A stretch of DNA of 64,000 bases from Paracoccus saliphilus (lineage in GTDB: Bacteria; Pseudomonadota; Alphaproteobacteria; Rhodobacterales; Rhodobacteraceae): the NCBI RefSeq assembly GCF_028553805.1, contig NZ_CP067140.1, positions 4,284,001-4,348,000 of the forward strand, read 5' to 3'. Under the pieces are notes generated by a model. That model was not told where the DNA came from. It ran no database searches and saw only the letters and a program-made list of their open reading frames with translations. Positions 1-64,000 of the stretch are shown piece after piece (position 1 is the first letter of the stretch; each line of letters opens with the position of its first letter). Position numbers and translations under genes: made by a program.

Positions 1-60
1 CACCCTTCCCGTTCTTGGCGGGATAGTCCAGCCGCCATCGATTATCGGCACAAGGCCCAT
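1..60 (-). CDS. possible 5' end of a divergent gene (partial)
   Basis: A minus-strand frame opens with ATG at 60-58 and stays open to the window edge, giving 20 codons (MGLVPIIDGGW and on). A purine-rich GGGGGGT stretch lies just upstream of the ATG and could serve as a ribosome binding site. The gene would diverge from the NfeD-like gene. Too little is visible to assign a family, and it may be chance. Confidence 0.3.
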   Translation of the reverse strand, partial: MGLVPIIDGGWTIPPRTGRV

Positions 61-159
61 GCCACCCCCCACATGCTGTCTCCGCGGTGGCCGTATTGAT
101 TGGTCCAGGGCATTGTTGAGCGCCCGAGCGCCGCCTATATTGTTATCAGGGAGGCGAAA

Positions 160-1617
160 GTGCCACATTTCAAGCGGCTGCGTCGCCTCGTTGCGGCCAT
201 TGCCGTCTTGATGATGGCTGCATTCCCCGTGGCGGCGCAAGAGACTGACGAAACCGACGCCCGTTCCATAGTGCTCATGTCTGCGATCGAGGGTCCCATC
301 GGACCGGCGACGGTCAAGCATATCAACCGTGTCATCGGCCTCGCCGAGGAACGGGCGGCGGCGGCTGTGGTCTTGCGGCTGAATACGCCCGGTGGCCTGG
401 CGGATGCGATGCGCGAGATCATTTCAGAGATTCTCGCTTCGGATGTTCCCGTGATCGGCTATGTCGCGCCTTCCGGCGCGCATGCCGCCAGCGCGGGAAC
501 CTATATTCTCTATGCGACACATGTGGCCGCAATGGCCCCAGGAACCAATTTGGGGGCTGCCACCCCCGTGCAGATTGGTGGGATGCCGGAAGGTTTTCCC
601 GGCTCTTCTCCTGAGGAAGAAACCGACCCGGACGACGGGCAGAAAGGTGACGGCACATCCGAAGAAAAGACTTCAGAACAAGAGAGCGACGGCCTGAAAC
701 CGCAGGACGCCATGACCGCCAAGGCCACGAATGACGCTGTGGCCCTGATCCGCAGCCTGGCCGAGATGCATGATCGCAACGCCGATTGGGCCGAACGCGC
801 CGTGCGGGAAGCCGCCAGCCTTTCGGCAAACGCAGCGCTTGAAATGGATGTGATCGATCTCGTGGCAAGAGATGTGGAAGAGCTTCTTGCCGCAGCGGAT
901 GGGCGAAGGGTCGAGGTCGCCGGCGCAGCGCAGGTTCTGAATATTGCGGATTTGCCCGTGGAAACCATCGAGATGGATAGCATCACCCGCATCCTGAGCA
1001 TCCTGTCCAATCCAAACGTGGCGCTGATCCTGATGATGATCGGGATCTATGGGCTGATCTTCGAATTCTGGAATCCCGGTGCCGTGGTTCCTGGCGTCGT
1101 CGGGGCAATCAGCCTGACGCTCGGGCTCTATGCGCTCAATCAACTGCCGCTCGATTATGCCGGGCTGGCGCTTATCGGGCTAGGCATTGCCTTCATGGTG
1201 GTGGAGGCGCTGACGCCGACCTTCGGCATCCTCGGTTTTGGCGGGCTGGCCGCCTTCGTTCTGGGGGCGTCCATGCTGATCGACACGGATGAGCCCGCCT
1301 ATCAGATCTCATGGTGGATGATCGGCACCATGGCCGCGGTCAGCGGCGCTGTTCTCGTACTGCTTCTGGGCTTCACCCTGCGCTCTTATAGAGGCGTGCC
1401 GGTGGTCAGCGGCCGGATGCGGATGCTCAACAGTCCGGCCAGTGTCCAGGAATGGTCCGGCGGGGAAGGTTTCGTCTGGGCCGATGGTGAACGCTGGCAT
1501 GCGGAGGGTGCCACGGGTCTGACACCCGGTCAGACGGTTCGCGTGCGTAAGGTCACGGGCCTTACGCTCATCGTCGAAGCCGACCCGGGCGCAGGAGCGC
1601 CGGAAAGGAAAGGTTAA
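160..1617 (+). CDS. NfeD-like membrane-bound ClpP-class serine protease
   Basis: This is a long-form NfeD protein of about 485 residues. I chose GTG at 160 because CAGGGAGG sits 5 bases upstream; earlier codons lack a site. Residues 1-27 look like a cleavable signal peptide ending AAQ. A ClpP/SppA-type domain follows, with LNTPGGLAD near residue 75 and SAGTY near 110-115, whose serine is the likely nucleophile. An acidic, low-complexity insert lies around residues 165-200. Four to five hydrophobic segments (about 290-430) precede a small beta-rich NfeD domain at the C-terminus. The next gene, 2 bases downstream, encodes a slipin. In this well-known NfeD-slipin pair the protease is thought to act on membrane-associated partners, including the stomatin-like protein. 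The family call is firm; the substrate is unknown. Confidence 0.9.
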   Translation: MPHFKRLRRLVAAIAVLMMAAFPVAAQETDETDARSIVLMSAIEGPIGPATVKHINRVIGLAEERAAAAVVLRLNTPGGLADAMREIISEILASDVPVIGYVAPSGAHAASAGTYILYATHVAAMAPGTNLGAATPVQIGGMPEGFPGSSPEEETDPDDGQKGDGTSEEKTSEQESDGLKPQDAMTAKATNDAVALIRSLAEMHDRNADWAERAVREAASLSANAALEMDVIDLVARDVEELLAAADGRRVEVAGAAQVLNIADLPVETIEMDSITRILSILSNPNVALILMMIGIYGLIFEFWNPGAVVPGVVGAISLTLGLYALNQLPLDYAGLALIGLGIAFMVVEALTPTFGILGFGGLAAFVLGASMLIDTDEPAYQISWWMIGTMAAVSGAVLVLLLGFTLRSYRGVPVVSGRMRMLNSPASVQEWSGGEGFVWADGERWHAEGATGLTPGQTVRVRKVTGLTLIVEADPGAGAPERKG

Positions 1618-1619
1618 TC

Positions 1620-2396
1620 ATGCAAATCGATATATTTGACTGGATATTCCAGTTCGTCGCCATCGTGCTGGTGGCCCTTGTCCTCTACCACGCCATATAT
1701 ATCTTTCGCGAATACGAGCGCGGCGTGATCTTTACATTGGGGCGTTTCACACGGATCGGCGGGCCGGGCCTCGTGTTCCTGATCCCCTTCGTTCAGCAGG
1801 TCGTGCGAACCGATCTGCGAATGTTTGTCGAGGATGTGCCAAGCCAGGACGTGATCAGCCGCGACAATGTCTCGGTCAAGGTCAACGCGGTGATCTATTT
1901 CCGGATCGTCGATCCGCAACGCGCCATCATCAATGTCGCCGATTTCGCGGCCGCGATCAGCCAGTTGGCGCAAACCACACTGCGTTCGGTCCTGGGTAAA
2001 CACGAGCTGGATGAAATGCTCGCCGAGCGTGACAAGCTGAATGTGGACATCCAGGAGATCCTCGACCGCCAGACCGAAGCCTGGGGCATCAAGGTGGCCA
2101 ATGTCGAGATCAAGCATGTCGATATCGACGAAAGCATGGTCCGGGCGATTGCCAAACAGGCCGAGGCCGAAAGAGTGCGGCGGGCGCGGGTGATCAACGC
2201 CGAAGGCGAACAGCAGGCCGCAGCCAAGTTGGTAGAAGCCGGCAAGTTGCTCGCGGCGCAGCCCAATTCGATGCAGTTGCGCTTTTTCAACGCACTCAAT
2301 GACATCGCGACCGAGAAGACCAACACGATCGTGTTTCCGCTTCCCGTCGATCTTTTGCCGCAGGGAATGGGCAAGGGGAAGAAGGACAAGATGTGA
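1620..2396 (+). CDS. slipin / stomatin-like SPFH (band 7) protein
   Basis: This 258-residue protein has one N-terminal membrane segment (about residues 10-30) and then an SPFH/band 7 domain. Typical family stretches are ERGVIFTLGRF, PSQDVISRDNVSVKVNAV and LRSVLGKHELDEML. The C-terminal part is helical and charged (AEAERVRRARVINAEGEQQA), as expected for oligomer-forming slipins. It starts 2 bases after the NfeD gene and is surely co-transcribed with it. Slipins scaffold membrane microdomains, and their C-terminal region is a reported cleavage target of NfeD proteases in archaea. That interaction here is inferred from the pairing. Confidence 0.92.
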   Translation: MQIDIFDWIFQFVAIVLVALVLYHAIYIFREYERGVIFTLGRFTRIGGPGLVFLIPFVQQVVRTDLRMFVEDVPSQDVISRDNVSVKVNAVIYFRIVDPQRAIINVADFAAAISQLAQTTLRSVLGKHELDEMLAERDKLNVDIQEILDRQTEAWGIKVANVEIKHVDIDESMVRAIAKQAEAERVRRARVINAEGEQQAAAKLVEAGKLLAAQPNSMQLRFFNALNDIATEKTNTIVFPLPVDLLPQGMGKGKKDKM

Positions 2397-2515
2397 GCCT
2401 TTCGCAGGTCTCGCGCGGCGTTGAGACAAGTAAATTCAGCGCCCTCGACAGGCGATGATCACAAGGCAATCACGCAAAAAGGAAAAGATGCCAATTCTCC
2501 CAAGGTCGGATTCGG

Positions 2516-3265
2516 TCAAAGCATCTCAGAGATGGTCCGTGCCGTTGCGCGAACCCGTTCGATCAGCGCGGAATCTGGATGCAATTGCATTTCATGACCT
2601 GAAAGGTTCAGCGCTGCGACATACCTACCCTGGCGCGAGACGAGCGGCGCAGCGATGGAAAACGTGCCCGTCGCCAGATGCGAGCTTTGCGCCACATAGC
2701 CGCGGGTCCGATCCTCTGTCAGAAGTGCCTTGAGGGCGACCAAGCTCGCCGGGGCCTTGTCGCTCATCGGAGCAAACAGATAATCCGCGAAGCGGCGGTC
2801 GAGCTCCTCTTCCGAAAGATCGCTCAACATCACCCGGCCCATGGTCGTGGAAAACGCGGGCAGGCGCGTACCTACCGGAACGTTGGAAACCATCGAGCGA
2901 TCGGATAATGCCCGGTAAACATAGATGATCTCCGTCCCCTCCAGCACCGATACATGCACCGTGAAGCCCGTCTCGTTGCGAAGCTGGTCCGCAGGTTGGC
3001 GCGCGATATCGTAGACATCCAGCGAGCACACATAGCGATAGCCCAGATCCATGACCCGTGGCGCAAGCCTGTAATGATTGTCCTGCCGGGTAAGGTAGCC
3101 TTCGCGTTCCAGTGTCACCACGAAACGATATGCGGCAGAGCTTGTCACTTCGATCGCCTCGGCGATTTCGCTCAACGTCATTTCCGGACGGCGGTGATCG
3201 AAACATTCAAGAATGCTCAGGCCGCGCAATAGGGAGTTGGAACGGTAATCGGGTTCCTTCGGCAT
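2516..3265 (-). CDS. IclR-family transcriptional regulator
   Basis: This 249-residue regulator has an N-terminal winged helix-turn-helix (MTLSEIAEAIEVTSSAAYRF, about residues 29-48) and a C-terminal IclR effector domain (residues about 80-249, with FTVHVSVLEGTEIIYVYRA). IclR proteins usually control catabolic or transport genes next to them and respond to a pathway intermediate. It is transcribed divergently from the TRAP transporter genes, so it probably controls them and perhaps the sugar-acid enzymes further downstream. An inverted repeat in the intergenic region (3274-3307) is a candidate operator. The ligand is not known. Confidence 0.9.
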   Translation of the reverse strand: MPKEPDYRSNSLLRGLSILECFDHRRPEMTLSEIAEAIEVTSSAAYRFVVTLEREGYLTRQDNHYRLAPRVMDLGYRYVCSLDVYDIARQPADQLRNETGFTVHVSVLEGTEIIYVYRALSDRSMVSNVPVGTRLPAFSTTMGRVMLSDLSEEELDRRFADYLFAPMSDKAPASLVALKALLTEDRTRGYVAQSSHLATGTFSIAAPLVSRQGRYVAALNLSGHEMQLHPDSALIERVRATARTISEML

Positions 3266-3273
3266 TCAGATCC

Positions 3274-3307
3274 TTTCGCATTCAAAAACTGACATTGACA
3301 TGCGAAA
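3274..3307. promoter_or_regulatory. candidate IclR operator (inverted repeat)
   Basis: The arms TTTCGCAT (3274-3281) and ATGCGAAA (3300-3307) are perfect inverted copies, 18 bases apart, in the divergent gap between the IclR gene and the TRAP binding-protein gene. The position suits an operator that controls both directions. Binding by this regulator is inferred from position only. Confidence 0.4.
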
Positions 3308-3406
3308 ACATAACGTCAAGATCGCCTCTACCGCATATTCTGCCCGGCAAGTTCTTTTGACTATTTCGCGCAGAAACGAAATGCCCTTGAGCAAGGAGGA
3401 CATCCC

Positions 3407-4387
3407 ATGACATTTTCCCGGCGCCAATTCCTCGGCACCACGGCTGCGGCAACGCTGGCCGGAATCGCATCCGCACCCGCCCTTGCGCAGGGCCGTGTCT
3501 TCTTCGGCATCGCGACCGGCGGGACAGGCGGCACCTATTATCCGCTTGGCGGGATGCTGGCGCAGTTGATCTCGAATACAGCGGAATTGCCTGACACCAA
3601 GGTTTCCGCCACAGCCGAGACAGGCAACGCCTCGGTCGCAAATGCGCAATTGCTGGGGCGCGGCGAGATCGAATCCGCATTCGTGGCCGCCGATATCCTC
3701 GATGCTGCCTACCGCGGCGTGAACCAGTTCGAAGATGGCGCCTTGGATAACCTGCGGGCCATCGGCGCGCTCTATCCGGAGACCGTGCAACTGGTGGTCC
3801 GGGCGGATAGTGGAATCGAGACATTCGAGGATCTGAAGGGCAAATCCGTTTCCTCTGGCTCGCCCGGTTCGGGTCAGTGGCAACTTCTGGGCGATCTGCT
3901 GGAAGCCCACGGCATGGCCCGGGAGGATGTGTCCGAGGATTATTCCTCCTTCGCGCAGTCGGTGGACAAGATCAAGGACGGCAACCTGGACGCCTCTCTG
4001 ATCACCGCCGGACTGCCGACATCCTCGGTCACCGATCTTGCCAATGGCCACGATATCCGCATTGTCCCGCTGGCCGGACCGGCCATTGCGAAGCTGCAGG
4101 AAACCCAGCCTTACTATGCCAATTCCGTGATTCCTGCCGATAGCTACAAGGGCGTGGATGCCGATGTGGAAACGCTGGCCGTGCGCGCGATCTGGGCCGC
4201 CCACGAGGATGTGCCGGAAGATTTGGTCTATGCCGTGACCAAGGCGCTTTACGAGAACACCGAGACATTGGGACAGGTCCATCCGATGGGCAAGCAGATC
4301 TCGCTCGACAAGGCGCTGGAGAGCGTCTCGATCCCGGTTCATCCGGGCGCGGAGAAATATTACACCGAAAAGGGCATCCCCGAGTAA
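3407..4387 (+). CDS. TAXI-type TRAP transporter substrate-binding protein
   Basis: This is a periplasmic binding protein of 326 residues. The N-terminus has a twin-arginine-like signal (SRRQFLG) followed by a hydrophobic stretch ending in ALAQ, so Tat export is plausible. Family features include FFGIATGGTGGTYYPLGG near the mature N-terminus and LKGKSVSSGSPGSGQW in the middle. TAXI proteins deliver organic acids to a large fused DctQM-type permease, which is encoded two genes downstream. AAGGAGGAC lies just upstream of the ATG. Its TAA overlaps the next ATG (TAATG). The ligand cannot be read from sequence; the adjacent enzymes suggest a sugar acid or a related carboxylate. Confidence 0.92.
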   Translation: MTFSRRQFLGTTAAATLAGIASAPALAQGRVFFGIATGGTGGTYYPLGGMLAQLISNTAELPDTKVSATAETGNASVANAQLLGRGEIESAFVAADILDAAYRGVNQFEDGALDNLRAIGALYPETVQLVVRADSGIETFEDLKGKSVSSGSPGSGQWQLLGDLLEAHGMAREDVSEDYSSFAQSVDKIKDGNLDASLITAGLPTSSVTDLANGHDIRIVPLAGPAIAKLQETQPYYANSVIPADSYKGVDADVETLAVRAIWAAHEDVPEDLVYAVTKALYENTETLGQVHPMGKQISLDKALESVSIPVHPGAEKYYTEKGIPE

Positions 4388-4890
4388 TGTCTTTGCGCAG
4401 GAAACTGCGGATGATGGGGATGGCGGCTATTGCGGCCATCCCCTTTGCGCCTTTTGCCCCTCTACCGGCTTCCGCAAGCGGAACTGTCTGGTTGTGCCTG
4501 TCAGAGACTCGCGGGCAAGGCCGAGAAATCGCGCGGCGGTCACTGGGACCGGATAACCGTTTTTCGCTCAGTTTCATCCACTCCGTTTCGGATACGCCGG
4601 TGATCGACAATTACCACATCGAGAATGGTGAGATCCTGCAGACCTCCGAGATATTCGAAGCGCATGGCGCCGGTTTACCGTCGATCGCCAATGACATGGA
4701 TGCGACCGGCTGGCGGCAGGAAGAAGGCAAGTTCATCCTCGAGATGTCGCGCCGCACCGGACCCATCCCGCTGCGCATTCAGGCGCAGTTCGAGAACACC
4801 CTTCATATTGCCGGGTCCGACCTGCCATTGGCCGATCTGGGCCACAAGGCGCTGACCCTTGCCCTCTGCGACGAGGAGAAACCGCATTGA
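4387..4890 (+). CDS. DUF1850 domain-containing protein of a TRAP operon
   Basis: This 167-residue protein has a hydrophobic N-terminus (about residues 10-30, ending PASASG) that looks like a signal peptide, followed by a compact beta-rich domain with FSLSFIHSVSDTPVIDNY, a hallmark of DUF1850. Members are almost always encoded between a TAXI binding protein and a fused TRAP permease, as here. Their exact role is not established; an accessory function in transport is inferred from conserved position. It overlaps the gene before it by 1 base and the gene after it by 4 bases, so the three are translationally coupled. Confidence 0.85.
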   Translation: MSLRRKLRMMGMAAIAAIPFAPFAPLPASASGTVWLCLSETRGQGREIARRSLGPDNRFSLSFIHSVSDTPVIDNYHIENGEILQTSEIFEAHGAGLPSIANDMDATGWRQEEGKFILEMSRRTGPIPLRIQAQFENTLHIAGSDLPLADLGHKALTLALCDEEKPH

Positions 4891-7112
4891 CCAACGAAGA
4901 CAATCGCTCCTCGAACCGGGGCAAGGCCGAAAGTGAGCTTACCGCTGACGAGGTGGAGGCGCTGGTTCGGGAATATGACTCCGAATCGAATTTCAGGAAC
5001 CTTGCAGGCCCAACCGCGATGGTCGTGACCGTCGCCTCGGTCATCCTGTCGCTCTTTCACGTCTATACCGCGGGCTTCGGTCTGCTGAACGAGGTCATGC
5101 ACCGGACGATCCACCTGGCCTTCGTCATGGGGCTGATCTTCCTCGTCTTTCCACGAAAGCGTGCGCAACCTACCGGGCGGATTTGGGTGCAATCCCTGAT
5201 CTTCGCAGGGTTCTATCTCTATCTGCTCTACAGCCTGGTCCAGACACTGCCCGCGAGCTCGCTCAAATTCGTGTTCACCGGCGTCATGCTGGTTCTGATC
5301 GCTCTGACCCTGCCTTTCAACCGACCCGGGGCCGAGCCCGGAAAAGTGGCACTGCGTGACTGGGCCTTTGCCGCGTTCGGCGCGGGTTTCTCGGCCTATC
5401 TGACAATCTTCTTCCAACATATCTTCATCGAGAATGTCGGAAGTCCGCCCGATCCCGTCTACATGATCGGCCTGATCGCTATCGTCATGACGCTCGAGGC
5501 GACCCGTCGGACGATGGGACCGATGCTCGCCTATATCGGGATCGGCTGCCTGCTCTACGCGCTGTTGGGGCCATATCTTCCCGGTATCCTTGCCCATCGT
5601 GGCTATGGCATCACCCGTATCGTGAACCATCTTTTTGTCGGCACCGAAGGGATCTATGGCGTCGCTGTTGGCGTGGTCGCTACCTATGTGTTCCACTTCG
5701 TGCTCTTCGGCATTTTGGCGCAGATGAGCGGTCTAGGGCAGTTGTTCATCGACCTTGCCACGATCATCGCCGGTCGCGCCTCGGGCGGCTCGGCCAAGGT
5801 GTCGGTCGTGTCCTCCAGCTTTTTCGGAATGATTTCCGGTTCTCCCATCGCCAACACGGTCACGACCGGCGCCTTCACCATTCCGCTGATGAAAAGATCG
5901 GGGTTTTCCGGGCGCTTCGCCGGCGCAGTCGAAGCCTCGGCGTCATGCGGCGGACAGGTGACCCCGCCGATCATGGGGGCCTCTGCCTTCGTCATGACCG
6001 AGATGCTGGGCGTGCCCTATAACGAGCTGATCCTGATCGCGATCGTCCCGGCGGCCTTCCACTATATCGCCATCCTGTTGATGGTGCATCTCGAGGCCAA
6101 GCGTCTCGGGCTGAAGGGATTATCCGGGGACAAGATCCCGCAATTCGGCGCAGTCGTGGCAAGGTCATGGCATCTGTTCGTCCCGCTAACGGTGATGGTG
6201 GCGATGCTGTTGATGCAATATACGCCCTTCCTGGCCGCCTTCTGGGGCATCATCCTGACGATCATCTTCTCGTACGTGCCGCTCTTGATGCATGCGCTCG
6301 GCAACCGGACGATGGACACCTCGACCGTCCTGACGCCGCCGCGCCTGATACGGGGCTTCGAGGATGGGGCGAAATTCGCGCTGGCGATCGGCGCGGCCTG
6401 TGCCTGTGTTGGCTTCCTTCTGGGCATGACCACGCTGACCGGGCTGGGCTTCAAGTTCTCTGCCGCAGTGGTGCAGCTGGCCCATGACGTGGCGGGCTTC
6501 GTGATCGGGCTCGACTTCACCGGCCTGCTTTCCGAGAACGGAATGGCGTTGTTCTTCGGCCTGATCTTCGTGGCTCTCGCCTGCATCATCATGGGCGCCG
6601 GAATTCCCACCACGCCGACCTATATCATCCTTGCCTCGATCGCGGCCCCGGCCCTGACCGAATTCGGCGTGCCCCTCATCGCAACCCATTTCTTCGTGTT
6701 CTACTTCGGCGTTCTCGCCGATGTGACGCCGCCGGTGGCGCTTGCGGCCTATGCGGCGGCCGGCCTGGCGCGAAGCGAGCCGATGACGACCGGGACAACG
6801 GCGTTCCGGCTGTCGATGGGCAAGGCGCTGGTGCCATTCATGTTCATCTATGCGCCAAACCTGCTATTCGTCGATTTCACCCCGCTGGAATTCGTCACCG
6901 CATTGCTATCGGGGGTGATGGGTATCCTGGCGCTATCGGCGGCCTATATCGGCTGGTTCCGCCGGGATCTGGTGCTGGTCGAAAAGATCCTGCTCACATT
7001 GGGCGGATTGTTCCTGATCTCCACGCATTGGGCTGCGATCACGATCGGCGCGCTGATCGTGCTGGCGGTGCTGATGCGGCCCGTCAAAGCGGGCATGGCA
7101 GAGGACGGCTAA
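4887..7112 (+). CDS. TRAP transporter fused permease (DctQM type)
   Basis: This 741-residue polytopic membrane protein joins the small (DctQ-like, about residues 40-190) and large (DctM-like, about residues 200-650) TRAP subunits. Landmarks are RASGGSAKVSVVSSSFFGMI, SGSPIANTVTTGAFTIPLMK and MGAGIPTTPTYIILASIAAP, which are typical of TAXI-TRAP permeases. It would form a sodium- or proton-coupled importer with the TAXI protein two genes upstream. It overlaps the DUF1850 gene by 4 bases. A 170-base gap with its own promoter candidate separates it from the catabolic genes. Confidence 0.92.
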   Translation: MTNEDNRSSNRGKAESELTADEVEALVREYDSESNFRNLAGPTAMVVTVASVILSLFHVYTAGFGLLNEVMHRTIHLAFVMGLIFLVFPRKRAQPTGRIWVQSLIFAGFYLYLLYSLVQTLPASSLKFVFTGVMLVLIALTLPFNRPGAEPGKVALRDWAFAAFGAGFSAYLTIFFQHIFIENVGSPPDPVYMIGLIAIVMTLEATRRTMGPMLAYIGIGCLLYALLGPYLPGILAHRGYGITRIVNHLFVGTEGIYGVAVGVVATYVFHFVLFGILAQMSGLGQLFIDLATIIAGRASGGSAKVSVVSSSFFGMISGSPIANTVTTGAFTIPLMKRSGFSGRFAGAVEASASCGGQVTPPIMGASAFVMTEMLGVPYNELILIAIVPAAFHYIAILLMVHLEAKRLGLKGLSGDKIPQFGAVVARSWHLFVPLTVMVAMLLMQYTPFLAAFWGIILTIIFSYVPLLMHALGNRTMDTSTVLTPPRLIRGFEDGAKFALAIGAACACVGFLLGMTTLTGLGFKFSAAVVQLAHDVAGFVIGLDFTGLLSENGMALFFGLIFVALACIIMGAGIPTTPTYIILASIAAPALTEFGVPLIATHFFVFYFGVLADVTPPVALAAYAAAGLARSEPMTTGTTAFRLSMGKALVPFMFIYAPNLLFVDFTPLEFVTALLSGVMGILALSAAYIGWFRRDLVLVEKILLTLGGLFLISTHWAAITIGALIVLAVLMRPVKAGMAEDG

Positions 7113-7217
7113 GGCCAATGATAACGTATACATCAGGATGGTCCGAAATCATATCCAAGGCCTCCAAGTAAGATCATATGTAATATGAATGTTGAGCGAA
7201 CTCGCAATTACCCCGCC

Positions 7218-7247
7218 TTGACCCTCTCCTTATGAAAACGCATACAT
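7218..7247 (+). promoter_or_regulatory. candidate promoter of the sugar-acid catabolic operon
   Basis: TTGACC (7218-7223), then 17 bases, then CATACAT (7241-7247) resembles a sigma-70 promoter. It lies 36 bases before the dehydratase ATG, in the only sizeable gap of the island. The -10 match is partial. Confidence 0.35.
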
Positions 7248-7282
7248 AGGCGCGTTGATTGAGGCGAGGGAGGTTCGTCAGC

Positions 7283-9022
7283 ATGGGAGACAGAGTCAAA
7301 ACCGCAGCCGATCTGCGTTCCGCACGTTGGTTCGCGCCGGATGATCTGCGCAGTTTCGGGCATCGCTCGCGGCTGATGCAGCTTGGCTATGCCGAAGAGG
7401 ATTTTCGCGACAAACCCGTCATAGGCATTCTCAATACCTGGTCGGAGCTCAACAGCTGTCATGCCCATTTCCGCGAGCGCGCGCAGGATGTGAAACGCGG
7501 CGTATTCCAGGCAGGCGGCTTTGCAGTCGAACTGCCCTCGCTCTCGGTCGATGAAAGCTTCACCAAGCCGACCTCGATGCTCTATCGCAACATGCTGGCG
7601 ATGGAGACCGAGGAAATGATCCGCTCGCACCCGCTGGACGGCGTGGTGCTGATGGGCGGCTGCGACAAGACCACGCCGGGGCTGGTGATGGGCGCGATCT
7701 CGGCCGGGGTGCCGATGATCTACCTGCCCGCCGGTCCGATGCTGCGCGGCCATTACGCCGGCAAGATCCTCGGCTCGGGGTCGGATGCGTGGAAATACTG
7801 GGACGAGCGCCGCGCCGGGAATATCAGCGACGAGGAATGGCTTGGCGTGCAGGGCGGCATCGCACGCTCTGCGGGCACCTGCATGACCATGGGCACCGCC
7901 TCGACCATGACGGCGATCACCGATGCGATGGGTCTGACCCTGCCCGGCGCATCCTCTATCCCGGCAGTGGATAGCGGCCATCAGCGCATGGGCGCAGCCT
8001 GCGGGCGGCGCATCGTCGAGATGGTGTGGGAGGATCTCACCCCCGACCGGATCATCACCGATGCATCCGTGCGCAACGCCGCCATCGTCGCCATGGCCAC
8101 CGGCTGTTCGACCAATGCCGTCGTGCACCTGATCGCCATGGCCCGTCGCGCGGGCATCAACCTGAACCTGGACGATCTGGACGATTTGGGCCGGGTGACA
8201 CCGCTGATCGCCAATGTCCGGCCTTCGGGCAAGGATTACCTGATGGAGGATTTCTTCTATGCGGGCGGGTTGCGCGCGTTGATGAAGCAGATCGAGGACC
8301 GGCTGGACGGCAGCGCCCTGACCGTCACCGGACGCAGCCTGTCCGACAACCTGGAAGGGGCCGAGGTCTATAATGACGATGTGATCCGCCCCCTGTCGAA
8401 CCCGGTTTACCAAGAGGGCTCGCTTGCCGTACTGCGCGGAAACCTGTCCCCCGACGGCGCGATCATCAAGCCCGCCGCCTGTGATCCCAAATTCCATGTC
8501 CATGAAGGCCCGGCACTGGTGTTCGACAGCTATCCCGAGATGAAAAAGGCGGTCGATGACGAAAACCTCGAGATAACCCCGGATCACGTGATGGTGCTGC
8601 GCAATGCGGGGCCACAGGGCGGACCGGGCTTCCCGGAATGGGGAATGCTGCCGATCCCCAAGGCGCTGATCAAGCAGGGCCATCGCGACATGCTGCGGAT
8701 TTCCGATGCCCGCATGTCCGGCACGTCATATGGGGCCTGCGTGCTGCATGTCGCCCCCGAAAGCTATGTCGGCGGCCCTCTGGCACTGCTGAAAACCGGC
8801 GATACCGTGCGGCTGGATCTGCCCGCGCGCCGGCTGGACATGCTCGTGGACGAAGATGAGCTTGCCCGCCGCCGCGCCGAATGGACCCCGCCCGAACCCC
8901 GCTATCAGCGCGGCTATGGCTATATGTTCCAACGCCATGTCACGCAGGCGGATCAGGGCTGCGATTTCGACTTCCTCGAAGCCGATTTCGGGAACGCCGC
9001 CGGCGAACCGGATATTTTCTGA
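7283..9022 (+). CDS. IlvD/EDD-family sugar-acid dehydratase (L-arabinonate dehydratase-like)
   Basis: From the ATG at 7283 (GAGGGAGG upstream) the protein has 579 residues. Cys59 (NSCH), Cys127 (GGCDKTTPG) and Cys200 (SAGTC) coincide in position with the three [2Fe-2S] ligands I recall for Rhizobium leguminosarum L-arabinonate dehydratase. The C-terminal ISDARMSGTSYG carries the conserved catalytic serine. The NTWSELNSC and MGTASTMTAI stretches also favour the sugar-acid branch over IlvD of branched-chain synthesis. The expected reaction removes water from an aldonate to give a 2-keto-3-deoxy acid. Neighbouring aldolase and dehydrogenase genes fit this. The exact sugar acid is unknown. Confidence 0.88.
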   Translation: MGDRVKTAADLRSARWFAPDDLRSFGHRSRLMQLGYAEEDFRDKPVIGILNTWSELNSCHAHFRERAQDVKRGVFQAGGFAVELPSLSVDESFTKPTSMLYRNMLAMETEEMIRSHPLDGVVLMGGCDKTTPGLVMGAISAGVPMIYLPAGPMLRGHYAGKILGSGSDAWKYWDERRAGNISDEEWLGVQGGIARSAGTCMTMGTASTMTAITDAMGLTLPGASSIPAVDSGHQRMGAACGRRIVEMVWEDLTPDRIITDASVRNAAIVAMATGCSTNAVVHLIAMARRAGINLNLDDLDDLGRVTPLIANVRPSGKDYLMEDFFYAGGLRALMKQIEDRLDGSALTVTGRSLSDNLEGAEVYNDDVIRPLSNPVYQEGSLAVLRGNLSPDGAIIKPAACDPKFHVHEGPALVFDSYPEMKKAVDDENLEITPDHVMVLRNAGPQGGPGFPEWGMLPIPKALIKQGHRDMLRISDARMSGTSYGACVLHVAPESYVGGPLALLKTGDTVRLDLPARRLDMLVDEDELARRRAEWTPPEPRYQRGYGYMFQRHVTQADQGCDFDFLEADFGNAAGEPDIF

Positions 9023-9033
9023 AGGGAAAGCGG

Positions 9034-9933
9034 ATGACCAAGGAACTCGACCAGGCCCTCACCGGCATTTCCGGCATTCTCGTGACCCCCTATGACGCGG
9101 ATGGAGAGATCGCGCCGGATCGCCTGCCCCCGATCATCGACCGGGCACTTGCGGCGGGGATGCATATCCCGGTGGTCAATGGCAATACCGGCGAATTCTA
9201 CGCCCTGACCACCGGGGAAGCCATCACCATGGTCCGCGAGGTCGCAGCGATGATCGCCGGACGCGCACCGCTTCTGGCCGGGGTGGGCCGCGGCATCCGC
9301 GACGCCTGTGCCCTGGCAAAAGCCTCGGCCGAGGCCGGCGCGGCGGCGCTGATGGTCCATCAGCCGCCCGATCCCTTCGTGTCACCACGTGGGACGGTGG
9401 ACTATATCAAGGCGATCAGCGATGCGGGCGACGGGCTGCCGATCATGCTCTATCTGCGCAACGACGCCATTGGCACGCAGGCCATCGCCGATCTCTGCGC
9501 CCTGCCCGGCGTCAGGGGCGTCAAATGGGCCACCCCGAATCCGCTGAAACTGGCGGCGGCCAAGGCGGCCTGCGATCCCTCGATAGTTTGGGTCGGCGGG
9601 CTGGCCGAGATCTGGGCCCCCGCCTTCTATGCGGTCGGGGCGCGGGGCTTCACCTCGGGGTTGATCAATATCTGGCCCGAACGCTCGCTGGCCATCCATG
9701 CCGCGCTGGAGGCCGGAGACTACGCGCAGGCCAACAACCTCATCGCCGGGATGAAACCCTTCGAGGATATCCGCGCCGAGGAACTGAACGGCACCAATGT
9801 AACCGGCGTCAAGGCCGCGCTGCAGGCGACCGGCCATGATTGCGGCCCCACCCGCCCGCCTTCCGCTTGGCCCCTGACCACGGCGCAGCAGGCGAAAATG
9901 TCCGAATTCCTCGCCACCGCAGGCCTGACATGA
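9034..9933 (+). CDS. dihydrodipicolinate synthase (DapA)-family enzyme
   Basis: This 299-residue TIM-barrel protein starts at ATG 9034 after GAAGGGA. The Schiff-base lysine is in GVKWATPN and the conserved tyrosine in PIMLYLRND. The N-terminal GISGILVTPYDADGEI and VNGNTGEFYAL are typical of the family. In oxidative pentose pathways a DapA-family enzyme dehydrates 2-keto-3-deoxypentonate to alpha-ketoglutarate semialdehyde, and others are aldolases. Being second in the operon behind an aldonate dehydratase, it probably acts on that product. It is not expected to be the lysine-biosynthesis enzyme. It overlaps the next gene by 4 bases. Confidence 0.85.
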   Translation: MTKELDQALTGISGILVTPYDADGEIAPDRLPPIIDRALAAGMHIPVVNGNTGEFYALTTGEAITMVREVAAMIAGRAPLLAGVGRGIRDACALAKASAEAGAAALMVHQPPDPFVSPRGTVDYIKAISDAGDGLPIMLYLRNDAIGTQAIADLCALPGVRGVKWATPNPLKLAAAKAACDPSIVWVGGLAEIWAPAFYAVGARGFTSGLINIWPERSLAIHAALEAGDYAQANNLIAGMKPFEDIRAEELNGTNVTGVKAALQATGHDCGPTRPPSAWPLTTAQQAKMSEFLATAGLT

Positions 9934-10673
9934 ATACACCCCGCCATATCATCGTCACCGGCGCGTCAAGCGGCATCGGGCGCAGCACGGCCCGGCTGTT
10001 CCTCGACAAGGGCTGGAAGGTCGGACTGATCGGACGCCGCTCCGATGCGCTCAAGGAAACCGCAGGGGATCACGACGGCGCGCTCCCCCTGCCCTGCGAC
10101 GTCACCGATGAGGATCAGGTAAACGCCGCCTTTCATGCCGCCGCCGCGCAATGGGGACGGATCGACGCGCTGTTCAACAATGCCGGGGCCGGGCTGAAAT
10201 CCGTCCTGATCGACGAGATGACGCTGGAGAAATGGCGCGGGGTCATCGATGTGAATATCACCGGGATGTTCCTCTGCGCCCGCGCCGCCTTCGCGCAGAT
10301 GCGGCGGCAGGATCCGCGGGGCGGCAGGATCATCAATAACGGCTCGATCTCGGCCCATGCGCCGCGTCCGGGATCGATCGCCTATACCGCCTCGAAACAC
10401 GCGGTGACGGGCATGACCCGCAGCCTGTCTCTGGATGGCCGCCCCTTCGGCATCGCCTGCGGACAGATCGATATCGGCAACGCGTTGAGCGAAATGACCG
10501 CCAGCCAGACACAGGGTGTGCCGCAGGCCGATGGATCGGTCCGGCCCGAGCCCACGATGGATACCGCCGAGGTCGCCCGCTCGGTCCTGCATATGGCCAG
10601 CCTGCCCGCCGAGGCGAATGTCCAGTTCATGACCGTCATGGCAACCAATATGCCCTTTGTCGGACGAGGCTGA
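9930..10673 (+). CDS. short-chain dehydrogenase/reductase
   Basis: This classical SDR of 247 residues starts at ATG 9930, overlapping the previous stop (ATGA). It has the nucleotide-binding motif TGASSGIG (residues 10-17), NNAG, the serine in NNGSISA and the catalytic YTASK. The Rossmann pattern and Arg near residue 33-35 (IGRRSD) leave NAD or NADP open. In the non-phosphorylative rhamnonate and fuconate routes an SDR oxidises C4 of the 2-keto-3-deoxy acid, and this gene is placed to do something similar. Substrate assignment is inference. Confidence 0.87.
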   Translation: MNTPRHIIVTGASSGIGRSTARLFLDKGWKVGLIGRRSDALKETAGDHDGALPLPCDVTDEDQVNAAFHAAAAQWGRIDALFNNAGAGLKSVLIDEMTLEKWRGVIDVNITGMFLCARAAFAQMRRQDPRGGRIINNGSISAHAPRPGSIAYTASKHAVTGMTRSLSLDGRPFGIACGQIDIGNALSEMTASQTQGVPQADGSVRPEPTMDTAEVARSVLHMASLPAEANVQFMTVMATNMPFVGRG

Positions 10674-10694
10674 CCGCAAGAAAGGAACAAGGAA

Positions 10695-11405
10695 ATGGAC
10701 CAGGAAATTCGCGACAAGCTGAAAAGCGTCTCGGTGGCGACACTGGCCACCGCGCTGTTCAAGCGCGGGCTGCGTCACCAGGTGATCCAGGGCGTGCACC
10801 CCATCGGGCACAAGGGTGCCAACATGGTCGGCCCCGCCTTCACCCTGCGCTACATGCCCGCGCGCGAGGACCGCAATCAACTGGCCGAGTTCCGCAACCC
10901 CGACCATCCGCAGCGCGTCGCCATCGAAACCTGTCCCGAAGGCCATGTGCTGGTCATGGACAGCCGCAAGGATGCCCGCGCCGCCTCGGCAGGCGATATC
11001 CTGTTGACCCGGCTGATGAAGCGCGGAGGCGCGGGGGCGGTCACCGATGGCGGCTTCCGCGATGCCGACACCATCGGCAAGCTGGACATGCCGGTCTATC
11101 ACCAGCGGCCCTCGAGCCCGACCAACCTCACCCTGCACGAAGCCATCGAACTGAACGTGCCCATCGGCTGCGGCGATGCCCCGGTCTTTCCCGGCGACAT
11201 CATCGTGGGCGACGCCGATTGCGTCATCGTGATCCCGGCGCATCTGGCGGGCGAGGTCGCCGACGAGGCGGTCGAGATGAGCGCCTACGAGGATTTCGTG
11301 ATCGAGCGGGTGCGCGACGGCGAAGGCATCATCGGCCTCTATCCCTGCACGCGGGACGAACATCGCGCGGCATTCGAGAAGTGGCGGCAAGAAAACGGGC
11401 GCTGA
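10695..11405 (+). CDS. RraA-family protein (HMG/CHA aldolase or oxaloacetate decarboxylase-like)
   Basis: This 236-residue RraA-like protein has AAGGAAC upstream of its ATG. The signature glycine-rich and DGGFRDAD stretch (about residues 117-124) carries the Arg-Asp pair that binds metal and substrate in 4-hydroxy-4-methyl-2-oxoglutarate aldolases. Automated pipelines often call such proteins ribonuclease activity regulator. The catabolic context argues for a metal-dependent lyase or decarboxylase acting on a 2-keto acid. It lies 21 bases after the SDR. The reaction is unproven. Confidence 0.82.
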   Translation: MDQEIRDKLKSVSVATLATALFKRGLRHQVIQGVHPIGHKGANMVGPAFTLRYMPAREDRNQLAEFRNPDHPQRVAIETCPEGHVLVMDSRKDARAASAGDILLTRLMKRGGAGAVTDGGFRDADTIGKLDMPVYHQRPSSPTNLTLHEAIELNVPIGCGDAPVFPGDIIVGDADCVIVIPAHLAGEVADEAVEMSAYEDFVIERVRDGEGIIGLYPCTRDEHRAAFEKWRQENGR

Positions 11406-11437
11406 TCGGCCCGCACAGGCGAAAGGACATTTCTGAC

Positions 11438-12196
11438 ATGACGCGCAATCCCTTCAAGGCGGCGTTGCGGGAACGCCGCAGATTGCCGGGCTTCTGGCTG
11501 TCGCTCTGCTCGCCCACGGTGACCGAGATCGCCTCGCAATCCGGCGCGGACTGGCTGCTGGTGGATATGGAGCATTCGCCGGGCGACCTGTCGCAGATCA
11601 GCGACCATTTGCGCGCCGCGACCGGCGGCGGGGCCGAGGTCGTCGTCCGCCCGCCCTTTTCCGAACCGGTGATGATCAAGCGGCTGCTCGATATCGGCGC
11701 GCGCAACCTGATGTTCCCGATGATCCAGACCGCCGAGGACGCGCAGCAGGCGGTCAGCTGGACGCGCTATCCTCCGCACGGTATTCGCGGCATCTCGGCC
11801 ACGGTGCGGGCCAATCGCTATGCGCGGCAAAAGGACTACCTGCAAACCTATACCGAGGATATGAGCATCATCCTGCAGGTCGAAACCCCTCAGGCCATCG
11901 CCAATATCCCCCGGATTGCCGCGGTCGAGGGCGTCGATGCGATCTTCATCGGGCCGGGAGATCTTGCCGCCTCGATGGGACATGCCGGGAACAGTGCCGC
12001 CCCCGAGGTGCGCGCCAAGATCGTCGAGGCCGTGACCCTGATCCACGAAGCAGGGCTTCCCGCCGGTATCCTGGGCTATGGCGAAGAAACCGCCAGGGGC
12101 TATTTCGAAACCGACGGGATCGAGTTCGTTGCCATCGCGGGCGATGCCTGGCTTCTGGCCCGGCATATGGACCGGATGGTCAGCGAGCTGAAATAA
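11438..12196 (+). CDS. HpcH/HpaI-family class II 2-keto-3-deoxy acid aldolase
   Basis: From ATG 11438 the protein is 252 residues, typical for this metal-dependent aldolase family. Motifs are DWLLVDMEHSPGDL, ARNLMFPMIQTAEDA, QVETPQA with the metal-binding glutamate, and IFIGPGDLAASMG with the metal-binding aspartate. Such enzymes split 2-keto-3-deoxy sugar acids into pyruvate and an aldehyde. It closes the operon and provides a plausible last step. Substrate length cannot be inferred. The gene ends before a 395-base non-coding stretch that holds two repeat elements. Confidence 0.88.
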   Translation: MTRNPFKAALRERRRLPGFWLSLCSPTVTEIASQSGADWLLVDMEHSPGDLSQISDHLRAATGGGAEVVVRPPFSEPVMIKRLLDIGARNLMFPMIQTAEDAQQAVSWTRYPPHGIRGISATVRANRYARQKDYLQTYTEDMSIILQVETPQAIANIPRIAAVEGVDAIFIGPGDLAASMGHAGNSAAPEVRAKIVEAVTLIHEAGLPAGILGYGEETARGYFETDGIEFVAIAGDAWLLARHMDRMVSELK

Positions 12197-12248
12197 TACT
12201 GTAAAGCCGCGACTGGCCGGGAGGCCGCAGGATTGCGTCCAGCGACGG

Positions 12249-12300
12249 CCGGGGGTTTCACACCCCCGGACCCCCGTGGGATATTTGCATGAAGAAGAAG
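12249..12300 (+). repeat. 3' hairpin repeat, copy A (ACCCCCG..GATATTT..GAAGAAG)
   Basis: CCGGGGG (12249-12255) pairs with CCCCCGG (12263-12269) around a short loop. The tail ACCCCCG, GGGATATTTGCATGAAG and GAAGAAG follows. It starts 52 bases after the aldolase stop and points the same way. Matching tails occur at 15486-15533 (minus) and 41528-41575 (plus). It probably acts as a terminator or 3' RNA element; I recall similar sequences after many Rhodobacteraceae genes. Confidence 0.75.
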
Positions 12301-12404
12301 CGAGCCGTTTTCATCGCAACCCGGTCCAGTATGTTTTTCATACTGGATTTGGCGCGTCGGTTCCGGCTTGGTTGCAAGACCGCTGCTACTTGGCTCGAAT
12401 GTGA

Positions 12405-12562
12405 AGGGAATCTTCGCCCGGCGCGCGTTGCCTGTGTACAGCTTGTGTACGCGCTGTGCACATTCGGTGTACGGATGTCACAGGCAAAAACCTGGCATTT
12501 GCTGGGTAAAGCGCCCCAGCTGTTGCGCATGGTGTCGCACGCAACGCGCGCTGGCGTTGCGT
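12405..12562 (+). repeat. 11-base phased GTGYAC repeat element, copy 1
   Basis: Four GTGYAC hexamers start at 12434, 12445, 12456 and 12467, exactly 11 bases apart; a degenerate fifth unit (GTCAC) is at 12477. To the left is a GC-rich GCGCGCGTTGCC. To the right are GCATTTGCTGGGTAAA and GTTGCG/CGCAAC boxes. The element lies downstream of the aldolase gene, in the same direction, and before the 3' end of convergent gcvP. No convincing reading frame accounts for it. Copies 2 and 3 are at 19208-19375 and 47865-48025. Confidence 0.85.
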
Positions 12563-12591
12563 CACGAATTTGCGTCTTCGAATCGGTGGCT

Positions 12592-15426
<2,835 letters not shown>

Positions 15427-15485
15427 GCGTGTGTTTTGCTCCAAATATCTGCCCTGACCCTGAATTCTGGCCAAGGATCATCCGG

Positions 15486-15533
15486 CTTCTTCTTCATAAA
15501 AATATCCCGGGGGTCCGGGGGCCGCGCCCCCGG
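15486..15533 (-). repeat. 3' hairpin repeat, copy B
   Basis: On the minus strand CCGGGGG-CGCGG-CCCCCGG forms a strong hairpin. ACCCCCGGGATATTTTTATG and GAAGAAG follow. It begins about 14 bases after the gcvH stop and reads the same way. It sits between gcvH and gcvP, so it could partly terminate or process the operon transcript. Confidence 0.75.
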
Positions 15534-15547
15534 CTTGGCCCCCGCTC

Positions 15548-15907
15548 TTACCCGACCAGGTCGTTATAGGCCGCTTCGTCCATGAACCCATCCAGAACGC
15601 CATCTTCGGTGGGCTTGATCCGAAAGAACCACGCGACCATCGGATCCTCATTCACATTGCCGGGATTGTCGGCAAGGTCGCGGTTCACGGATGTGATCAC
15701 ACCCGCGACCGGAGCGGTAATATCGGAGGCGGCCTTGACGGATTCGATCACGACAATCTCTTCGCCGGCTTCGACCTCCCTGCCCTCTTCTGGCAGTTCG
15801 ATGAAGACCACATCGCCCAATTGCTCGCTGGCATGTTTGGTGATCCCGACGATGATCTCGTCGCCCTCGGCGCGCAGCCATTCGTGGTCATCGGTATATT
15901 TCAGCAT
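15548..15907 (-). CDS. gcvH: glycine cleavage system H protein
   Basis: This 119-residue lipoyl carrier starts at ATG 15907, preceded by GAGGAGC. The lipoylated lysine is in VVIESVKAASDI (about residue 62). Start and fold landmarks are MLKYTDDHEWLRAEGDEI and GDVVFIELPEEGREV. It shuttles the aminomethyl group between GcvP, GcvT and the L protein. It lies 10 bases after gcvT, clearly in the same operon. Confidence 0.97.
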   Translation of the reverse strand: MLKYTDDHEWLRAEGDEIIVGITKHASEQLGDVVFIELPEEGREVEAGEEIVVIESVKAASDITAPVAGVITSVNRDLADNPGNVNEDPMVAWFFRIKPTEDGVLDGFMDEAAYNDLVG

Positions 15908-15917
15908 GGGTTGCTCC

Positions 15918-17042
15918 TCAGCGTTTGTAAGACGGCGTGATGAAGGGCAGCGTGGTAACGGTAACAGGGAGCCGTTTACCACGCAATTCGGCATAAAGAG
16001 TGGTTCCGTCCGGAATGGAAGGATCGATCATTGCCATCGCGACAGGGCCACCCACGGAAGGACCGAACCCTCCCGAGGTTACCTGCGCGATCGGCTCGCC
16101 TCCGCTTTCCCCGGCAAAGATGGTTACAGCCTCGCGGATCGGCGCGCGTCCTTCGGGGCGCAGACCGCGGCGTGTGACGGCAGGACCATCCGCCAACTCG
16201 GTCAGAATCCGTTCCGCACCGGGAAAGCCTCCCGCGCGTGCACCGCCGGTGCGGCGGATTTTCTGGATCGACCAGCCCAAAGCGGCCTCGGCGGGCGTCA
16301 CCATCTGATCCATGTCATGACCATAAAGCGGCATCCCCGCCTCAAGCCGCAAACTGTCGCGCGCGCCCAGCCCGATAGGCGCAACCTCGGGATGCGTCAG
16401 CAGGTCTTCGGCGAAAGCGATCAGACGATCATTCGGCACCGAGATCTCGAACCCGTCCTCTCCGGTATAGCCCGAGCGTGAGATCCACAGCTCACTCCCA
16501 TTCCAGTCGAAACTGCGGCTATCCATGAAGCGCATCTCGGCGACTCCGGGCACCAGCCGGGTCAGCACCGCAGCAGCTTCGAGCCCCTGAAGTGCCACCA
16601 GGCCGCGATCGGTAACCGGGCGAATGTCCACATCGGCAAGCGTGTGCAGATGTGCGATGTCTTGTTCTGCGCAAGCGGCATTGACGACCAGAAAGTAGTG
16701 ATCGCCCCGATTGGCGAACATCAGGTCATCGAGAATCCCACCCCGATCATTGGTGAACAGACCATAGCGCTGCCGTCCCTCGGTCAGGCCCAGGACATTG
16801 GCGGGGATAAGGCTTTCCAATGCGAGCGCGGCTGTTTCGAGTTTGCCATCCTTTGGAAAAACAAGAACTTGCCCCATATGGCTGACATCGAACAAACCGG
16901 CATGGCTCCGCGTGTGCAGATGCTCTCCCATCACGCCCATCGGATATTGTACGGGCATTTCCCAGCCTGCGAAGGGGACCATGCGGGCACCTTTCGCCAC
17001 ATGCAGATCATGAAGCCCGGTCCGGCGCAGTTCTTCGGCCAT
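15918..17042 (-). CDS. gcvT: aminomethyltransferase, glycine cleavage T protein
   Basis: This 374-residue T protein starts at ATG 17042 with AAGGAGG 5 bases upstream. Family landmarks are ARMVPFAGWEMPVQY, HAGLFDVSHMGQ near the N-terminus, and SGYTGEDGFEISVP, which contributes to the folate site. It moves the one-carbon unit to tetrahydrofolate and releases ammonia. First gene of the gcvTHP operon, it lies directly downstream of a tandem glycine riboswitch. Confidence 0.97.
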   Translation of the reverse strand: MAEELRRTGLHDLHVAKGARMVPFAGWEMPVQYPMGVMGEHLHTRSHAGLFDVSHMGQVLVFPKDGKLETAALALESLIPANVLGLTEGRQRYGLFTNDRGGILDDLMFANRGDHYFLVVNAACAEQDIAHLHTLADVDIRPVTDRGLVALQGLEAAAVLTRLVPGVAEMRFMDSRSFDWNGSELWISRSGYTGEDGFEISVPNDRLIAFAEDLLTHPEVAPIGLGARDSLRLEAGMPLYGHDMDQMVTPAEAALGWSIQKIRRTGGARAGGFPGAERILTELADGPAVTRRGLRPEGRAPIREAVTIFAGESGGEPIAQVTSGGFGPSVGGPVAMAMIDPSIPDGTTLYAELRGKRLPVTVTTLPFITPSYKR

Positions 17043-17111
17043 GCGGCCTCCTTCTGTCTTGCCGGCAGTCCGGCATCGGTTGAACGGGCGCCCTGCCCGC
17101 GTGACGATGCC

Positions 17112-17272
17112 CCCTCTGTCCTTGCCCTGTCAGGGCGCCTGAGATCATTATCCCTTCGGCGGGCCGGACTACGGCCACTCTCCAGAGTTCTTCACGAAAA
17201 CGGTCCTTTTGCCTGAGAGTTCGCCGGGGCGGCTGCTCCTTCGGCACCGGCTGACGCCGGGTTCTCCCGAAT
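17112..17272 (-). ncRNA. tandem glycine riboswitch upstream of gcvT
   Basis: On the minus strand, aptamer 1 (about 17272-17200) reads CGGGAGAACCCGG, GCCGAAGGAGCA and then CTCTCAGGCAAAAGGACCG. Aptamer 2 (about 17187-17112) reads CTCTGGAGAGTGGCC, GCCGAAGGG and then ATCTCAGGCGCC followed by CAGGGCAAGG. A short linker (17188-17199) joins them. Both carry the GAGA, GAAGG and CTCAGGC elements of glycine aptamers. About 70 bases separate the second aptamer from gcvT. A glycine-sensing ON switch for the cleavage operon is well known in bacteria; the switching mechanism here cannot be read with certainty. Confidence 0.95.
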
Positions 17273-17459
17273 TCCGTGATCCGAGTGCTAGCTGCAGTGC
17301 AGCGGCAAAGCAAGCCTTTTGTCGTAGATCCGATCCGGATGACAAGCGGTTGATCAGGGCGGCCCTTCCGTTGACAAGGCAGTCCGCCTGACCCAGAACC
17401 CTCGCATTTCAATCACGATTGTCGCCAGGTTTACGGCTCGGTCCCCCCAAAGGTGCGTC

Positions 17460-19205
17460 ATGCCCCGCAAGTTCTTTCAGATCGGTTTCAATAAATGCGG
17501 CACGACCTTCATCGCGCAGCTTTTCGACATGAACAACATCCCCGCGGTTCACTGGCTGGAAGGCGATCTGGCCGAGGATATCGCCTATTCAAAGCTGATC
17601 GGACGCCCGCCATTGCAGAAATGGGCAGATGACACGGTCGTCTTTACCGACATGGAATCGGTCCGCTACCTGAACATGCCGGTGGTCGAGGCATTCAAGG
17701 AATATGCCTATCTCGATCAAAGCTTTCCCGGCTCGGTGTTCTTGCTGAACACGCGCCGGGTCGAGGACTGGATCATCAGTCGATACATGCATCGGGGCGG
17801 CAGCTATGCCCGCGCCTACGCACAGATTTTAGGTGTATCCGTCAGGGATCTGGCCGATATCTGGAAAGAGGAATGGGACGCGCATCTGGCCGGTTGCCGC
17901 GCCTATTTCGCGGCCCGGCCGGAATTCATCGAGATCGATATCGACGAGGCCACCCCAGAGGATTACCGGACCGCCCTGTCGCCCTGGTTCGATCTGCCGC
18001 GCTGTCCCGCCCTGCCCGGCAAGAAGGTTAAAAGGAAACGCGAATCCTATCTTCCCAAGCTGGAAGCGATGCTGACTGCACCCGATCCCGGCGCCGCGGT
18101 CCCAAAGGAACGGCGCGAGGCAATCGCAGAACAATTGGCTCGCTTCGCCTGCCCCGCCCGGCTTCGGCTTGAGCCTGTCGGGTTTCGGGCCTACTCGGGG
18201 CAGCTGGCTCGTTTCGACGCGGCCAAAGGCGAGATACGCGACCGTGACGGGAAGCTCTTGCCGATCCGGCGCGGCGCAGGGGGGCGGTATCACGCAGTTC
18301 CGGCATACCCCGGAATTCGCGCAACGATTTCAACGGTTAACGACATTGCCGAGGTTGCAGATCACGGCATCTACCATCTGGATATGCGACGTGTTTGCCT
18401 GGCCGGGAGCACAGAAGAGCAAGGTATCGCTCAGCCGATCATCGCCCCTAGCCGCCGTAACGGGGCTGAAAATGTGTTCCTGTGGCCGATGCCGTGGCTA
18501 CACAGGTTGGGAAGCGACGGATTGCCGGGAATGCCCTTGCGCCACGAGGTAACATTCGCAGAGAAGACGGATCGCGCGATCTGGCGAGGCGGATTGTCCG
18601 GTTATGCGCCCGGTCCCGACGGGCCCGACCTGACCCGCCCGGTCAGTGATGCGATCGAGGCAGTCCTACGTGCTCAAGAAGATTCATCACAGTATATCAA
18701 TGCCATGCGTGATCTGCAGGCTAGCTCTCGCGTCGCTTTCGTCGCGGCCCATGCGGATTCGCTGAACGTCGATGCAGGATTACGACCCGACAAGCGCGCT
18801 GAGAAAGCGCTGCGTAAGGCAGGATTGGCATCGCTTATCTCGCCTAAGACGGACGACGAGTTCCTGTTTTCCCATCGCTATGTCATCGCGCTTGGCAGCA
18901 ATGCCGGGACCGAGGATTTCCTGGTCGCAGCGAATAGTCAATCCGTTGTTCTGAAAGAAGAAGATGGTTGGGAGCTGTTTCACTCCGGGCTGTTCCGTCC
19001 GTGGAAACACTACATTCCCCTGCAATGGGGCGCGGCGGATCTGAAGGAAAAACTGGACTGGGCGCGGGGCAATCCGGATACATGCCAAGCCATGTCGGAT
19101 GCCGCGCGGAAGCTATGCGAAGAACTTGCAGATCCGGCGGGGCGGCGAATGCATCTGCAACAAGTCCTGAAGGACTATCGACGTGCTACGGGGCAAGGCG
19201 AATAG
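17460..19205 (+). CDS. sulfotransferase-glycosyltransferase 90 (CAP10-like) fusion protein
   Basis: This 581-residue protein appears to join two enzymes. The N-terminal part (about 1-225) resembles sulfotransferases: FQIGFNKCGTTFIAQLF is the PAPS 5'-phosphosulfate loop and LNTRRVEDWIISRYMHRGG looks like the second PAPS-binding motif. The C-terminal part (about 300-575) resembles GT90/CAP10: AIWRGGLSGY, then HRYVIALGSNAG, DFLVAANSQSVVLK and FRPWKHYIPL. GT90 enzymes often transfer xylose or other sugars onto surface polysaccharide. No membrane segment is obvious. It stands alone, divergent from gcvT and convergent with the ABC ATPase. A role in decorating a capsule or LPS is inferred. Confidence 0.82.
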   Translation: MPRKFFQIGFNKCGTTFIAQLFDMNNIPAVHWLEGDLAEDIAYSKLIGRPPLQKWADDTVVFTDMESVRYLNMPVVEAFKEYAYLDQSFPGSVFLLNTRRVEDWIISRYMHRGGSYARAYAQILGVSVRDLADIWKEEWDAHLAGCRAYFAARPEFIEIDIDEATPEDYRTALSPWFDLPRCPALPGKKVKRKRESYLPKLEAMLTAPDPGAAVPKERREAIAEQLARFACPARLRLEPVGFRAYSGQLARFDAAKGEIRDRDGKLLPIRRGAGGRYHAVPAYPGIRATISTVNDIAEVADHGIYHLDMRRVCLAGSTEEQGIAQPIIAPSRRNGAENVFLWPMPWLHRLGSDGLPGMPLRHEVTFAEKTDRAIWRGGLSGYAPGPDGPDLTRPVSDAIEAVLRAQEDSSQYINAMRDLQASSRVAFVAAHADSLNVDAGLRPDKRAEKALRKAGLASLISPKTDDEFLFSHRYVIALGSNAGTEDFLVAANSQSVVLKEEDGWELFHSGLFRPWKHYIPLQWGAADLKEKLDWARGNPDTCQAMSDAARKLCEELADPAGRRMHLQQVLKDYRRATGQGE

Positions 19206-19207
19206 GC

Positions 19208-19375
19208 GCGCGCCTACCGCGCAACGCCTGCGTGCGCTGCATCTATCATCTCGTGCAACAGGAATGCGATTTACCCAGCAAATGCTGGGGATTCGGCTGT
19301 GACATCCGTGCACAGGATGTGCACAGGGCGTACACAACCTGTACACCGACTGCGCGCGTTGCGCGAGCTTCGGGA
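19208..19375 (-). repeat. 11-base phased GTGYAC repeat element, copy 2
   Basis: Read on the minus strand, the hexamers GTGTAC, GTGTAC, GTGCAC and GTGCAC end at 19346, 19335, 19324 and 19313, exactly 11 bases apart, followed by GGATGTCACAG. Next come CCAGCATTTGCTGG (a palindrome with a two-base centre), GGGTAAATCGC, and a GTTGC/GGCGTTGCG tail. It fills the convergent gap after the sulfotransferase/GT90 gene and is co-oriented with the ABC ATPase gene, beginning some 35-65 bases after its stop. Confidence 0.85.
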
Positions 19376-19410
19376 TGGATTGCTCTAAAATCAATCGACC
19401 GGAATTGCAT

Positions 19411-20490
19411 TCAGTCCCTCGGGAACACGAAAACCCGGTCGCGACGCAGCATCAGCCACATCGGAGTATCGGCAGGCGGCAGAAAGACGCCCGGCACGAT
19501 GGCATTCAGCACAATGCCGCCCTGATCGGTCGTGAACTCGACCAGCGACTCCCGCCCCAGATAGCGGGCGCGTATCACCCGGGCCAGTGCCGCGGTGCCG
19601 TTTTCCGGTGTCGGGGCCGGGCCCTGACCGGCGCGGTCGAAATCGATTCTCAAGTGTTGAGGACGGATTACGATCTCCACCTCGCTGCCATCGGGAACAC
19701 CGGGGGTCAGGAATTGCCCAAAGGGCGTTTCGGTCAGGGCCCCCTGCACCTCACCAGTCAATATATTGATATCACTGAAAAATGCAGCAGCCTGACGATC
19801 CACTGGCGCGTTATACAGGTTATAGGGCGCACCCTGCTGTACAATCCGCCCGTCCCGCATCAGCAGGATCTGGTCGGCCATGCGCATTGCCTCGTCCGGC
19901 TCATGCGTGACCAGCAGAACGGCGGTACCTTCCTCTTTCAACAGGGCTAGCGTTTCATCGCGAATCCCATCGCGCAAACGCTCGTCCAGGCCACTGAAGG
20001 GTTCATCCATCAACAAGACACGGGGCTGCGGTGCCAAGGCACGGACCAATGCGACGCGTTGCTGTTCTCCGCCCGACAATTCATGCGGATAGCTGTCGAT
20101 ATGGGATGACATCCGCACACGTTCGAGCAACTCGCCAACATGGGCACGATTGGTGGAATAGCCGCCCTTGAGCCCGAAGGCGACATTCTCGCTGACCGGA
20201 AGATGCGGAAAGAGTGCAAAATCCTGGAACATCAACCCAACAGACCGGCGTTCAGGCGGGATGTGGATATTGCCGTCGCAAACCGGCTTGCCATCCACGA
20301 AGATCCGCCCGCTATCGGGCAGGTCCACCCCTGCGACAAGCCGGAGCGTCGTGGATTTGCCGCAGCCCGAAGGGCCGAGCAGGCAAGCGACCTGTCCGGC
20401 TTCGACCGAGAACCCTACGTCATCGACGACCCGCTGCCCATCGAAGGCACGGATCAGGTTCTGAACCTCCAATCGGGGTGGCGTCGTCAC
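19411..20490 (-). CDS. ABC transporter ATP-binding protein (Fe3+/polyamine-importer type, orphan)
   Basis: This 359-residue ATPase has Walker A LLGPSGCGKSTTLRL (about residues 37-51), signature SGGEQQRVALVRALA, Walker B VLLMDEPFSGLD and a switch histidine in LLVTHEPDEAM. The C-terminal 120 residues look like a TOBE domain (VEIVIRPQHLRI), as in FbpC/PotA-type importers. No permease or binding protein is next to it, so its partners must be elsewhere, or it is an orphan. It follows pcaB on the same strand after 100 bases holding a perfect palindrome. The cargo is unknown. Confidence 0.88.
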   Translation of the reverse strand: MTTPPRLEVQNLIRAFDGQRVVDDVGFSVEAGQVACLLGPSGCGKSTTLRLVAGVDLPDSGRIFVDGKPVCDGNIHIPPERRSVGLMFQDFALFPHLPVSENVAFGLKGGYSTNRAHVGELLERVRMSSHIDSYPHELSGGEQQRVALVRALAPQPRVLLMDEPFSGLDERLRDGIRDETLALLKEEGTAVLLVTHEPDEAMRMADQILLMRDGRIVQQGAPYNLYNAPVDRQAAAFFSDINILTGEVQGALTETPFGQFLTPGVPDGSEVEIVIRPQHLRIDFDRAGQGPAPTPENGTAALARVIRARYLGRESLVEFTTDQGGIVLNAIVPGVFLPPADTPMWLMLRRDRVFVFPRD

Positions 20491-20571
20491 GAGGTGCGCG
20501 ATTCTTTCACTAAGGTTTTCATTTGCCCTAGCAGGGGCCGCATTTCACTGCAACTGTCCCGATGCCGGTAT

Positions 20572-20583
20572 TTGTGATCACAA
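20572..20583. promoter_or_regulatory. perfect palindrome TTGTGATCACAA ahead of the ABC gene
   Basis: A 12-base perfect palindrome lies in the 100-base gap between pcaB and the ABC ATPase gene, 82 bases before the latter's start. The form suits a dimeric repressor or a CRP/GntR-like protein. It differs from the CRP consensus, which has a 6-base spacer. The regulator is not identified. Confidence 0.4.
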
Positions 20584-20590
20584 CGCCGCA

Positions 20591-21865
20591 TCAAATCGCT
20601 GAACCGGCATCGCCAATATTTTCCGCAGGCACCAGAAGGGTGTGCCAATCATGGTCCGGAGCAAGACGGGACAGGGCGCCCACCAGCGTCTCGGTCTCGC
20701 TGGCGGCGACCTCGGTCAAGGCGGCGGCAACAAGTTTCAACGCCTCGACGCGGGGCATATGGCGGGACAGGTGGAAACCGGCGGCCTCGGCCATCATCGC
20801 GCCGCGATCATTGGCAAATGTCGCGTCAATACGGGCCGGGCAGGGGGAAAGCGTATCGGCAAGATCATACGCCAGGCGCAACGCGGCACCGGTGCGGATG
20901 ATCATATCGGGCAGGGTCTGCCATTCCAGCGCCAGGGCAGAGCCGTCGCGTTCCTGCGCGTGGATCATCGCCTGATGCAGCGTGCCTACCGCCCCGGCAT
21001 TCAGACGGGCGAGGCTGACCAGCGCCTCGGCTGCGACCGGGTTGGATTTCTGCGGCATGGTGGAAGAGCCGCCGCCGGTGCCTGCGCTGACCTCGGCGAT
21101 CTCGGATTGACCCAGCAGGATCAGGTCGGCGCCGATCTTGCCGAGTGAGCCGGTGACAAGCGCCAGCCAGCCGCCAAGTTCCGCAATCGCGTCACGGGTG
21201 GCATGCCATGGAATCGATGGTGCATCCAGTTCCAGCTCGGCCGCCATCGCAGCCCGGATTTCCCCCATGCGCGGAGCAAGTGCCGCGCCGGTTCCTGCCG
21301 CACCGTAAAGCGAAACATTCAGCAGGCGCGGCCGCAACTCTGCAAGCCGGTCCAGATGCCGGATAAGCGGGGCACGCCAGACGGAGATCTTCGCGCCAAG
21401 GGTCGTCGGCGCGGCGATTTGAAAGCGCGTGCGGGCAGGAACGGGCAGGGTGGCGTGATCCGTCGCCTTGATGGCAAGCACCCGGTCCAGCGCCTTGATA
21501 CGCCCCTCGATGATCGACAGGGCCTCGCGCAGTTGCAGGATCAGGCCGGTGTCCTGAATGTCTTGCGAGGTCGCCCCGAAATGGACCCATCCGGCATCAT
21601 CCCCACAGGCCGCTTTCAGCGCCCCGACAACCGCCTGCGCGCCGATTCCAGCCCTCGCGGTAGGTTCTGTCAGACTGGCGGGGGCAGGATGCAGCGCCTC
21701 TGCGGTCGTGGAGATGGCCTGTGCGGCGTCCTTGGGGATGATGCCGAGCCGCCCCTGCACCCGCGCCAATGCGGCCTCGGACAGCAGCATGGCGGCGATC
21801 TGGGCAGAGGCGCCCATCACACCGCCCAGTTCCTCGTCGCCAAACAGCCCGTCGGTCAGCATCAT
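20591..21865 (-). CDS. pcaB: 3-carboxy-cis,cis-muconate cycloisomerase
   Basis: This fumarase/aspartase-superfamily protein of 424 residues has the signature GGSSTMPQKSNPVAAE (flexible serine loop, about residue 263-278) and the HFGATSQDIQDTG motif (about 116-128). It cyclises 3-carboxy-cis,cis-muconate to 4-carboxymuconolactone in the protocatechuate branch of the beta-ketoadipate pathway. It is the last gene of the pob-pca operon and overlaps the BKACE gene by 4 bases (ATGA). A second in-frame ATG follows immediately at 21862. Confidence 0.93.
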   Translation of the reverse strand: MMLTDGLFGDEELGGVMGASAQIAAMLLSEAALARVQGRLGIIPKDAAQAISTTAEALHPAPASLTEPTARAGIGAQAVVGALKAACGDDAGWVHFGATSQDIQDTGLILQLREALSIIEGRIKALDRVLAIKATDHATLPVPARTRFQIAAPTTLGAKISVWRAPLIRHLDRLAELRPRLLNVSLYGAAGTGAALAPRMGEIRAAMAAELELDAPSIPWHATRDAIAELGGWLALVTGSLGKIGADLILLGQSEIAEVSAGTGGGSSTMPQKSNPVAAEALVSLARLNAGAVGTLHQAMIHAQERDGSALALEWQTLPDMIIRTGAALRLAYDLADTLSPCPARIDATFANDRGAMMAEAAGFHLSRHMPRVEALKLVAAALTEVAASETETLVGALSRLAPDHDWHTLLVPAENIGDAGSAI

Positions 21866-22695
21866 GCGGCACGCAATCCCAGAATCTCTCTTGCCTGGGC
21901 GCAGCTTGCCACGGGACGCCGATACTTGTCACATAGTTCCACCGCACGACGCACCAGCGCCGCATTCGAAGGGGCAAGGGTGTCACGGTCCAACCGCACA
22001 TTGTCCTCCAGCCCCGTGCGCGCATGCCCGCCCGCGGAAATCGCCCATTCGTTCAGCACGATCTGGTTGGCGCCGATCCCGGCGGCGCACCACGGCGCAT
22101 CCTCTCCAAACAGGCGTTTGACCGTGTGAACGTAGAAATCGAACACTTCGCGATCCACCAGCATGGCATTTTTGACGCCCATCACGAATTGCACATAGGG
22201 GGTTTCGCTGATCCGGCCATCCTTGTGCATCTTTGCGGCCTGAAAGATATGGGACAGATCGAATGCCTCGATCTCTGGCTTGACCTCATATGCGACCATT
22301 TCCGAGGCCAGCCAGTCCACCAGATCGGGCGGGTTTTCATAGACCCGCGTCGGGAAATTGTTCGACCCGACGGAAAGCGAGGCCATGTCCGGGCGCAGGG
22401 GCAGCATTCCCCCACGCGCCTGTCCGGCCCCCGAGCGGCCACCCGTCGACAACTGCACGATCATGCCGGGGCAGTGTTTCTCGATCCCATCTTTCAGCGC
22501 GGCAAAGCGGTCGGGATCGCTGGTCGGTTTGCCGTCATCGTCGCGGACATGGCAATGGGCGATGCTCGCGCCGGCCTCGAATGCCTCATGCGTGGATTCG
22601 ATCTGTTCGGTCACGGTGATCGGAACCGCCGGGTTGTTTTCCTTGGTCGGAAGCGAGCCGGTGATGGCCACGCAGATGATGCAGGGATTGGTCAT
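21862..22695 (-). CDS. beta-keto acid cleavage enzyme (BKACE, DUF849)
   Basis: This 277-residue TIM-barrel protein has the DUF849/BKACE landmarks PCIICVAITGSLPTKENNPA, SIAHCHVRDDDGKP (zinc-binding histidines) and GGHARTGLEDNVRL at the C-terminus. BKACE enzymes react a beta-keto acid with acetyl-CoA to give acetoacetate and a new acyl-CoA. It is embedded between pcaG and pcaB. No pcaI, pcaJ or pcaF is in the window. It may therefore turn beta-ketoadipate plus acetyl-CoA into acetoacetate and succinyl-CoA, replacing the usual transferase and thiolase. That role is inference. Confidence 0.85.
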   Translation of the reverse strand: MTNPCIICVAITGSLPTKENNPAVPITVTEQIESTHEAFEAGASIAHCHVRDDDGKPTSDPDRFAALKDGIEKHCPGMIVQLSTGGRSGAGQARGGMLPLRPDMASLSVGSNNFPTRVYENPPDLVDWLASEMVAYEVKPEIEAFDLSHIFQAAKMHKDGRISETPYVQFVMGVKNAMLVDREVFDFYVHTVKRLFGEDAPWCAAGIGANQIVLNEWAISAGGHARTGLEDNVRLDRDTLAPSNAALVRRAVELCDKYRRPVASCAQAREILGLRAA

Positions 22696-22703
22696 GATCG
22701 GCC

Positions 22704-23324
22704 TCAGATATCGAAGAAGACGGTTTCGTTATCGCCTTGCAGGCGGATGTCAAAGCGATAGACTGGGATGCCGTCGCGATCCGAACGCTGCGCGATCAGG
22801 GTGGCGCGGCGGTGTTCCCATTCGATCAGGTTGAACACCGGATCAACGGCATTCGACTGTTCCTCATCGCTGAAATACATTCGCGTATTCAGCCCGATAT
22901 TGATCCCGCGCGAAACGATCCACAGGTTGATATGCGGTGCCATCATGCGACCGTTGCGGCCCATCACGGCGCCCGGCTTGACGGTGTCAAAGCCCCATTC
23001 ACCGGTCTCGAAATCGGTGATCACGCGACCCCAACCGCGAAAGCCCTCCTCGACCGGGCCGCCGCCTTCGGGATGGGCGTAGTGCCCGTCGGCATTGGCC
23101 TGCCAGACCTCGACCAGCGCATCCTTGACCGGCGAGCCCATGCCGTCGATCACCAGCCCCTCGACCCGGATACGCTCGCCCCTGGCATTCGGGCCGGCAA
23201 TGTCCCGGCCCAGTTCCTGCCCGTAGATGTCGAAACCCGCAGCCCCCGGTGCAAGGCCAATATGGACATAGGGGCCAGCGGTCTGTGAGGCGGTCTCGCG
23301 CAGGTAATCCAGCTTCTGCGGCAT
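22704..23324 (-). CDS. pcaG: protocatechuate 3,4-dioxygenase alpha subunit
   Basis: This 206-residue intradiol dioxygenase alpha chain contains QTAGPYVHIGLAPGA near the N-terminus, GLVIDGMGSPVKDALVEVWQ, and FETGEWGFDTVKPG. Compared with PcaH it lacks the full set of iron ligands, as usual for alpha chains. With PcaH it opens the protocatechuate ring to 3-carboxy-cis,cis-muconate. It follows pcaH with a 2-base gap and precedes the BKACE gene by 8 bases. Confidence 0.95.
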   Translation of the reverse strand: MPQKLDYLRETASQTAGPYVHIGLAPGAAGFDIYGQELGRDIAGPNARGERIRVEGLVIDGMGSPVKDALVEVWQANADGHYAHPEGGGPVEEGFRGWGRVITDFETGEWGFDTVKPGAVMGRNGRMMAPHINLWIVSRGINIGLNTRMYFSDEEQSNAVDPVFNLIEWEHRRATLIAQRSDRDGIPVYRFDIRLQGDNETVFFDI

Positions 23325-23326
23325 GT

Positions 23327-24049
23327 TCAGTTCCCCTCCAGCCGGTTCTCGAACAGCGTCGAGCGGCGGCCCCTCAGCACGATATCGAACTTATAGGCGA
23401 TAGCGTCGAGCGGGATCGTGGCGTTCAGGTCTAATCTGGCGATCAACTGTTCGATCGCGTCGGGGTCCGGGATGGTCTTGACGATTGGGCAATGCGGAAT
23501 CAGCGGGTCGCCTTCGAAATAAAGCTGGGTAATCAGCCGCTGCACGAATGCCGAACCGAAAACCGAAACATGAATATGCGCAGGCCGCCAGCTATTGACC
23601 CAGTTCCGCCAAGGGTAGGCGCCCGGCTTGATAGTGCGGAAGAAATAATAACCGTTCTCGTCGGTCAATACCCGCCCGCAGCCGCCAAAATTCGGATCGA
23701 GCGCACCGAGATAGCTGTCCTTCTTGTGGCGATACCGCCCCGAGGCATTGGCCTGCCAGATCTCTACCAGCGTGTTGGGGACCGGGCGGGCATTCTCGTC
23801 CAGCACCCGGCCATGCAGGATGATCCGCTCTCCCACCGGGTCGGCATCCTTGGCGTAGTTGCGGACCAGATCGTTGTCGAGCGGGTCGATATCGCTATGG
23901 CCGAATGTCGGACCGGTGATCTCGCTGACGGAGTTCTGCAATGAAATCAGCGAATAACGCGGGCTGCGCGCTGTCGTCGTCTTGTAATCCGGGGTCAGCG
24001 CAGGGGGATGCAGAGTCCGGTCGCGCTGGTAATATTCGGCTGGCTTCAT
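23327..24049 (-). CDS. pcaH: protocatechuate 3,4-dioxygenase beta subunit
   Basis: This 240-residue subunit starts at ATG 24049, which overlaps the pcaC stop (ATGA). It holds the catalytic Fe(III) site: tyrosines in NASGRYRHK and [10 protein letters not shown] and histidines in [11 protein letters not shown]. The N-terminal [20 protein letters not shown] is typical of PcaH. It forms the alpha-beta dioxygenase with PcaG. An upstream extension of the same frame has no ribosome binding site and was not used. Confidence 0.95.
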
Positions 24050-24438
24050 CGGCTGGCCTCCTCTTGCATGTCCATTTCGGCATAGGTCTGCTTTGCCAGT
24101 TTCAGCGCATGGTTGGCGCGCGGCACACCGGCATAGATGGCGACATGCTGAAACGCCTCCAGCACATCTCGCCGGGACGCGCCGGTGCGGGCGGTGGCGC
24201 GTATATGCATCGGGATCTCCTCGAAATTCCCGGTCGCCGCCAGAAGCGCCAGGGTCAGCATCGAGCGCTCCCGGCGGCTGATCCCGTCGCTTGCCCAGAC
24301 CGTTCCCCAAGCAGAATTGGTGATCAGGTCCTGGAAAGGCCGGTCGAATTCGGTCTTGTTCGCCTCGGCGCGGTCAACATGGGCATCCCCCAGCACTTCG
24401 CGGCGGGCCTGCATACCTTCGGCGTAACGGTCAGACAT
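24046..24438 (-). CDS. pcaC: 4-carboxymuconolactone decarboxylase
   Basis: This 130-residue CMD-family protein (all-helical) has [19 protein letters not shown] and [20 protein letters not shown]. The single-domain form fits a separate PcaC, with PcaD encoded just upstream. It converts 4-carboxymuconolactone to beta-ketoadipate enol-lactone. It overlaps pcaD by 8 bases and pcaH by 4 bases. Confidence 0.95.
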
Positions 24439-25218
24439 GGCCGACCTCCTTGAGAAAACGGGTCAGGATATCGGCATAGGTGGCGGGCGCCTCGACGCAG
24501 GGCAGGTGGCCCGCGCCCGAAATCACGTCCATCCGCGCCCCGGCAATCAGATTGGCGGTGGATTTGACAAGATCGGGCGGGGTCGCGCCGTCCAGATCCC
24601 CCGCGATAAGGTGGGTGGGCAGGTCGAGACGCGCCGCCGCCTCGCGCAGATCCGCGGCGGCAATCGCTTCGCAACAGGCAATATATCCGCCGACCGGCTG
24701 GCGTTCGAGCATCCGCTTCCAGGGCGCCGCTGCCCCCGAGGCCCGGAAATCAGGCGAGAACCAGCGTTCCATCGTCGCCGGGCCGATGCTTGGCAGGCCA
24801 TTTTGGCGAATTGCGGCGATACGATCCTGCCACATGGCACTATCGCCGATTTTTGCCGCACTGTTCGATATGACCAGCGCCCGAAGCAATTCGCCGTGAC
24901 GCATGGCGAGAGACTGCCCGATCAGCCCGCCGATGGAGAGGCCGACGAACACCGCATCCGACAGGCCCAGATGCCGGATCAACCCGGCCGCGTCATCGGC
25001 AAGTTGGTCGATGCTATAGGGGCCGGGTGTTTCCCCGGACAGGCCATGTCCGCGCTTGTCGTATCGCACCAGTCGCAATCCTTCCGGCAAATGGGGCAGC
25101 AGTACATCCCATAGCCGGAAATCCGTTCCGAGCGAGTTGGCGAATACCAGCGCCGGGCCGTGCTTGGGTCCGTGATCGGCGTAATGCAGATCCACTCCGT
25201 TCACATTCGCTGTCAGCA

Positions 25219-25219
<1 letters not shown>
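24431..25219 (-). CDS. pcaD: 3-oxoadipate enol-lactonase
   Basis: From ATG 25219 (TGATG overlap with the pobA stop) the protein has 262 residues. It is an alpha/beta-hydrolase with nucleophile elbow VGLSIGGLIG (Ser about residue 93), the aspartate in AGDLDGATP and the histidine in SGAGHLPCVEAP. It hydrolyses the enol-lactone to beta-ketoadipate. First pca gene after pobA. Confidence 0.94.
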
Positions 25220-26412
<1,193 letters not shown>

Positions 26413-26456
26413 TCACATATGGAAATCACCAAGTAAAATGAGATAATTGTCGATAT

Positions 26457-26476
26457 AGTTACCAAATTGGGAAATT
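26457..26476. promoter_or_regulatory. possible PcaQ/LysR-type site in the pobA-pcaQ gap
   Basis: AGTTACCAAATTGGGAAATT directly before the pcaQ ATG has an imperfect dyad around ACC..TTGG. LysR regulators often bind such partial palindromes (T-N11-A type) near their own start. The 88-base gap must hold both promoters. The match to known PcaQ sites is weak. Confidence 0.25.
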
Positions 26477-27391
26477 ATGGACCGCCGCATCAAGATCCGC
26501 CATTTGCAGGCCCTGACCGAGATCGTCAGGCAGGGGAGTTTGAAACGCGCGGCAGAACGATTGTTCCTGACCCAACCCGCCATTTCCCGGACACTGTCCG
26601 AACTGGAGGACATCATCGGCGCCGAATTGCTGACCCGCAATCGAAGTGGCGTGGCGCTGACACCGCAGGGAGAGTTCTTTCACGGCTTCGCGCAGAGCAG
26701 CCTGTCGGCGCTGGAACAGGGGCTGGCGGGAATCGACGAGGCCGGGCGCGAGGGTGCGATGCAGCTGCGGGTCGGCGCGTTGCCATCGGTAGCGGCACGG
26801 CTGATGCCAGAGGCGGTGACACAGCTTGCCGCACTGGCGCCGGAAATACGGCTGACCATCGCAGATGGCTCGCATGAGCATCTGACCGGCTTGCTGCGTT
26901 CCGGCGATCTGGATCTGGTGATCGGCAGGCTGGGCGCGCCTGAAACCATGCGTGGTCTCAGTTTCACCCAGCTTTATCTCGAAGAGGTCGCGATCGTGGT
27001 GCGTCCGGGTCACCCGATCCTTTCCGATCCAGATCTGCGCCGGATTGTCGATTGGCCGGTGATCTATCCCGCACCCTGGGCAGCGATCCGGCCTCTTGTC
27101 GAGCGGTTGCTGATTGCCGAAGGCATTCCCATGCCCGCAAGGCGGATCGAAACAGTATCGGGCGCATTTGGGCGCGCCTATCTGCCGGGTAGCGACGCGA
27201 TCTGGTTCATCTCTGCCGGAGTGGTGGCACGCGAGATAGAGCAGAGGCAGCTGGTCCGCCTGCCGGTCGCCACCAGTTCAACCGAGGGACCGGTCGGATT
27301 GATGGCTCGTGCCGAGCAGACTGAGACCACGGCACGACAATTGTTTGTGCAAGCCGTGGGGCGTGCTGTGTCGCAGCTGGAACTCGCGTGA
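26477..27391 (+). CDS. pcaQ: LysR-family regulator PcaQ
   Basis: This 304-residue protein has an N-terminal helix-turn-helix (IKIRHLQALTEIVRQGSLKR then AAERLFLTQPAISRTLSELE) and a C-terminal effector-binding domain. The start MDRRIKIRHLQAL and SQLEDIIGAELL-like stretch (here LSELEDIIGAELLTRNRSGV) match PcaQ of Rhizobiales and Rhodobacterales as I remember it. PcaQ activates pca genes in response to beta-carboxymuconate or the enol-lactone. It is divergent from pobA, which fits control of the full operon. Confidence 0.88.
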   Translation: MDRRIKIRHLQALTEIVRQGSLKRAAERLFLTQPAISRTLSELEDIIGAELLTRNRSGVALTPQGEFFHGFAQSSLSALEQGLAGIDEAGREGAMQLRVGALPSVAARLMPEAVTQLAALAPEIRLTIADGSHEHLTGLLRSGDLDLVIGRLGAPETMRGLSFTQLYLEEVAIVVRPGHPILSDPDLRRIVDWPVIYPAPWAAIRPLVERLLIAEGIPMPARRIETVSGAFGRAYLPGSDAIWFISAGVVAREIEQRQLVRLPVATSSTEGPVGLMARAEQTETTARQLFVQAVGRAVSQLELA

Positions 27392-27464
27392 TGCCGAGGG
27401 CATGAGCCTGACCAGACACATAGACGTGACTTAGAATATTCTGCGGGTCGGGTAGGTTTCAGGC

Positions 27465-27818
27465 ATGAAACATGTTGCCGCTTTGATATTCTGCCTCTTG
27501 CCATTGCCGGTCCTTGCCGATGCGCCGATCATCGAAAACGTTCAGGCTGAAAGGCAGGGTGATAGCTGGCATTTCAACGTCACCGTATCCCACCCCGATA
27601 CCGGGTGGGAGCATTATGCCGATGCCTGGCGGGTTCTGGACATGGATGGAAACGAGCTTGGCCTGCGAATCCTTGCCCATCCGCATGTGGCCGAACAGCC
27701 ATTCACACGCTCCTTGAGCGGTGTCGATATTCCGGAAGATGTCACGGCAGTCGAGATCGAGGCTCGGTGCCTCGTGGACGGCTGGTCCGGTGTCAGGACC
27801 AAGGTAGAGCTCGACTAA
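27465..27818 (+). CDS. small secreted protein of unknown function
   Basis: I do not recognise this 117-residue protein. Residues 1-19 (MKHVAALIFCLLPLPVLADA) form a clear signal peptide with a cleavage site after VLA or ADA. The rest is a compact acidic domain, probably beta-sandwich, with SWHFNVTVSHPDTGWEHYAD and LGLRILAHPHVAEQPFTRSL. It has one cysteine and no membrane anchor. It is a single gene convergent with cysNC, the two sharing a strong terminator. Two conserved-looking histidines in AHPHV might bind a metal; that is speculation. Confidence 0.7.
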   Translation: MKHVAALIFCLLPLPVLADAPIIENVQAERQGDSWHFNVTVSHPDTGWEHYADAWRVLDMDGNELGLRILAHPHVAEQPFTRSLSGVDIPEDVTAVEIEARCLVDGWSGVRTKVELD

Positions 27819-27830
27819 GCCGAGAGTAAA

Positions 27831-27863
27831 GACGCCGGCCCCGGATTTTCCGAGGCCGGCGTC
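27831..27863. terminator. bidirectional terminator
   Basis: GACGCCGGCC (27831-27840) pairs with GGCCGGCGTC (27854-27863) around a 13-base loop. The loop holds TTTT on one strand and AAAA on the other. It separates convergent genes 13 and 16 bases away. Confidence 0.8.
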
Positions 27864-27878
27864 GATCTCACAATCAGA

Positions 27879-29801
27879 TCAGCGCGATGCCCTGAGAATG
27901 CGTTCGACCACCTTCTCGGCAGCCTCTTCGGCAGTCAGTTCAACCGTGTTCACGATCAACTCGGCGGTTTCGGGCTCTTCATAGGGGCTGTCGATGCCGG
28001 TGAAGTTCTTCAACTCGCCCGAACGCGCCTTCTTGTACAGCCCCTTGACGTCACGCTCTTCGGCCACCTCCAGCGGGGTATCGACATATACCTCGAGGAA
28101 CTCACCATCGGCCATCAGATCGCGCACCATCCGACGCTCGGACCGGAAGGGCGAGATGAAGGCCGTCAGCACGATCAGCCCGGCATCGGTCATCAGGCGC
28201 GCCACCTCGCCGACGCGGCGGATGTTTTCCACCCGGTCGGCATCGGTAAAGCCCAGGTCGCGGTTTAGCCCGTGACGAACATTGTCGCCATCCAGAAGGA
28301 AGGTGTGCTTGCCAAGGGCATGCAGCTTCTTCTCGACGATATTGGCGATGGTTGATTTGCCCGAACCAGACAGACCCGTGAACCAGACCACGGCAGCCTT
28401 CTGGTTCTTGAGGGCGGCGTGGGCGTCGCGGTCCACATCGACAGCCTGCCAGTGGATGTTCTGGCTGCGGCGCAGGGCGAAACGGATCATGCCCGCCGCG
28501 ACCGTCGCATTGGTCAGCCGGTCGATCAGGATGAAGCCGCCCAGATCGGGGTTCTGATCATAGGCCTCGAACGGAATCGCCCGGTCGGTCGAGATATTGA
28601 CCACGCCGATGGCATTCAGCCCCAGGGTCTTGGAGGCCAGTTGTTCCATCGTGTTGACGTTCACCTCGTATTTCGGCTCGGTGACCGTCGCAGTGACACT
28701 TTGGGTGCCGATCTTCAGGATATAGGGACGGCCCGGCAGCATTTCCTCTTCGGACATCCAGACCAGCGTGGCTTCGAACTGGTCGGCAACCTCGCAGGGC
28801 TCGTCCGACTTGACGATCACATCGCCGCGCGAACAGTCGATCTCGTCCTCGAAGGTCAGCGTGATGGATTGTCCGGCAACCCCCTGGTCGAGATTTCCAT
28901 CGAAGGACACGATGGACTTGACCTTGGTGGTCTTGCCCGAAGGCAGAACCCGGATCGGATCGCCCGGACGCACTACGCCCGCGCCGATCTGTCCGGCAAA
29001 ACCGCGGAAGTCGAGATTCGGACGATTTACCCACTGCACCGCCATGCGGAAAGGATGATCCTGCAACCGCGCTTCGCTGATCGGGGCGTCTTCCAGATGG
29101 CCCAGCAAGGTCGGGCCCTGGAACCATTCCATGTTCGGGCTCTTGCTGACGATATTGTCGCCTTTCAGCCCCGAGATCGGGATCGGCTGGAAGCTTTCCA
29201 TACCGATCTGCTTGGCGAAATGCGAATAATCGCTGACGATTTCATAGAACCGCTCGGCCGAGTAATCGACCAGGTCCATCTTGTTCACCGCCAGCACCAC
29301 GTTGCGGATGCCAAGCTGGTTCACCAGGTAGCTGTGCCGCCGAGTTTGGGTCAGCACACCCTGACGCGCATCGATCAGGATAACGGCCAGATCGGCGGTC
29401 GAGGCGCCGGTGACCATGTTACGGGTATACTGTTCATGCCCCGGCGTGTCGGCGACGATGAATTTCCGCTTGTCCGTCGCGAAGAAGCGATAGGCGACAT
29501 CAATGGTAATGCCCTGCTCGCGCTCGGCTGCGAGACCGTCGACCAGAAGCGCGAAATCGATCTCGCCCGACTGCGTGCCGACATTCTTGGAATCGCTTTC
29601 AAGGCTGGCAAGCTGATCCTCGAAGATCATCTTGCTGTCATAGAGCAACCGCCCGATCAGCGTCGATTTGCCGTCATCCACCGAACCGCAGGTGATGAAG
29701 CGCAGCATGGTCTTGTGCTGATGCTTCAACAGATAGGCGTCAATGTCCTCGGCAATCAGCGAGTCCGTGACATAAACGGGGTCTTTGGTATCAAGGGTCA
29801 T
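27879..29801 (-). CDS. cysNC: sulfate adenylyltransferase large subunit fused to adenylylsulfate kinase
   Basis: This 640-residue fusion has a CysN GTPase (residues about 30-440) with P-loop [26 protein letters not shown] and NKMD. A C-terminal APS kinase (about 455-640) has P-loop [14 protein letters not shown]. With CysD it makes APS from sulfate, and the kinase half then makes PAPS. It overlaps cysD by 1 base. An FNR-box-like palindrome sits 42-55 bases ahead of the start, inside cysD. PAPS would feed assimilation and also sulfotransferases such as the one at 17460-19205. Confidence 0.96.
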
Positions 29802-30736
29802 CAGAAATACCCCTCCTGCTTCTTCTTCTCCATCGAGGCGGATTGATCATGATCAATCGCGCGCCCCTGCCGTTCCGAAGTGGTGGTCAGCAGCATTTCC
29901 TGAATGACCTCGGGCAGGGTGCTTGCCTCGGACTCGACCGCGCCCGTCAGAGGATAGCAGCCGAGCGTGCGGAAACGCACCGATTTCATCTGCGGTTCTT
30001 CGCCCTCGCGCAGCGGGAAGCGGTCGTCATCGACCATGATCAACAGCCCGTCACGCTCCACCACCGGGCGAGGTTCCGAGAAATACAGCGGCACGATCTC
30101 GATATTCTCGAGATGAATGTATTGCCAGATATCCAGTTCGGTCCAGTTCGACAGCGGGAAGACGCGGATCGATTCTCCCTTGGCCTTGCGGGTGTTATAT
30201 TGCCGCCACAATTCAGGGCGCTGGTTCTTGGGATCCCAACGGTGATTGGCCGAACGGAACGAGAAGATGCGCTCCTTGGCGCGCGATTTCTCTTCGTCAC
30301 GGCGGGCACCGCCAAAGGCCACGTCGAAGTTATACTTCGTCAGTGCCTGTTTCAGACCGTCGGTCTTCCACATGTCGGTGTGAAGGCTGCCATGATCGAA
30401 CGGGTTAATTCCCTTCTCTACGGCTTCGGGATTGTGATGCACGATCAGCTTCATGCCTGCATCTTCGGCGGCACGATTGCGCAGATCATACATGGCGCGG
30501 AACTTCCATGTCGTATCGACATGCAGGAGCGGAAAGGGCGGCGGGGCCGGATAAAAGGCCTTCTTCGCCAGATGCAGCATGCAGGCAGAATCTTTTCCAA
30601 CGGAATACAGCATGACGGGGTTGTCGGCATTGGCCACAACCTCGCGCATAATATGAATACTTTCAGCTTCGAGACGCTGCAAATGGGTCAGCGTGGCCGG
30701 GCTGATTTCAGTGTCAGTGGCAGGCTGGGTTGTCAT
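29801..30736 (-). CDS. cysD: sulfate adenylyltransferase subunit 2
   Basis: From ATG 30736 the protein has 311 residues, slightly longer than the usual 302. PP-loop motif [20 protein letters not shown] (about residues 40-59) binds ATP. It also has [20 protein letters not shown] and [15 protein letters not shown]. It catalyses formation of APS, driven by GTP hydrolysis on CysN. The stop and the cysNC start overlap. A 185-base gap separates it from pxpA upstream; that gap shows no clear gene and should hold the promoter. Confidence 0.95.
29841..29858. promoter_or_regulatory. perfect 18-base palindrome with FNR-box core, inside cysD
   Basis: GATTGATCATGATCAATC is a perfect palindrome whose core TTGAT-N4-ATCAA equals the FNR/FnrP consensus. 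It lies in the cysD coding region, just upstream of cysNC. It may be a real oxygen- or nitrite-responsive site or a coincidence of coding sequence. Confidence 0.35.
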
Positions 30737-30921
30737 GGCTATGAACTCATTTCTTATACGGGGTGGCATTTGGCAGATCTCGGCGGCAATACCAAGAGGG
30801 GCGGCGGAATAACGCCCAACATTCTGGTGATCTGCGCCAGGGTCAGGCGATTTTCCCATGTATTCAGACTGTGCAAGAACAAAAGCCGTGATGATCCCGT
30901 CCGCCGGGCGCAGACCGTGGT

Positions 30922-31680
30922 TCAACCAAAGCGCCTGACATCGATTCCACCTTCAACCAATGCATGCCGCACCCCTGCCGCCATCGCCACGGCTTCGGAC
31001 GAATCACCATGCACACAAATCGTATCGATGCGGCAGGAGATCCGCTTTCCACTACCGGTGATGATCGCACTTTCTCGAACCATCTGCACCATGCGCTGCC
31101 CTGCATCTGCAGGGTCATGCAACACCGCACCGGGTTGGCTACGGTCGACCAGTGAAGCATCGTCGTTATAGGCGCGGTCAGCAAAGATTTCGCCCGCATA
31201 TGCCGCTCCGAGATCGCGCGCAGCGGCCTCCATCCCGGTGCCCGCCAACACCACGAGGATCAAGTCCGGATCGACCTTCAATGCCGCCTCGTAACATGTC
31301 CGTGCGATGTCGGGCTCATCGGTCGCCATGTTCGACAACGCGCCATGCAGCTTGAGGTGCCGAATCTCGGCCCCTGCCGCGCGGGCGATACCCTGCGCCG
31401 CCCCCAGTTGATAGGCGACCATATTGGCGAGCTCCTCAGCGCCAAGCCGAATGCGGCGGCGACCGAAGCCCTGCAGATCGGCAAAACCCGGATGCGCTCC
31501 GATACCCACGTCCTTCGCGTGGGCACGGGTCATGGTCCGGGCCATTACATCCGGGTCTCCGGCATGAAAACCGCAAGCGATATTGGCCGAAGTCACGATA
31601 TCCAGCAGGGCGGCATCTTCGCCCATCTTCCACGGCCCGAAGCTTTCGCCCATATCCGAGTTCAGGTCGACGCGCATCAT
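30922..31680 (-). CDS. pxpA: 5-oxoprolinase subunit A (LamB/YcsF family)
   Basis: This 252-residue protein starts at the first of two ATG codons (31680), overlapping the pxpC stop. Landmarks are [14 protein letters not shown] at the N-terminus, [19 protein letters not shown] and [10 protein letters not shown]. With PxpB and PxpC it makes the ATP-dependent prokaryotic 5-oxoprolinase that opens pyroglutamate to glutamate. Last of the pxpB-pxpC-pxpA operon. Confidence 0.92.
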
Positions 31681-32690
31681 CGTTCCTCCAATTCGTCCCC
31701 CGCAGTGACACCGCCGATCAGTTGAAAACCCAACAGGTCGGTTATCATTGCCGGGTCGCGGACCAGCGGACGACAGCGGGCTACAGCGGTCCGCACTTGC
31801 TGCCTCTCGGTCTGCCAAAGCCTGTCGGCCTCGTCCAGCGCTATCCTCTGGAACCGCAACTTCGTGCCGGGAGCAGCCTGTGCCGCGATTGGCAAGTCAA
31901 TGGGAATGATCGTACCGAGACGAGGATATCCGCCGATGGTCTGGCATTCGGCCAGCAAGACGAAAGGTACACCGTCGCCGGTCATCTGCAGATCACCCGG
32001 CCCGATCAAGTCCGAGGCAAGACCCGCGGCATGTTCCGACGCAAATCCGCGATCGGCATCGAACCTTACGCCCTGCCGGTTTCCACGATCAGAGCGGGTG
32101 AATTCGGTTTCGAAGAAGGCGCCAAGCACGTCATCGGCGAACAGTCCGGTTTGCGGCCCATCGATCACCCTGACCTTGCCGCCATTGAACCTCGCGACCG
32201 GATCGATCACCCGTGGCGGCGCATCCGGGCAGGGATCGGGGCCGGTCAGCAGAGCGCCTGGCGCCAGAGGCGAGAAAATACCGATACTCAGATGCGCAGC
32301 CTGGCTGCCCAGCCATTCATCGCTTGCCATTCCGCCGCCTGGAGTCAGGTAACCATAGCTTCCTGCCTGCACTCCACCGATATGCAGAATCTGTCCCGGT
32401 TTCACCGAATGCGACGCATGCCAGCGCAGTGGCACCCCGTCCAACGTCGCCACCATCGGCGCACCGGTCAAGGCGATACGCATTGGCTGCTCGACCTCGA
32501 ACAGGCCGCCCGCGCCCGCCATTTCGATTCCCGATAGCGGCTCATCAGCCCCTAGCAGGACCGCGGCCTCGATCAACGCCTGCCGGTCCACGGCACCGCC
32601 GCGCGACAGGCCCTTGGCCAGATGCCCCGAACGCCCCATGTCCTGAACCGTCAAGATCCCGTCAGCGCGACGCAAGAGCAAAGAGGTCAT
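31677..32690 (-). CDS. pxpC: 5-oxoprolinase subunit C (biotin-dependent carboxyltransferase-like)
   Basis: From ATG 32690 this 337-residue protein belongs to the KipA/urea-amidolyase-like carboxyltransferase family: VQDMGRSGHLAKGLSRGGAV near the N-terminus, SYGYLTPGGGM, and CQTIGGYPRLGTIIP near the C-terminus. It is not expected to be a biotin enzyme despite family names. It overlaps pxpB and pxpA by 4 bases each. Confidence 0.92.
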   Translation of the reverse strand: MTSLLLRRADGILTVQDMGRSGHLAKGLSRGGAVDRQALIEAAVLLGADEPLSGIEMAGAGGLFEVEQPMRIALTGAPMVATLDGVPLRWHASHSVKPGQILHIGGVQAGSYGYLTPGGGMASDEWLGSQAAHLSIGIFSPLAPGALLTGPDPCPDAPPRVIDPVARFNGGKVRVIDGPQTGLFADDVLGAFFETEFTRSDRGNRQGVRFDADRGFASEHAAGLASDLIGPGDLQMTGDGVPFVLLAECQTIGGYPRLGTIIPIDLPIAAQAAPGTKLRFQRIALDEADRLWQTERQQVRTAVARCRPLVRDPAMITDLLGFQLIGGVTAGDELEER

Positions 32691-33448
32691 CGCAGCACCT
32701 CGAGCTGCGCACCGCCGAGACCATCGGCCTTCTGCTCCAGCGCTTCGATCTCGGACACGGAAACGCGTGCAAAGCGGATCGCATCGCCCGCCCGCAACGG
32801 CATCGGCGTATCGCGTTCGGGGCGAAAGCTGCGAAAGGCGCTGCGTCCGACCTGCCGCCAGCCGGTCGCGGAGGCCGCGCCGAACATCACGATCTGCCGC
32901 ACGGCGACAACGACAGCGCCCGCCGGAACCGTCGGCGTCAACTCGGATTGGCGCGGTAGATCCCATGCCTCTGGCAAAAGGCCGATATAGGGTTGACCAG
33001 GGGCAAAGCCGATTACCAGAACCCGTAATTCCGTCTCGCAAATCTGGCGAATGGCTGCATCGGGGCTGCAACCCACCGCCTGCGCCACCTCGGAAAGCTG
33101 CGGACCGTCTGCATCACCAAATGCCACCGGAATGGTCCAGCGCCGCGCGGAGTCAGGAATATCGAGCGGTCCCTGCATGATTTGCCGCGCACGCGCCAAC
33201 ATCTCCTTGGCCAAGACATCCCGCTGCGTTCTCGCCGGGTCGAAACGCAGCAACACGGATACAAGCCCCGGTGCAATCTCGACTGTCCCGGAGGGGGTTC
33301 GGTGCTCCAAATCGGCGGCCAAAAGCTGTGTGGCCGTCATTGCCCCGGACTCTGGCGTCAGGGCAAAACGCAGCAGCACCCCATCCACTCCGGCCCAAAA
33401 CACTCGGGGATCAGGCTTTGCTGAGATGTCAGTTTCACATTCCATCAA
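32687..33448 (-). CDS. pxpB: 5-oxoprolinase subunit B (allophanate hydrolase subunit 1-like)
   Basis: This 253-residue KipI-family protein shows IPVAFGDADGPQLSEVAQAV, VIGFAPGQPYIGLLPEAWDL and RQIVMFGAASATGWRQVGRS. It pairs with PxpC. First gene of the operon, starting 24 bases from the alkB stop on the same strand. A second ATG immediately follows the first (33445). Confidence 0.92.
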   Translation of the reverse strand: MMECETDISAKPDPRVFWAGVDGVLLRFALTPESGAMTATQLLAADLEHRTPSGTVEIAPGLVSVLLRFDPARTQRDVLAKEMLARARQIMQGPLDIPDSARRWTIPVAFGDADGPQLSEVAQAVGCSPDAAIRQICETELRVLVIGFAPGQPYIGLLPEAWDLPRQSELTPTVPAGAVVVAVRQIVMFGAASATGWRQVGRSAFRSFRPERDTPMPLRAGDAIRFARVSVSEIEALEQKADGLGGAQLEVLR

Positions 33449-33471
33449 AAGTCCTCGGGCGCCTGCCGGGT

Positions 33472-34611
33472 TCAGAGCGCGTTGCGCGGCATCGGAAGCT
33501 CGCCCCGGTTATACGGCCCCCAATCCTCGATATCGGGATAGAATTGCCGCCGCCACGCGCGCACTCGCGGGTTCATCCGCCGCCGCCACCAAGGCGGAAC
33601 CATGGCCACGAAGGTCATCGCCGGGTATCCCAGAGGCAGCTGGGGTGCCTCATCCTCGCCATATGTCTGTAACAGCGGAAACCGCCGATCCGGTTTGTAA
33701 TGATGATCCGAGTGGCGCTGCAGGTTGATCAGCAGCCAGTTCGAGCCCGTATGCGACGCGTTCCAACTGTGCCGGGGCAGGATTCGCTCATACCGGCCAT
33801 CGCCCAGATAGCGCCGGGTCAGCCCATAATGTTCCACATAATTCGTCAATTCGAGTTGCCAGACGGCGATGAAGGCCTGGAACATGAACAGCAGCAACCC
33901 CTGCCAGCCGCCTAACAGCAATGCCAGCATCAGCATCGCCGCCTGTATTGCCGCATAGCGCCAGAACGGGTTGCGCCGATCAAACGGTCCCTTTCCGCCA
34001 CGCGCCAGAAAACGCGTTTCGGCCCGCCAGGCACTCTTTGGGCCATCGCGCAACACCCGCCAGAAGAAGCGAAAGAAGCCTTCGTTGTAGCGGGCAGAAA
34101 CCGCGTCACGGGGCGTCGCGACCCATGAATGATGAACCAGGAGATGCTCTGTCCGGAAATGCGAATAGAGGACCGACCCCAAGAGCAGATCGCCCAGCCA
34201 TCTCTCCAGCACGGTTTTCTGGTGCAAGAGCTCATGCGCATAGACGATGCCGACCGAACCCGACAGCACCCCGATGCCAAAGAACAGGCCAAGCGTTTCC
34301 AGCCCTGACAGATGCCCAGAGGACGTCACATACCAGATCACACCGAAAATCGTCGCGAATTGCAGCGGGAACCAGACGATCGTGACCGCACGGTGCCAGA
34401 ATAACTGTGCGAGGCCGGTTTCCGTGTCGGGATTATCCTCGTTCAGCCCCAGAACACCATCCAGCGCCGTGGTCAGATACCACGCATATGCGGGCAGAAG
34501 CATCCACCACAGCCCACCCTTCACGGCAGCCAGCGCGACCAGGGGCGGCATGACAACCGACATCCAGAATGGAGCCGCTGCGGGCAGGGTATTTGGTGAT
34601 TTGCTGCTCAT
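33472..34611 (-). CDS. alkB: AlkB-type alkane 1-monooxygenase
   Basis: From ATG 34611 the protein has 379 residues and about six membrane spans. All the di-iron histidine boxes are present: HELLHQK, EHLLVHHSWVATPRDAVSA, NYVEHYGL and LQRHSDHHYKPDRRFPLL. This membrane enzyme adds oxygen to the terminal carbon of alkanes or similar chains, using electrons from rubredoxin. No rubredoxin, rubredoxin reductase or alcohol dehydrogenase is nearby, so electron donors must be encoded elsewhere. It starts 10 bases after mutY. Substrate range is not predictable. Confidence 0.93.
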   Translation of the reverse strand: MSSKSPNTLPAAAPFWMSVVMPPLVALAAVKGGLWWMLLPAYAWYLTTALDGVLGLNEDNPDTETGLAQLFWHRAVTIVWFPLQFATIFGVIWYVTSSGHLSGLETLGLFFGIGVLSGSVGIVYAHELLHQKTVLERWLGDLLLGSVLYSHFRTEHLLVHHSWVATPRDAVSARYNEGFFRFFWRVLRDGPKSAWRAETRFLARGGKGPFDRRNPFWRYAAIQAAMLMLALLLGGWQGLLLFMFQAFIAVWQLELTNYVEHYGLTRRYLGDGRYERILPRHSWNASHTGSNWLLINLQRHSDHHYKPDRRFPLLQTYGEDEAPQLPLGYPAMTFVAMVPPWWRRRMNPRVRAWRRQFYPDIEDWGPYNRGELPMPRNAL

Positions 34612-34621
34612 GGTCGCGATA

Positions 34622-35647
34622 TTACGCCACGATTTCCGCGCGCGCCACATCCCAGACCTTGCGCATCAACCCCGGCAACCCGTTTCGGTCAATTTGCCGC
34701 AGGGAAACGAAATGCCCGCGCTCCGGGCGGCCGTCCAGATCACCAAGCAGCACACGCAACGACAGGTTGAAATGCGTGAACACATGCCGCACCTCACCGA
34801 TCTCTCGCCAATCGGCTTTGCCGGGCGGCGGCAAGTCGCGTCCATCCCATCCGGCAGAGGGGAAGGCCAGCATGCCGCCCAGCAGACCTTTGACCGGACG
34901 CTCTTCCAGCAGCAGGCTTTCCCCTTGCCGGGCCACCCACACGATACCGCTCCGGTTCGGTTTAGCGGTTTTCGGAGCCTTGCGTGGAAGATCTGCCGCG
35001 ATCCCCCGCCGGCGCGCTTCGCATTCGTCGATCAGAGGGCAAACCCCACAAACCGGATTACGTGGAACACAAATCGTCGCGCCAAGGTCCATCATTGCCT
35101 GAGCGTAATCCCCCGGCCGTTCTTGCGGAGTCAGTCTTTCAGCCAGTGCGATCAACTCGGGCTTTGCTGCGGGCAACGGCGTTTCAACCGCAAATAGCCG
35201 GGCTACGACCCGCTCGACATTGCCGTCGACAACCGTTTCATCTGCATCATAGGCGATCGCAGCGATAGCGGCCGAGGTATAAGGGCCGATGCCCGGCAAT
35301 GCCTGCAACCCCTCTCGGGTCGTCGGAAAACCGCCCGCATCCGACACGATGCGTGCACAAGCCAGAAGATTGCGGGCACGAGCGTAATAGCCCAGCCCGG
35401 CCCATTCGGCCATCACATGTGCGTCCTCTGCCGCGGCCAGGTCATCGACGGTAGGCCAAAGGCTGGTGAAACGCTCGAAATAGGATTTCACGGCAGCGAC
35501 CGTGGTTTGCTGCAGCATCACCTCGGACAACCAGACGCGGTAGGGATCGGCCGTATCGCCACCCGGAGGAATACGCCATGGCAGGGACCGCGCATGCCGG
35601 TCATACCATTTCAGAATCTGCTGTCCGATCACCTTGCTGTCACGCAA
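34622..35647 (-). CDS. mutY: A/G-specific adenine DNA glycosylase
   Basis: This 341-residue enzyme contains the catalytic glutamate in LSEVMLQQTTVAAV, helix-hairpin-helix LPGIGPYTSAAIAAIAYD with the catalytic aspartate region, and the [4Fe-4S] cysteines in CVPRNPVCGVCPLIDEC (C-x6-C-x2-C-x5-C). The C-terminal NUDIX-like domain recognises 8-oxoguanine. It removes adenine mispaired with 8-oxoG. Divergent from the DciA-like gene. Confidence 0.96.
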   Translation of the reverse strand: MRDSKVIGQQILKWYDRHARSLPWRIPPGGDTADPYRVWLSEVMLQQTTVAAVKSYFERFTSLWPTVDDLAAAEDAHVMAEWAGLGYYARARNLLACARIVSDAGGFPTTREGLQALPGIGPYTSAAIAAIAYDADETVVDGNVERVVARLFAVETPLPAAKPELIALAERLTPQERPGDYAQAMMDLGATICVPRNPVCGVCPLIDECEARRRGIAADLPRKAPKTAKPNRSGIVWVARQGESLLLEERPVKGLLGGMLAFPSAGWDGRDLPPPGKADWREIGEVRHVFTHFNLSLRVLLGDLDGRPERGHFVSLRQIDRNGLPGLMRKVWDVARAEIVA

Positions 35648-35732
35648 TTTTCAGAACTCCATCCTTTCGGCGCGCTTTCATCTGGGGCTCCTGCTGGTTA
35701 AGGATGTGTATGTGATAACCGATCAGGCAGGC

Positions 35733-36272
35733 ATGGCCCAGACACCGCAGCGCCAACAAAAACGGACAAACCGTCGCAAAAGAGGCTTTGAAGCGGCCTC
35801 TAGCCTGCTGGCGCAGCGCGTCCAGAAAGCCGCGGAAGGCCGGGGCTTTGCCGTCACCCGCCTGCTGACCCATTGGCCAGAGATCGCTGGCGAGCAATTG
35901 GCACGGGCAACCCGCCCGATCCGGATCAGCCACAGCCGGGGCGGGTTCGGTGCCACCTTGACCCTGTTGACCTCGGGGCCTGCCGCGCCCATGGTCGAAA
36001 TGCAGCTTCCGCAACTTCGCGAACGTGTCAACGCCTGCTACGGCTATAACGCGATACAGAAGATCGTGCTGACTCAAACGGCCGCGACCGGCTTTGCCGA
36101 AGGGCAGGCGCAATTCACCCCTGCACCACCACGCATCGCAACACCCCCGGACCCGCAGGCAGAAGCCCGGGCCCATAAGGTTGCCGCGCAGTTTGAGGAT
36201 CCTCATCTGGCCGAGGCAATGGCCCGGCTGGCACTGAACCTCTCTTCCCGAAAAAACCGAAAGGACTCTTGA
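35733..36272 (+). CDS. DUF721/DciA-like protein
   Basis: With the start at ATG 35733 the protein has 179 residues; GTG at 35712 (with AAGGATG upstream) is an alternative. The DUF721 domain (about residues 20-120) has HWPEIAGEQLARATRPIRI, where WxxIxG is the family signature, and YNAIQKIVL. DciA proteins help load the replicative helicase, but proteobacterial DUF721 copies in this length class are less studied. It overlaps the DsbA-like gene by 1 base (TGATG), a pairing that recurs in this group as I remember it. Confidence 0.8.
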   Translation: MAQTPQRQQKRTNRRKRGFEAASSLLAQRVQKAAEGRGFAVTRLLTHWPEIAGEQLARATRPIRISHSRGGFGATLTLLTSGPAAPMVEMQLPQLRERVNACYGYNAIQKIVLTQTAATGFAEGQAQFTPAPPRIATPPDPQAEARAHKVAAQFEDPHLAEAMARLALNLSSRKNRKDS

Positions 36273-36919
36273 TGTTCATCCGTTCTGTTGCTGCCGCGCT
36301 GGCGCTATCGCTGGCCTCACCTGCTCTGGCCCAGGACGCCACGGCGACCGGGGAAACCGAAGCCAGCGAAGCGCAAACCGTTCCCGATATCGCGCTTGGA
36401 GCCGAAGATGCACCACTGACCATCGTCGAATATGCCAGCTTCACCTGTGGCCATTGCGCGAATTTTCACGATCAGAACTGGCCAAAGCTGAAATCCGAAT
36501 ATGTTGATACGGGCAAGGTTCGCTTTATCCAGCGGGATGTCTATTTCGATGCTGTCGGGTTGTGGGCCGGGATTCTCGCCCGCTGCGGAGGCGACGACAA
36601 ATACTATGCCGTCTCGGACATGTTGTTCGACGAACAAAAGAAATGGCTTGAAGGCGACTCGGGCGAACAGATTGCCGCGAACCTGCGCAAGATCGGTCTG
36701 AAGGCAGGAATGGACGAAGAGCAGATGACCGCTTGCTGGGATGACAGCGCCAAGGCCGAAAGCCTGATCGCGACCTTCCAGCAGAACACCACTGCCGATG
36801 AGATCGAGGCCACACCGACCTTCATCATCGGCGGTGAGAAAGTGCAGAACCAGCCTTGGGACGAGCTGAAGAAGATCATCGACGACAAGCTCGCCGAAGC
36901 TGACACCGCTGCGGAATAG
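36272..36919 (+). CDS. DsbA-family thiol:disulfide oxidoreductase
   Basis: This 215-residue periplasmic thioredoxin-fold protein starts at ATG 36272. It has a signal peptide ending ALAQ (about residues 1-21). The active site is CGHC in EYASFTCGHCANFHDQNWP and the cis-proline loop is EATPTFIIGG. A helical insert between them is typical of DsbA/DsbG-like BdbD proteins. It should oxidise or isomerise disulfides in exported proteins. An extra cysteine pair (ARCGG, TACWDD) could be structural. A terminator follows. Confidence 0.9.
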   Translation: MFIRSVAAALALSLASPALAQDATATGETEASEAQTVPDIALGAEDAPLTIVEYASFTCGHCANFHDQNWPKLKSEYVDTGKVRFIQRDVYFDAVGLWAGILARCGGDDKYYAVSDMLFDEQKKWLEGDSGEQIAANLRKIGLKAGMDEEQMTACWDDSAKAESLIATFQQNTTADEIEATPTFIIGGEKVQNQPWDELKKIIDDKLAEADTAAE

Positions 36920-36977
36920 AATGGGCGGTCGGGTTTCGACCCGTCGCCAGTGACATTCGTGATATGAAGTCCAAGTG

Positions 36978-37020
36978 AACCGGTGCGACCAGTCCAGAGT
37001 CGCGCCGGTTTCTTGTTTCT
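36978..37020 (+). terminator. rho-independent terminator after the DsbA-like gene
   Basis: AACCGGTGCGAC pairs with GTCGCGCCGGTT across an 8-base loop, with one T:G or mismatch near the middle. TTCTTGTTTCTT follows. It lies 59 bases after the stop and just before the convergent DMT gene end. Confidence 0.75.
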
Positions 37021-37023
37021 TGG

Positions 37024-37932
37024 CTAGCTCCCGGCCTGTCGCTCTCGGTGAAAGACATAGATACCCGAACCAAGAATGATCGCGGTTCCCAACCATGTCA
37101 GCGCATCGGGAAAATCGCCGAAGACGACCAGCCCCACGATGGTCGCGCCAACGATCTCGAGATATTGGAAAGGTGCCAGCAAGCTGGCCTCGACCTTGCT
37201 GAAGGCATGGGTAATCAGAAGGAAGGTCAGCGCCAGCAGCCCGCCCGCGCAGATCAGGGCCGGGAATATCCAGCGGGGGGCCTCGGTCAACGATGTGGCC
37301 TTCTGACCCAGCATCATGCTGCCCGCATAAAGGACGCACAGCCCGATCGCCGCGCAAAACGTCGCCCCAATTTGAAGTGTCAAAGCCGAATGATCGCGAG
37401 TTGCATGGCGTAGCAGGATCATGTTCAACGCATAGGCGATGGCCGCGCCTACCGGAAACAGCGCTACGGGTCCGAAGATCGCAAAATTCGGGCGGATCAC
37501 GATCAGCGCACCGATCAAACCCACGCCAACTGCCACGAAGCGGCGAGGTCCTGGCCGCTCGCCCAGAAATGGCCACGCTAGCAGGGTCAGCAGCAAGGGT
37601 TCGATGAAGAAGATCGCGATGGCCGTCGCTATAGGCATCTTTTGAAAAGCGCTGACCAGGCAAATCATCGTCACCGCGAAGAGGGCACCCGAGATCAACG
37701 CCGGCCATGACAGCAGCGCGCCCCTGAGACGGTGCCGCCACAGGATCGCGACGGGTAGGAAGAACAACGCCTGCATCGCGATGCGCCAGACGCTCACCTC
37801 GAAGGGCGAGGCAATCCCGGTCAGCAGCTTGGCAATGGCGTCACCCACCGGCAGCAGCCCCATCGCCGCAATCATGGCCAGCATTCCCTCGCGGGCGTCC
37901 CGCCCGGTATCCCTTGGCATTGTCTCGATCAT
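37024..37932 (-). CDS. EamA/DMT-superfamily transporter
   Basis: From ATG 37932 (GGAGGGTCC directly upstream) the protein has 302 residues with ten predicted membrane helices in two EamA repeats, about residues 10-145 and 155-295. LVSAFQKMPIATAIAIFFIE and FQYLEIVGATIVGLVVFGDF are typical. Such proteins export metabolites such as amino acids, or act in nucleotide-sugar or S-adenosylmethionine transport. The cargo is unknown. Monocistronic. Confidence 0.88.
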   Translation of the reverse strand: MIETMPRDTGRDAREGMLAMIAAMGLLPVGDAIAKLLTGIASPFEVSVWRIAMQALFFLPVAILWRHRLRGALLSWPALISGALFAVTMICLVSAFQKMPIATAIAIFFIEPLLLTLLAWPFLGERPGPRRFVAVGVGLIGALIVIRPNFAIFGPVALFPVGAAIAYALNMILLRHATRDHSALTLQIGATFCAAIGLCVLYAGSMMLGQKATSLTEAPRWIFPALICAGGLLALTFLLITHAFSKVEASLLAPFQYLEIVGATIVGLVVFGDFPDALTWLGTAIILGSGIYVFHRERQAGS

Positions 37933-38271
37933 GGACCCTCCTGGCCCGAGCGATAGCATAGCCCTGCGAGGAGGTCAGGATCTGTTTCGGATTAAAATTT
38001 GCGAAGCACTCTCAATGCCTTGCATTACCGCATGTCGGTCAAAGATCGCCGTCGCCTGCCTCGGTCAGGTTGCCTTTCAGTCTACCCCGTGCTAATCGGC
38101 AAATAATGGCCGAGAGAGATCATAACAGCTCTCAAGTGCTTCAAGGCGCTTTGACGCGGCAAACGGCCGCGCCGGGTTTTGTGGTATCCTCCTCCTACCG
38201 TTTTCACCGACCGGACAGCGGCACATCGCTGCGTCCGGCCATCAGTATCATGACAAGCTGAAGGATAGATC
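37933..38271. other. 339-base intergenic region with a hairpin near the choX-like start
   Basis: No gene is supported here. The divergent gap must hold promoters for the DMT gene and the ABC binding-protein gene. A hairpin CCGGACAGCG (38211-38220) pairs with CGCT-gc-GTCCGG (38227-38238), 33 bases before the binding-protein ATG. It could shape the 5' leader. AAGGATAG serves as ribosome binding site. Confidence 0.5.
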
Positions 38272-39264
38272 ATGCTCAGAATGACCTCGATCGCCGCGAT
38301 TGCCGCGGCCGGATGCTTTTTCTCACTCCCCGCGAATGCGCAGGAAGGCGATAGCCAGTGCGGCGATGTTTCCATCGCGCAAATGAACTGGGCCGCCGCC
38401 GAGGTGACCACGGAAGTCGCCAAGTTCATGCTGGAACAGGGCTATGACTGCAACGTTTCGTTGGTGAAATCCGATACCATCCCCGCGATCACCTCGGTCG
38501 CGGAGAATGGCGAACCCGACGTCGTCACCAACCTGTGGCTCAACTCGGCCGGCGACGCCTATACGAAGCTGGAAGACGAAGGCAAGATGGAGCGCCTGAC
38601 CAGCGTTCTGGACCCCGGCGGGATCGAAGGATGGTGGGTCACCACCGCCATGGCCGAGGAACATCCCGAACTGACCACCATCGAAGGGATCATGGAAAAT
38701 CCCGACCTGGTCGGCGGGCGCTTTAATAACTGTCCCGATGGCTGGGGCTGCCGGGTGGTGAGCGACAATCTCGTACGCGCATTGAATCTGGAAGAGTCCG
38801 GCATCGAAGTGTTCAACCACGGTTCCGGCGAAACGCTGGCCTCGTCGATGGGTGCCGCTTCTACCGATGGCGAGCCATGGTTCGGCTATTACTGGGGTCC
38901 GACCGTGCCGATGGGCAAATACGACATGACCCGCGTGAAGTTGGGCGAATATGACGAAGCGAAGTTCGAGCCGCTGCAGAATCCGGATACGCCCGATCCG
39001 CAGGTCTCGGATTTCCCGGCCGCGCCGATCCTGACCTCGGCCACCACGGAATTCGTGGAAAGCAACCCGGAAATCACCGAGTTCTTCCGCAACATGAGTT
39101 TCAAGACAGAAACCATGAGCGGTCTGCTGGCCTGGCAGGACGAGAACTCGGCCTCTGCCGAGGAAGTCGCGGTGCATTACATCACCGAAAACCCCGACGA
39201 GTGGCAGGACTGGTTGTCTGATGCCGCGCGCGAAAAACTTTCGACGCTGGTTGAACAAGACTGA
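38272..39264 (+). CDS. quaternary-amine ABC transporter substrate-binding protein (OpuAC/ProX type)
   Basis: This 330-residue periplasmic protein has a signal peptide ending ANAQ (residues 1-24). The OpuAC domain shows aromatic residues for cation-pi binding of betaine or choline: AQMNWAAAEV, VTNLWLNSAGDAY, GIEGWWVTTA and PWFGYYWGPTVPM. The C-terminus ITENPDEWQDWLSDAAREKL fits the family. It heads an importer operon with the permease and ATPase below. Glycine betaine, proline betaine or choline are the likely ligands. Confidence 0.9.
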   Translation: MLRMTSIAAIAAAGCFFSLPANAQEGDSQCGDVSIAQMNWAAAEVTTEVAKFMLEQGYDCNVSLVKSDTIPAITSVAENGEPDVVTNLWLNSAGDAYTKLEDEGKMERLTSVLDPGGIEGWWVTTAMAEEHPELTTIEGIMENPDLVGGRFNNCPDGWGCRVVSDNLVRALNLEESGIEVFNHGSGETLASSMGAASTDGEPWFGYYWGPTVPMGKYDMTRVKLGEYDEAKFEPLQNPDTPDPQVSDFPAAPILTSATTEFVESNPEITEFFRNMSFKTETMSGLLAWQDENSASAEEVAVHYITENPDEWQDWLSDAAREKLSTLVEQD

Positions 39265-39288
39265 TCGGAATCATCCGATGAGAAGGGA

Positions 39289-39318
39289 GGACGGCGTCGG
39301 GGGTCGGCGCCGTCCTTT
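39289..39318 (+). terminator. intercistronic hairpin between binding protein and permease
   Basis: GGACGGCG (39289-39296) pairs with CGCCGTCC (39308-39315), followed by TTTGC. It lies 24 bases after the binding-protein stop. It probably trims or attenuates the transcript so that the binding protein is made in excess over the membrane parts. Confidence 0.6.
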
Positions 39319-39359
39319 GCAATCTGTCAAGGTGGACGGGCAGGCGGCCCGGGAGTTTC

Positions 39360-40409
39360 ATGGCAACATATGATGGCGTATTCGACAGTCTGGGACTGCG
39401 GGAATGGTGCGATGGCGGCGGGAGCGGCGAAGGCCCGATGTCGATGGCCGAATTGCTGGCCCGTAGCAGAGGAGAATCAGGTGGCGGAGGTGATAGCGCT
39501 TCGCTTTGGGATTTGCCTTTCCCGTCGCTCGATGCGCTGCACAACGCCTGCGGAGCCATTCCGGAATCGCGCGACCTGACTCTGGGGCTGGAGCGAGGCT
39601 TCCTGTCGATGCGTGACGCGCTGCGGGTGGTGATCGATCCGGTAACGCAGCCACTAAGCTGGATGCTGCGGGAAAGCCTTGACCTGATGACCAATACGCC
39701 CTGGTGGATCATGATTCCGCTGTTGCTGGCAGTCACCTGGCTGGTCAGCAAGTCATGGCGTGTCGTGATCTTCGTGGCAATCTCGCTAGCGTTGCTGGCC
39801 TTTGTGGATCACTATAATGCGGCGATGCAGACGCTGGCGATCATCTTTGTCTGCGCCTTCATCTGCGTCCTTTTCGGCGTGCCCATCGGCATCGCCATGT
39901 CGCGCAGCAACAAGTTGCAACGTATCGTCATCCCGATCCTCGATATGCTGCAGACACTGCCGCCTTTCGTCTACCTGATCCCGCTGATCTTCCTGTTCTC
40001 TGTGACCGAGCCAAAGCTCTACGGTATTGCGATTATCCTCTACGCGATCGTGCCTGTGATCCGGCTGACCGACCTGGGAATACGGCTCGTCGACAAGGAC
40101 GTGATCGAGGCCGCCGACGCTTTTGGCATGACCAACCATCAAAAGCTGTTCGGCGTTCAGATCCCGCTGGCGCTGCCCAATATCATGGCGGGCGTGAACC
40201 AGACCATCATGATGAGCCTCGCCATGGTGGTCATTGCATCACTCGTTTCGGCCCCCGGGCTTGGCGTGCTGGTTCTGCGTGGTATCCGCAGCCTCGAACT
40301 GGGCGTCGGCCTTGTAGCGGGCTTTGGCATCGTGCTGCTGGCAATCATGCTGGACCGTGTGACCAAGGCGTCACTGGCCCGTATCGATGCCAGCCAGGCA
40401 AAACGGTAA
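39360..40409 (+). CDS. quaternary-amine ABC transporter permease (ProW/OpuAB type)
   Basis: This 349-residue permease has an N-terminal hydrophilic region (about 1-110) and then a BPD transporter domain with six or so helices. The ATPase-contacting EAA loop is IEAADAFGMTNHQKLFGVQI followed by PLALPNIMAGVNQTIMM. FGVPIGIAMSRSNKLQRIV and LDMLQTLPPFVYLIP are typical of ProW-like permeases. It would pair with itself and the ATPase encoded 12 bases downstream. Confidence 0.92.
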   Translation: MATYDGVFDSLGLREWCDGGGSGEGPMSMAELLARSRGESGGGGDSASLWDLPFPSLDALHNACGAIPESRDLTLGLERGFLSMRDALRVVIDPVTQPLSWMLRESLDLMTNTPWWIMIPLLLAVTWLVSKSWRVVIFVAISLALLAFVDHYNAAMQTLAIIFVCAFICVLFGVPIGIAMSRSNKLQRIVIPILDMLQTLPPFVYLIPLIFLFSVTEPKLYGIAIILYAIVPVIRLTDLGIRLVDKDVIEAADAFGMTNHQKLFGVQIPLALPNIMAGVNQTIMMSLAMVVIASLVSAPGLGVLVLRGIRSLELGVGLVAGFGIVLLAIMLDRVTKASLARIDASQAKR

Positions 40410-40421
40410 GGAGGGTCGGAT

Positions 40422-41471
40422 ATGAACGATCAGGTCAAGATTTCCATCCGAAACCTCTACAAAATCTTCGGTGACTCGCCTCAGGCGGCGCTGATCGATG
40501 TGCAGGCAGGAATGGGCAAGCCAGAACTGCTGGACAAACACAACCATGTGCTCGGACTCAGCGATATCAATGTCGATATTCACGAGGGCAGGATCACCGT
40601 CATCATGGGGCTGTCAGGTTCGGGCAAGTCCACCTTGATCCGCCACCTCAACCGGTTGATCGAGCCGACCGCCGGCGAGGTTCTGGTAGATGGCGAGAAT
40701 ATCCTGACATGGGATGAAGCCAAGCTGCGCAGGCTGCGGCGCGAGACCATGTCGATGGTGTTCCAGAAATTCGCCCTGCTGCCGCATCGCACGGTGCTGG
40801 AGAATGCGGGCATGGCGCTGGCCACACGCGGCATTACCCGCCGCGAGTTCGAGGCCGACGCCAGTCACTGGCTGGATCGTGTCGGGCTTGAGGGGTATGG
40901 CGGACATTATCCGCATCAGCTTTCGGGCGGGATGCAGCAACGGGTGGGGATCGCGCGCGCGCTAACCTCGAATTCCGGGATCATGCTGATGGATGAAGCG
41001 TTCTCGGCACTCGATCCGCTGATCCGCACCGATATGCAGGACCTGCTGATCGAATTACAGGCGGAACTGCACAAGACCATCGTCTTCATCACCCATGACC
41101 TGGACGAGGCGCTGAAGCTGGCAGACCACCTTGTAATTCTCAAGGATGGAGCAGTGATCCAGCAGGACGAGCCGCAGCATATCCTGCTGAAGCCGGCCGA
41201 TCCCTATATCGAGGATTTCGTGAGTGACATTAACCGCGCGCGCGTGCTGCGAGTGCGGTCCATCATGGAAGAAAGCCCCCCTGAGGGCGAGGTCTCGGGA
41301 GAGATCGACCACAATGACAATCTCGAAAGCGTCATCGCCATGGCCGAGGGCGCATTGGACCGGCGATATCGGGTCGTGCGGGATGGCGAGGCGGTCGGCT
41401 CTCTGGAAATGTCCGCCATCATGCGTGCTCTCGTCCCACGCCAAGCCTCGCGCGAGACCGCGCGGAGCTGA
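40422..41471 (+). CDS. quaternary-amine ABC transporter ATP-binding protein (ProV/OpuAA type)
   Basis: This 349-residue ATPase has the ProV-type N-terminus (KISIRNLYKIFGDSPQAALI), Walker [21 protein letters not shown], signature QLSGGMQQRVGIARAL and Walker B IMLMDEAFSALDPLIRTDMQ. The C-terminal 75 residues are a degenerate tail where full-length ProV has CBS domains, so osmosensing through paired CBS domains may be reduced. AAGGAGGG precedes the ATG. Confidence 0.93.
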   Translation: MNDQVKISIRNLYKIFGDSPQAALIDVQAGMGKPELLDKHNHVLGLSDINVDIHEGRITVIMGLSGSGKSTLIRHLNRLIEPTAGEVLVDGENILTWDEAKLRRLRRETMSMVFQKFALLPHRTVLENAGMALATRGITRREFEADASHWLDRVGLEGYGGHYPHQLSGGMQQRVGIARALTSNSGIMLMDEAFSALDPLIRTDMQDLLIELQAELHKTIVFITHDLDEALKLADHLVILKDGAVIQQDEPQHILLKPADPYIEDFVSDINRARVLRVRSIMEESPPEGEVSGEIDHNDNLESVIAMAEGALDRRYRVVRDGEAVGSLEMSAIMRALVPRQASRETARS

Positions 41472-41527
41472 AGCGAGGCGGCCTGATCGCGTCCCTGCTG
41501 TGGCCGGGGACACTGCCCCCGTCGCCG

Positions 41528-41575
41528 GCTGGTTCTCGAACCAGCGACCCCCGAGATATTTGGACAAAGAAGAAG
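41528..41575 (+). repeat. 3' hairpin repeat, copy C (changed stem)
   Basis: GCTGGTT-CTCG-AACCAGC forms the hairpin, then GACCCCCGAGATATTTGG and ACAAAGAAGAAG. The tail matches copies A and B, but the stem sequence is different on both sides, so pairing is kept. It begins 56 bases after the ATPase stop and points the same way. Confidence 0.75.
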
Positions 41576-41597
41576 GGGCGATGCTTGTCGCCCCTTG
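41574..41597. terminator. terminator between convergent ATPase gene and carB
   Basis: AGGGGCGA and TCGCCCCT pair around TGCTTG. On the minus strand the stem is followed by TCTTCTTTG, suiting termination of carB transcription, whose stop is about 20 bases before. Confidence 0.6.
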
Positions 41598-41616
41598 GTT
41601 CGGAAAACCCGGGACT

Positions 41617-44600
41617 TCAGGCCTGCAAGCTCCGAACCCCGACCTCCCCCTCTTCGCGCGACTTGATGGCCGCGACTGCAGCGATGCTGCCTGCCGCTGT
41701 CGTGAAATAAGGGATCTTGTCATAAAGGGCGACGGCACGAATTTCGCGTGAATCCGCAATGGCTTGTGCACCCTCTGTCGTATTCAGGACCATGGTGATC
41801 TCACCATTCTTCAGCCTGTCCACAATGTTCGGCCGGCCCTCATAAACCTTGTTCACGCCCTGCGCCTTCACGCCATTGGCGGCAAGGAAATCCTCTGTGC
41901 CGCTGGTCGCGACGATTTGAAAGCCCATCTCGACCAGATCACGGGCGGCAGCCGCCATCGCTTCGGTCTTGTCGGCATCCTTGATCGAGATGAAGACGCG
42001 CCCTTCATGCGGCAAGTTGGTGCCCGCCCCAAGTTGCGCCTTGAGAAACGCGCGCGGGAAGTTGCGGTCCCAACCCATCACCTCGCCCGTGGAGCGCATC
42101 TCGGGGCCGAGCAATGTGTCCACACCGGGGAAGCGTGCGAACGGCATCACCGCCTCCTTGACCGAGAACCAGGGTGTGTTCGGATCGGCCAATGTCAGGG
42201 GATCGGCAAAAGGCAAATCGTCCTCGGGGCCGACACCTTCAGGATAGGGATCGCGGGTGGCGAAATTCGATATAGGCTCTCCGGCCATCAGACGGGCGGC
42301 AATGGAGGCAATGGCGCTGTCCGTTGCCTTCGCCACGAAGGGGACGGTACGGGACGCGCGCGGATTCACTTCCAGCACATAGATCTCGCCATCTTTCAGT
42401 GCGAATTGCACATTCATCAATCCGACGACATGAAGAGCGCGGGCCATGGCGACAGTTTGGCGCTTGAGTTCGGCAATCGTCGCGGCGTCCAGCGTGTGCG
42501 GCGGCAACGAGCAGGCCGAATCGCCCGAATGCACGCCAGCCTCCTCGATATGCTCCATGATGCCAGCAACATGAACATTCTCGCCATCGCTGAGGGCATC
42601 CACATCGACCTCGATCGCGCCGGTCAGATAGCTGTCCAGCAGAACCGGATTCCTGCCTGAAACGGTGACGGCTTCGGTGATGTAGCGCTTCAGGTGGTCC
42701 ATGTCCCGCACGATCTCCATCGCGCGGCCTCCGAGAACATAGGAGGGACGGATCACCAGCGGGAAACCGATCTTTTGGGCAATCGCGATGGCTTCGGCAT
42801 CACTGCGAGCGATGCCATTTATGGGTTGCTTGAGATTCAGATCGTTCAGAAGTCGCTGGAAACGTTCCCGGTCCTCAGCCAGGTCGATCGCGTCGGGAGT
42901 GGTACCAAGGATCGGGATTCCTTCGTCCTCCAGCGCATTGGCAAGTTTCAGCGGGGTTTGACCGCCGAACTGGACGATGACGCCATGCAGGGTGCCGTTC
43001 TCCTGCTCGACACGCAGGATTTCAAGGACATGCTCCAGCGTCAGCGGTTCGAAATAGAGCCGGTCCGAAGTATCGTAATCGGTGCTGACCGTCTCGGGGT
43101 TACAATTGACCATGATCGTCTCGTAACCTGCGCCGGTCAGGGCGAAACAGGCGTGACAGCAGCAATAGTCAAACTCGATCCCTTGGCCGATACGGTTCGG
43201 ACCGCCACCGAGAATGACCACCTTCTTTGCGTCAGTCGGTCGGGATTCGCATTCCACCTCGCCCATCGCAGGAGTTTCATAGCTGGAATACATATAGGGA
43301 GTCTGCGCCTCGAATTCCGCCGCGCATGTATCGATGCGTTTGAAGGCCGGGCGAATATCCAGCGATGTCCGGGCATGGCGGATATCGGCCTCGTCCCGAC
43401 CGGTCAGGATGGCGAGACGGGCATCGGTGAAGCCCATCATCTTGAGGTTGCGAAGATCTTCCGCCTCCTCGGGCAGACCGAATTCGCGAATGCGCGTTTC
43501 CGCATCCACGATCTCGCGCAGACGCGACAGGAACCAGGGATCGAAATGGGTGATGCGCTGTATCTCGTCATCGGTCAGGCCAAAACGCATCGCCTCGGCA
43601 ATGACACGCAACCGGTCAGGTGTCTGTTTAGACAGAGCCGCAATGATGGCGGGTTTGCCCTGTTCGGCTGCACCTTCAATGGTGATCTCGTCCAGGCCGG
43701 TCAGGCCGTTCTCCATCGAGGTCAGCGCCTTTTGAAGCGATTCATGGAAGCTGCGGCCAATCGCCATCACTTCTCCGACCGATTTCATCGCGGTCGTCAG
43801 TTCTGGCTTGGAGCCGGGGAATTTCTCAAAGGCAAAACGCGGTATCTTCGTCACGACATAGTCGATGGACGGCTCGAAACTGGCCGGAGTCACCTTGGTG
43901 ATGTCGTTGTCCAGCTCATCCAGCGTGTAGCCGACGGCCAATTTCGCGGCGATCTTGGCGATTGGGAATCCCGTGGCCTTGGAAGCCAGCGCGGATGAAC
44001 GGCTGACCCGCGGGTTCATCTCGATCACCACCATGCGCCCATCCTCTGGATTGACGGCCCATTGCACGTTCGAGCCGCCGGTCTCGACTCCGATCTCGCG
44101 CAGCACCGCAATACTGCCATTCCGCATCCGCTGATATTCGCGATCGGTCAGGGTCAGAGCCGGGGCGACGGTGATGGAATCGCCGGTATGGACGCCCATC
44201 GGATCGACATTCTCGATCGAGCAGACGATGATGGCGTTGTCGTTGCGGTCGCGCACAACTTCCATCTCGTATTCTTTCCAACCTAGCAGGCTTTCGTCGA
44301 TCAGAACCTGCGCGACGGGCGATGCATCAAGACCCGAACGCACGATCCGCTCATAATCGTCGCGGTTATAGGCCACGCCGCCGCCCGTCCCGCCCAGGGT
44401 ATAGGCAGGGCGAATGATGGCGGGCAGACCGATCTCTTCCAACGCCTCCATCGCCGACGCAACACCTGCGGATATGTCGTGTTTTCCGCTTGCCAGCTTG
44501 GGCGCGGCAATGATCGTCGCACGGGGGTTTTCCAGCCCGATCCGATCCATCGCCTCGCGGAACAGTTTGCGGTCCTCTGCCATCTCGATCGCCGATCGTT

Positions 44601-44955
44601 GCGCGCCGATCAGCTCTACACCGTAGCGGTTCAGCGCTCCCGAGTCGGCCAGCGCCAAAGCGGTATTCAGCCCGGTTTGACCGCCCATGGTCGGCAAGAG
44701 TGCGTCAGGCCGTTCTTTGGCGATGATCTTTTCGACGATCTCCGGAGTGATAGGTTCGATATAGGTTGCGTCCGCCATCTCCGGATCGGTCATGATCGTG
44801 GCGGGGTTCGAGTTGACCAGAACGACCCGGTAACCTTCCTCGCGCAGTGCCTTGCAGGCCTGTGCGCCAGAATAATCAAACTCGCAAGCCTGCCCGATGA
44901 CGATGGGTCCGGCGCCGATGATCAGGATCGATTTGATATCGGTTCTTTTTGGCAT
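41617..44955 (-). CDS. carB: carbamoyl-phosphate synthase large subunit
   Basis: From ATG 44955 (CCGGAGG upstream) the protein has 1112 residues. It contains two ATP-grasp halves, with [20 protein letters not shown] near the start and [20 protein letters not shown] at the second half, and a C-terminal MGS-like allosteric domain ([15 protein letters not shown]). It makes carbamoyl phosphate for arginine and pyrimidines with CarA, which is not adjacent. The gene is monocistronic here. Confidence 0.97.
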
Positions 44956-45074
44956 GGTCGTGCCTCCGGGCTTTTCATGGATTTGCGCAAATCGCTCGGG
45001 GTTATATCCATGCGTGGCTCGGACGCAAGGTCTGATCCGTCCAGACACAGGATTGTCTGGCCAATCTCGCGTTC

Positions 45075-45884
45075 TTACGACAACAAAGCCAGTGCGGCGC
45101 TGAAACGGTTTTGGCTTGCGGTCGTCGCTATCTCGGACCTGACCAGGAAGTTCCGGATGAGCTTATCGGTATTTTCGGGTTCAGCAATGGTTTTGAAGGA
45201 ACTGCTGCCAAACAGCCGTTCTGCTCCTTTCATCACCTCCGTCACCTGACGATCGACGGGTAGCTTGCCGAATTGGACTCCATAACCAAAGGCCGCTTCA
45301 AATACCTTCCGCAGGGGAGGGCTGCCTAGAACCTCGTACCACAGGGTCTTATCGCTCGAATCGCGAGAGCCAAACGATCCTATCTCGCGCTGCGCGTTCA
45401 AGGCGAGACGCAAGAATTCATCGCCAAGCCCGACGCGACGTTCGAACTCCCTGTCCAGAAAGGCATTGGAGATCCGATCAGCAAGATCCGACTCAGGGGC
45501 CTGTTTTTGCTCGCGGTTCAGATGTTCGGTTTGCGTCTTGCGGTCATGGAAACCAAAAGCTTCGGCAAGCCGGAAATAGCGTTTGTCGGAAAGGCGATTT
45601 GCAAGAGACTTGCGATCATCCAGATCGGATTCCAAAACCTTCTTAATAAATGCCTTGTTGCCGATGTCGTCATGCAAACCGAAGGCGCCCAAGGCGACGC
45701 TTAACATCCGATAGTCACCTACAAGTTCCTCGGCTGTGCCTGTGATTTCCAGGCGATCACGGAAATGGCCGGTCTGACGCTGTATGGCTGGACTTCTGGC
45801 CAGGATTTCCTTTTGGCGTCCTTCCATGCGCTGCAGGACTTTCCATCCCGCAATTCCGCCAAGTCCAACTGATATCGGTGTCAT
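45075..45884 (-). CDS. DUF1217 flagellar-associated protein
   Basis: This 269-residue soluble protein is mostly helical, with [20 protein letters not shown] and [19 protein letters not shown], which I recognise as DUF1217. Members occur next to flagellar genes in alphaproteobacteria; the molecular role is not settled. It overlaps flbT by 4 bases and closes the flagellin-flaF-flbT-DUF1217 cluster. A conserved R-R-N-F-like C-terminal motif appears as [12 protein letters not shown]. Confidence 0.8.
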
Positions 45885-46288
45885 CCTTGTTCTCCCGCAG
45901 CGAAGAGGCGAGCCTCACGGGGAAGTAGCTTTTTTAGTTGACGCAAGGCCTGATAGGCATTTCCCGCAATCGCGTGATCAGTGGCCAGCGACAGGATATT
46001 GCGGCTATCAGTATCTTCGAAGACCTGGCTTAGTTGTTCAATGGCAACCAGAAGTTGATGCCGGCCTTTATTGGGTTCAGCGTCGCCGGAGAGAATGAGC
46101 TGCGCGATATAGCAGGTGCGAGAAACCGGCGTATTCGCCATGTCAGGGTGAATGGCATCCTTCAAGCGCAGCACATGCGCATTCGGCGTCTTGATCGAGA
46201 ATTTTGTCCGGCGATCACCGTTCTGGATAACGGCACCGTTAATCAGAATACGTTCATTCGGTCCAAGTTTGAGAATAAGCCCGCTCAT
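45881..46288 (-). CDS. flbT: flagellin translation repressor FlbT
   Basis: This 135-residue protein matches FlbT: SGLILKLGPNERILINGAVI at the N-terminus and YIAQLILSGD in the middle. In Caulobacter FlbT binds the 5' leader of flagellin mRNA and promotes its decay until the hook is complete. It overlaps flaF by 4 bases. The candidate target is the leader of the flagellin gene just upstream. Confidence 0.92.
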   Translation of the reverse strand: MSGLILKLGPNERILINGAVIQNGDRRTKFSIKTPNAHVLRLKDAIHPDMANTPVSRTCYIAQLILSGDAEPNKGRHQLLVAIEQLSQVFEDTDSRNILSLATDHAIAGNAYQALRQLKKLLPREARLFAAGEQG

Positions 46289-46650
46289 TGACCAACCTTG
46301 CCCCTCAATCCCTTCATGATGGACATGTTGACGTCGATCAGCGCATCTACTGTGGCCTTACGGGCCAGCACGGCATGACCGTGACGCAACGAAAAATCCG
46401 CCAATGACAAAAGATTGGCACGCAATTCATCGGGCAAGGCGTTGCCTTCAGATGCAAGATCAGCGGCAAGTATCGTCCATAGTTGGTTATTCTTATCCAC
46501 CGCCTCTATCCGGGCCCTGGCATCGCCGCTGACGATGGATTGCCGCAGCATTCGGGTTACGCGCGAGAATACAGCGTACTCGCTATCGCGAGAGGAGCGG
46601 ACCACACTATTTCCATAGCCCTGCTGGTGGTTAAATGCTAAAGCGTTCAA
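46285..46650 (-). CDS. flaF: flagellin synthesis regulator FlaF
   Basis: This 121-residue helical protein has the FlaF hallmarks SEYAVFSRVTRML, NNQLWTILAADLASEGNALP and LRANLLSLADFSLRHG. FlaF is required for flagellin translation or secretion and counteracts FlbT. It is separated from flagellin by 83 bases with a hairpin. Confidence 0.9.
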   Translation of the reverse strand: MNALAFNHQQGYGNSVVRSSRDSEYAVFSRVTRMLRQSIVSGDARARIEAVDKNNQLWTILAADLASEGNALPDELRANLLSLADFSLRHGHAVLARKATVDALIDVNMSIMKGLRGKVGQ

Positions 46651-46683
46651 TAGCCCGGTTCCCTGTCATTTGCTTCGAGAATC

Positions 46684-46711
46684 CGGGGCGCAGATATACA
46701 CGAGCGCCCCG
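46684..46711. terminator. hairpin between flagellin and flaF
   Basis: CGGGGCGC (46684-46691) pairs with GCGCCCCG (46704-46711) across 12 bases. No T-tract follows on the coding strand, so it may protect the flagellin mRNA 3' end or attenuate readthrough into flaF, keeping flagellin in excess. Confidence 0.55.
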
Positions 46712-46733
46712 AAAATTGTTATTGTGGATGGAC

Positions 46734-47585
46734 TTAGCGGAACAAGGACAAGACCGATTGCGGCGCCTGGTTGGCGACCGAAAGAGCCTGAATGCCAAGC
46801 TGCTGCTGGGCCTGAAGGGCCTGCAGGCGCGCCGAAGCTTCTTCGAGGTTCGCATCGACCAGCGACCCTACACCGGCTTGTAGCGAATCCGCCAGCTTGC
46901 CGACAAAGTTCGACTGAGATTCGATCCGCTTCGCTGCCGCGCCAAGAGTGGCAGCTCCTTTCGTCGCGGTATCGATGAAGGCGTCAAGTTCCCCGATTGC
47001 GGTGGCAACATTATCAGCTGTAGAGTTCGCCGTGAGTTTCGTGCGACCCGAAACATCGAGATTAGTCGTGAAATCGATCGCGGATACCGTAATTTTCGAG
47101 GCCGTTGTCGCCACGGTCCCCGAAGTACGATCCAAGGCCGAGATAACCACGAACTCTTTGTTGGTGCCGTCAACTGTATCCTTCAGAAGATTCACACCGC
47201 TCTGCTGAGAGCTAGCGATAATGTTCGTGATGTGCGTCGTTTTCTGAGCAAGTTCCTCTTCGGTCTTTACAAAATCGAAGCCGGTGCTACCCGCCCGCGA
47301 CAGAAGATCCTTCATCTCCTTGAGGGTTTTTTCGATTTCTTCCGCACCGGCGAGCGCCGTGCCCACCGTGGTGGCAGCGACATTCAGGCTGTCCTGAATG
47401 GCGCGAAACGAGGATTCATCCGATTCCATGATCTTCGAGATCGCCCAGACAGAAGAGCTGTCCTTTGCAGATCCAACCTTTTTTCCGGTCGAAATCTCAT
47501 TCTGGGTCATTTCCAGATTCTTGTTGGTCATCTTCAGGGTTTGCAGTGCGACAATAGCACCGTTATTGGTCAGAATGCTGGTCAT
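46734..47585 (-). CDS. fliC: flagellin
   Basis: From ATG 47585 (GGAGG 6 bases upstream) the protein has 283 residues. The N-terminal D0/D1 helix region (MTSILTNNGAIVALQTLKMT, then NEISTGKKVGSAKDSSSVWA) and the C-terminal region (RLQALQAQQQLGIQALSVAN and SVLSLFR) are conserved. The central variable part is short, as in many alphaproteobacterial flagellins. It heads the cluster with flaF and flbT. No hook, ring or export genes are in the window, so the main flagellar locus must lie elsewhere. Confidence 0.95.
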   Translation of the reverse strand: MTSILTNNGAIVALQTLKMTNKNLEMTQNEISTGKKVGSAKDSSSVWAISKIMESDESSFRAIQDSLNVAATTVGTALAGAEEIEKTLKEMKDLLSRAGSTGFDFVKTEEELAQKTTHITNIIASSQQSGVNLLKDTVDGTNKEFVVISALDRTSGTVATTASKITVSAIDFTTNLDVSGRTKLTANSTADNVATAIGELDAFIDTATKGAATLGAAAKRIESQSNFVGKLADSLQAGVGSLVDANLEEASARLQALQAQQQLGIQALSVANQAPQSVLSLFR

Positions 47586-47603
47586 ATGGACCTCCATTTG
47601 ATT

Positions 47604-47622
47604 GCGGCGATTTTTTCGCCGC
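47604..47622 (-). promoter_or_regulatory. hairpin in the flagellin 5' leader
   Basis: On the minus strand GCGGCG-AAAAAAT-CGCCGC forms a tight hairpin that ends 11 bases before the GGAGG of flagellin. The position fits a leader element acted on by FlbT or FlaF. Binding is inferred. Confidence 0.5.
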
Positions 47623-47864
47623 GGGTTCATTTTGAAGTGGTCTTCTGACCGGCATGGAATTTCTACTCACACGCAGTTTCGTGTGGATATATTTCTGACT
47701 GCGCGAGGTTTATAAAAGCCAAATGGGCGGCGAGTTACAAACATCCTTCGTCTAAGATTTTACTCAATTCCAATGCGTCGGCGCGTCCGAAACGGAACGC
47801 AGAATTTTACTCATGCGAATATCAGGCGCAAAAAAGTTCCCCCCGACTGGGCGAACAATATTTC

Positions 47865-48025
47865 AACGCAACGGCAACGCGCGCCGCCGTTGCGCAGCAA
47901 GCATGATGCGACATGCGAAGTGGCCTGTAATTACTGGGTTTTTGGCTGCACAGCCCGTGCACGGAATGTGCACAACCTGTACACAGAGCGTACACAGGCA
48001 GCGTGCGTTGCGCGGCAAATTTCCT
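47865..48025 (-). repeat. 11-base phased GTGYAC repeat element, copy 3
   Basis: On the minus strand the units GTGTAC, GTGTAC, GTGCAC, GTGCAC and a near-match GTGCAG end at 47995, 47984, 47973, 47962 and 47951, always 11 bases apart. The left flank has GCGCAACGCACGCTGCC. The right has CCAAAAACCCAGTAATTAC, with palindrome GTAATTAC in place of the copy 1/2 motif, and GTTGCG boxes. It follows xth in the same direction. The remaining bases from about 47640 to 47860 show only the flagellin upstream region and no gene. Confidence 0.83.
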
Positions 48026-48098
48026 GAAATCGTCCCGACCGGCCGCAGGCGTGATCGGGCAGGAAAGTAGCCGTCATTCGATTCAAAATTGATCGAAT

Positions 48099-48884
48099 TT
48101 ACAGATCGAAACTGGCGAAGACCGGCGCGTGGTCACTGGGCTTTTCCCAGCCCCGCACATCCCGCAGCACCCGGCTGCCATGCCCCGCATTGGCAATATC
48201 GCCGCTGGCCCAGATGTGGTCCAGCCGTCGGCCCTTATCGGCGGCATCCCAGTCCCGGGCACGATAGCTCCACCAGGAATAGAGCTGCCCTTCGGGAATG
48301 TCCTTGCGGGTGATATCGACCCATTCGCCCGCGGCCTGCGCCTCCAGAAGATGCTCGACCTCGATCGGCGTGTGGCTGACGACCTTGAGAAGCTGCTTGT
48401 GCGACCAGACGTCATCCTCGCGCGGGGCGATGTTGAAATCGCCGACCATGATCGAACGCTTTGGCCGGTCGGCGTGAAAGACGTCCCGCATCTCGGCCAC
48501 GAAATCCAGCTTCTGCCCGAATTTCTCGTTCTGCTCGCGGTCGGGGATGTCGCCACCCGCCGGGATATACATGTTGTGGATGACCACCCCATTCTCCATC
48601 CGGGCCGCAACGTGCCGTGCATGTCCGAGCCCCGCGTAGTCGCGATCACCTGCATCCTCGATCGGCAGGCGCGACAGTATGGCGACGCCGTTGTAACCCT
48701 TTTGCCCGCGCGCGACAATATGTTCGTAGCCCAGTTCCCGGAATGCCTCCAACGGGATTTTCTCGACCGGGGATTTGCACTCTTGCAGGCAAAGGACATC
48801 GGGGCTTTCCTCGCGCAGCAGCCTTGCGACAAGGCCCTCACGCAGGCGGACCGAATTGATGTTCCAGGTGGCGAGTGTGAACAT
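48099..48884 (-). CDS. xth: exodeoxyribonuclease III
   Basis: This 261-residue AP endonuclease/exonuclease family protein shows LATWNINSVRLR, LCLQECKSP (metal-binding glutamate), QKGYNGVAILSRLP, VGDFNIAPREDD and SDHAPVFASF (catalytic His). It repairs abasic sites and removes 3' blocking groups. A single gene, divergent from the MFS transporter. Downstream is repeat copy 3. Confidence 0.96.
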   Translation of the reverse strand: MFTLATWNINSVRLREGLVARLLREESPDVLCLQECKSPVEKIPLEAFRELGYEHIVARGQKGYNGVAILSRLPIEDAGDRDYAGLGHARHVAARMENGVVIHNMYIPAGGDIPDREQNEKFGQKLDFVAEMRDVFHADRPKRSIMVGDFNIAPREDDVWSHKQLLKVVSHTPIEVEHLLEAQAAGEWVDITRKDIPEGQLYSWWSYRARDWDAADKGRRLDHIWASGDIANAGHGSRVLRDVRGWEKPSDHAPVFASFDL

Positions 48885-49040
48885 GGGCAGGCTCCTTTGC
48901 GACAGAGCCTAGCCGTGACGCCAAGGCATGTCGAGCCGCACTGACCTGACGGATTCCGGTTTTTCGGCAAGATGCACTCTTGGTGAAAGCGGGCGCTGCG
49001 GCTAAGCATGCGTGACGTTATCGAGGCCGGAGAGCAGATT

Positions 49041-50357
49041 ATGCAAATGACCGTGGACGACGCTCTGGCGCAGGGCGGAATCGGGCGCTTTCAATGGCGG
49101 CTACTGGCGATCTTTGGGCTGGTCTGGGCGGCGGATGCGATGCAGGTGATCGCGGTCGGCTTTGCTGCACCAAGCGTCGCGGCCACGTTCGGGCTTGATC
49201 GGGTCACCGCGCTACAGATCGGCACATTGTTCTTCCTGGGCATGTTCGTCGGAGCATTCGGCTTTGGGCGGCTGGCCGACCGGATCGGACGGCGCAATGT
49301 CCTTCTGTTTACCGTGGCGATGGATGCGGTGTTCGGCCTCGCCTCGGTCTTCGCGAATGATTTCACCTTCCTGCTGGCACTGCGTTTTCTGACCGGCATC
49401 GCGGTCGGCGGCACATTGCCCGTCGACTACGCCATGATGGCCGAGTTCCTGCCGCCCAGAAACCGTGGCCGTTGGCTGGTCTGGCTGGAGGGCTTCTGGG
49501 CGGTCGGCACCATAGTGATCGCATTGACGGCATGGATCGCTGTCACGATGGGGGCGCCCGCGGCATGGCGCTGGATATTCGCCATCGCGGCGCTACCGGC
49601 GCTGATCGGGTTCTGGTTACGCCTGTGGGTGCCTGAATCTCCGATGTTTCTGATCCGAAACAAGCGTCAGCCAGAAGCACGGCGGGTGATCAACCGTGTC
49701 TTGACGGCCAATGGCGCAGAGACGCTTGGTGACGATGTTCAGATCGTTCCGGCACCGGTTCCGGCCTCGGCGGAGCGCTCGATCTTCGCGCCTGCCTTGC
49801 GCAGCCGTACCCTTGGCGTACTGGCGGTCTGGTTCCTTGTCTCGCTATCCTATTACGGCGTTTTCATCTGGGTGCCGGGGCAGTTGGCAACCGAAGGCTT
49901 CGGCTTCGTACGGGGCTTTGGCTTTCTGGTGGTCCTCGCCCTTGCGCAGATCCCCGGCTACGCGCTGGCCGCCTGGGGAGTCGAGGCAATCGGCCGCCGC
50001 AGCACATTGATGGGTTTCCTGCTGCTCAGCGCGGTGGGGTGCTTTCTGTTCACCATCGCGGATTCGACCGGACTGATCGCCGCCTCGCTGATCCTGATGA
50101 GCTTTGCGTTGCTGGGAACATGGGGCGCGCTTTACGCCTTCACGCCAGAACTCTACCCGACCAATCTGCGCGGCACCGGCATGGGAACCGCGAGCGCCAT
50201 GGCGAGGTTGGGGGGTATCCTTGCGCCAAGCCTGCTGGCCGTAGCCTTTGCCCGCGGCTTCGGCTTTGCCATCGGGGTATTCGCCGTCCTGCTGCTTCTG
50301 GGCGCTGCGGCGCTGATGCTGATCAAGACGGAAACTCGGGATCAGGCCATCGGGTAG
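49041..50357 (+). CDS. MFS transporter (sugar-porter/SV2-like)
   Basis: With ATG 49041 (GGAGAG upstream) the protein has 438 residues; ATG 49008 is possible. Twelve membrane helices are visible with the loop 2-3 signature FGRLADRIGRRNVL and RFLTGIAVGGTLPVDYAMM at helix 4-5, plus YPTNLRGTGMGTASAMARLG in helix 10-11, all typical of the sugar/organic-cation branch. Substrate candidates are aromatic acids, niacin or sugars; none can be preferred. Single gene. Confidence 0.88.
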   Translation: MQMTVDDALAQGGIGRFQWRLLAIFGLVWAADAMQVIAVGFAAPSVAATFGLDRVTALQIGTLFFLGMFVGAFGFGRLADRIGRRNVLLFTVAMDAVFGLASVFANDFTFLLALRFLTGIAVGGTLPVDYAMMAEFLPPRNRGRWLVWLEGFWAVGTIVIALTAWIAVTMGAPAAWRWIFAIAALPALIGFWLRLWVPESPMFLIRNKRQPEARRVINRVLTANGAETLGDDVQIVPAPVPASAERSIFAPALRSRTLGVLAVWFLVSLSYYGVFIWVPGQLATEGFGFVRGFGFLVVLALAQIPGYALAAWGVEAIGRRSTLMGFLLLSAVGCFLFTIADSTGLIAASLILMSFALLGTWGALYAFTPELYPTNLRGTGMGTASAMARLGGILAPSLLAVAFARGFGFAIGVFAVLLLLGAAALMLIKTETRDQAIG

Positions 50358-50387
50358 GCAAGCTTCGATCGTTGCGGCAGGTGGCAA

Positions 50388-50411
50388 ACAGGTCCGCCTG
50401 CCGGGACCTGT
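50388..50411. terminator. convergent terminator between MFS gene and rhomboid
   Basis: ACAGGTCC and GGACCTGT are perfect inverted arms around an 8-base loop. The hairpin touches the rhomboid stop codon. There is no clear T-run. Confidence 0.55.
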
Positions 50412-51053
50412 CTAGCGAAACGCGCCCAGCCCAAAACGATCACGTTTGAGTGGCAAAAGCAGTCCCATCGCGAATCCGGCGATAATTCCGCCCAGATGGG
50501 CCTGCCAGGCGATTTGCGGAACCAGCAGGGTCAGGGCGATATTCAGCCCGCCGATGATCAGCACGGCCCGCCAGATCGGTCGCATCGACATGCCGCGGCC
50601 GCGCCGCCACTTGATGGCCTGCCCGATCAGCGCGCCGGCAATGCCGAAGATCGCCCCCGACGCGCCGACCATCGGACCCGGCGACGGGGACATCAGGGCG
50701 AAAAGCAGGCCTGCGGCGATTTGCGAAACGAGGTAGACGACAAACATTGGCAAGGGCCGCAGGAAACGTGCCAGCTCTCGCCCTACAGCGGCAAGCGAGA
50801 ACATGTTCATGGCCAGATGGGCCAGACCGCCATGCAGCAGGCCATATGTCAGGAACATCAGCACCGGCTGGCCGGAATAAAGCCCGCCACCGCGCCAGAG
50901 CAGCGGCGACCAGAATCCCCCTGCGAGGTTCACCGCGACCCGCGCCCCGCCATATCCCAGCATCGGGGCGAGCCAGAGGCCCGCCTCGATCACGCAACAG
51001 ACAAGGATGAGCGCGATCATCCAGTAAGGAAGGCTGGGTCGAGCCTGAGTCAT
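50412..51053 (-). CDS. rhomboid-family intramembrane serine protease
   Basis: From ATG 51053 the protein has 213 residues with six membrane helices. The catalytic serine is in VGASGAIFGIAGA (GxSG) and the catalytic histidine in QAHLGGIIAGFAMG. AHLAMNMFSLAAVGREL gives the conserved helix 2 histidine-asparagine pair. It cuts membrane proteins within the bilayer. It lies 7 bases after the Trm112-like gene and ends the thioredoxin-LON-Trm112 operon. Confidence 0.9.
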   Translation of the reverse strand: MTQARPSLPYWMIALILVCCVIEAGLWLAPMLGYGGARVAVNLAGGFWSPLLWRGGGLYSGQPVLMFLTYGLLHGGLAHLAMNMFSLAAVGRELARFLRPLPMFVVYLVSQIAAGLLFALMSPSPGPMVGASGAIFGIAGALIGQAIKWRRGRGMSMRPIWRAVLIIGGLNIALTLLVPQIAWQAHLGGIIAGFAMGLLLPLKRDRFGLGAFR

Positions 51054-51060
51054 CGTGCCG

Positions 51061-51255
51061 TCAGTCCGCCTTGATCTGCCGAGCCTCATCGATCAGCATG
51101 ACCGGGATACCCGCATGAATCGGAAAGGCGAGGCCGGCGGTTTTCGACACCAGTTCCTGCCGCTCGGCATCGTAATGCAGCGCCGCATGGGTGACCGGAC
51201 AGACCAGCGCCTCCAGCATATGGCGGTCGAATTGAGGGGTGGGGGTGTCAGTCAT
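51061..51255 (-). CDS. Trm112-family small protein
   Basis: This 64-residue YcaR/Trm112-like protein has [20 protein letters not shown] at the N-terminus and [18 protein letters not shown] at the C-terminus, the typical fold of the group. Only one CP motif remains, so zinc binding is unlikely. In other organisms Trm112 activates methyltransferases. It overlaps the LON-domain gene by 4 bases. Confidence 0.88.
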
Positions 51256-51878
51256 TGCATAGGTTCTTCGTTTTCGCCGCCATGCAGCGCATAGTCGATC
51301 AGCCCTTCCAACAGCACACGGCGTTCGGTCAGGGTTCGGACCTCCAGTAAGGCCTGCTTTTCACCGGATGAAAAGGGGAGCATCATTGAAAATGCGTTGA
51401 TCAGGATTTCGTCGGTAGCCTTGCCTGCGGATTCCAGGTCGGCCGAAAGCTGTAATGCTTCGGCATAGCGGCGCAACTTGTCCAGCAATGCGGAACGGTC
51501 AAGCTCGGAATCCGTTTCGGGCCCCTCGAGATCCCTTTCGAAGCCCGCCCAGTCCACCTGACCCTGTTGATAAGGGGTGAAGCCGTCCTCTACCCCCGTC
51601 AGACGAAAGCGCGACACTGCGCGAAGCGAGATCATCATCCGGCCATCCTCGCTTTCCGAGAAGGCGATGACACGTCCAGCGCTGCCAATGGCGGCAAGCC
51701 CGTTTCCGTCCGGCTGGATCATGCCGATCAGGCGGTGATCGGTCTTGAGCGCGTCATCCAGCAACTGCAGATAACGCGGTTCGAAAATATGCAAAGGCAG
51801 CTTGGCGCGAGGCAGCATCACCACCTCGGACAGCGGAAACAGCGCGATCCGCGAGGGCAGATCAAAGCGAAAGCCCAT
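51252..51878 (-). CDS. LON-substrate-binding-domain protein
   Basis: This protein of 208 residues (209 if GTG at 51881 is used) matches the isolated Lon N-terminal domain: [20 protein letters not shown] and [13 protein letters not shown]. It lacks the ATPase and protease domains of Lon. Such single-domain proteins bind unfolded or specific substrates, but their function is unclear. It overlaps the thioredoxin gene stop by 1 base (TGATG). Confidence 0.9.
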
Positions 51879-52792
51879 CACGCAAAGATCAGCGAGGACA
51901 GCCTCCGGCGGCCTTTCTGGCCGATCGGATCATTCGGCTTGAGACTGTCGAAAATCGTCAGAAGCTGAGCCTTAGCAGCGCCATCATTCCAGTCGCGATC
52001 ACGACGGAAACTGTCCAGCAGGATCTCGACCGCCTCTTCGACCTCTCCAGCGGCATGAAGCGCCTGCGCATATTCAAGGCGCGCCTGTTGATCGTCGGGA
52101 TTCGCTTCGACCTTGGCCTGCAGATCGCCCAATGGACCCGCACTCTCGGCCTGCTGAGCCAGTTGCAGTTGCGCCCGTGCGGCCTCGATAGGCGCGGCCT
52201 CTGCAATCGAGGCCGGAACCTGTTGCAGGGTCGAGGCGGCAGCGGCGGCATCGCCTGCCGCCAGATGAGAACGGATCAAGCCTCCCCATGCCTCGGCATT
52301 CTCGGCCTCTTCGCCGATGATGGCGGCGAAGGTTTCGATCGCGTCGGAAGCGGCACCTTCCTCGAGCATGGTTTCGGCGGCTGCCAAAGCTTCGGTCAGC
52401 CCGCCATCATCGCCGCCAAGCTCGGCAAGCTTGTCAACGAATTGCTTGATCTGGCTTTGTGGAACTGCACCCTGAAAGGCATCCACCGGGCGACCCTGAA
52501 AGAAGGCATAGACCGTTGGAACGGATTGCACCCGCAACTGCGACGCGATCATCTGGTTCTCGTCGATATTGACCTTGGCCATCCGGACGCGCCCCTTATG
52601 CCGCGCCACCTCGGCCTCGAGCTGAGGCCCCAATGTCTTGCATGGACCGCACCACGGTGCCCAGAAATCCACGACGACCGGGACCTCCATGGATTTCTCG
52701 ACCACCTCGGCCATGAAATCGGCTTCGGTCACGTCACGGATGAAATCGCCAGTCTGCGGCACGTCCTGCGCACCATCGAAAAGCATCGTCAT
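51878..52792 (-). CDS. thioredoxin domain-TPR protein (YbbN/CnoX-like)
   Basis: From ATG 52792 (GGGGGCAAA upstream) the protein has 304 residues. The thioredoxin domain (about 20-125) has an intact WAPWCGPCKTLGPQLEAE active site, unlike E. coli YbbN. The C-terminal half (about 150-300) is helical with TPR-like repeats (ARLEYAQALHAAGEVEEAVE). CnoX proteins are redox-regulated holdases that hand proteins to GroEL. It starts the operon with LON-domain, Trm112 and rhomboid genes, all of which could be linked to protein quality control. Confidence 0.92.
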   Translation of the reverse strand: MTMLFDGAQDVPQTGDFIRDVTEADFMAEVVEKSMEVPVVVDFWAPWCGPCKTLGPQLEAEVARHKGRVRMAKVNIDENQMIASQLRVQSVPTVYAFFQGRPVDAFQGAVPQSQIKQFVDKLAELGGDDGGLTEALAAAETMLEEGAASDAIETFAAIIGEEAENAEAWGGLIRSHLAAGDAAAAASTLQQVPASIAEAAPIEAARAQLQLAQQAESAGPLGDLQAKVEANPDDQQARLEYAQALHAAGEVEEAVEILLDSFRRDRDWNDGAAKAQLLTIFDSLKPNDPIGQKGRRRLSSLIFA

Positions 52793-52878
52793 TTTGCCCC
52801 CAAAACGGCTCGTATCTAGGTTTGGTCGCAATATGGGGGGTCAAGGCCGCAAACAAAAGAGTTGATTGCCCCGATCGG

Positions 52879-53529
52879 TCAGAAGATCGGATCCAGCGCG
52901 AATGGATCGGCGGGGGTCTGGGTGGCGATTGTCCGCCCTGGTCCGCCAAGTGCTGCGATCTGTTGCGCAAGCTGACTTATCGCCTGCGACATCGCCTGGG
53001 CGATGGCAGAAGGTTGGTTGCTGGCCATCGGGACGGAAATGTCGAAGCTGCGGGCGTGATTAGTGCCCCCGCTGCCTTCGTCCGAGACGAAATAGCGTCC
53101 GCTCAGCCGATAAATTCCATCCGCCTGCGCCAGCGCCTTCTCTACCCTGACCTCCAGCACGCGTTGAGGAGGCTCGGCCAGCGGCCAGGGCTCTCCGATC
53201 ACCGTTGCGCCCGAGACATCGGATATCTCGCGTGCAAGCGCCAAGGTGAAACCACGCTTGGGGCTGTTCGCCCACAGACTGTCCGGGTTGGACCGGACCG
53301 CGCCATCTTCGGTTTGCCACATCACCTCTTGATCGGCGGCATAGTCGGGCAGCGATACGTCTTTGAGTTCCGCCGTTCCTAGCCGGTTCGGCAACTGCGC
53401 CTGCACAGAGGGCGGGTCGATCAAGAACCGGCCTGTTTTTTCTGGATTCGAGCAGGCCGACAGGACCAGCACAACGCCCAGAAACAGCATGGCGGGAATT
53501 TGGCGAGAGGAAATGCGTCTCATGGTCAT
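52879..53529 (-). CDS. pqiC: PqiC-like MCE transport lipoprotein
   Basis: This 216-residue protein has a lipoprotein signal: VLVLSACSNPEKTG with lipobox LSAC and Cys26, followed by Ser and Asn, which suits outer-membrane sorting. The rest matches the ABC-type transport auxiliary (YmbA/PqiC) family: FLIDPPSVQAQLPNRLGT and DGIYRLSGRYFVSD. In E. coli PqiC links the PqiB needle to the outer membrane. It lies 1 base after pqiB. Confidence 0.9.
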   Translation of the reverse strand: MTMRRISSRQIPAMLFLGVVLVLSACSNPEKTGRFLIDPPSVQAQLPNRLGTAELKDVSLPDYAADQEVMWQTEDGAVRSNPDSLWANSPKRGFTLALAREISDVSGATVIGEPWPLAEPPQRVLEVRVEKALAQADGIYRLSGRYFVSDEGSGGTNHARSFDISVPMASNQPSAIAQAMSQAISQLAQQIAALGGPGRTIATQTPADPFALDPIF

Positions 53530-53530
53530 A

Positions 53531-55888
53531 TCATCGTCCCAAGATAAAGGCGCGCGGATTACGTTCGATCATCCTTGCCAGAGATCCGAAGGATTCCGTC
53601 GCACGGCGCAGTTCGCGCAACATGTTTACAGCCTCGCTGTTGAAAGCCGAGCGGTTGCCATAGGCAGCCAGCACCGCATCGGCCCGCGCTGCCGTTGTCT
53701 GTAGCCGCGTGATCAAGTCGGGCAGGTCCTGCACCGCTTCTGCAATCTCGTCAGCCGCAACGCTGGCAGAATCCAGCGCGTTGTTCAGACTGCCAGCCGC
53801 ATTTCCGTCACGCAGATCGTTCAGCAGGCCCGCCGCAGCCTCCAGCGTATCAGACAGGTTGCGTGGCAACGCCTCGGCATCCTCGCTGCCCAGCATGGCA
53901 CGCAGATCGGTCAGTATCCCCTCTACCTGTGTCCCTATCGCGGCAAAATCGATCTCATTCGCCTTGGCGGCAACTTCCTCGATATCATCGACCATGGCGG
54001 GGACATCCTCGGCCGCTACCTGGACCGATTCAAAGGCAGCTGTCGCCTCGTCGATCATCTTGCCCATGTTCGCGCCTGCCCCGGACTGCTGGATCTCGCC
54101 TGCGAGCGTATCGATCTGAGTCGCGGCACTGTCCAAGGTATCCACCAAGGTGCTGATCTTGGCAGGCAGCGCCTCGGCCTCTGGAGTTCCGATCACGTCA
54201 CGCAGATCCTGCAAGGTCGCATCGAGCTGCGCACCGATCGAAGCGAAATCCACGTCCTGCACGGAGTTCGACGCTTTTTCCAGCGATTCCAGGATCGTCG
54301 GCAGGCGGTCCGCAGCCGTGTTCAGCTTATCGGTAATCGCACTGGCCGAGGCGAGCGCCGTACCTGCATTGTCAACCGCGCCCGCATCGCGAAGCTCCTG
54401 AACCATTTCCCGAATATCGGTCAGTGTCGTCTGGGCCTCGTCGACGGTTTTGCGCAGGCTTTCCGGTATCGCCCGCGTGTCTTGCGAGCTGGTCAAGGCG
54501 GTGACACTGTTCATCATGTCGGTCGCGGATTTCAGCACCTCCTCGATCGGGAGTTCCCCGATGCGGCTCATGAAGCCTTCGGCCGTTTCCGTGAAATCCG
54601 AGATGTCACCCTCGACCGCCGGGATGATTGGATAAGGCTCAGCGTCCGTATCGATTTCCGCAGCGGGAGCGGTTGGAACATTGACCAGTTCGATCATCAA
54701 CGCGCTGCCGAAGAAACCAGTGCTGGCAACTCGCGCCCGTAGCCCAGATCTAACCGAATCCTGAAGGAATGCCAGCGCATCTTCTGGCGTGGCATCTGTC
54801 GGCAGCCCCATGCGGCTCGGAGAAACCGCGATCGTGACTTGCTGCAGCGTGACGGGTTCAAGCCCTTCCTCGCCCGGCTCCTCCACATAGACGGCGAGAT
54901 CCGTGACCGTGCCGACCTTCAAGCCCAGAAACTCAACATCCGAACCCTTGGCCAATCCACCTACGGAATTGTCGACCAGAACATTCAGATGCAGTTGCTT
55001 GGATTCGTCTTCGACAAACAGATTGCTTCGGGCGGTATCTTCATCCGGCTGAACCGTGAAGACTTGACCCGTTTCGACCGGCTTTCCGCCGCTGACGAGC
55101 GTGTCGAAAGCGACACCGCCCTGCAAGAGCGATGAGAGGGAGTTCACGTTAAACGAAACCCCTCGCGTTCCGAGTGACAGGGAGAAGCCGGATGTATCCC
55201 AGAATACGGTCGCGCTGGACAGGCGCTTGTCATGCGGCGCCTCGATAAAGGCATTGGCGATTACCCTGTCGTCCGTTTCGGACAGACGAATATTATCCAT
55301 CCTGCCAACCTGCACGCCGCGATACAATACAGGGGCACCTTCGCTCAGACCGTCGGCACTATCCATCGACAATATGATCCAACTGCCCTTGGCATCGCTC
55401 CGGACAAGTGGAGGGCGGTCCAGGCCGACAAATTCGGTCTGCCTTCTGCTGACCTTGGAATCCCAATAGCCTTCGATGAACGCGCCGCTCAGCACAGTAT
55501 CCAGCCGGGTGACCCCTTGTGCCGTGACCTGCGGGCGCACGATCCAGAAACTGGCTTCGTCATCAATGTATTTCGCGACATCGGGATCGACACGCAATTC
55601 GACACTGACCCTGGAAAGATCGGATGTGAATTTCACCGACTCGACCTGCCCGACCGTGATCTCGCGAAAGCGCAGTGCCGTTTCACCTGGCGTGATGCCG
55701 GTCGCATCAGCAAATTCCACCTCGATCAAGGTCCCGCGATTGGAATAGGAATTCCATGCCACGCCGAGTGTCACGACCAGCGCCAGAATGGGCACCAGCC
55801 AGATCACATTGACTCCGGCTTGCGCCGCCCTGACGGCAGTCTTACGGACCGGGCTTGCCGGTTTCAACGGCGGTTGGGTTTCGCTCAT
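53531..55888 (-). CDS. pqiB: PqiB-like MCE-domain protein with extended coiled-coil C-terminus
   Basis: This 785-residue protein has a membrane anchor at about 27-47 and three MCE domains: GTLIEVEFADATGITPGETA (about 53), WIILSMDSADGLSEGAPVLY (about 167), and HLNVLVDNSVGGLAKGSDV (about 300). The C-terminal 350 residues are alpha-helical and longer than in E. coli PqiB (546 residues). They hold two related segments, DFASIGAQLDATLQDLRDVI (from about 547) and DFAAIGTQVEGILTDLRAML (from about 647), a 100-residue repeat. It should form a tunnel for lipids between membranes with PqiA and PqiC. It overlaps the pqiA-like gene by 4 bases. Confidence 0.92.
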   Translation of the reverse strand: MSETQPPLKPASPVRKTAVRAAQAGVNVIWLVPILALVVTLGVAWNSYSNRGTLIEVEFADATGITPGETALRFREITVGQVESVKFTSDLSRVSVELRVDPDVAKYIDDEASFWIVRPQVTAQGVTRLDTVLSGAFIEGYWDSKVSRRQTEFVGLDRPPLVRSDAKGSWIILSMDSADGLSEGAPVLYRGVQVGRMDNIRLSETDDRVIANAFIEAPHDKRLSSATVFWDTSGFSLSLGTRGVSFNVNSLSSLLQGGVAFDTLVSGGKPVETGQVFTVQPDEDTARSNLFVEDESKQLHLNVLVDNSVGGLAKGSDVEFLGLKVGTVTDLAVYVEEPGEEGLEPVTLQQVTIAVSPSRMGLPTDATPEDALAFLQDSVRSGLRARVASTGFFGSALMIELVNVPTAPAAEIDTDAEPYPIIPAVEGDISDFTETAEGFMSRIGELPIEEVLKSATDMMNSVTALTSSQDTRAIPESLRKTVDEAQTTLTDIREMVQELRDAGAVDNAGTALASASAITDKLNTAADRLPTILESLEKASNSVQDVDFASIGAQLDATLQDLRDVIGTPEAEALPAKISTLVDTLDSAATQIDTLAGEIQQSGAGANMGKMIDEATAAFESVQVAAEDVPAMVDDIEEVAAKANEIDFAAIGTQVEGILTDLRAMLGSEDAEALPRNLSDTLEAAAGLLNDLRDGNAAGSLNNALDSASVAADEIAEAVQDLPDLITRLQTTAARADAVLAAYGNRSAFNSEAVNMLRELRRATESFGSLARMIERNPRAFILGR

Positions 55889-56577
55889 TCTGCCTGTGTT
55901 TCCTGATCATCGTTACTTTTACCGCGGCTACGCAGCGGAAGCCCCCGCCAGATCAGCCTTGGATCGAAGCTTTGCGCGGAAAGCATCGTGAAAGCAACTG
56001 ACAGTGCAAAGGAAACCGCAGCGGGACCCGGATGAATTGAGGCAACAAAGCCCAATTGCACCAGGGCCGACAGGATCGCCACCACGAAAACGTCAATCAT
56101 GGACCATCGTCCGATAAACTCGACAATCTCGTACACCTTGAGCCTGGTATGCGCCTGATCAATCGTGGCAGGTCTGCCCGCAACCAGTGCCAGCCAGGTG
56201 ATTGCCACGAATTTCGCGATCGGCACAATGATCGAGGCGACGAACACGATCGCAGCGATATCGTAACTACCGTGATGAATAAGTTCCAGCACACCTTCGA
56301 GAATGGTCGCTTCGGAATTTCCCTGAAGCCCTGCGAAGGTCTGGGTGCTCATCATCGGGAAGACATTTGCCGGGATATAGGTGATGATCCCCGCAAATAA
56401 CCACGCCCAGACATATTGCAGCCGCCGCCGGTCAGGCGGACTCAGATGTTCGCCACAACGTTTGCAAACAGTCTGTTCGACGGGCCAGACCCGGCCACAG
56501 CTGCGGCAGCCGATCAGGCCGGCGCGATGGGCAGTCAGGACAGGTCCGTCATCATGCAGCTCCGGCGCGCTGCTCAT
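55885..56577 (-). CDS. PqiA-like membrane protein, second single-domain copy
   Basis: This 230-residue protein has an N-terminal zinc ribbon (GCRSCGRVWPVEQTVCKRCG, C-x2-C..C-x2-C) and four membrane helices, one PqiA domain. FPMMSTQTFAGLQ and LEGVLELIHHGSYDIAAIVF are typical. E. coli PqiA has two such domains in one chain; here they are split over two genes. This one resembles the second half. It overlaps the genes on both sides by 4 bases. Confidence 0.9.
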   Translation of the reverse strand: MSSAPELHDDGPVLTAHRAGLIGCRSCGRVWPVEQTVCKRCGEHLSPPDRRRLQYVWAWLFAGIITYIPANVFPMMSTQTFAGLQGNSEATILEGVLELIHHGSYDIAAIVFVASIIVPIAKFVAITWLALVAGRPATIDQAHTRLKVYEIVEFIGRWSMIDVFVVAILSALVQLGFVASIHPGPAAVSFALSVAFTMLSAQSFDPRLIWRGLPLRSRGKSNDDQETQAE

Positions 56578-57275
56578 GACTGCACCGTTTCGGGCTTGGG
56601 TTTGGGTGCCTCGACCATTTCCCGGCCATCCGTCTGGCCACCGCTATCCTCTATCGCATCCCAGATCGTCGTCTGGCACATGAAACCCCGTGAAGCGAGA
56701 TTGACGAATATCAGTGCACAGAAGGCCCAGAAAGCCGGGCCAAGATGCACATTTGCGAGCCCCGCCACCTTTACCAGCGCAACCGACGTGCCGATCACGA
56801 AAATCTCCGCCATCGACCATGGGCGCAGATGCTCGGATATGCGGAAAGCCCTCGCGGCATGAAGGCGGGCGGGTCTGCCCTGGGCAAGCGGCACCAACGT
56901 GTACAGCAGCAGGAAAGAGCGCAGCACCGGAAGCCCAACAATCATGATCAGAACCGCGAGAACCAAGGGCAGCAAAATCCCATCTGCAAAGGCCAGGGCC
57001 ACGCCGAATAGCGAGGTGGCATTGCCGATACCCATCCGGGAAATTTCCAGGAAGGGAAAAAAGACCGCACCGATCATCAATACCATCGTGGTGAATGCCA
57101 ATGCGATAAGCTGCACGAACGCCCCGCTGCGGGGGTTTGCCAGAACCGTTCCGCACCGTATGCAACGGGCTCTTTCACCGGCAGTCAGCTCTTCTTCGAC
57201 ATGCAATGCATCGCAGCGCGGGCAGGCCATGAGCCCCTCGCCGGTCTGAAGATCGTATCTGCCCTCGTTTTCCAT
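56574..57275 (-). CDS. PqiA-like membrane protein, first single-domain copy
   Basis: Starting at ATG 57275 (AAGAG upstream), this protein has 233 residues; ATGs at 57305 and 57317 would add 10 or 14 residues. The zinc ribbon is GLMACPRCDALHVEEELTAG followed by ARCIRCGTVL. Four membrane helices follow, with FFPFLEISRMGIGNATSLFG. It corresponds to the first half of E. coli PqiA. It is first in the pqiA-pqiA-pqiB-pqiC operon. Confidence 0.88.
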   Translation of the reverse strand: MENEGRYDLQTGEGLMACPRCDALHVEEELTAGERARCIRCGTVLANPRSGAFVQLIALAFTTMVLMIGAVFFPFLEISRMGIGNATSLFGVALAFADGILLPLVLAVLIMIVGLPVLRSFLLLYTLVPLAQGRPARLHAARAFRISEHLRPWSMAEIFVIGTSVALVKVAGLANVHLGPAFWAFCALIFVNLASRGFMCQTTIWDAIEDSGGQTDGREMVEAPKPKPETVQS

Positions 57276-57355
57276 CACACTCTTCAAAATATACTCGCGA
57301 TCCATCGGCGCAAGCATACGTTGGCAGATGACCCAAGTCTTTTTGTTTTTTCACA

Positions 57356-59155
57356 TCAATGCCGCGCACCGCCCCGCGCGGCCGAGGTCAACACAACATT
57401 CGTAATATCCGGCTGAACACTTGGCTTCGGCACCTCTATCCGGAATGGCAGACACATGACGAAGGTTTTGCCTTCGATGCCAAAGCTTGCTTCGCCTTCG
57501 AGTTGGGTCGAGAATGCCTCGATCAACTGACTGCCGAGGCCGGTGCCCTCAACTTCATTTTCTTGTTCGCCAATAGAGTTGACGATTTCCAGAATACCGG
57601 TGTCGTTTTCCGCCTTGGTCAAGCTTACACGCACCCATGCCGCGTCCTCGCCTTCCGGTTTCCCCGCATATTTCAATGCATTGGTGAAGGCTTCGGTTGC
57701 CAGCAACGATAGCGGAACCGCCTGATCGGGTAACAGCGTCAACGGTTCGAGCTTTGTAACAACCTTCAGGTTCGATCCAGGTTCGACGGATACATTTACC
57801 ATCTGGTTTATGATGTCGCCCAGCAAACGGTCGGCTTCGACCGCATCGAGATGCTCGGCCTGATAGAGATTCCGATAAATCGTTGCGAGAGCGGCCACCC
57901 GGTCCTGAACCGAGCGCAGAACGCGCTTGGCGTCGTTGTCCTCGATAACACGGCTTTGCATGTTGATGATCGAACCGATCAACTGGAGATTATTCTTCAC
58001 ACGATGATGAAGTTCTTTCAGAAGCACGGTTTTTTCGGCGACCGCCGCCTCCATTGCTTCCTCGTCCCGGATCAGGATGCGAGCCATGTTGTGAAAAGTC
58101 TGACTGACATCGGCGATTTCCGTCGGTGCGTCGGATAGGACCGGAGGAGCGATATCTCGATTACCGATGGCGAAGCGGCGCATCTGACCACGGAGTTCGC
58201 CTATGTGGCGCAAGACAAGGCGGAACACGGCAAAATAGGCGACGGCCAAAGACACCAGCCACAAGGCAACAGGAAATAGCACGGCCCCGAAACGCGACAA
58301 TTGCAGGACGCCTACGCCGGCTATCTTGGGATTCCAGCTTCCAAGCGCATAGACTAGTCCCGGAACAACCGGAACCACGGTAAAGACACGCAACTCTCCG
58401 GTGTTGGAGTAGTCGCGAAAAGTTGTCTCGGTCCTGGACAAAAGGCTGACCAGCTCGGTTCCCTGCGGCAGGATATCGGTCGCGCTATCGCCGGAGCCGC
58501 TATCCGCTGTCAGAATCTCGCCCCTGTGATTGAAGGTCGCTATCTTTGCGCCTTCCGTGCCGAAGCTGATCGAATGCGTCGAGCGTAACAACTCATGCGT
58601 CAGCGCCACAGCGATATATCCGAGCAGTTCCCGGTCTCGATAAAGCGGTTGCATGACCTGGATTACAGAGGGGTCTCCGTCGGAACCGCTATCCAGGGAA
58701 GTGACCAACGTACCGGGTTCGTTGACGAATTTCTCGTAGGCGGGGGATTCGCGCATATCGACGACAGCGGTGGACCGGGGTCCTGAATGACAGGTGCTCA
58801 TCCCATTCAGCGGCACGAAGCCGGCATAGACATAGGTTGCACTGCGCTCGATGAAATTCCGCATGAGATCAGAGCAGTTCCGCTGCTGATCCATCGCATC
58901 CAGAACGCCCGGACCCAACGCGTCAGCCGAACCTAGCGCACTTTGCAGAAGCGCCCTCTCACCCGAGGCGGCAGAAGCGGTCCGGCCAAGAAGTGCGATC
59001 TCTGCACTGCGTTCCGCTTCACGTGACAGGTTCAGGTTTTGGATCAACGACATCAGGCCGACCGGCAAAATCGCGACCGAAAGCAGCATCCCAAGGCGGA
59101 AGCCAAGCCGCTTGGTAAAATCCAATCGTTCGGTCAGACGTCGTAGAAACACCAC
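57356..59155 (-). CDS. membrane sensor histidine kinase of the general stress locus (HisKA_2 type)
   Basis: This 599-residue kinase has two membrane helices (about 18-42 and 290-312) flanking a periplasmic sensor domain of roughly 245 residues (dCACHE/CHASE-like). A HAMP-like stretch leads to a HisKA_2 dimerisation domain with phosphorylated histidine in LLKELHHRVKNNLQLIGS (His383 or 384). The ATPase domain shows ATEAFTNALKYAG and GTGLGSQLIEAF. Kinases of this family drive PhyR phosphorylation in alphaproteobacteria. It starts 10 bases after ecfG and is probably in the same transcript. Confidence 0.9.
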   Translation of the reverse strand: MVFLRRLTERLDFTKRLGFRLGMLLSVAILPVGLMSLIQNLNLSREAERSAEIALLGRTASAASGERALLQSALGSADALGPGVLDAMDQQRNCSDLMRNFIERSATYVYAGFVPLNGMSTCHSGPRSTAVVDMRESPAYEKFVNEPGTLVTSLDSGSDGDPSVIQVMQPLYRDRELLGYIAVALTHELLRSTHSISFGTEGAKIATFNHRGEILTADSGSGDSATDILPQGTELVSLLSRTETTFRDYSNTGELRVFTVVPVVPGLVYALGSWNPKIAGVGVLQLSRFGAVLFPVALWLVSLAVAYFAVFRLVLRHIGELRGQMRRFAIGNRDIAPPVLSDAPTEIADVSQTFHNMARILIRDEEAMEAAVAEKTVLLKELHHRVKNNLQLIGSIINMQSRVIEDNDAKRVLRSVQDRVAALATIYRNLYQAEHLDAVEADRLLGDIINQMVNVSVEPGSNLKVVTKLEPLTLLPDQAVPLSLLATEAFTNALKYAGKPEGEDAAWVRVSLTKAENDTGILEIVNSIGEQENEVEGTGLGSQLIEAFSTQLEGEASFGIEGKTFVMCLPFRIEVPKPSVQPDITNVVLTSAARGGARH

Positions 59156-59165
59156 GTGAACAAGA

Positions 59166-59765
59166 TCAACGTCGCACGGGGTGATTCGGTGCCATCACGG
59201 CAAGAGTGACCTGATCATTCATGCTCAACTCTTCATTCTCTTCCAAATGTAGCAGTTCTGCCAGTTTACGGCGGCCACGATTGGCGCGCGACTTCACGGT
59301 TCCGATAGCCACCCCGGTCATATCGGCGACTTCCTCATACGAGAAACCCGATGCGCCCACGAGAATCAATGCCTCTCTTTGTTCGTCCGGTAGCTGCTCG
59401 AACGCGACGCGGAAATCCCGCAATGCCAAACGTCCGTCATGTTCCGGACGAGTCGACAGACGTGCGGCGTGAAGGCCATCACTGTCGCTGACCTCTCGCT
59501 TGGTCTTGCGACGGGCGGAATAGAATGTATTTCGCAAAATTGTGAACAGCCATGCGCGCAGGTTGGTCCCGGTCTGGAACTTGTCCATATTCGTCCATGC
59601 CTTGACGATGGTGTCCTGCACCAGATCGTCGGCGGATGCGCCCTCACGCGTCAGAGACAACGCAAAGGCGCGCAGCGCGGGAAGGTGATCGACCAGTTCA
59701 TCACGCGGATTGGCTTGGGCGGTGGCGTCGTTGCGCTCACCGCCGGATTTGTCGGCAGGTTCCAT
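59166..59765 (-). CDS. ecfG: ECF sigma factor EcfG (general stress)
   Basis: This 199-residue ECF sigma has region 2 (LTREGASADDLVQDTIVKAW and TNLRAWLFTILRNTFYSARR) and region 4 (EEVADMTGVAIGTVKSRANR). The order nepR-ecfG next to divergent phyR identifies it as the general stress sigma factor. It is released when phosphorylated PhyR binds NepR. It probably recognises the GGAAC..GTT promoter ahead of nepR. It is separated from nepR by 3 bases. Confidence 0.94.
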   Translation of the reverse strand: MEPADKSGGERNDATAQANPRDELVDHLPALRAFALSLTREGASADDLVQDTIVKAWTNMDKFQTGTNLRAWLFTILRNTFYSARRKTKREVSDSDGLHAARLSTRPEHDGRLALRDFRVAFEQLPDEQREALILVGASGFSYEEVADMTGVAIGTVKSRANRGRRKLAELLHLEENEELSMNDQVTLAVMAPNHPVRR

Positions 59766-59768
59766 ATG

Positions 59769-59915
59769 TTACTCCTGCTCGCGCAGTTTTTGCAGCAATT
59801 CAAGAAAACGGTCGGGAATTTCGTCGGAGCTATCCTGTTCATACACCCGCCGCAGGTTCTCATCGATCTGTTTCTGGATCGCGTCCCTGTGGTTCTCTTC
59901 TCGCTTAGGTGTCAT
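59769..59915 (-). CDS. nepR: anti-sigma factor NepR
   Basis: This 48-residue protein starts at ATG 59915 (MTPKREENHRDAIQKQIDEN). The conserved NepR helix pair, IDENLRRVYEQDSSDEIPDR and FLELLQKLREQ, binds EcfG and is sequestered by phosphorylated PhyR. The small size is usual for the family. It is directly followed by ecfG. Confidence 0.93.
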   Translation of the reverse strand: MTPKREENHRDAIQKQIDENLRRVYEQDSSDEIPDRFLELLQKLREQE

Positions 59916-59954
59916 CGTTTCGTTAGCCCCGGTAATCTTGTGCGCCACCTTTCC

Positions 59955-59980
59955 AACATGTAGGGGTGGGTGATGGTTCC
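59955..59980 (-). promoter_or_regulatory. EcfG-type promoter of nepR-ecfG
   Basis: On the minus strand GGAAC (59980-59976), an 18-base spacer, and GTT (59957-59955) match the alphaproteobacterial general stress promoter (GGAAC-N17/18-GTT). It lies about 40 bases before the nepR ATG, implying autoregulation of the operon. Confidence 0.75.
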
Positions 59981-60012
59981 GTGCAACCTGCGAAATTTGA
60001 GGATAGACTGTC

Positions 60013-60816
60013 ATGTCCGCTGCTAATCTTGCCCAATCCGTCGGGCGCGAGCTTCCGTATCTGCGTCGCTACGCGCGCGCATTGACCGGTAGTCAGAAGG
60101 CAGGCGACAATTACGCCGCCGCGACTCTGGAGGCCATCCTTTCCGATCGCTCGGTACTGGACGGAGAGAATGACACCCGTATCGGCCTGTTCCGTGCCTT
60201 TCACGCGATCTGGCAGAGCTCTGGCGAGCCGGTCGAGGAGATCGAGTTGTCTGCCAGGGAAAAAGGCGCTCAGGATCGTCTGCGCAAGCTCACGCCGAAT
60301 TCGCGTGAAGCCCTGCTTCTGCGCACCATAGAAGAGCTGCGTTATGATCAGATCGCCCACATCATGGAGATCAGCCAGCCTGAGGCGGAAGAGCTGATCC
60401 AGATCGCCCTGAATGAGATGAGCGACTCGATTGCAGGCCGGATCATGGTGATCGAGGATGAAACCATCATCGCCATGGATCTCAAGGGCATCGTGCAAGC
60501 GATGGGACACAATGTTACTGGCGTCGCCCGGACCCATTCCGCCGCTATCGAACTGGCCGACAGCGAGCGTCCTGATCTGATCCTTGCCGACATCCAGCTT
60601 GCCGACGGATCTTCAGGAATCGATGCAGTCAACGACTTGTTGCATGACTTGGGAGAGATCCCGGTCATCTTCATCACGGCATTCCCGGACCGGCTCTTGA
60701 CCGGTGATCGGCCCGAGCCCGCTTTCCTGATCTCCAAACCCTATAACGAAGAGCAGGTCCGTTCGGCCGTGTCGCAGGCAATGTTCTTTGCCACGACCGA
60801 AGGGTTGGAGGTTTAG
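60013..60816 (+). CDS. phyR: general stress response regulator PhyR
   Basis: This 267-residue protein has an N-terminal sigma-like domain (about 1-130, SVGRELPYLRRYARALTGSQ) and a C-terminal receiver domain (about 143-262). The phosphoacceptor is Asp193 in LILADIQLADGSSG, the acidic pair is in VIEDE, and the conserved lysine is in LISKPYNEEQ. When phosphorylated it mimics the sigma factor and captures NepR. It is divergent from nepR-ecfG, the standard layout. Confidence 0.95.
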   Translation: MSAANLAQSVGRELPYLRRYARALTGSQKAGDNYAAATLEAILSDRSVLDGENDTRIGLFRAFHAIWQSSGEPVEEIELSAREKGAQDRLRKLTPNSREALLLRTIEELRYDQIAHIMEISQPEAEELIQIALNEMSDSIAGRIMVIEDETIIAMDLKGIVQAMGHNVTGVARTHSAAIELADSERPDLILADIQLADGSSGIDAVNDLLHDLGEIPVIFITAFPDRLLTGDRPEPAFLISKPYNEEQVRSAVSQAMFFATTEGLEV

Positions 60817-60876
60817 CGCGTTTCCAACAGTCACGGAAACCGTCTCGGCAGAAAAATCGCTGAAAAGCAGGTTGCC

Positions 60877-61749
60877 TTACTCTGCGTTTAAAGGCTGTCG
60901 CACCTCGCGCACAGCCTTTAAACGTTTCCGGTGCGCAAGTTCGATATTGATCACTGCACCCAGAAGCACGGAGAAACCGGCGAGATAAAACCACATCAGA
61001 AGTGCTACAACCGTACCGATGGACCCATATATACGGTTATAGCTGTTGAAGCTGCCGAGATATGCAGAGAAGCCGATAGACGCCGCAGCCCATAGAAGCG
61101 TGGCAAACAATCCACCCCATGTCAGCAGTGGGGTTCGCGATGCTTTCACATTCGGGCCGTAGCGATACAGGATGCCGATCCCTAGGATGACCAGCACGAA
61201 CATCCCCGCCCATGGGAGTGCTGTAAGAAACCACGCCCGGACTTCTCCAATAATTACAAAGTTCAACACGATTGGCACGATAACGATCGTGGCCATTCCC
61301 GCCAGCGATACGCCGACAATTGCCAATGTAAGCATATAAGCTGTGATGAAGCGAAAGATCGTGGAACGCCGGCGCGCTCCATGAGCTGCGTTCAGCCCAT
61401 TGATCAGCGCATCGACGCCCGCGCGAGCCGAAATTGTCGCGACCATGAAGGAAATGAAGGACGCCCAGCCAATCGAGGTTCGTCCGGCAGCGGTCAAAGA
61501 TCTGATCTGCGTGTCTATGATCCCCGCTGCACCATCCGGAAGAAATTCATGGGCGACCTCTACATAGGCCATGATGGCATTGGGATCGAACCACAGGCTC
61601 CAGAGCGCAATAATCGCGGCGAGGCCGGGAAATACCGCAAACATCGCATAAAAGGCCACACCAGCGGCAATAAGACCCATATGGATCTTCTCCATCCTGT
61701 CGAAGACCGCTTGCCAGAATGACCAAAACTCTCGGAACGCATAGAACAT
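60877..61749 (-). CDS. YihY/BrkB-family membrane protein
   Basis: From ATG 61749 (AAGGACC upstream) the protein has 290 residues and about six membrane helices. IHMGLIAAGVAFYAMFAVFP near residue 25 and SRTPLLTWGGLFATLLWAAA are typical. Older names call the family ribonuclease BN, which is incorrect for most members; the function is unresolved. The last 13 codons are covered by a strong inverted repeat. It converges on phyR. Confidence 0.88.
   Translation of the reverse strand: MFYAFREFWSFWQAVFDRMEKIHMGLIAAGVAFYAMFAVFPGLAAIIALWSLWFDPNAIMAYVEVAHEFLPDGAAGIIDTQIRSLTAAGRTSIGWASFISFMVATISARAGVDALINGLNAAHGARRRSTIFRFITAYMLTLAIVGVSLAGMATIVIVPIVLNFVIIGEVRAWFLTALPWAGMFVLVILGIGILYRYGPNVKASRTPLLTWGGLFATLLWAAASIGFSAYLGSFNSYNRIYGSIGTVVALLMWFYLAGFSVLLGAVINIELAHRKRLKAVREVRQPLNAE
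60886..60923. terminator. inverted repeat overlapping the 3' end of the BrkB-like gene
   Basis: GTTTAAAGGCTGT (60886-60898) and ACAGCCTTTAAAC (60911-60923) are perfect 13-base arms around a 12-base loop. It sits in the convergent end of phyR and the BrkB-like gene, within the latter's coding region. It may terminate phyR transcription. Confidence 0.55.
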
Positions 61750-61804
61750 AGGGTCCTTTCTCAAATCACATAAAGTTACGCTCGGCTCCAAGTTCGTCAG
61801 GATT

Positions 61805-62506
61805 TCAATCGGAGTAGCGCGCCCAGATTGATACGTCACCCATTTCTGCAACGAGTTCGGCATGCGCGGCTGCTTCAGCTTCAGTCAGTCGAGAAGGCAG
61901 CGGTCTTGGCCGCGACAAGGGGCGAACCGTTATCGGGGTTGCCTGATCCACGGGTTGCTTCTGGCTAGGCTGGTCGAGCACCAGATCGGGCTGCCGCCCT
62001 CCGATCAGTTCAAGATATACCTCTGCCAGGAGCTCAGAGTCGAGCAGGGCTCCGTGCAGCTCGCGCCCGGAATTGTCCACTCGAAAACGCCTACAAAGCG
62101 CATCCAGCGAGGCGGGTGCACCAGGATACTTCTCTCGTGCCAGGGCCAGTGAATCGAGCGCACGGCTCCATGGCAGGGTAGGGAAACCTGCGCGTTTAAG
62201 CTCTGCATTCAGGAACTTCATGTCAAAACTGGCGTTATGGATCACCAGCTTGGCATCATCGCCTATGAAATCGAGAAAATCCCCGGCAATTTCTGCGAAT
62301 TTTGGCTTGTCTCTCAGGAAATCGTCACCAAGGCCGTGTACCTCAAATGCCTCGGTCGGCACGGAACGTTCCGGATTGATATAGACATGAAAGGTCTGGC
62401 CCGTCGGCATATGGTTCAGCAGTTCGAGCGCACCTATCTCGACGATGCGGTCATCCTTTTCCGCATCGAAGCCCGTGGTTTCGGTATCCAGAACAATCTC
62501 ACGCAT
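61805..62506 (-). CDS. dnaQ: DNA polymerase III epsilon subunit
   Basis: This 233-residue 3'-5' exonuclease has Exo [21 protein letters not shown], Exo [15 protein letters not shown] and Exo [22 protein letters not shown], all metal ligands present. The C-terminal tail (about 180-233) should contact the alpha subunit. It proofreads replication. It overlaps coaE by 8 bases. Confidence 0.96.
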
Positions 62507-63086
62507 TTGTTACAATCTCTCTGCAAATTCGTTCGACTGCGGCGCGCGCGCCTTCCAGCGTATCGGTCGGAATGATCCAATCGGCACGAGCACGTTTTTC
62601 CGCATCCGGCATCTGGCGCGAAAGGACCATCTGGAAATGTTCTTTTGTCATACCGGGCCGCGAGAGTACACGATCATGTTGGGTCCTTGAATCCGTCGAA
62701 ACAACGGCCACGCCATCCACCTGCTGCTCCGATTTACCTTCGAAAAGCAGTGGGATATCCAGCACCACGATCTGACTACTGTGATGTTCCCGAACAAATT
62801 TCTCTCGATCTTCGGCAACCAGAGGATGAACAATCTTTTCCAAGCGCTTCAATGCATCGGAATTCCCGGCCAAGGTTTGTTTCAAGATTTTACGGTCTAT
62901 GCCGCCATCATTGAGGGTCTCTGGAAATGCAGCCGCGATCGGCACCACAGCTGCTCCTCCCGGGGCATAAAGACGATGCACGGCCTCATCTGCATCCCAG
63001 ACCGGAAACCCGAGTTCGAGGAACATCCTGGCGGTGGTCGTTTTCCCCATGCCAATACTGCCGGTCAGGCCAAGCTTGTAAGTCAT
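62499..63086 (-). CDS. coaE: dephospho-CoA kinase
   Basis: This 195-residue P-loop kinase has [20 protein letters not shown] near its start, [14 protein letters not shown] (catalytic aspartate) and [10 protein letters not shown]. It carries out the last step of CoA synthesis. It overlaps aroE by 4 bases upstream and dnaQ by 8 bases downstream; the aroE-coaE-dnaQ order is common in Rhodobacterales. Confidence 0.96.
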
Positions 63087-63937
63087 TCAAGAACGATCCG
63101 ACGAGTTTCGTCATCGATAACCGGGCGATGACCGAACCAACGCTCGAATCCCGGGGCCGCCTGATGCAGCAGCATTCCCAGACCATCAACAGTCCGACAT
63201 CCACGTGCCTGAGCTTCGGCCAAAAATGGCGTGATCAGCGGCGTATAGACAAGATCGGTCACCAAGGCGTCTGGCGACAATGCATCAAGTGGTATTCGCA
63301 ATGGTTGCTTGCCCTGCATTCCCAGAGATGTCGCGTTCACCACCGTCGCAGACCCTTCAAGCATGTTGCCTGCCTGTGCCCAATCATAGACGATCACACG
63401 TGCGCCGAATTCTGACCGAATTTGTTCAGACCGGACCCTGGTTCGGTTGGTGATACGGAGTTCACCCACGCCGCTGTCCAGCAGGGAAGCGACGACTGCC
63501 CGGGCCGCACCGCCAGCACCGATAACCGCTGCGGGTCCATGATCAGGCGTCCAATCGGGCGCGGATTGACGTAGATTGGCGATGAAGCCGTAACCGTCCG
63601 TGTTGTCGGCATGGATCTTGCCGTCGGGACGAAAAATCAGTGTGTTAGCAGCGCCGATCAACGCGGCACGGTCCGTGACCACATCCGCCAGCGTCAGAAC
63701 CGCCTCCTTATGCGGAATGGTCACATTGATGCCGACAAATCCCAACCTGGGAAGCGCTCGTAACACCTCGGCCAAGTTTTCAGGCATAACAGGCATCGGA
63801 ATGTAATGCCCGTCGATCAAGTAGCGCTTCAGCCAGTGTGTATGCAATCTGGGCGATCGTGAATGCACAATCGGCAGCCCGATCACACCCGCCAAGGGGG
63901 CATGCTGGATCTGGCTGATAGGCATATCTTCAGTCAT
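63083..63937 (-). CDS. aroE: shikimate dehydrogenase
   Basis: From ATG 63937 the protein has 284 residues; GTG at 63958 is an alternative. GLPIVHSRSPRLHTHWLKRY binds substrate, NVTIPHKEAVL holds the catalytic lysine, NTDGYGF the aspartate, and GAGGAARAVVASLLDSG the NADP loop. It reduces 3-dehydroshikimate to shikimate. The ATGACTGA context shows an overlap with the preceding gene. Confidence 0.95.
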   Translation of the reverse strand: MTEDMPISQIQHAPLAGVIGLPIVHSRSPRLHTHWLKRYLIDGHYIPMPVMPENLAEVLRALPRLGFVGINVTIPHKEAVLTLADVVTDRAALIGAANTLIFRPDGKIHADNTDGYGFIANLRQSAPDWTPDHGPAAVIGAGGAARAVVASLLDSGVGELRITNRTRVRSEQIRSEFGARVIVYDWAQAGNMLEGSATVVNATSLGMQGKQPLRIPLDALSPDALVTDLVYTPLITPFLAEAQARGCRTVDGLGMLLHQAAPGFERWFGHRPVIDDETRRIVLE

Positions 63938-64000
63938 TGCTCGCTGCGTCTGTTCCACTAGTCGGGCTTGTAACAGAGTATGGTTGGTTATCGTGGGAAA
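63930..64000 (-). CDS. 3' end of an upstream gene (partial, possibly maf)
   Basis: A minus-strand frame is open from the window edge to TGA at 63932-63930 and ends SPTSGTDAASND. It overlaps the chosen aroE start by 8 bases, in the style of this operon. By gene order in Rhodobacterales it could be a Maf nucleotide pyrophosphatase, but the visible tail is not diagnostic. Confidence 0.3.
   Translation of the reverse strand, partial: SHDNQPYSVTSPTSGTDAASND

Follow-up and report, generated by a model that had tools for sequence, protein, structure and literature searches.

Among bacterial interspersed repeats, REP and BIME sequences are numerous, intergenic and mosaic, with many palindromes, and frequently lie between cistrons or on the 3′ side of genes. 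A strict 11-bp repeat is known from other systems, i.e. the tandem repeats occupied by OmpR/PhoB-type regulators and the parC site of plasmid R1. The Pho box and other OmpR/PhoB-type sites consist of head-to-tail 7-mers with 4-bp spacers, giving a repeat of 11 bp, and are operators at promoters; R1 parC is made up of tandem 11-bp direct repeats bound by protein and is present as one site per replicon.

The chromosome of Paracoccus saliphilus (assembly GCF_028553805.1, contig NZ_CP067140.1) carries about 70 scattered copies of an intergenic element of around 150 bases, in which a core motif recurs every 11 bases. With REP and BIME sequences it shares the tens of interspersed intergenic copies, the frequent position 3′ of genes and the palindrome-rich mosaic composition, i.e. 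a central palindrome, GCAAC/GTTGC sites and optional upstream modules of several types, but it differs from them by its 11-bp phased array of directional hexamers. Nor did the transposases of such repeats accompany it: the Y1 family (PF01797, searched alone) was found in five of 61 genomes of the genus and in four of the 27 carriers of the element, i.e. it was absent from 23 of these, and a link to Y1 transposases was therefore rejected. Direct repeats at 11 bp are likewise a feature of OmpR/PhoB-type operators; however, the 7-mer is a different one and 33 of the 70 copies lie between converging genes rather than at promoters. The tandem 11-bp direct repeats of R1 parC are comparable too, but the element is dispersed over some 70 chromosomal sites and was found at none on the second replicon.

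Within the genus, MITEPye1 of Paracoccus yeei has been described as an intergenic sequence of 159 bp without an ORF, present in one to three copies that are nearly identical and show 4-bp duplications as well as terminal repeats of the IS1182 type (PMC11578231). The element resembles it in being intergenic, in occurring in Paracoccus, in its similar length and in having no ORF, but with up to 70 diverged copies and no visible duplications it is set apart by the published description of MITEPye1 (PMC11578231). In the literature searched, which stops short of the 167 sRNAs listed for Paracoccus denitrificans in PMC5107571, we found no earlier account of this large repeat family, whose core keeps a strict 11-bp phase. 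Rfam gave no named family either, in line with the preliminary description, which knew of none. At the gathering threshold, the only Rfam 15 family in the window was a glycine riboswitch elsewhere in it, and a search of nine loci with E values up to 1 returned three sub-threshold matches, none of which was judged to be the element. The riboswitch itself (RF00504, 62.4 bits) lies at 17191–17279 on the minus strand of the window, and the minus-strand genes downstream of it look like putative glycine-cleavage genes. As regards a phage or plasmid origin, blastn with one copy (L086) returned no match in the phage or plasmid collection.

The window, i.e. the whole stretch of DNA analysed, covers 64,000 nt of the forward strand (4,284,001–4,348,000) and contains three copies, here W1, W2 and W3. 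These were matched by a sequence-only model (R1), which was built from 17 copies and run on the own genome (G000, with the chromosome as contig C1); features listed without a search were read from the sequence.

12328..12344, plus strand: palindrome AGTATGTTTTTCATACT of the upstream 'type A', located 106 bp ahead of W1 hexamer 1 (strict pattern)
12415..12561, plus strand: element copy W1, from the 5′ site to the terminal GTTGCG (model R1 match G000:C1:4296417-4296560, and sequence)
12434..12472, plus strand: W1 array of four GTGYAC hexamers with an 11-base step (starts 12434, 12445, 12456 and 12467)
12473..12483, plus strand: W1 end unit GGATGTCACAG, with the hexamer TCACAG in phase (+11)
12491..12506, plus strand: W1 central hairpin CCTGGCATTTGCTGGG (family consensus CCCAGCATTTGCTGGG)
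12521..12528, plus strand: W1 inner TGTTGCGC site
12541..12561, plus strand: W1 3′ site GCAACGCGCGCTGGCGTTGCG, a near-palindrome, with the terminal GTTGCG
19220..19365, minus strand: element copy W2 (model match G000:C1:4303221-4303364)
47868..48014, minus strand: element copy W3 (model match G000:C1:4331868-4332013)

The preliminary description had placed four hexamers of W1 at an 11-base step, and we find them exactly there: GTGTAC at 12434 and 12445, GTGCAC at 12456 and GTGTAC at 12467, followed by GGATGTCACAG. It had given W2 and W3 the same order. This holds for the first three units (two GTGTAC, then GTGCAC) and for the step, but the fourth unit of both is GTGCAC and not GTGTAC as in W1, and both lie on the minus strand, which had not been mentioned. 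Their hexamers are located at 19341–19346, 19330–19335, 19319–19324 and 19308–19313 in W2 (hexamer 1 starting at 19346) and at 47990–47995, 47979–47984, 47968–47973 and 47957–47962 in W3 (starting at 47995). Flanks of the form GCGCAACGC/GTTGCG together with a small palindrome, as noted before, recur in the family, while the 5′ flank of W1 itself reads GGCGCGCGTTGCC.

What had been taken for a family of three proved far larger. Model R1 detected 70 elements on the 4.38-Mb chromosome (E≤4.6e-15) and none on the second replicon (contig 2), and apart from these it gave eight weaker matches with E values from 0.0046 to 0.067, each on the strand opposite to a copy. Since 150 of 1349 first-look candidates were scored by the model, 70 is a lower bound. 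In the 4.62-Mb genome, the pattern GTGYAC-N5-GTGYAC-N5-GTGYAC matched 70 times forward and 51 times in reverse, overlapping matches within an array being counted repeatedly, as opposed to no match for the pattern read backwards (0 versus 121), and a chance origin was rejected. The longest stretch of the chromosome in which no copy was found spans 444 kb (G000 C1 2118110–2561751). According to our own ORF caller, 69 of the 70 elements are covered by no called gene, and one (232117) was flagged as covered. A coding function is improbable, as changes by whole units of 11 would shift any reading frame.

The spacing of the hexamers is almost without exception. In 476,692 bases around the copies, 381 of 382 GTGYAC pairs no more than 40 bases apart were spaced by 11 (199), 22 (125) or 33 (57) bases and the one other by 20, with none at 10 or 12, although pairs within one array depend on one another and GTGCAC pairs enter these figures from both strands. 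The excess of 11 over 10 or 12 that the preliminary description had proposed to look for is thus 199 versus 0. When one mismatch was allowed, adjacent hexamers within elements were 11 bases apart in 236 of 261 cases and never 10 or 12, the other 25 spacings being 2, 5, 9, 13, 18 or 22, and a perfect hexamer out of phase was found in none of the 70 elements.

From 5′ to 3′, the element consists of a GCARCG site, mostly four GTGYAC-RNNYT units, an end unit, the hairpin CCCAGCATTTGCTGGG and GTTGC/GCAAC/GTTGC sites, where the part 3′ of the hairpin comprises a variable stretch, TGTTGCG and then GCAACGCACGCTGCCGTTGC. A recount of all 70 copies gave four units in 56, three in eight, two in one and five in five, some of the last possibly because the 5′ site was taken for a unit. 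Hexamers are directional: among the 275 units found in phase with no more than one mismatch, GTGTAC accounted for 200 and GTGCAC for 61 (261 together), and the mirror form GTACAC did not occur. At unit 2, 65 of the 70 copies have GTGTAC; at unit 3, 37 have GTGCAC and 29 have GTGTAC. The linkers obey RNNYT, although linker 3 ends in G more often than in T. The in-phase end unit reads GTGCAG in 30 copies, GTGCGG in 12, TCACAG in 12, TCACGG in three and otherwise in 13; the form GGATGTCACAG seen in W1 is also present in Roseovarius loci and appears as GGATGTCACGG in one Roseibacterium locus. In the 51 copies in which the distance from end unit to hairpin was measurable by pattern (19 of the 70 were not), it is 8 bp in 49 and 9 bp in two. 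Outside the hexamers the copies are strongly diverged, while hexamers and spacing are nearly invariant.

Upstream of the array, several types of sequence can be distinguished by eye, the best defined being the palindrome AGTATGTTTTTCRTACT. By a strict pattern, this type A palindrome is present in 16 of the 70 copies; hexamer 1 follows at 106 bp in 15 of them and at 105 bp in the other, even though 60 nt of filler share a mean identity of 43% (range 18–85%). Palindromes resembling TTCCATTATGGAA lie upstream of another group of copies (G000 C1 at about 1344249, 2561751, 2663828, 3099475 and 4009431). Along with the size of the family and its frequent placement at the 3′ ends of genes, the fixed position of the type A palindrome goes beyond the preliminary description.

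Element copies often lie just past gene ends. Based on gene contexts from our own ORF caller (dicodon score, not curated), 33 copies are situated between convergent genes and six between divergent ones, while both genes run opposite to the element in 19 and along it in 12. The 3′ side faces the end of a converging gene in 52 of the 70 copies, at a median distance of 21.5 bp and within 60 bp in 44, and in the other 18 a gene starts on this side at a median of 99 bp. As for a partner gene beside the element, reading the ORFs at 10 loci, which lie in other genomes mostly poor in copies, revealed no shared neighbour, and the idea was dropped.

The family extends beyond P. saliphilus. Copies were detected by the model in 27 of 61 Paracoccus genomes, two of which rest solely on matches with E values of 1.5e-4 and 2.7e-4, and copy number is patchy within the genus, from 0 to at least 70; numbers per genome are lower bounds, because 51 candidates per genome were scored with stricter filters (in the own genome 51 versus 70). 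The exact pattern was found in 14 of 37 Paracoccus genomes and in none of 24 other genomes of the class, and family-wide in eight of 394 genomes, the own one among them and nearly every one from a different genus; G309 had nine matches and G316 five, and the reversed control matched once in all 394. In G023, where the model detected 30 copies, the exact pattern found none. A longer pattern, used in a search that may pass over sequences very close to the own genome, returned 19 stretches, with matches in P. aminovorans, P. mutanolyticus, P. limosus, P. albicereus and P. yeei and, in other genera, in Roseovarius aestuariivivens and Roseibacterium persicicum. The 11-base phase is kept where unit 3 became GTGCCG or similar (G023, G462, G005 and G016), and bare arrays without the other parts of the element recur in a few other genera of the Rhodobacteraceae, e.g. 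in G309 and G316. The scan of the genome and of relatives for GTGYAC-N5 repeats suggested in the preliminary description has thus returned a family with its spacing kept, and not three chance matches.

In two of these other genera, bare GTGTAC arrays stand directly before a gene read as soxD (L077 and L069, in G309 and G316). An operator kept by descent at soxD was considered and rejected, since a search of 61 genomes returned 30 other loci in which the 130 nt preceding soxD showed no array by eye.

Presence of the element also differs between species at individual sites. We inspected nine sites against the closest relative as judged by the gcv region (G018, 85%), namely W1, W2 and seven other loci (one with and six without the element; 3264203 was placed and is omitted for length). 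Eight lacked the element and one carried it with identical hexamers and linkers. W2 is absent from the orthologous site, and the W1 site, for which synteny holds on the right side only, retains the type A module without the element. The type A palindrome therefore looks like a separate repeat module, existing without the array in G018. A further interspersed intergenic motif, GGATATTTGCATGAAGAAGAAG or close to it, recurs beside several copies (in the window at 12273–12301 and 15485–15513); the stretch bearing it at 3904776 is absent from G018, and that at 3860396 is present there too. Considering that copies occur in just 27 of 61 genomes of the genus and are missing at eight of nine sites in G018, an essential role is argued against.

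Taken together, the element belongs to an old, high-copy, interspersed intergenic family resembling BIME and REP sequences, and we tentatively favour, at somewhat less than even odds, the reading in which its core offers a putative DNA-binding protein a head-to-tail array of docking sites in helical phase. The 11-bp units TGTGYAC-RNNY would most likely act as double-stranded DNA, on which a putative sequence-specific protein would dock one copy per helical turn and on the same face, much as OmpR/PhoB-type regulators do on their tandem 11-bp repeats, while the end sites (GCARCG..CGCTGC and GTTGC/GCAAC) and the central palindrome may frame the assembly. Just past genes, this assembly, or else the hairpin, could serve to mark the ends of transcription units or to insulate them. 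We prefer this docking array because of the exact phase, with no spacing of 10 or 12 bp in 70 copies despite diverged linkers; the changes in unit number by whole steps of 11 bp; the rigid distances from palindrome to hexamer and from end unit to hairpin over poorly conserved filler; the directional hexamers; and the arrays standing alone in other genera, along with a phase kept in relatives. A converging gene end within 60 bp of so many copies is also consistent with it. On the other side stand the one spacing of 20, the patchy presence that speaks against an essential role, the outcome that neither a binding protein nor a co-occurring gene came to light at the 10 loci read, and a complementarity between linkers 1 and 2 that simple protein docking does not predict. 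The preliminary description had offered proteins on one face of the helix or a phased structure: the former has become the leading reading, while the linker complementarity leaves room for a hairpin. Its view that hexamer and phase are kept but filler is not stands as regards the phase, the linkers changing among the 70 copies and in other species; however, these linkers, bound by RNNYT and complementary between the first two, are not free filler.

It is possible, although we consider it rather doubtful, that the element is transcribed instead, as a 3′ UTR, an intercistronic stretch or a stand-alone RNA, and that the array forms an RNA hairpin stabilizing or ending transcripts, in which hexamer 1 and linker 1 would pair with linker 2 and hexamer 3 and leave hexamer 2 as the loop. 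This reading keeps its place because the linkers follow RNNYT and because, in the own genome, linkers 1 and 2 match each other as complements more often than shuffled sets do: 69 copies gave 186 versus 158.5 pairs (z 4.3, 0 of 1000 shuffles), and an earlier parse gave 191 versus 162.3 (0 of 2000). Linker folding and equivalent positions were tested in the own genome with 67 of the 70 copies under the earlier unit parse, of which the result for linkers 1 and 2 held in the recount, leaving the weighing of the readings as it was. At one position pair of these linkers the purine/pyrimidine odds ratio was 23 (p 5e-8; 38 in the earlier parse), and one column pair reached a z of 12.3 by a corrected G statistic (CG 21, GC 19, TG 9). 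However, the complementarity is equally pronounced for the opposite strand (folding z −4.7 versus −3.4), is strongest at equivalent and not at antiparallel positions, and is not significant overall between linkers 2 and 3 or 3 and 4. The signal is weaker in G019, G014 and G029 (43 of 45 fetched loci used, with L367 possibly on the wrong strand), where folding of linkers 2 and 3 had a z of −4.0 (0 of 300 shuffles) and pair counts z values of 2.0 for linkers 1 and 2 and 2.5 for linkers 2 and 3, and it is not significant in 13 copies of G023 or in 13 of G464, G455, G004 and G026. Since it is weak outside the own genome and not strand-specific, we keep the RNA covariation as an indication for a rival reading and not as proof.

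Folding energies point both ways as well. W1 had a more stable fold than 199 of its 200 shuffled versions (z −3.16), and over all 70 copies the top strand folds better than the bottom strand (mean z −1.99 versus −1.19, p 3e-6; flanks −0.87 and −0.62). The 3′ stem has 24 GU as opposed to five AC cells on the top strand, and in G316 the array apparently lies, by eye, between the stop codon of the preceding gene and soxD. Nevertheless, the strand bias comes from the array alone, the 3′ half showing none (z −0.91 versus −0.81, p 0.35), likewise in G019, G014 and G029, and a bias so confined can be attributed to the repeated GTGYAC motif pairing by itself. The central hairpin is equally without strand bias (GU 19 and AC 16 of 420 cells), RNAalifold on 20 copies found double changes in five of 28 pairs with a covariation term of −0.98, and no Rfam match lay over the elements.

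We regard it as unlikely that the family is a decayed, selfish MITE-like repeat, spread long ago by a transposase, devoid of present function and similar among copies by mere ancestry. The patchy copy number in the genus and the eight empty sites would fit such a history, as would the site at 847014, where G018 seems to retain just the final bases of the element, the kind of remnant that a deletion would leave. However, no target-site duplication or clean insertion boundary was seen by eye at the empty sites among the nine compared, several of which have intergenic flanks too diverged to align. Divergence that is strong outside hexamers held nearly invariant in sequence and spacing, the identity of hexamers and linkers in the only orthologous pair seen, and the rarity of Y1 transposases among carriers all argue against it. 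Finally, a transcription terminator module for the gene ending at the 3′ side is very improbable, as, in spite of that gene's proximity in 44 of 70 copies and of A and T tracts flanking the hairpin on both sides in some relatives (e.g. L228, L240 and L255), four or more U within the seven bases after the hairpin occurred in 15 of 63 copies on that gene's strand and in two of 63 on the other (seven of 70 unscored), and the array would be left unexplained.

Returning to the docking array, its exact helical period leads to a direct prediction, i.e. one protein per turn. It is tempting to speculate further, at long odds, on a so far unrecognized, chromosome-wide nucleoprotein system of the Rhodobacteraceae, in which a putative protein would polymerize on GTGYAC arrays locked in phase where dozens of transcription units end and would thereby organize or insulate the chromosome, the arrays being gained and lost between species. 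Paracoccus has been much studied for denitrification, and yet we did not find this large repeat family described. If the prediction is confirmed, a phased-array class would be added to the bacterial interspersed repeats, and a new DNA-organizing or termination protein may emerge.
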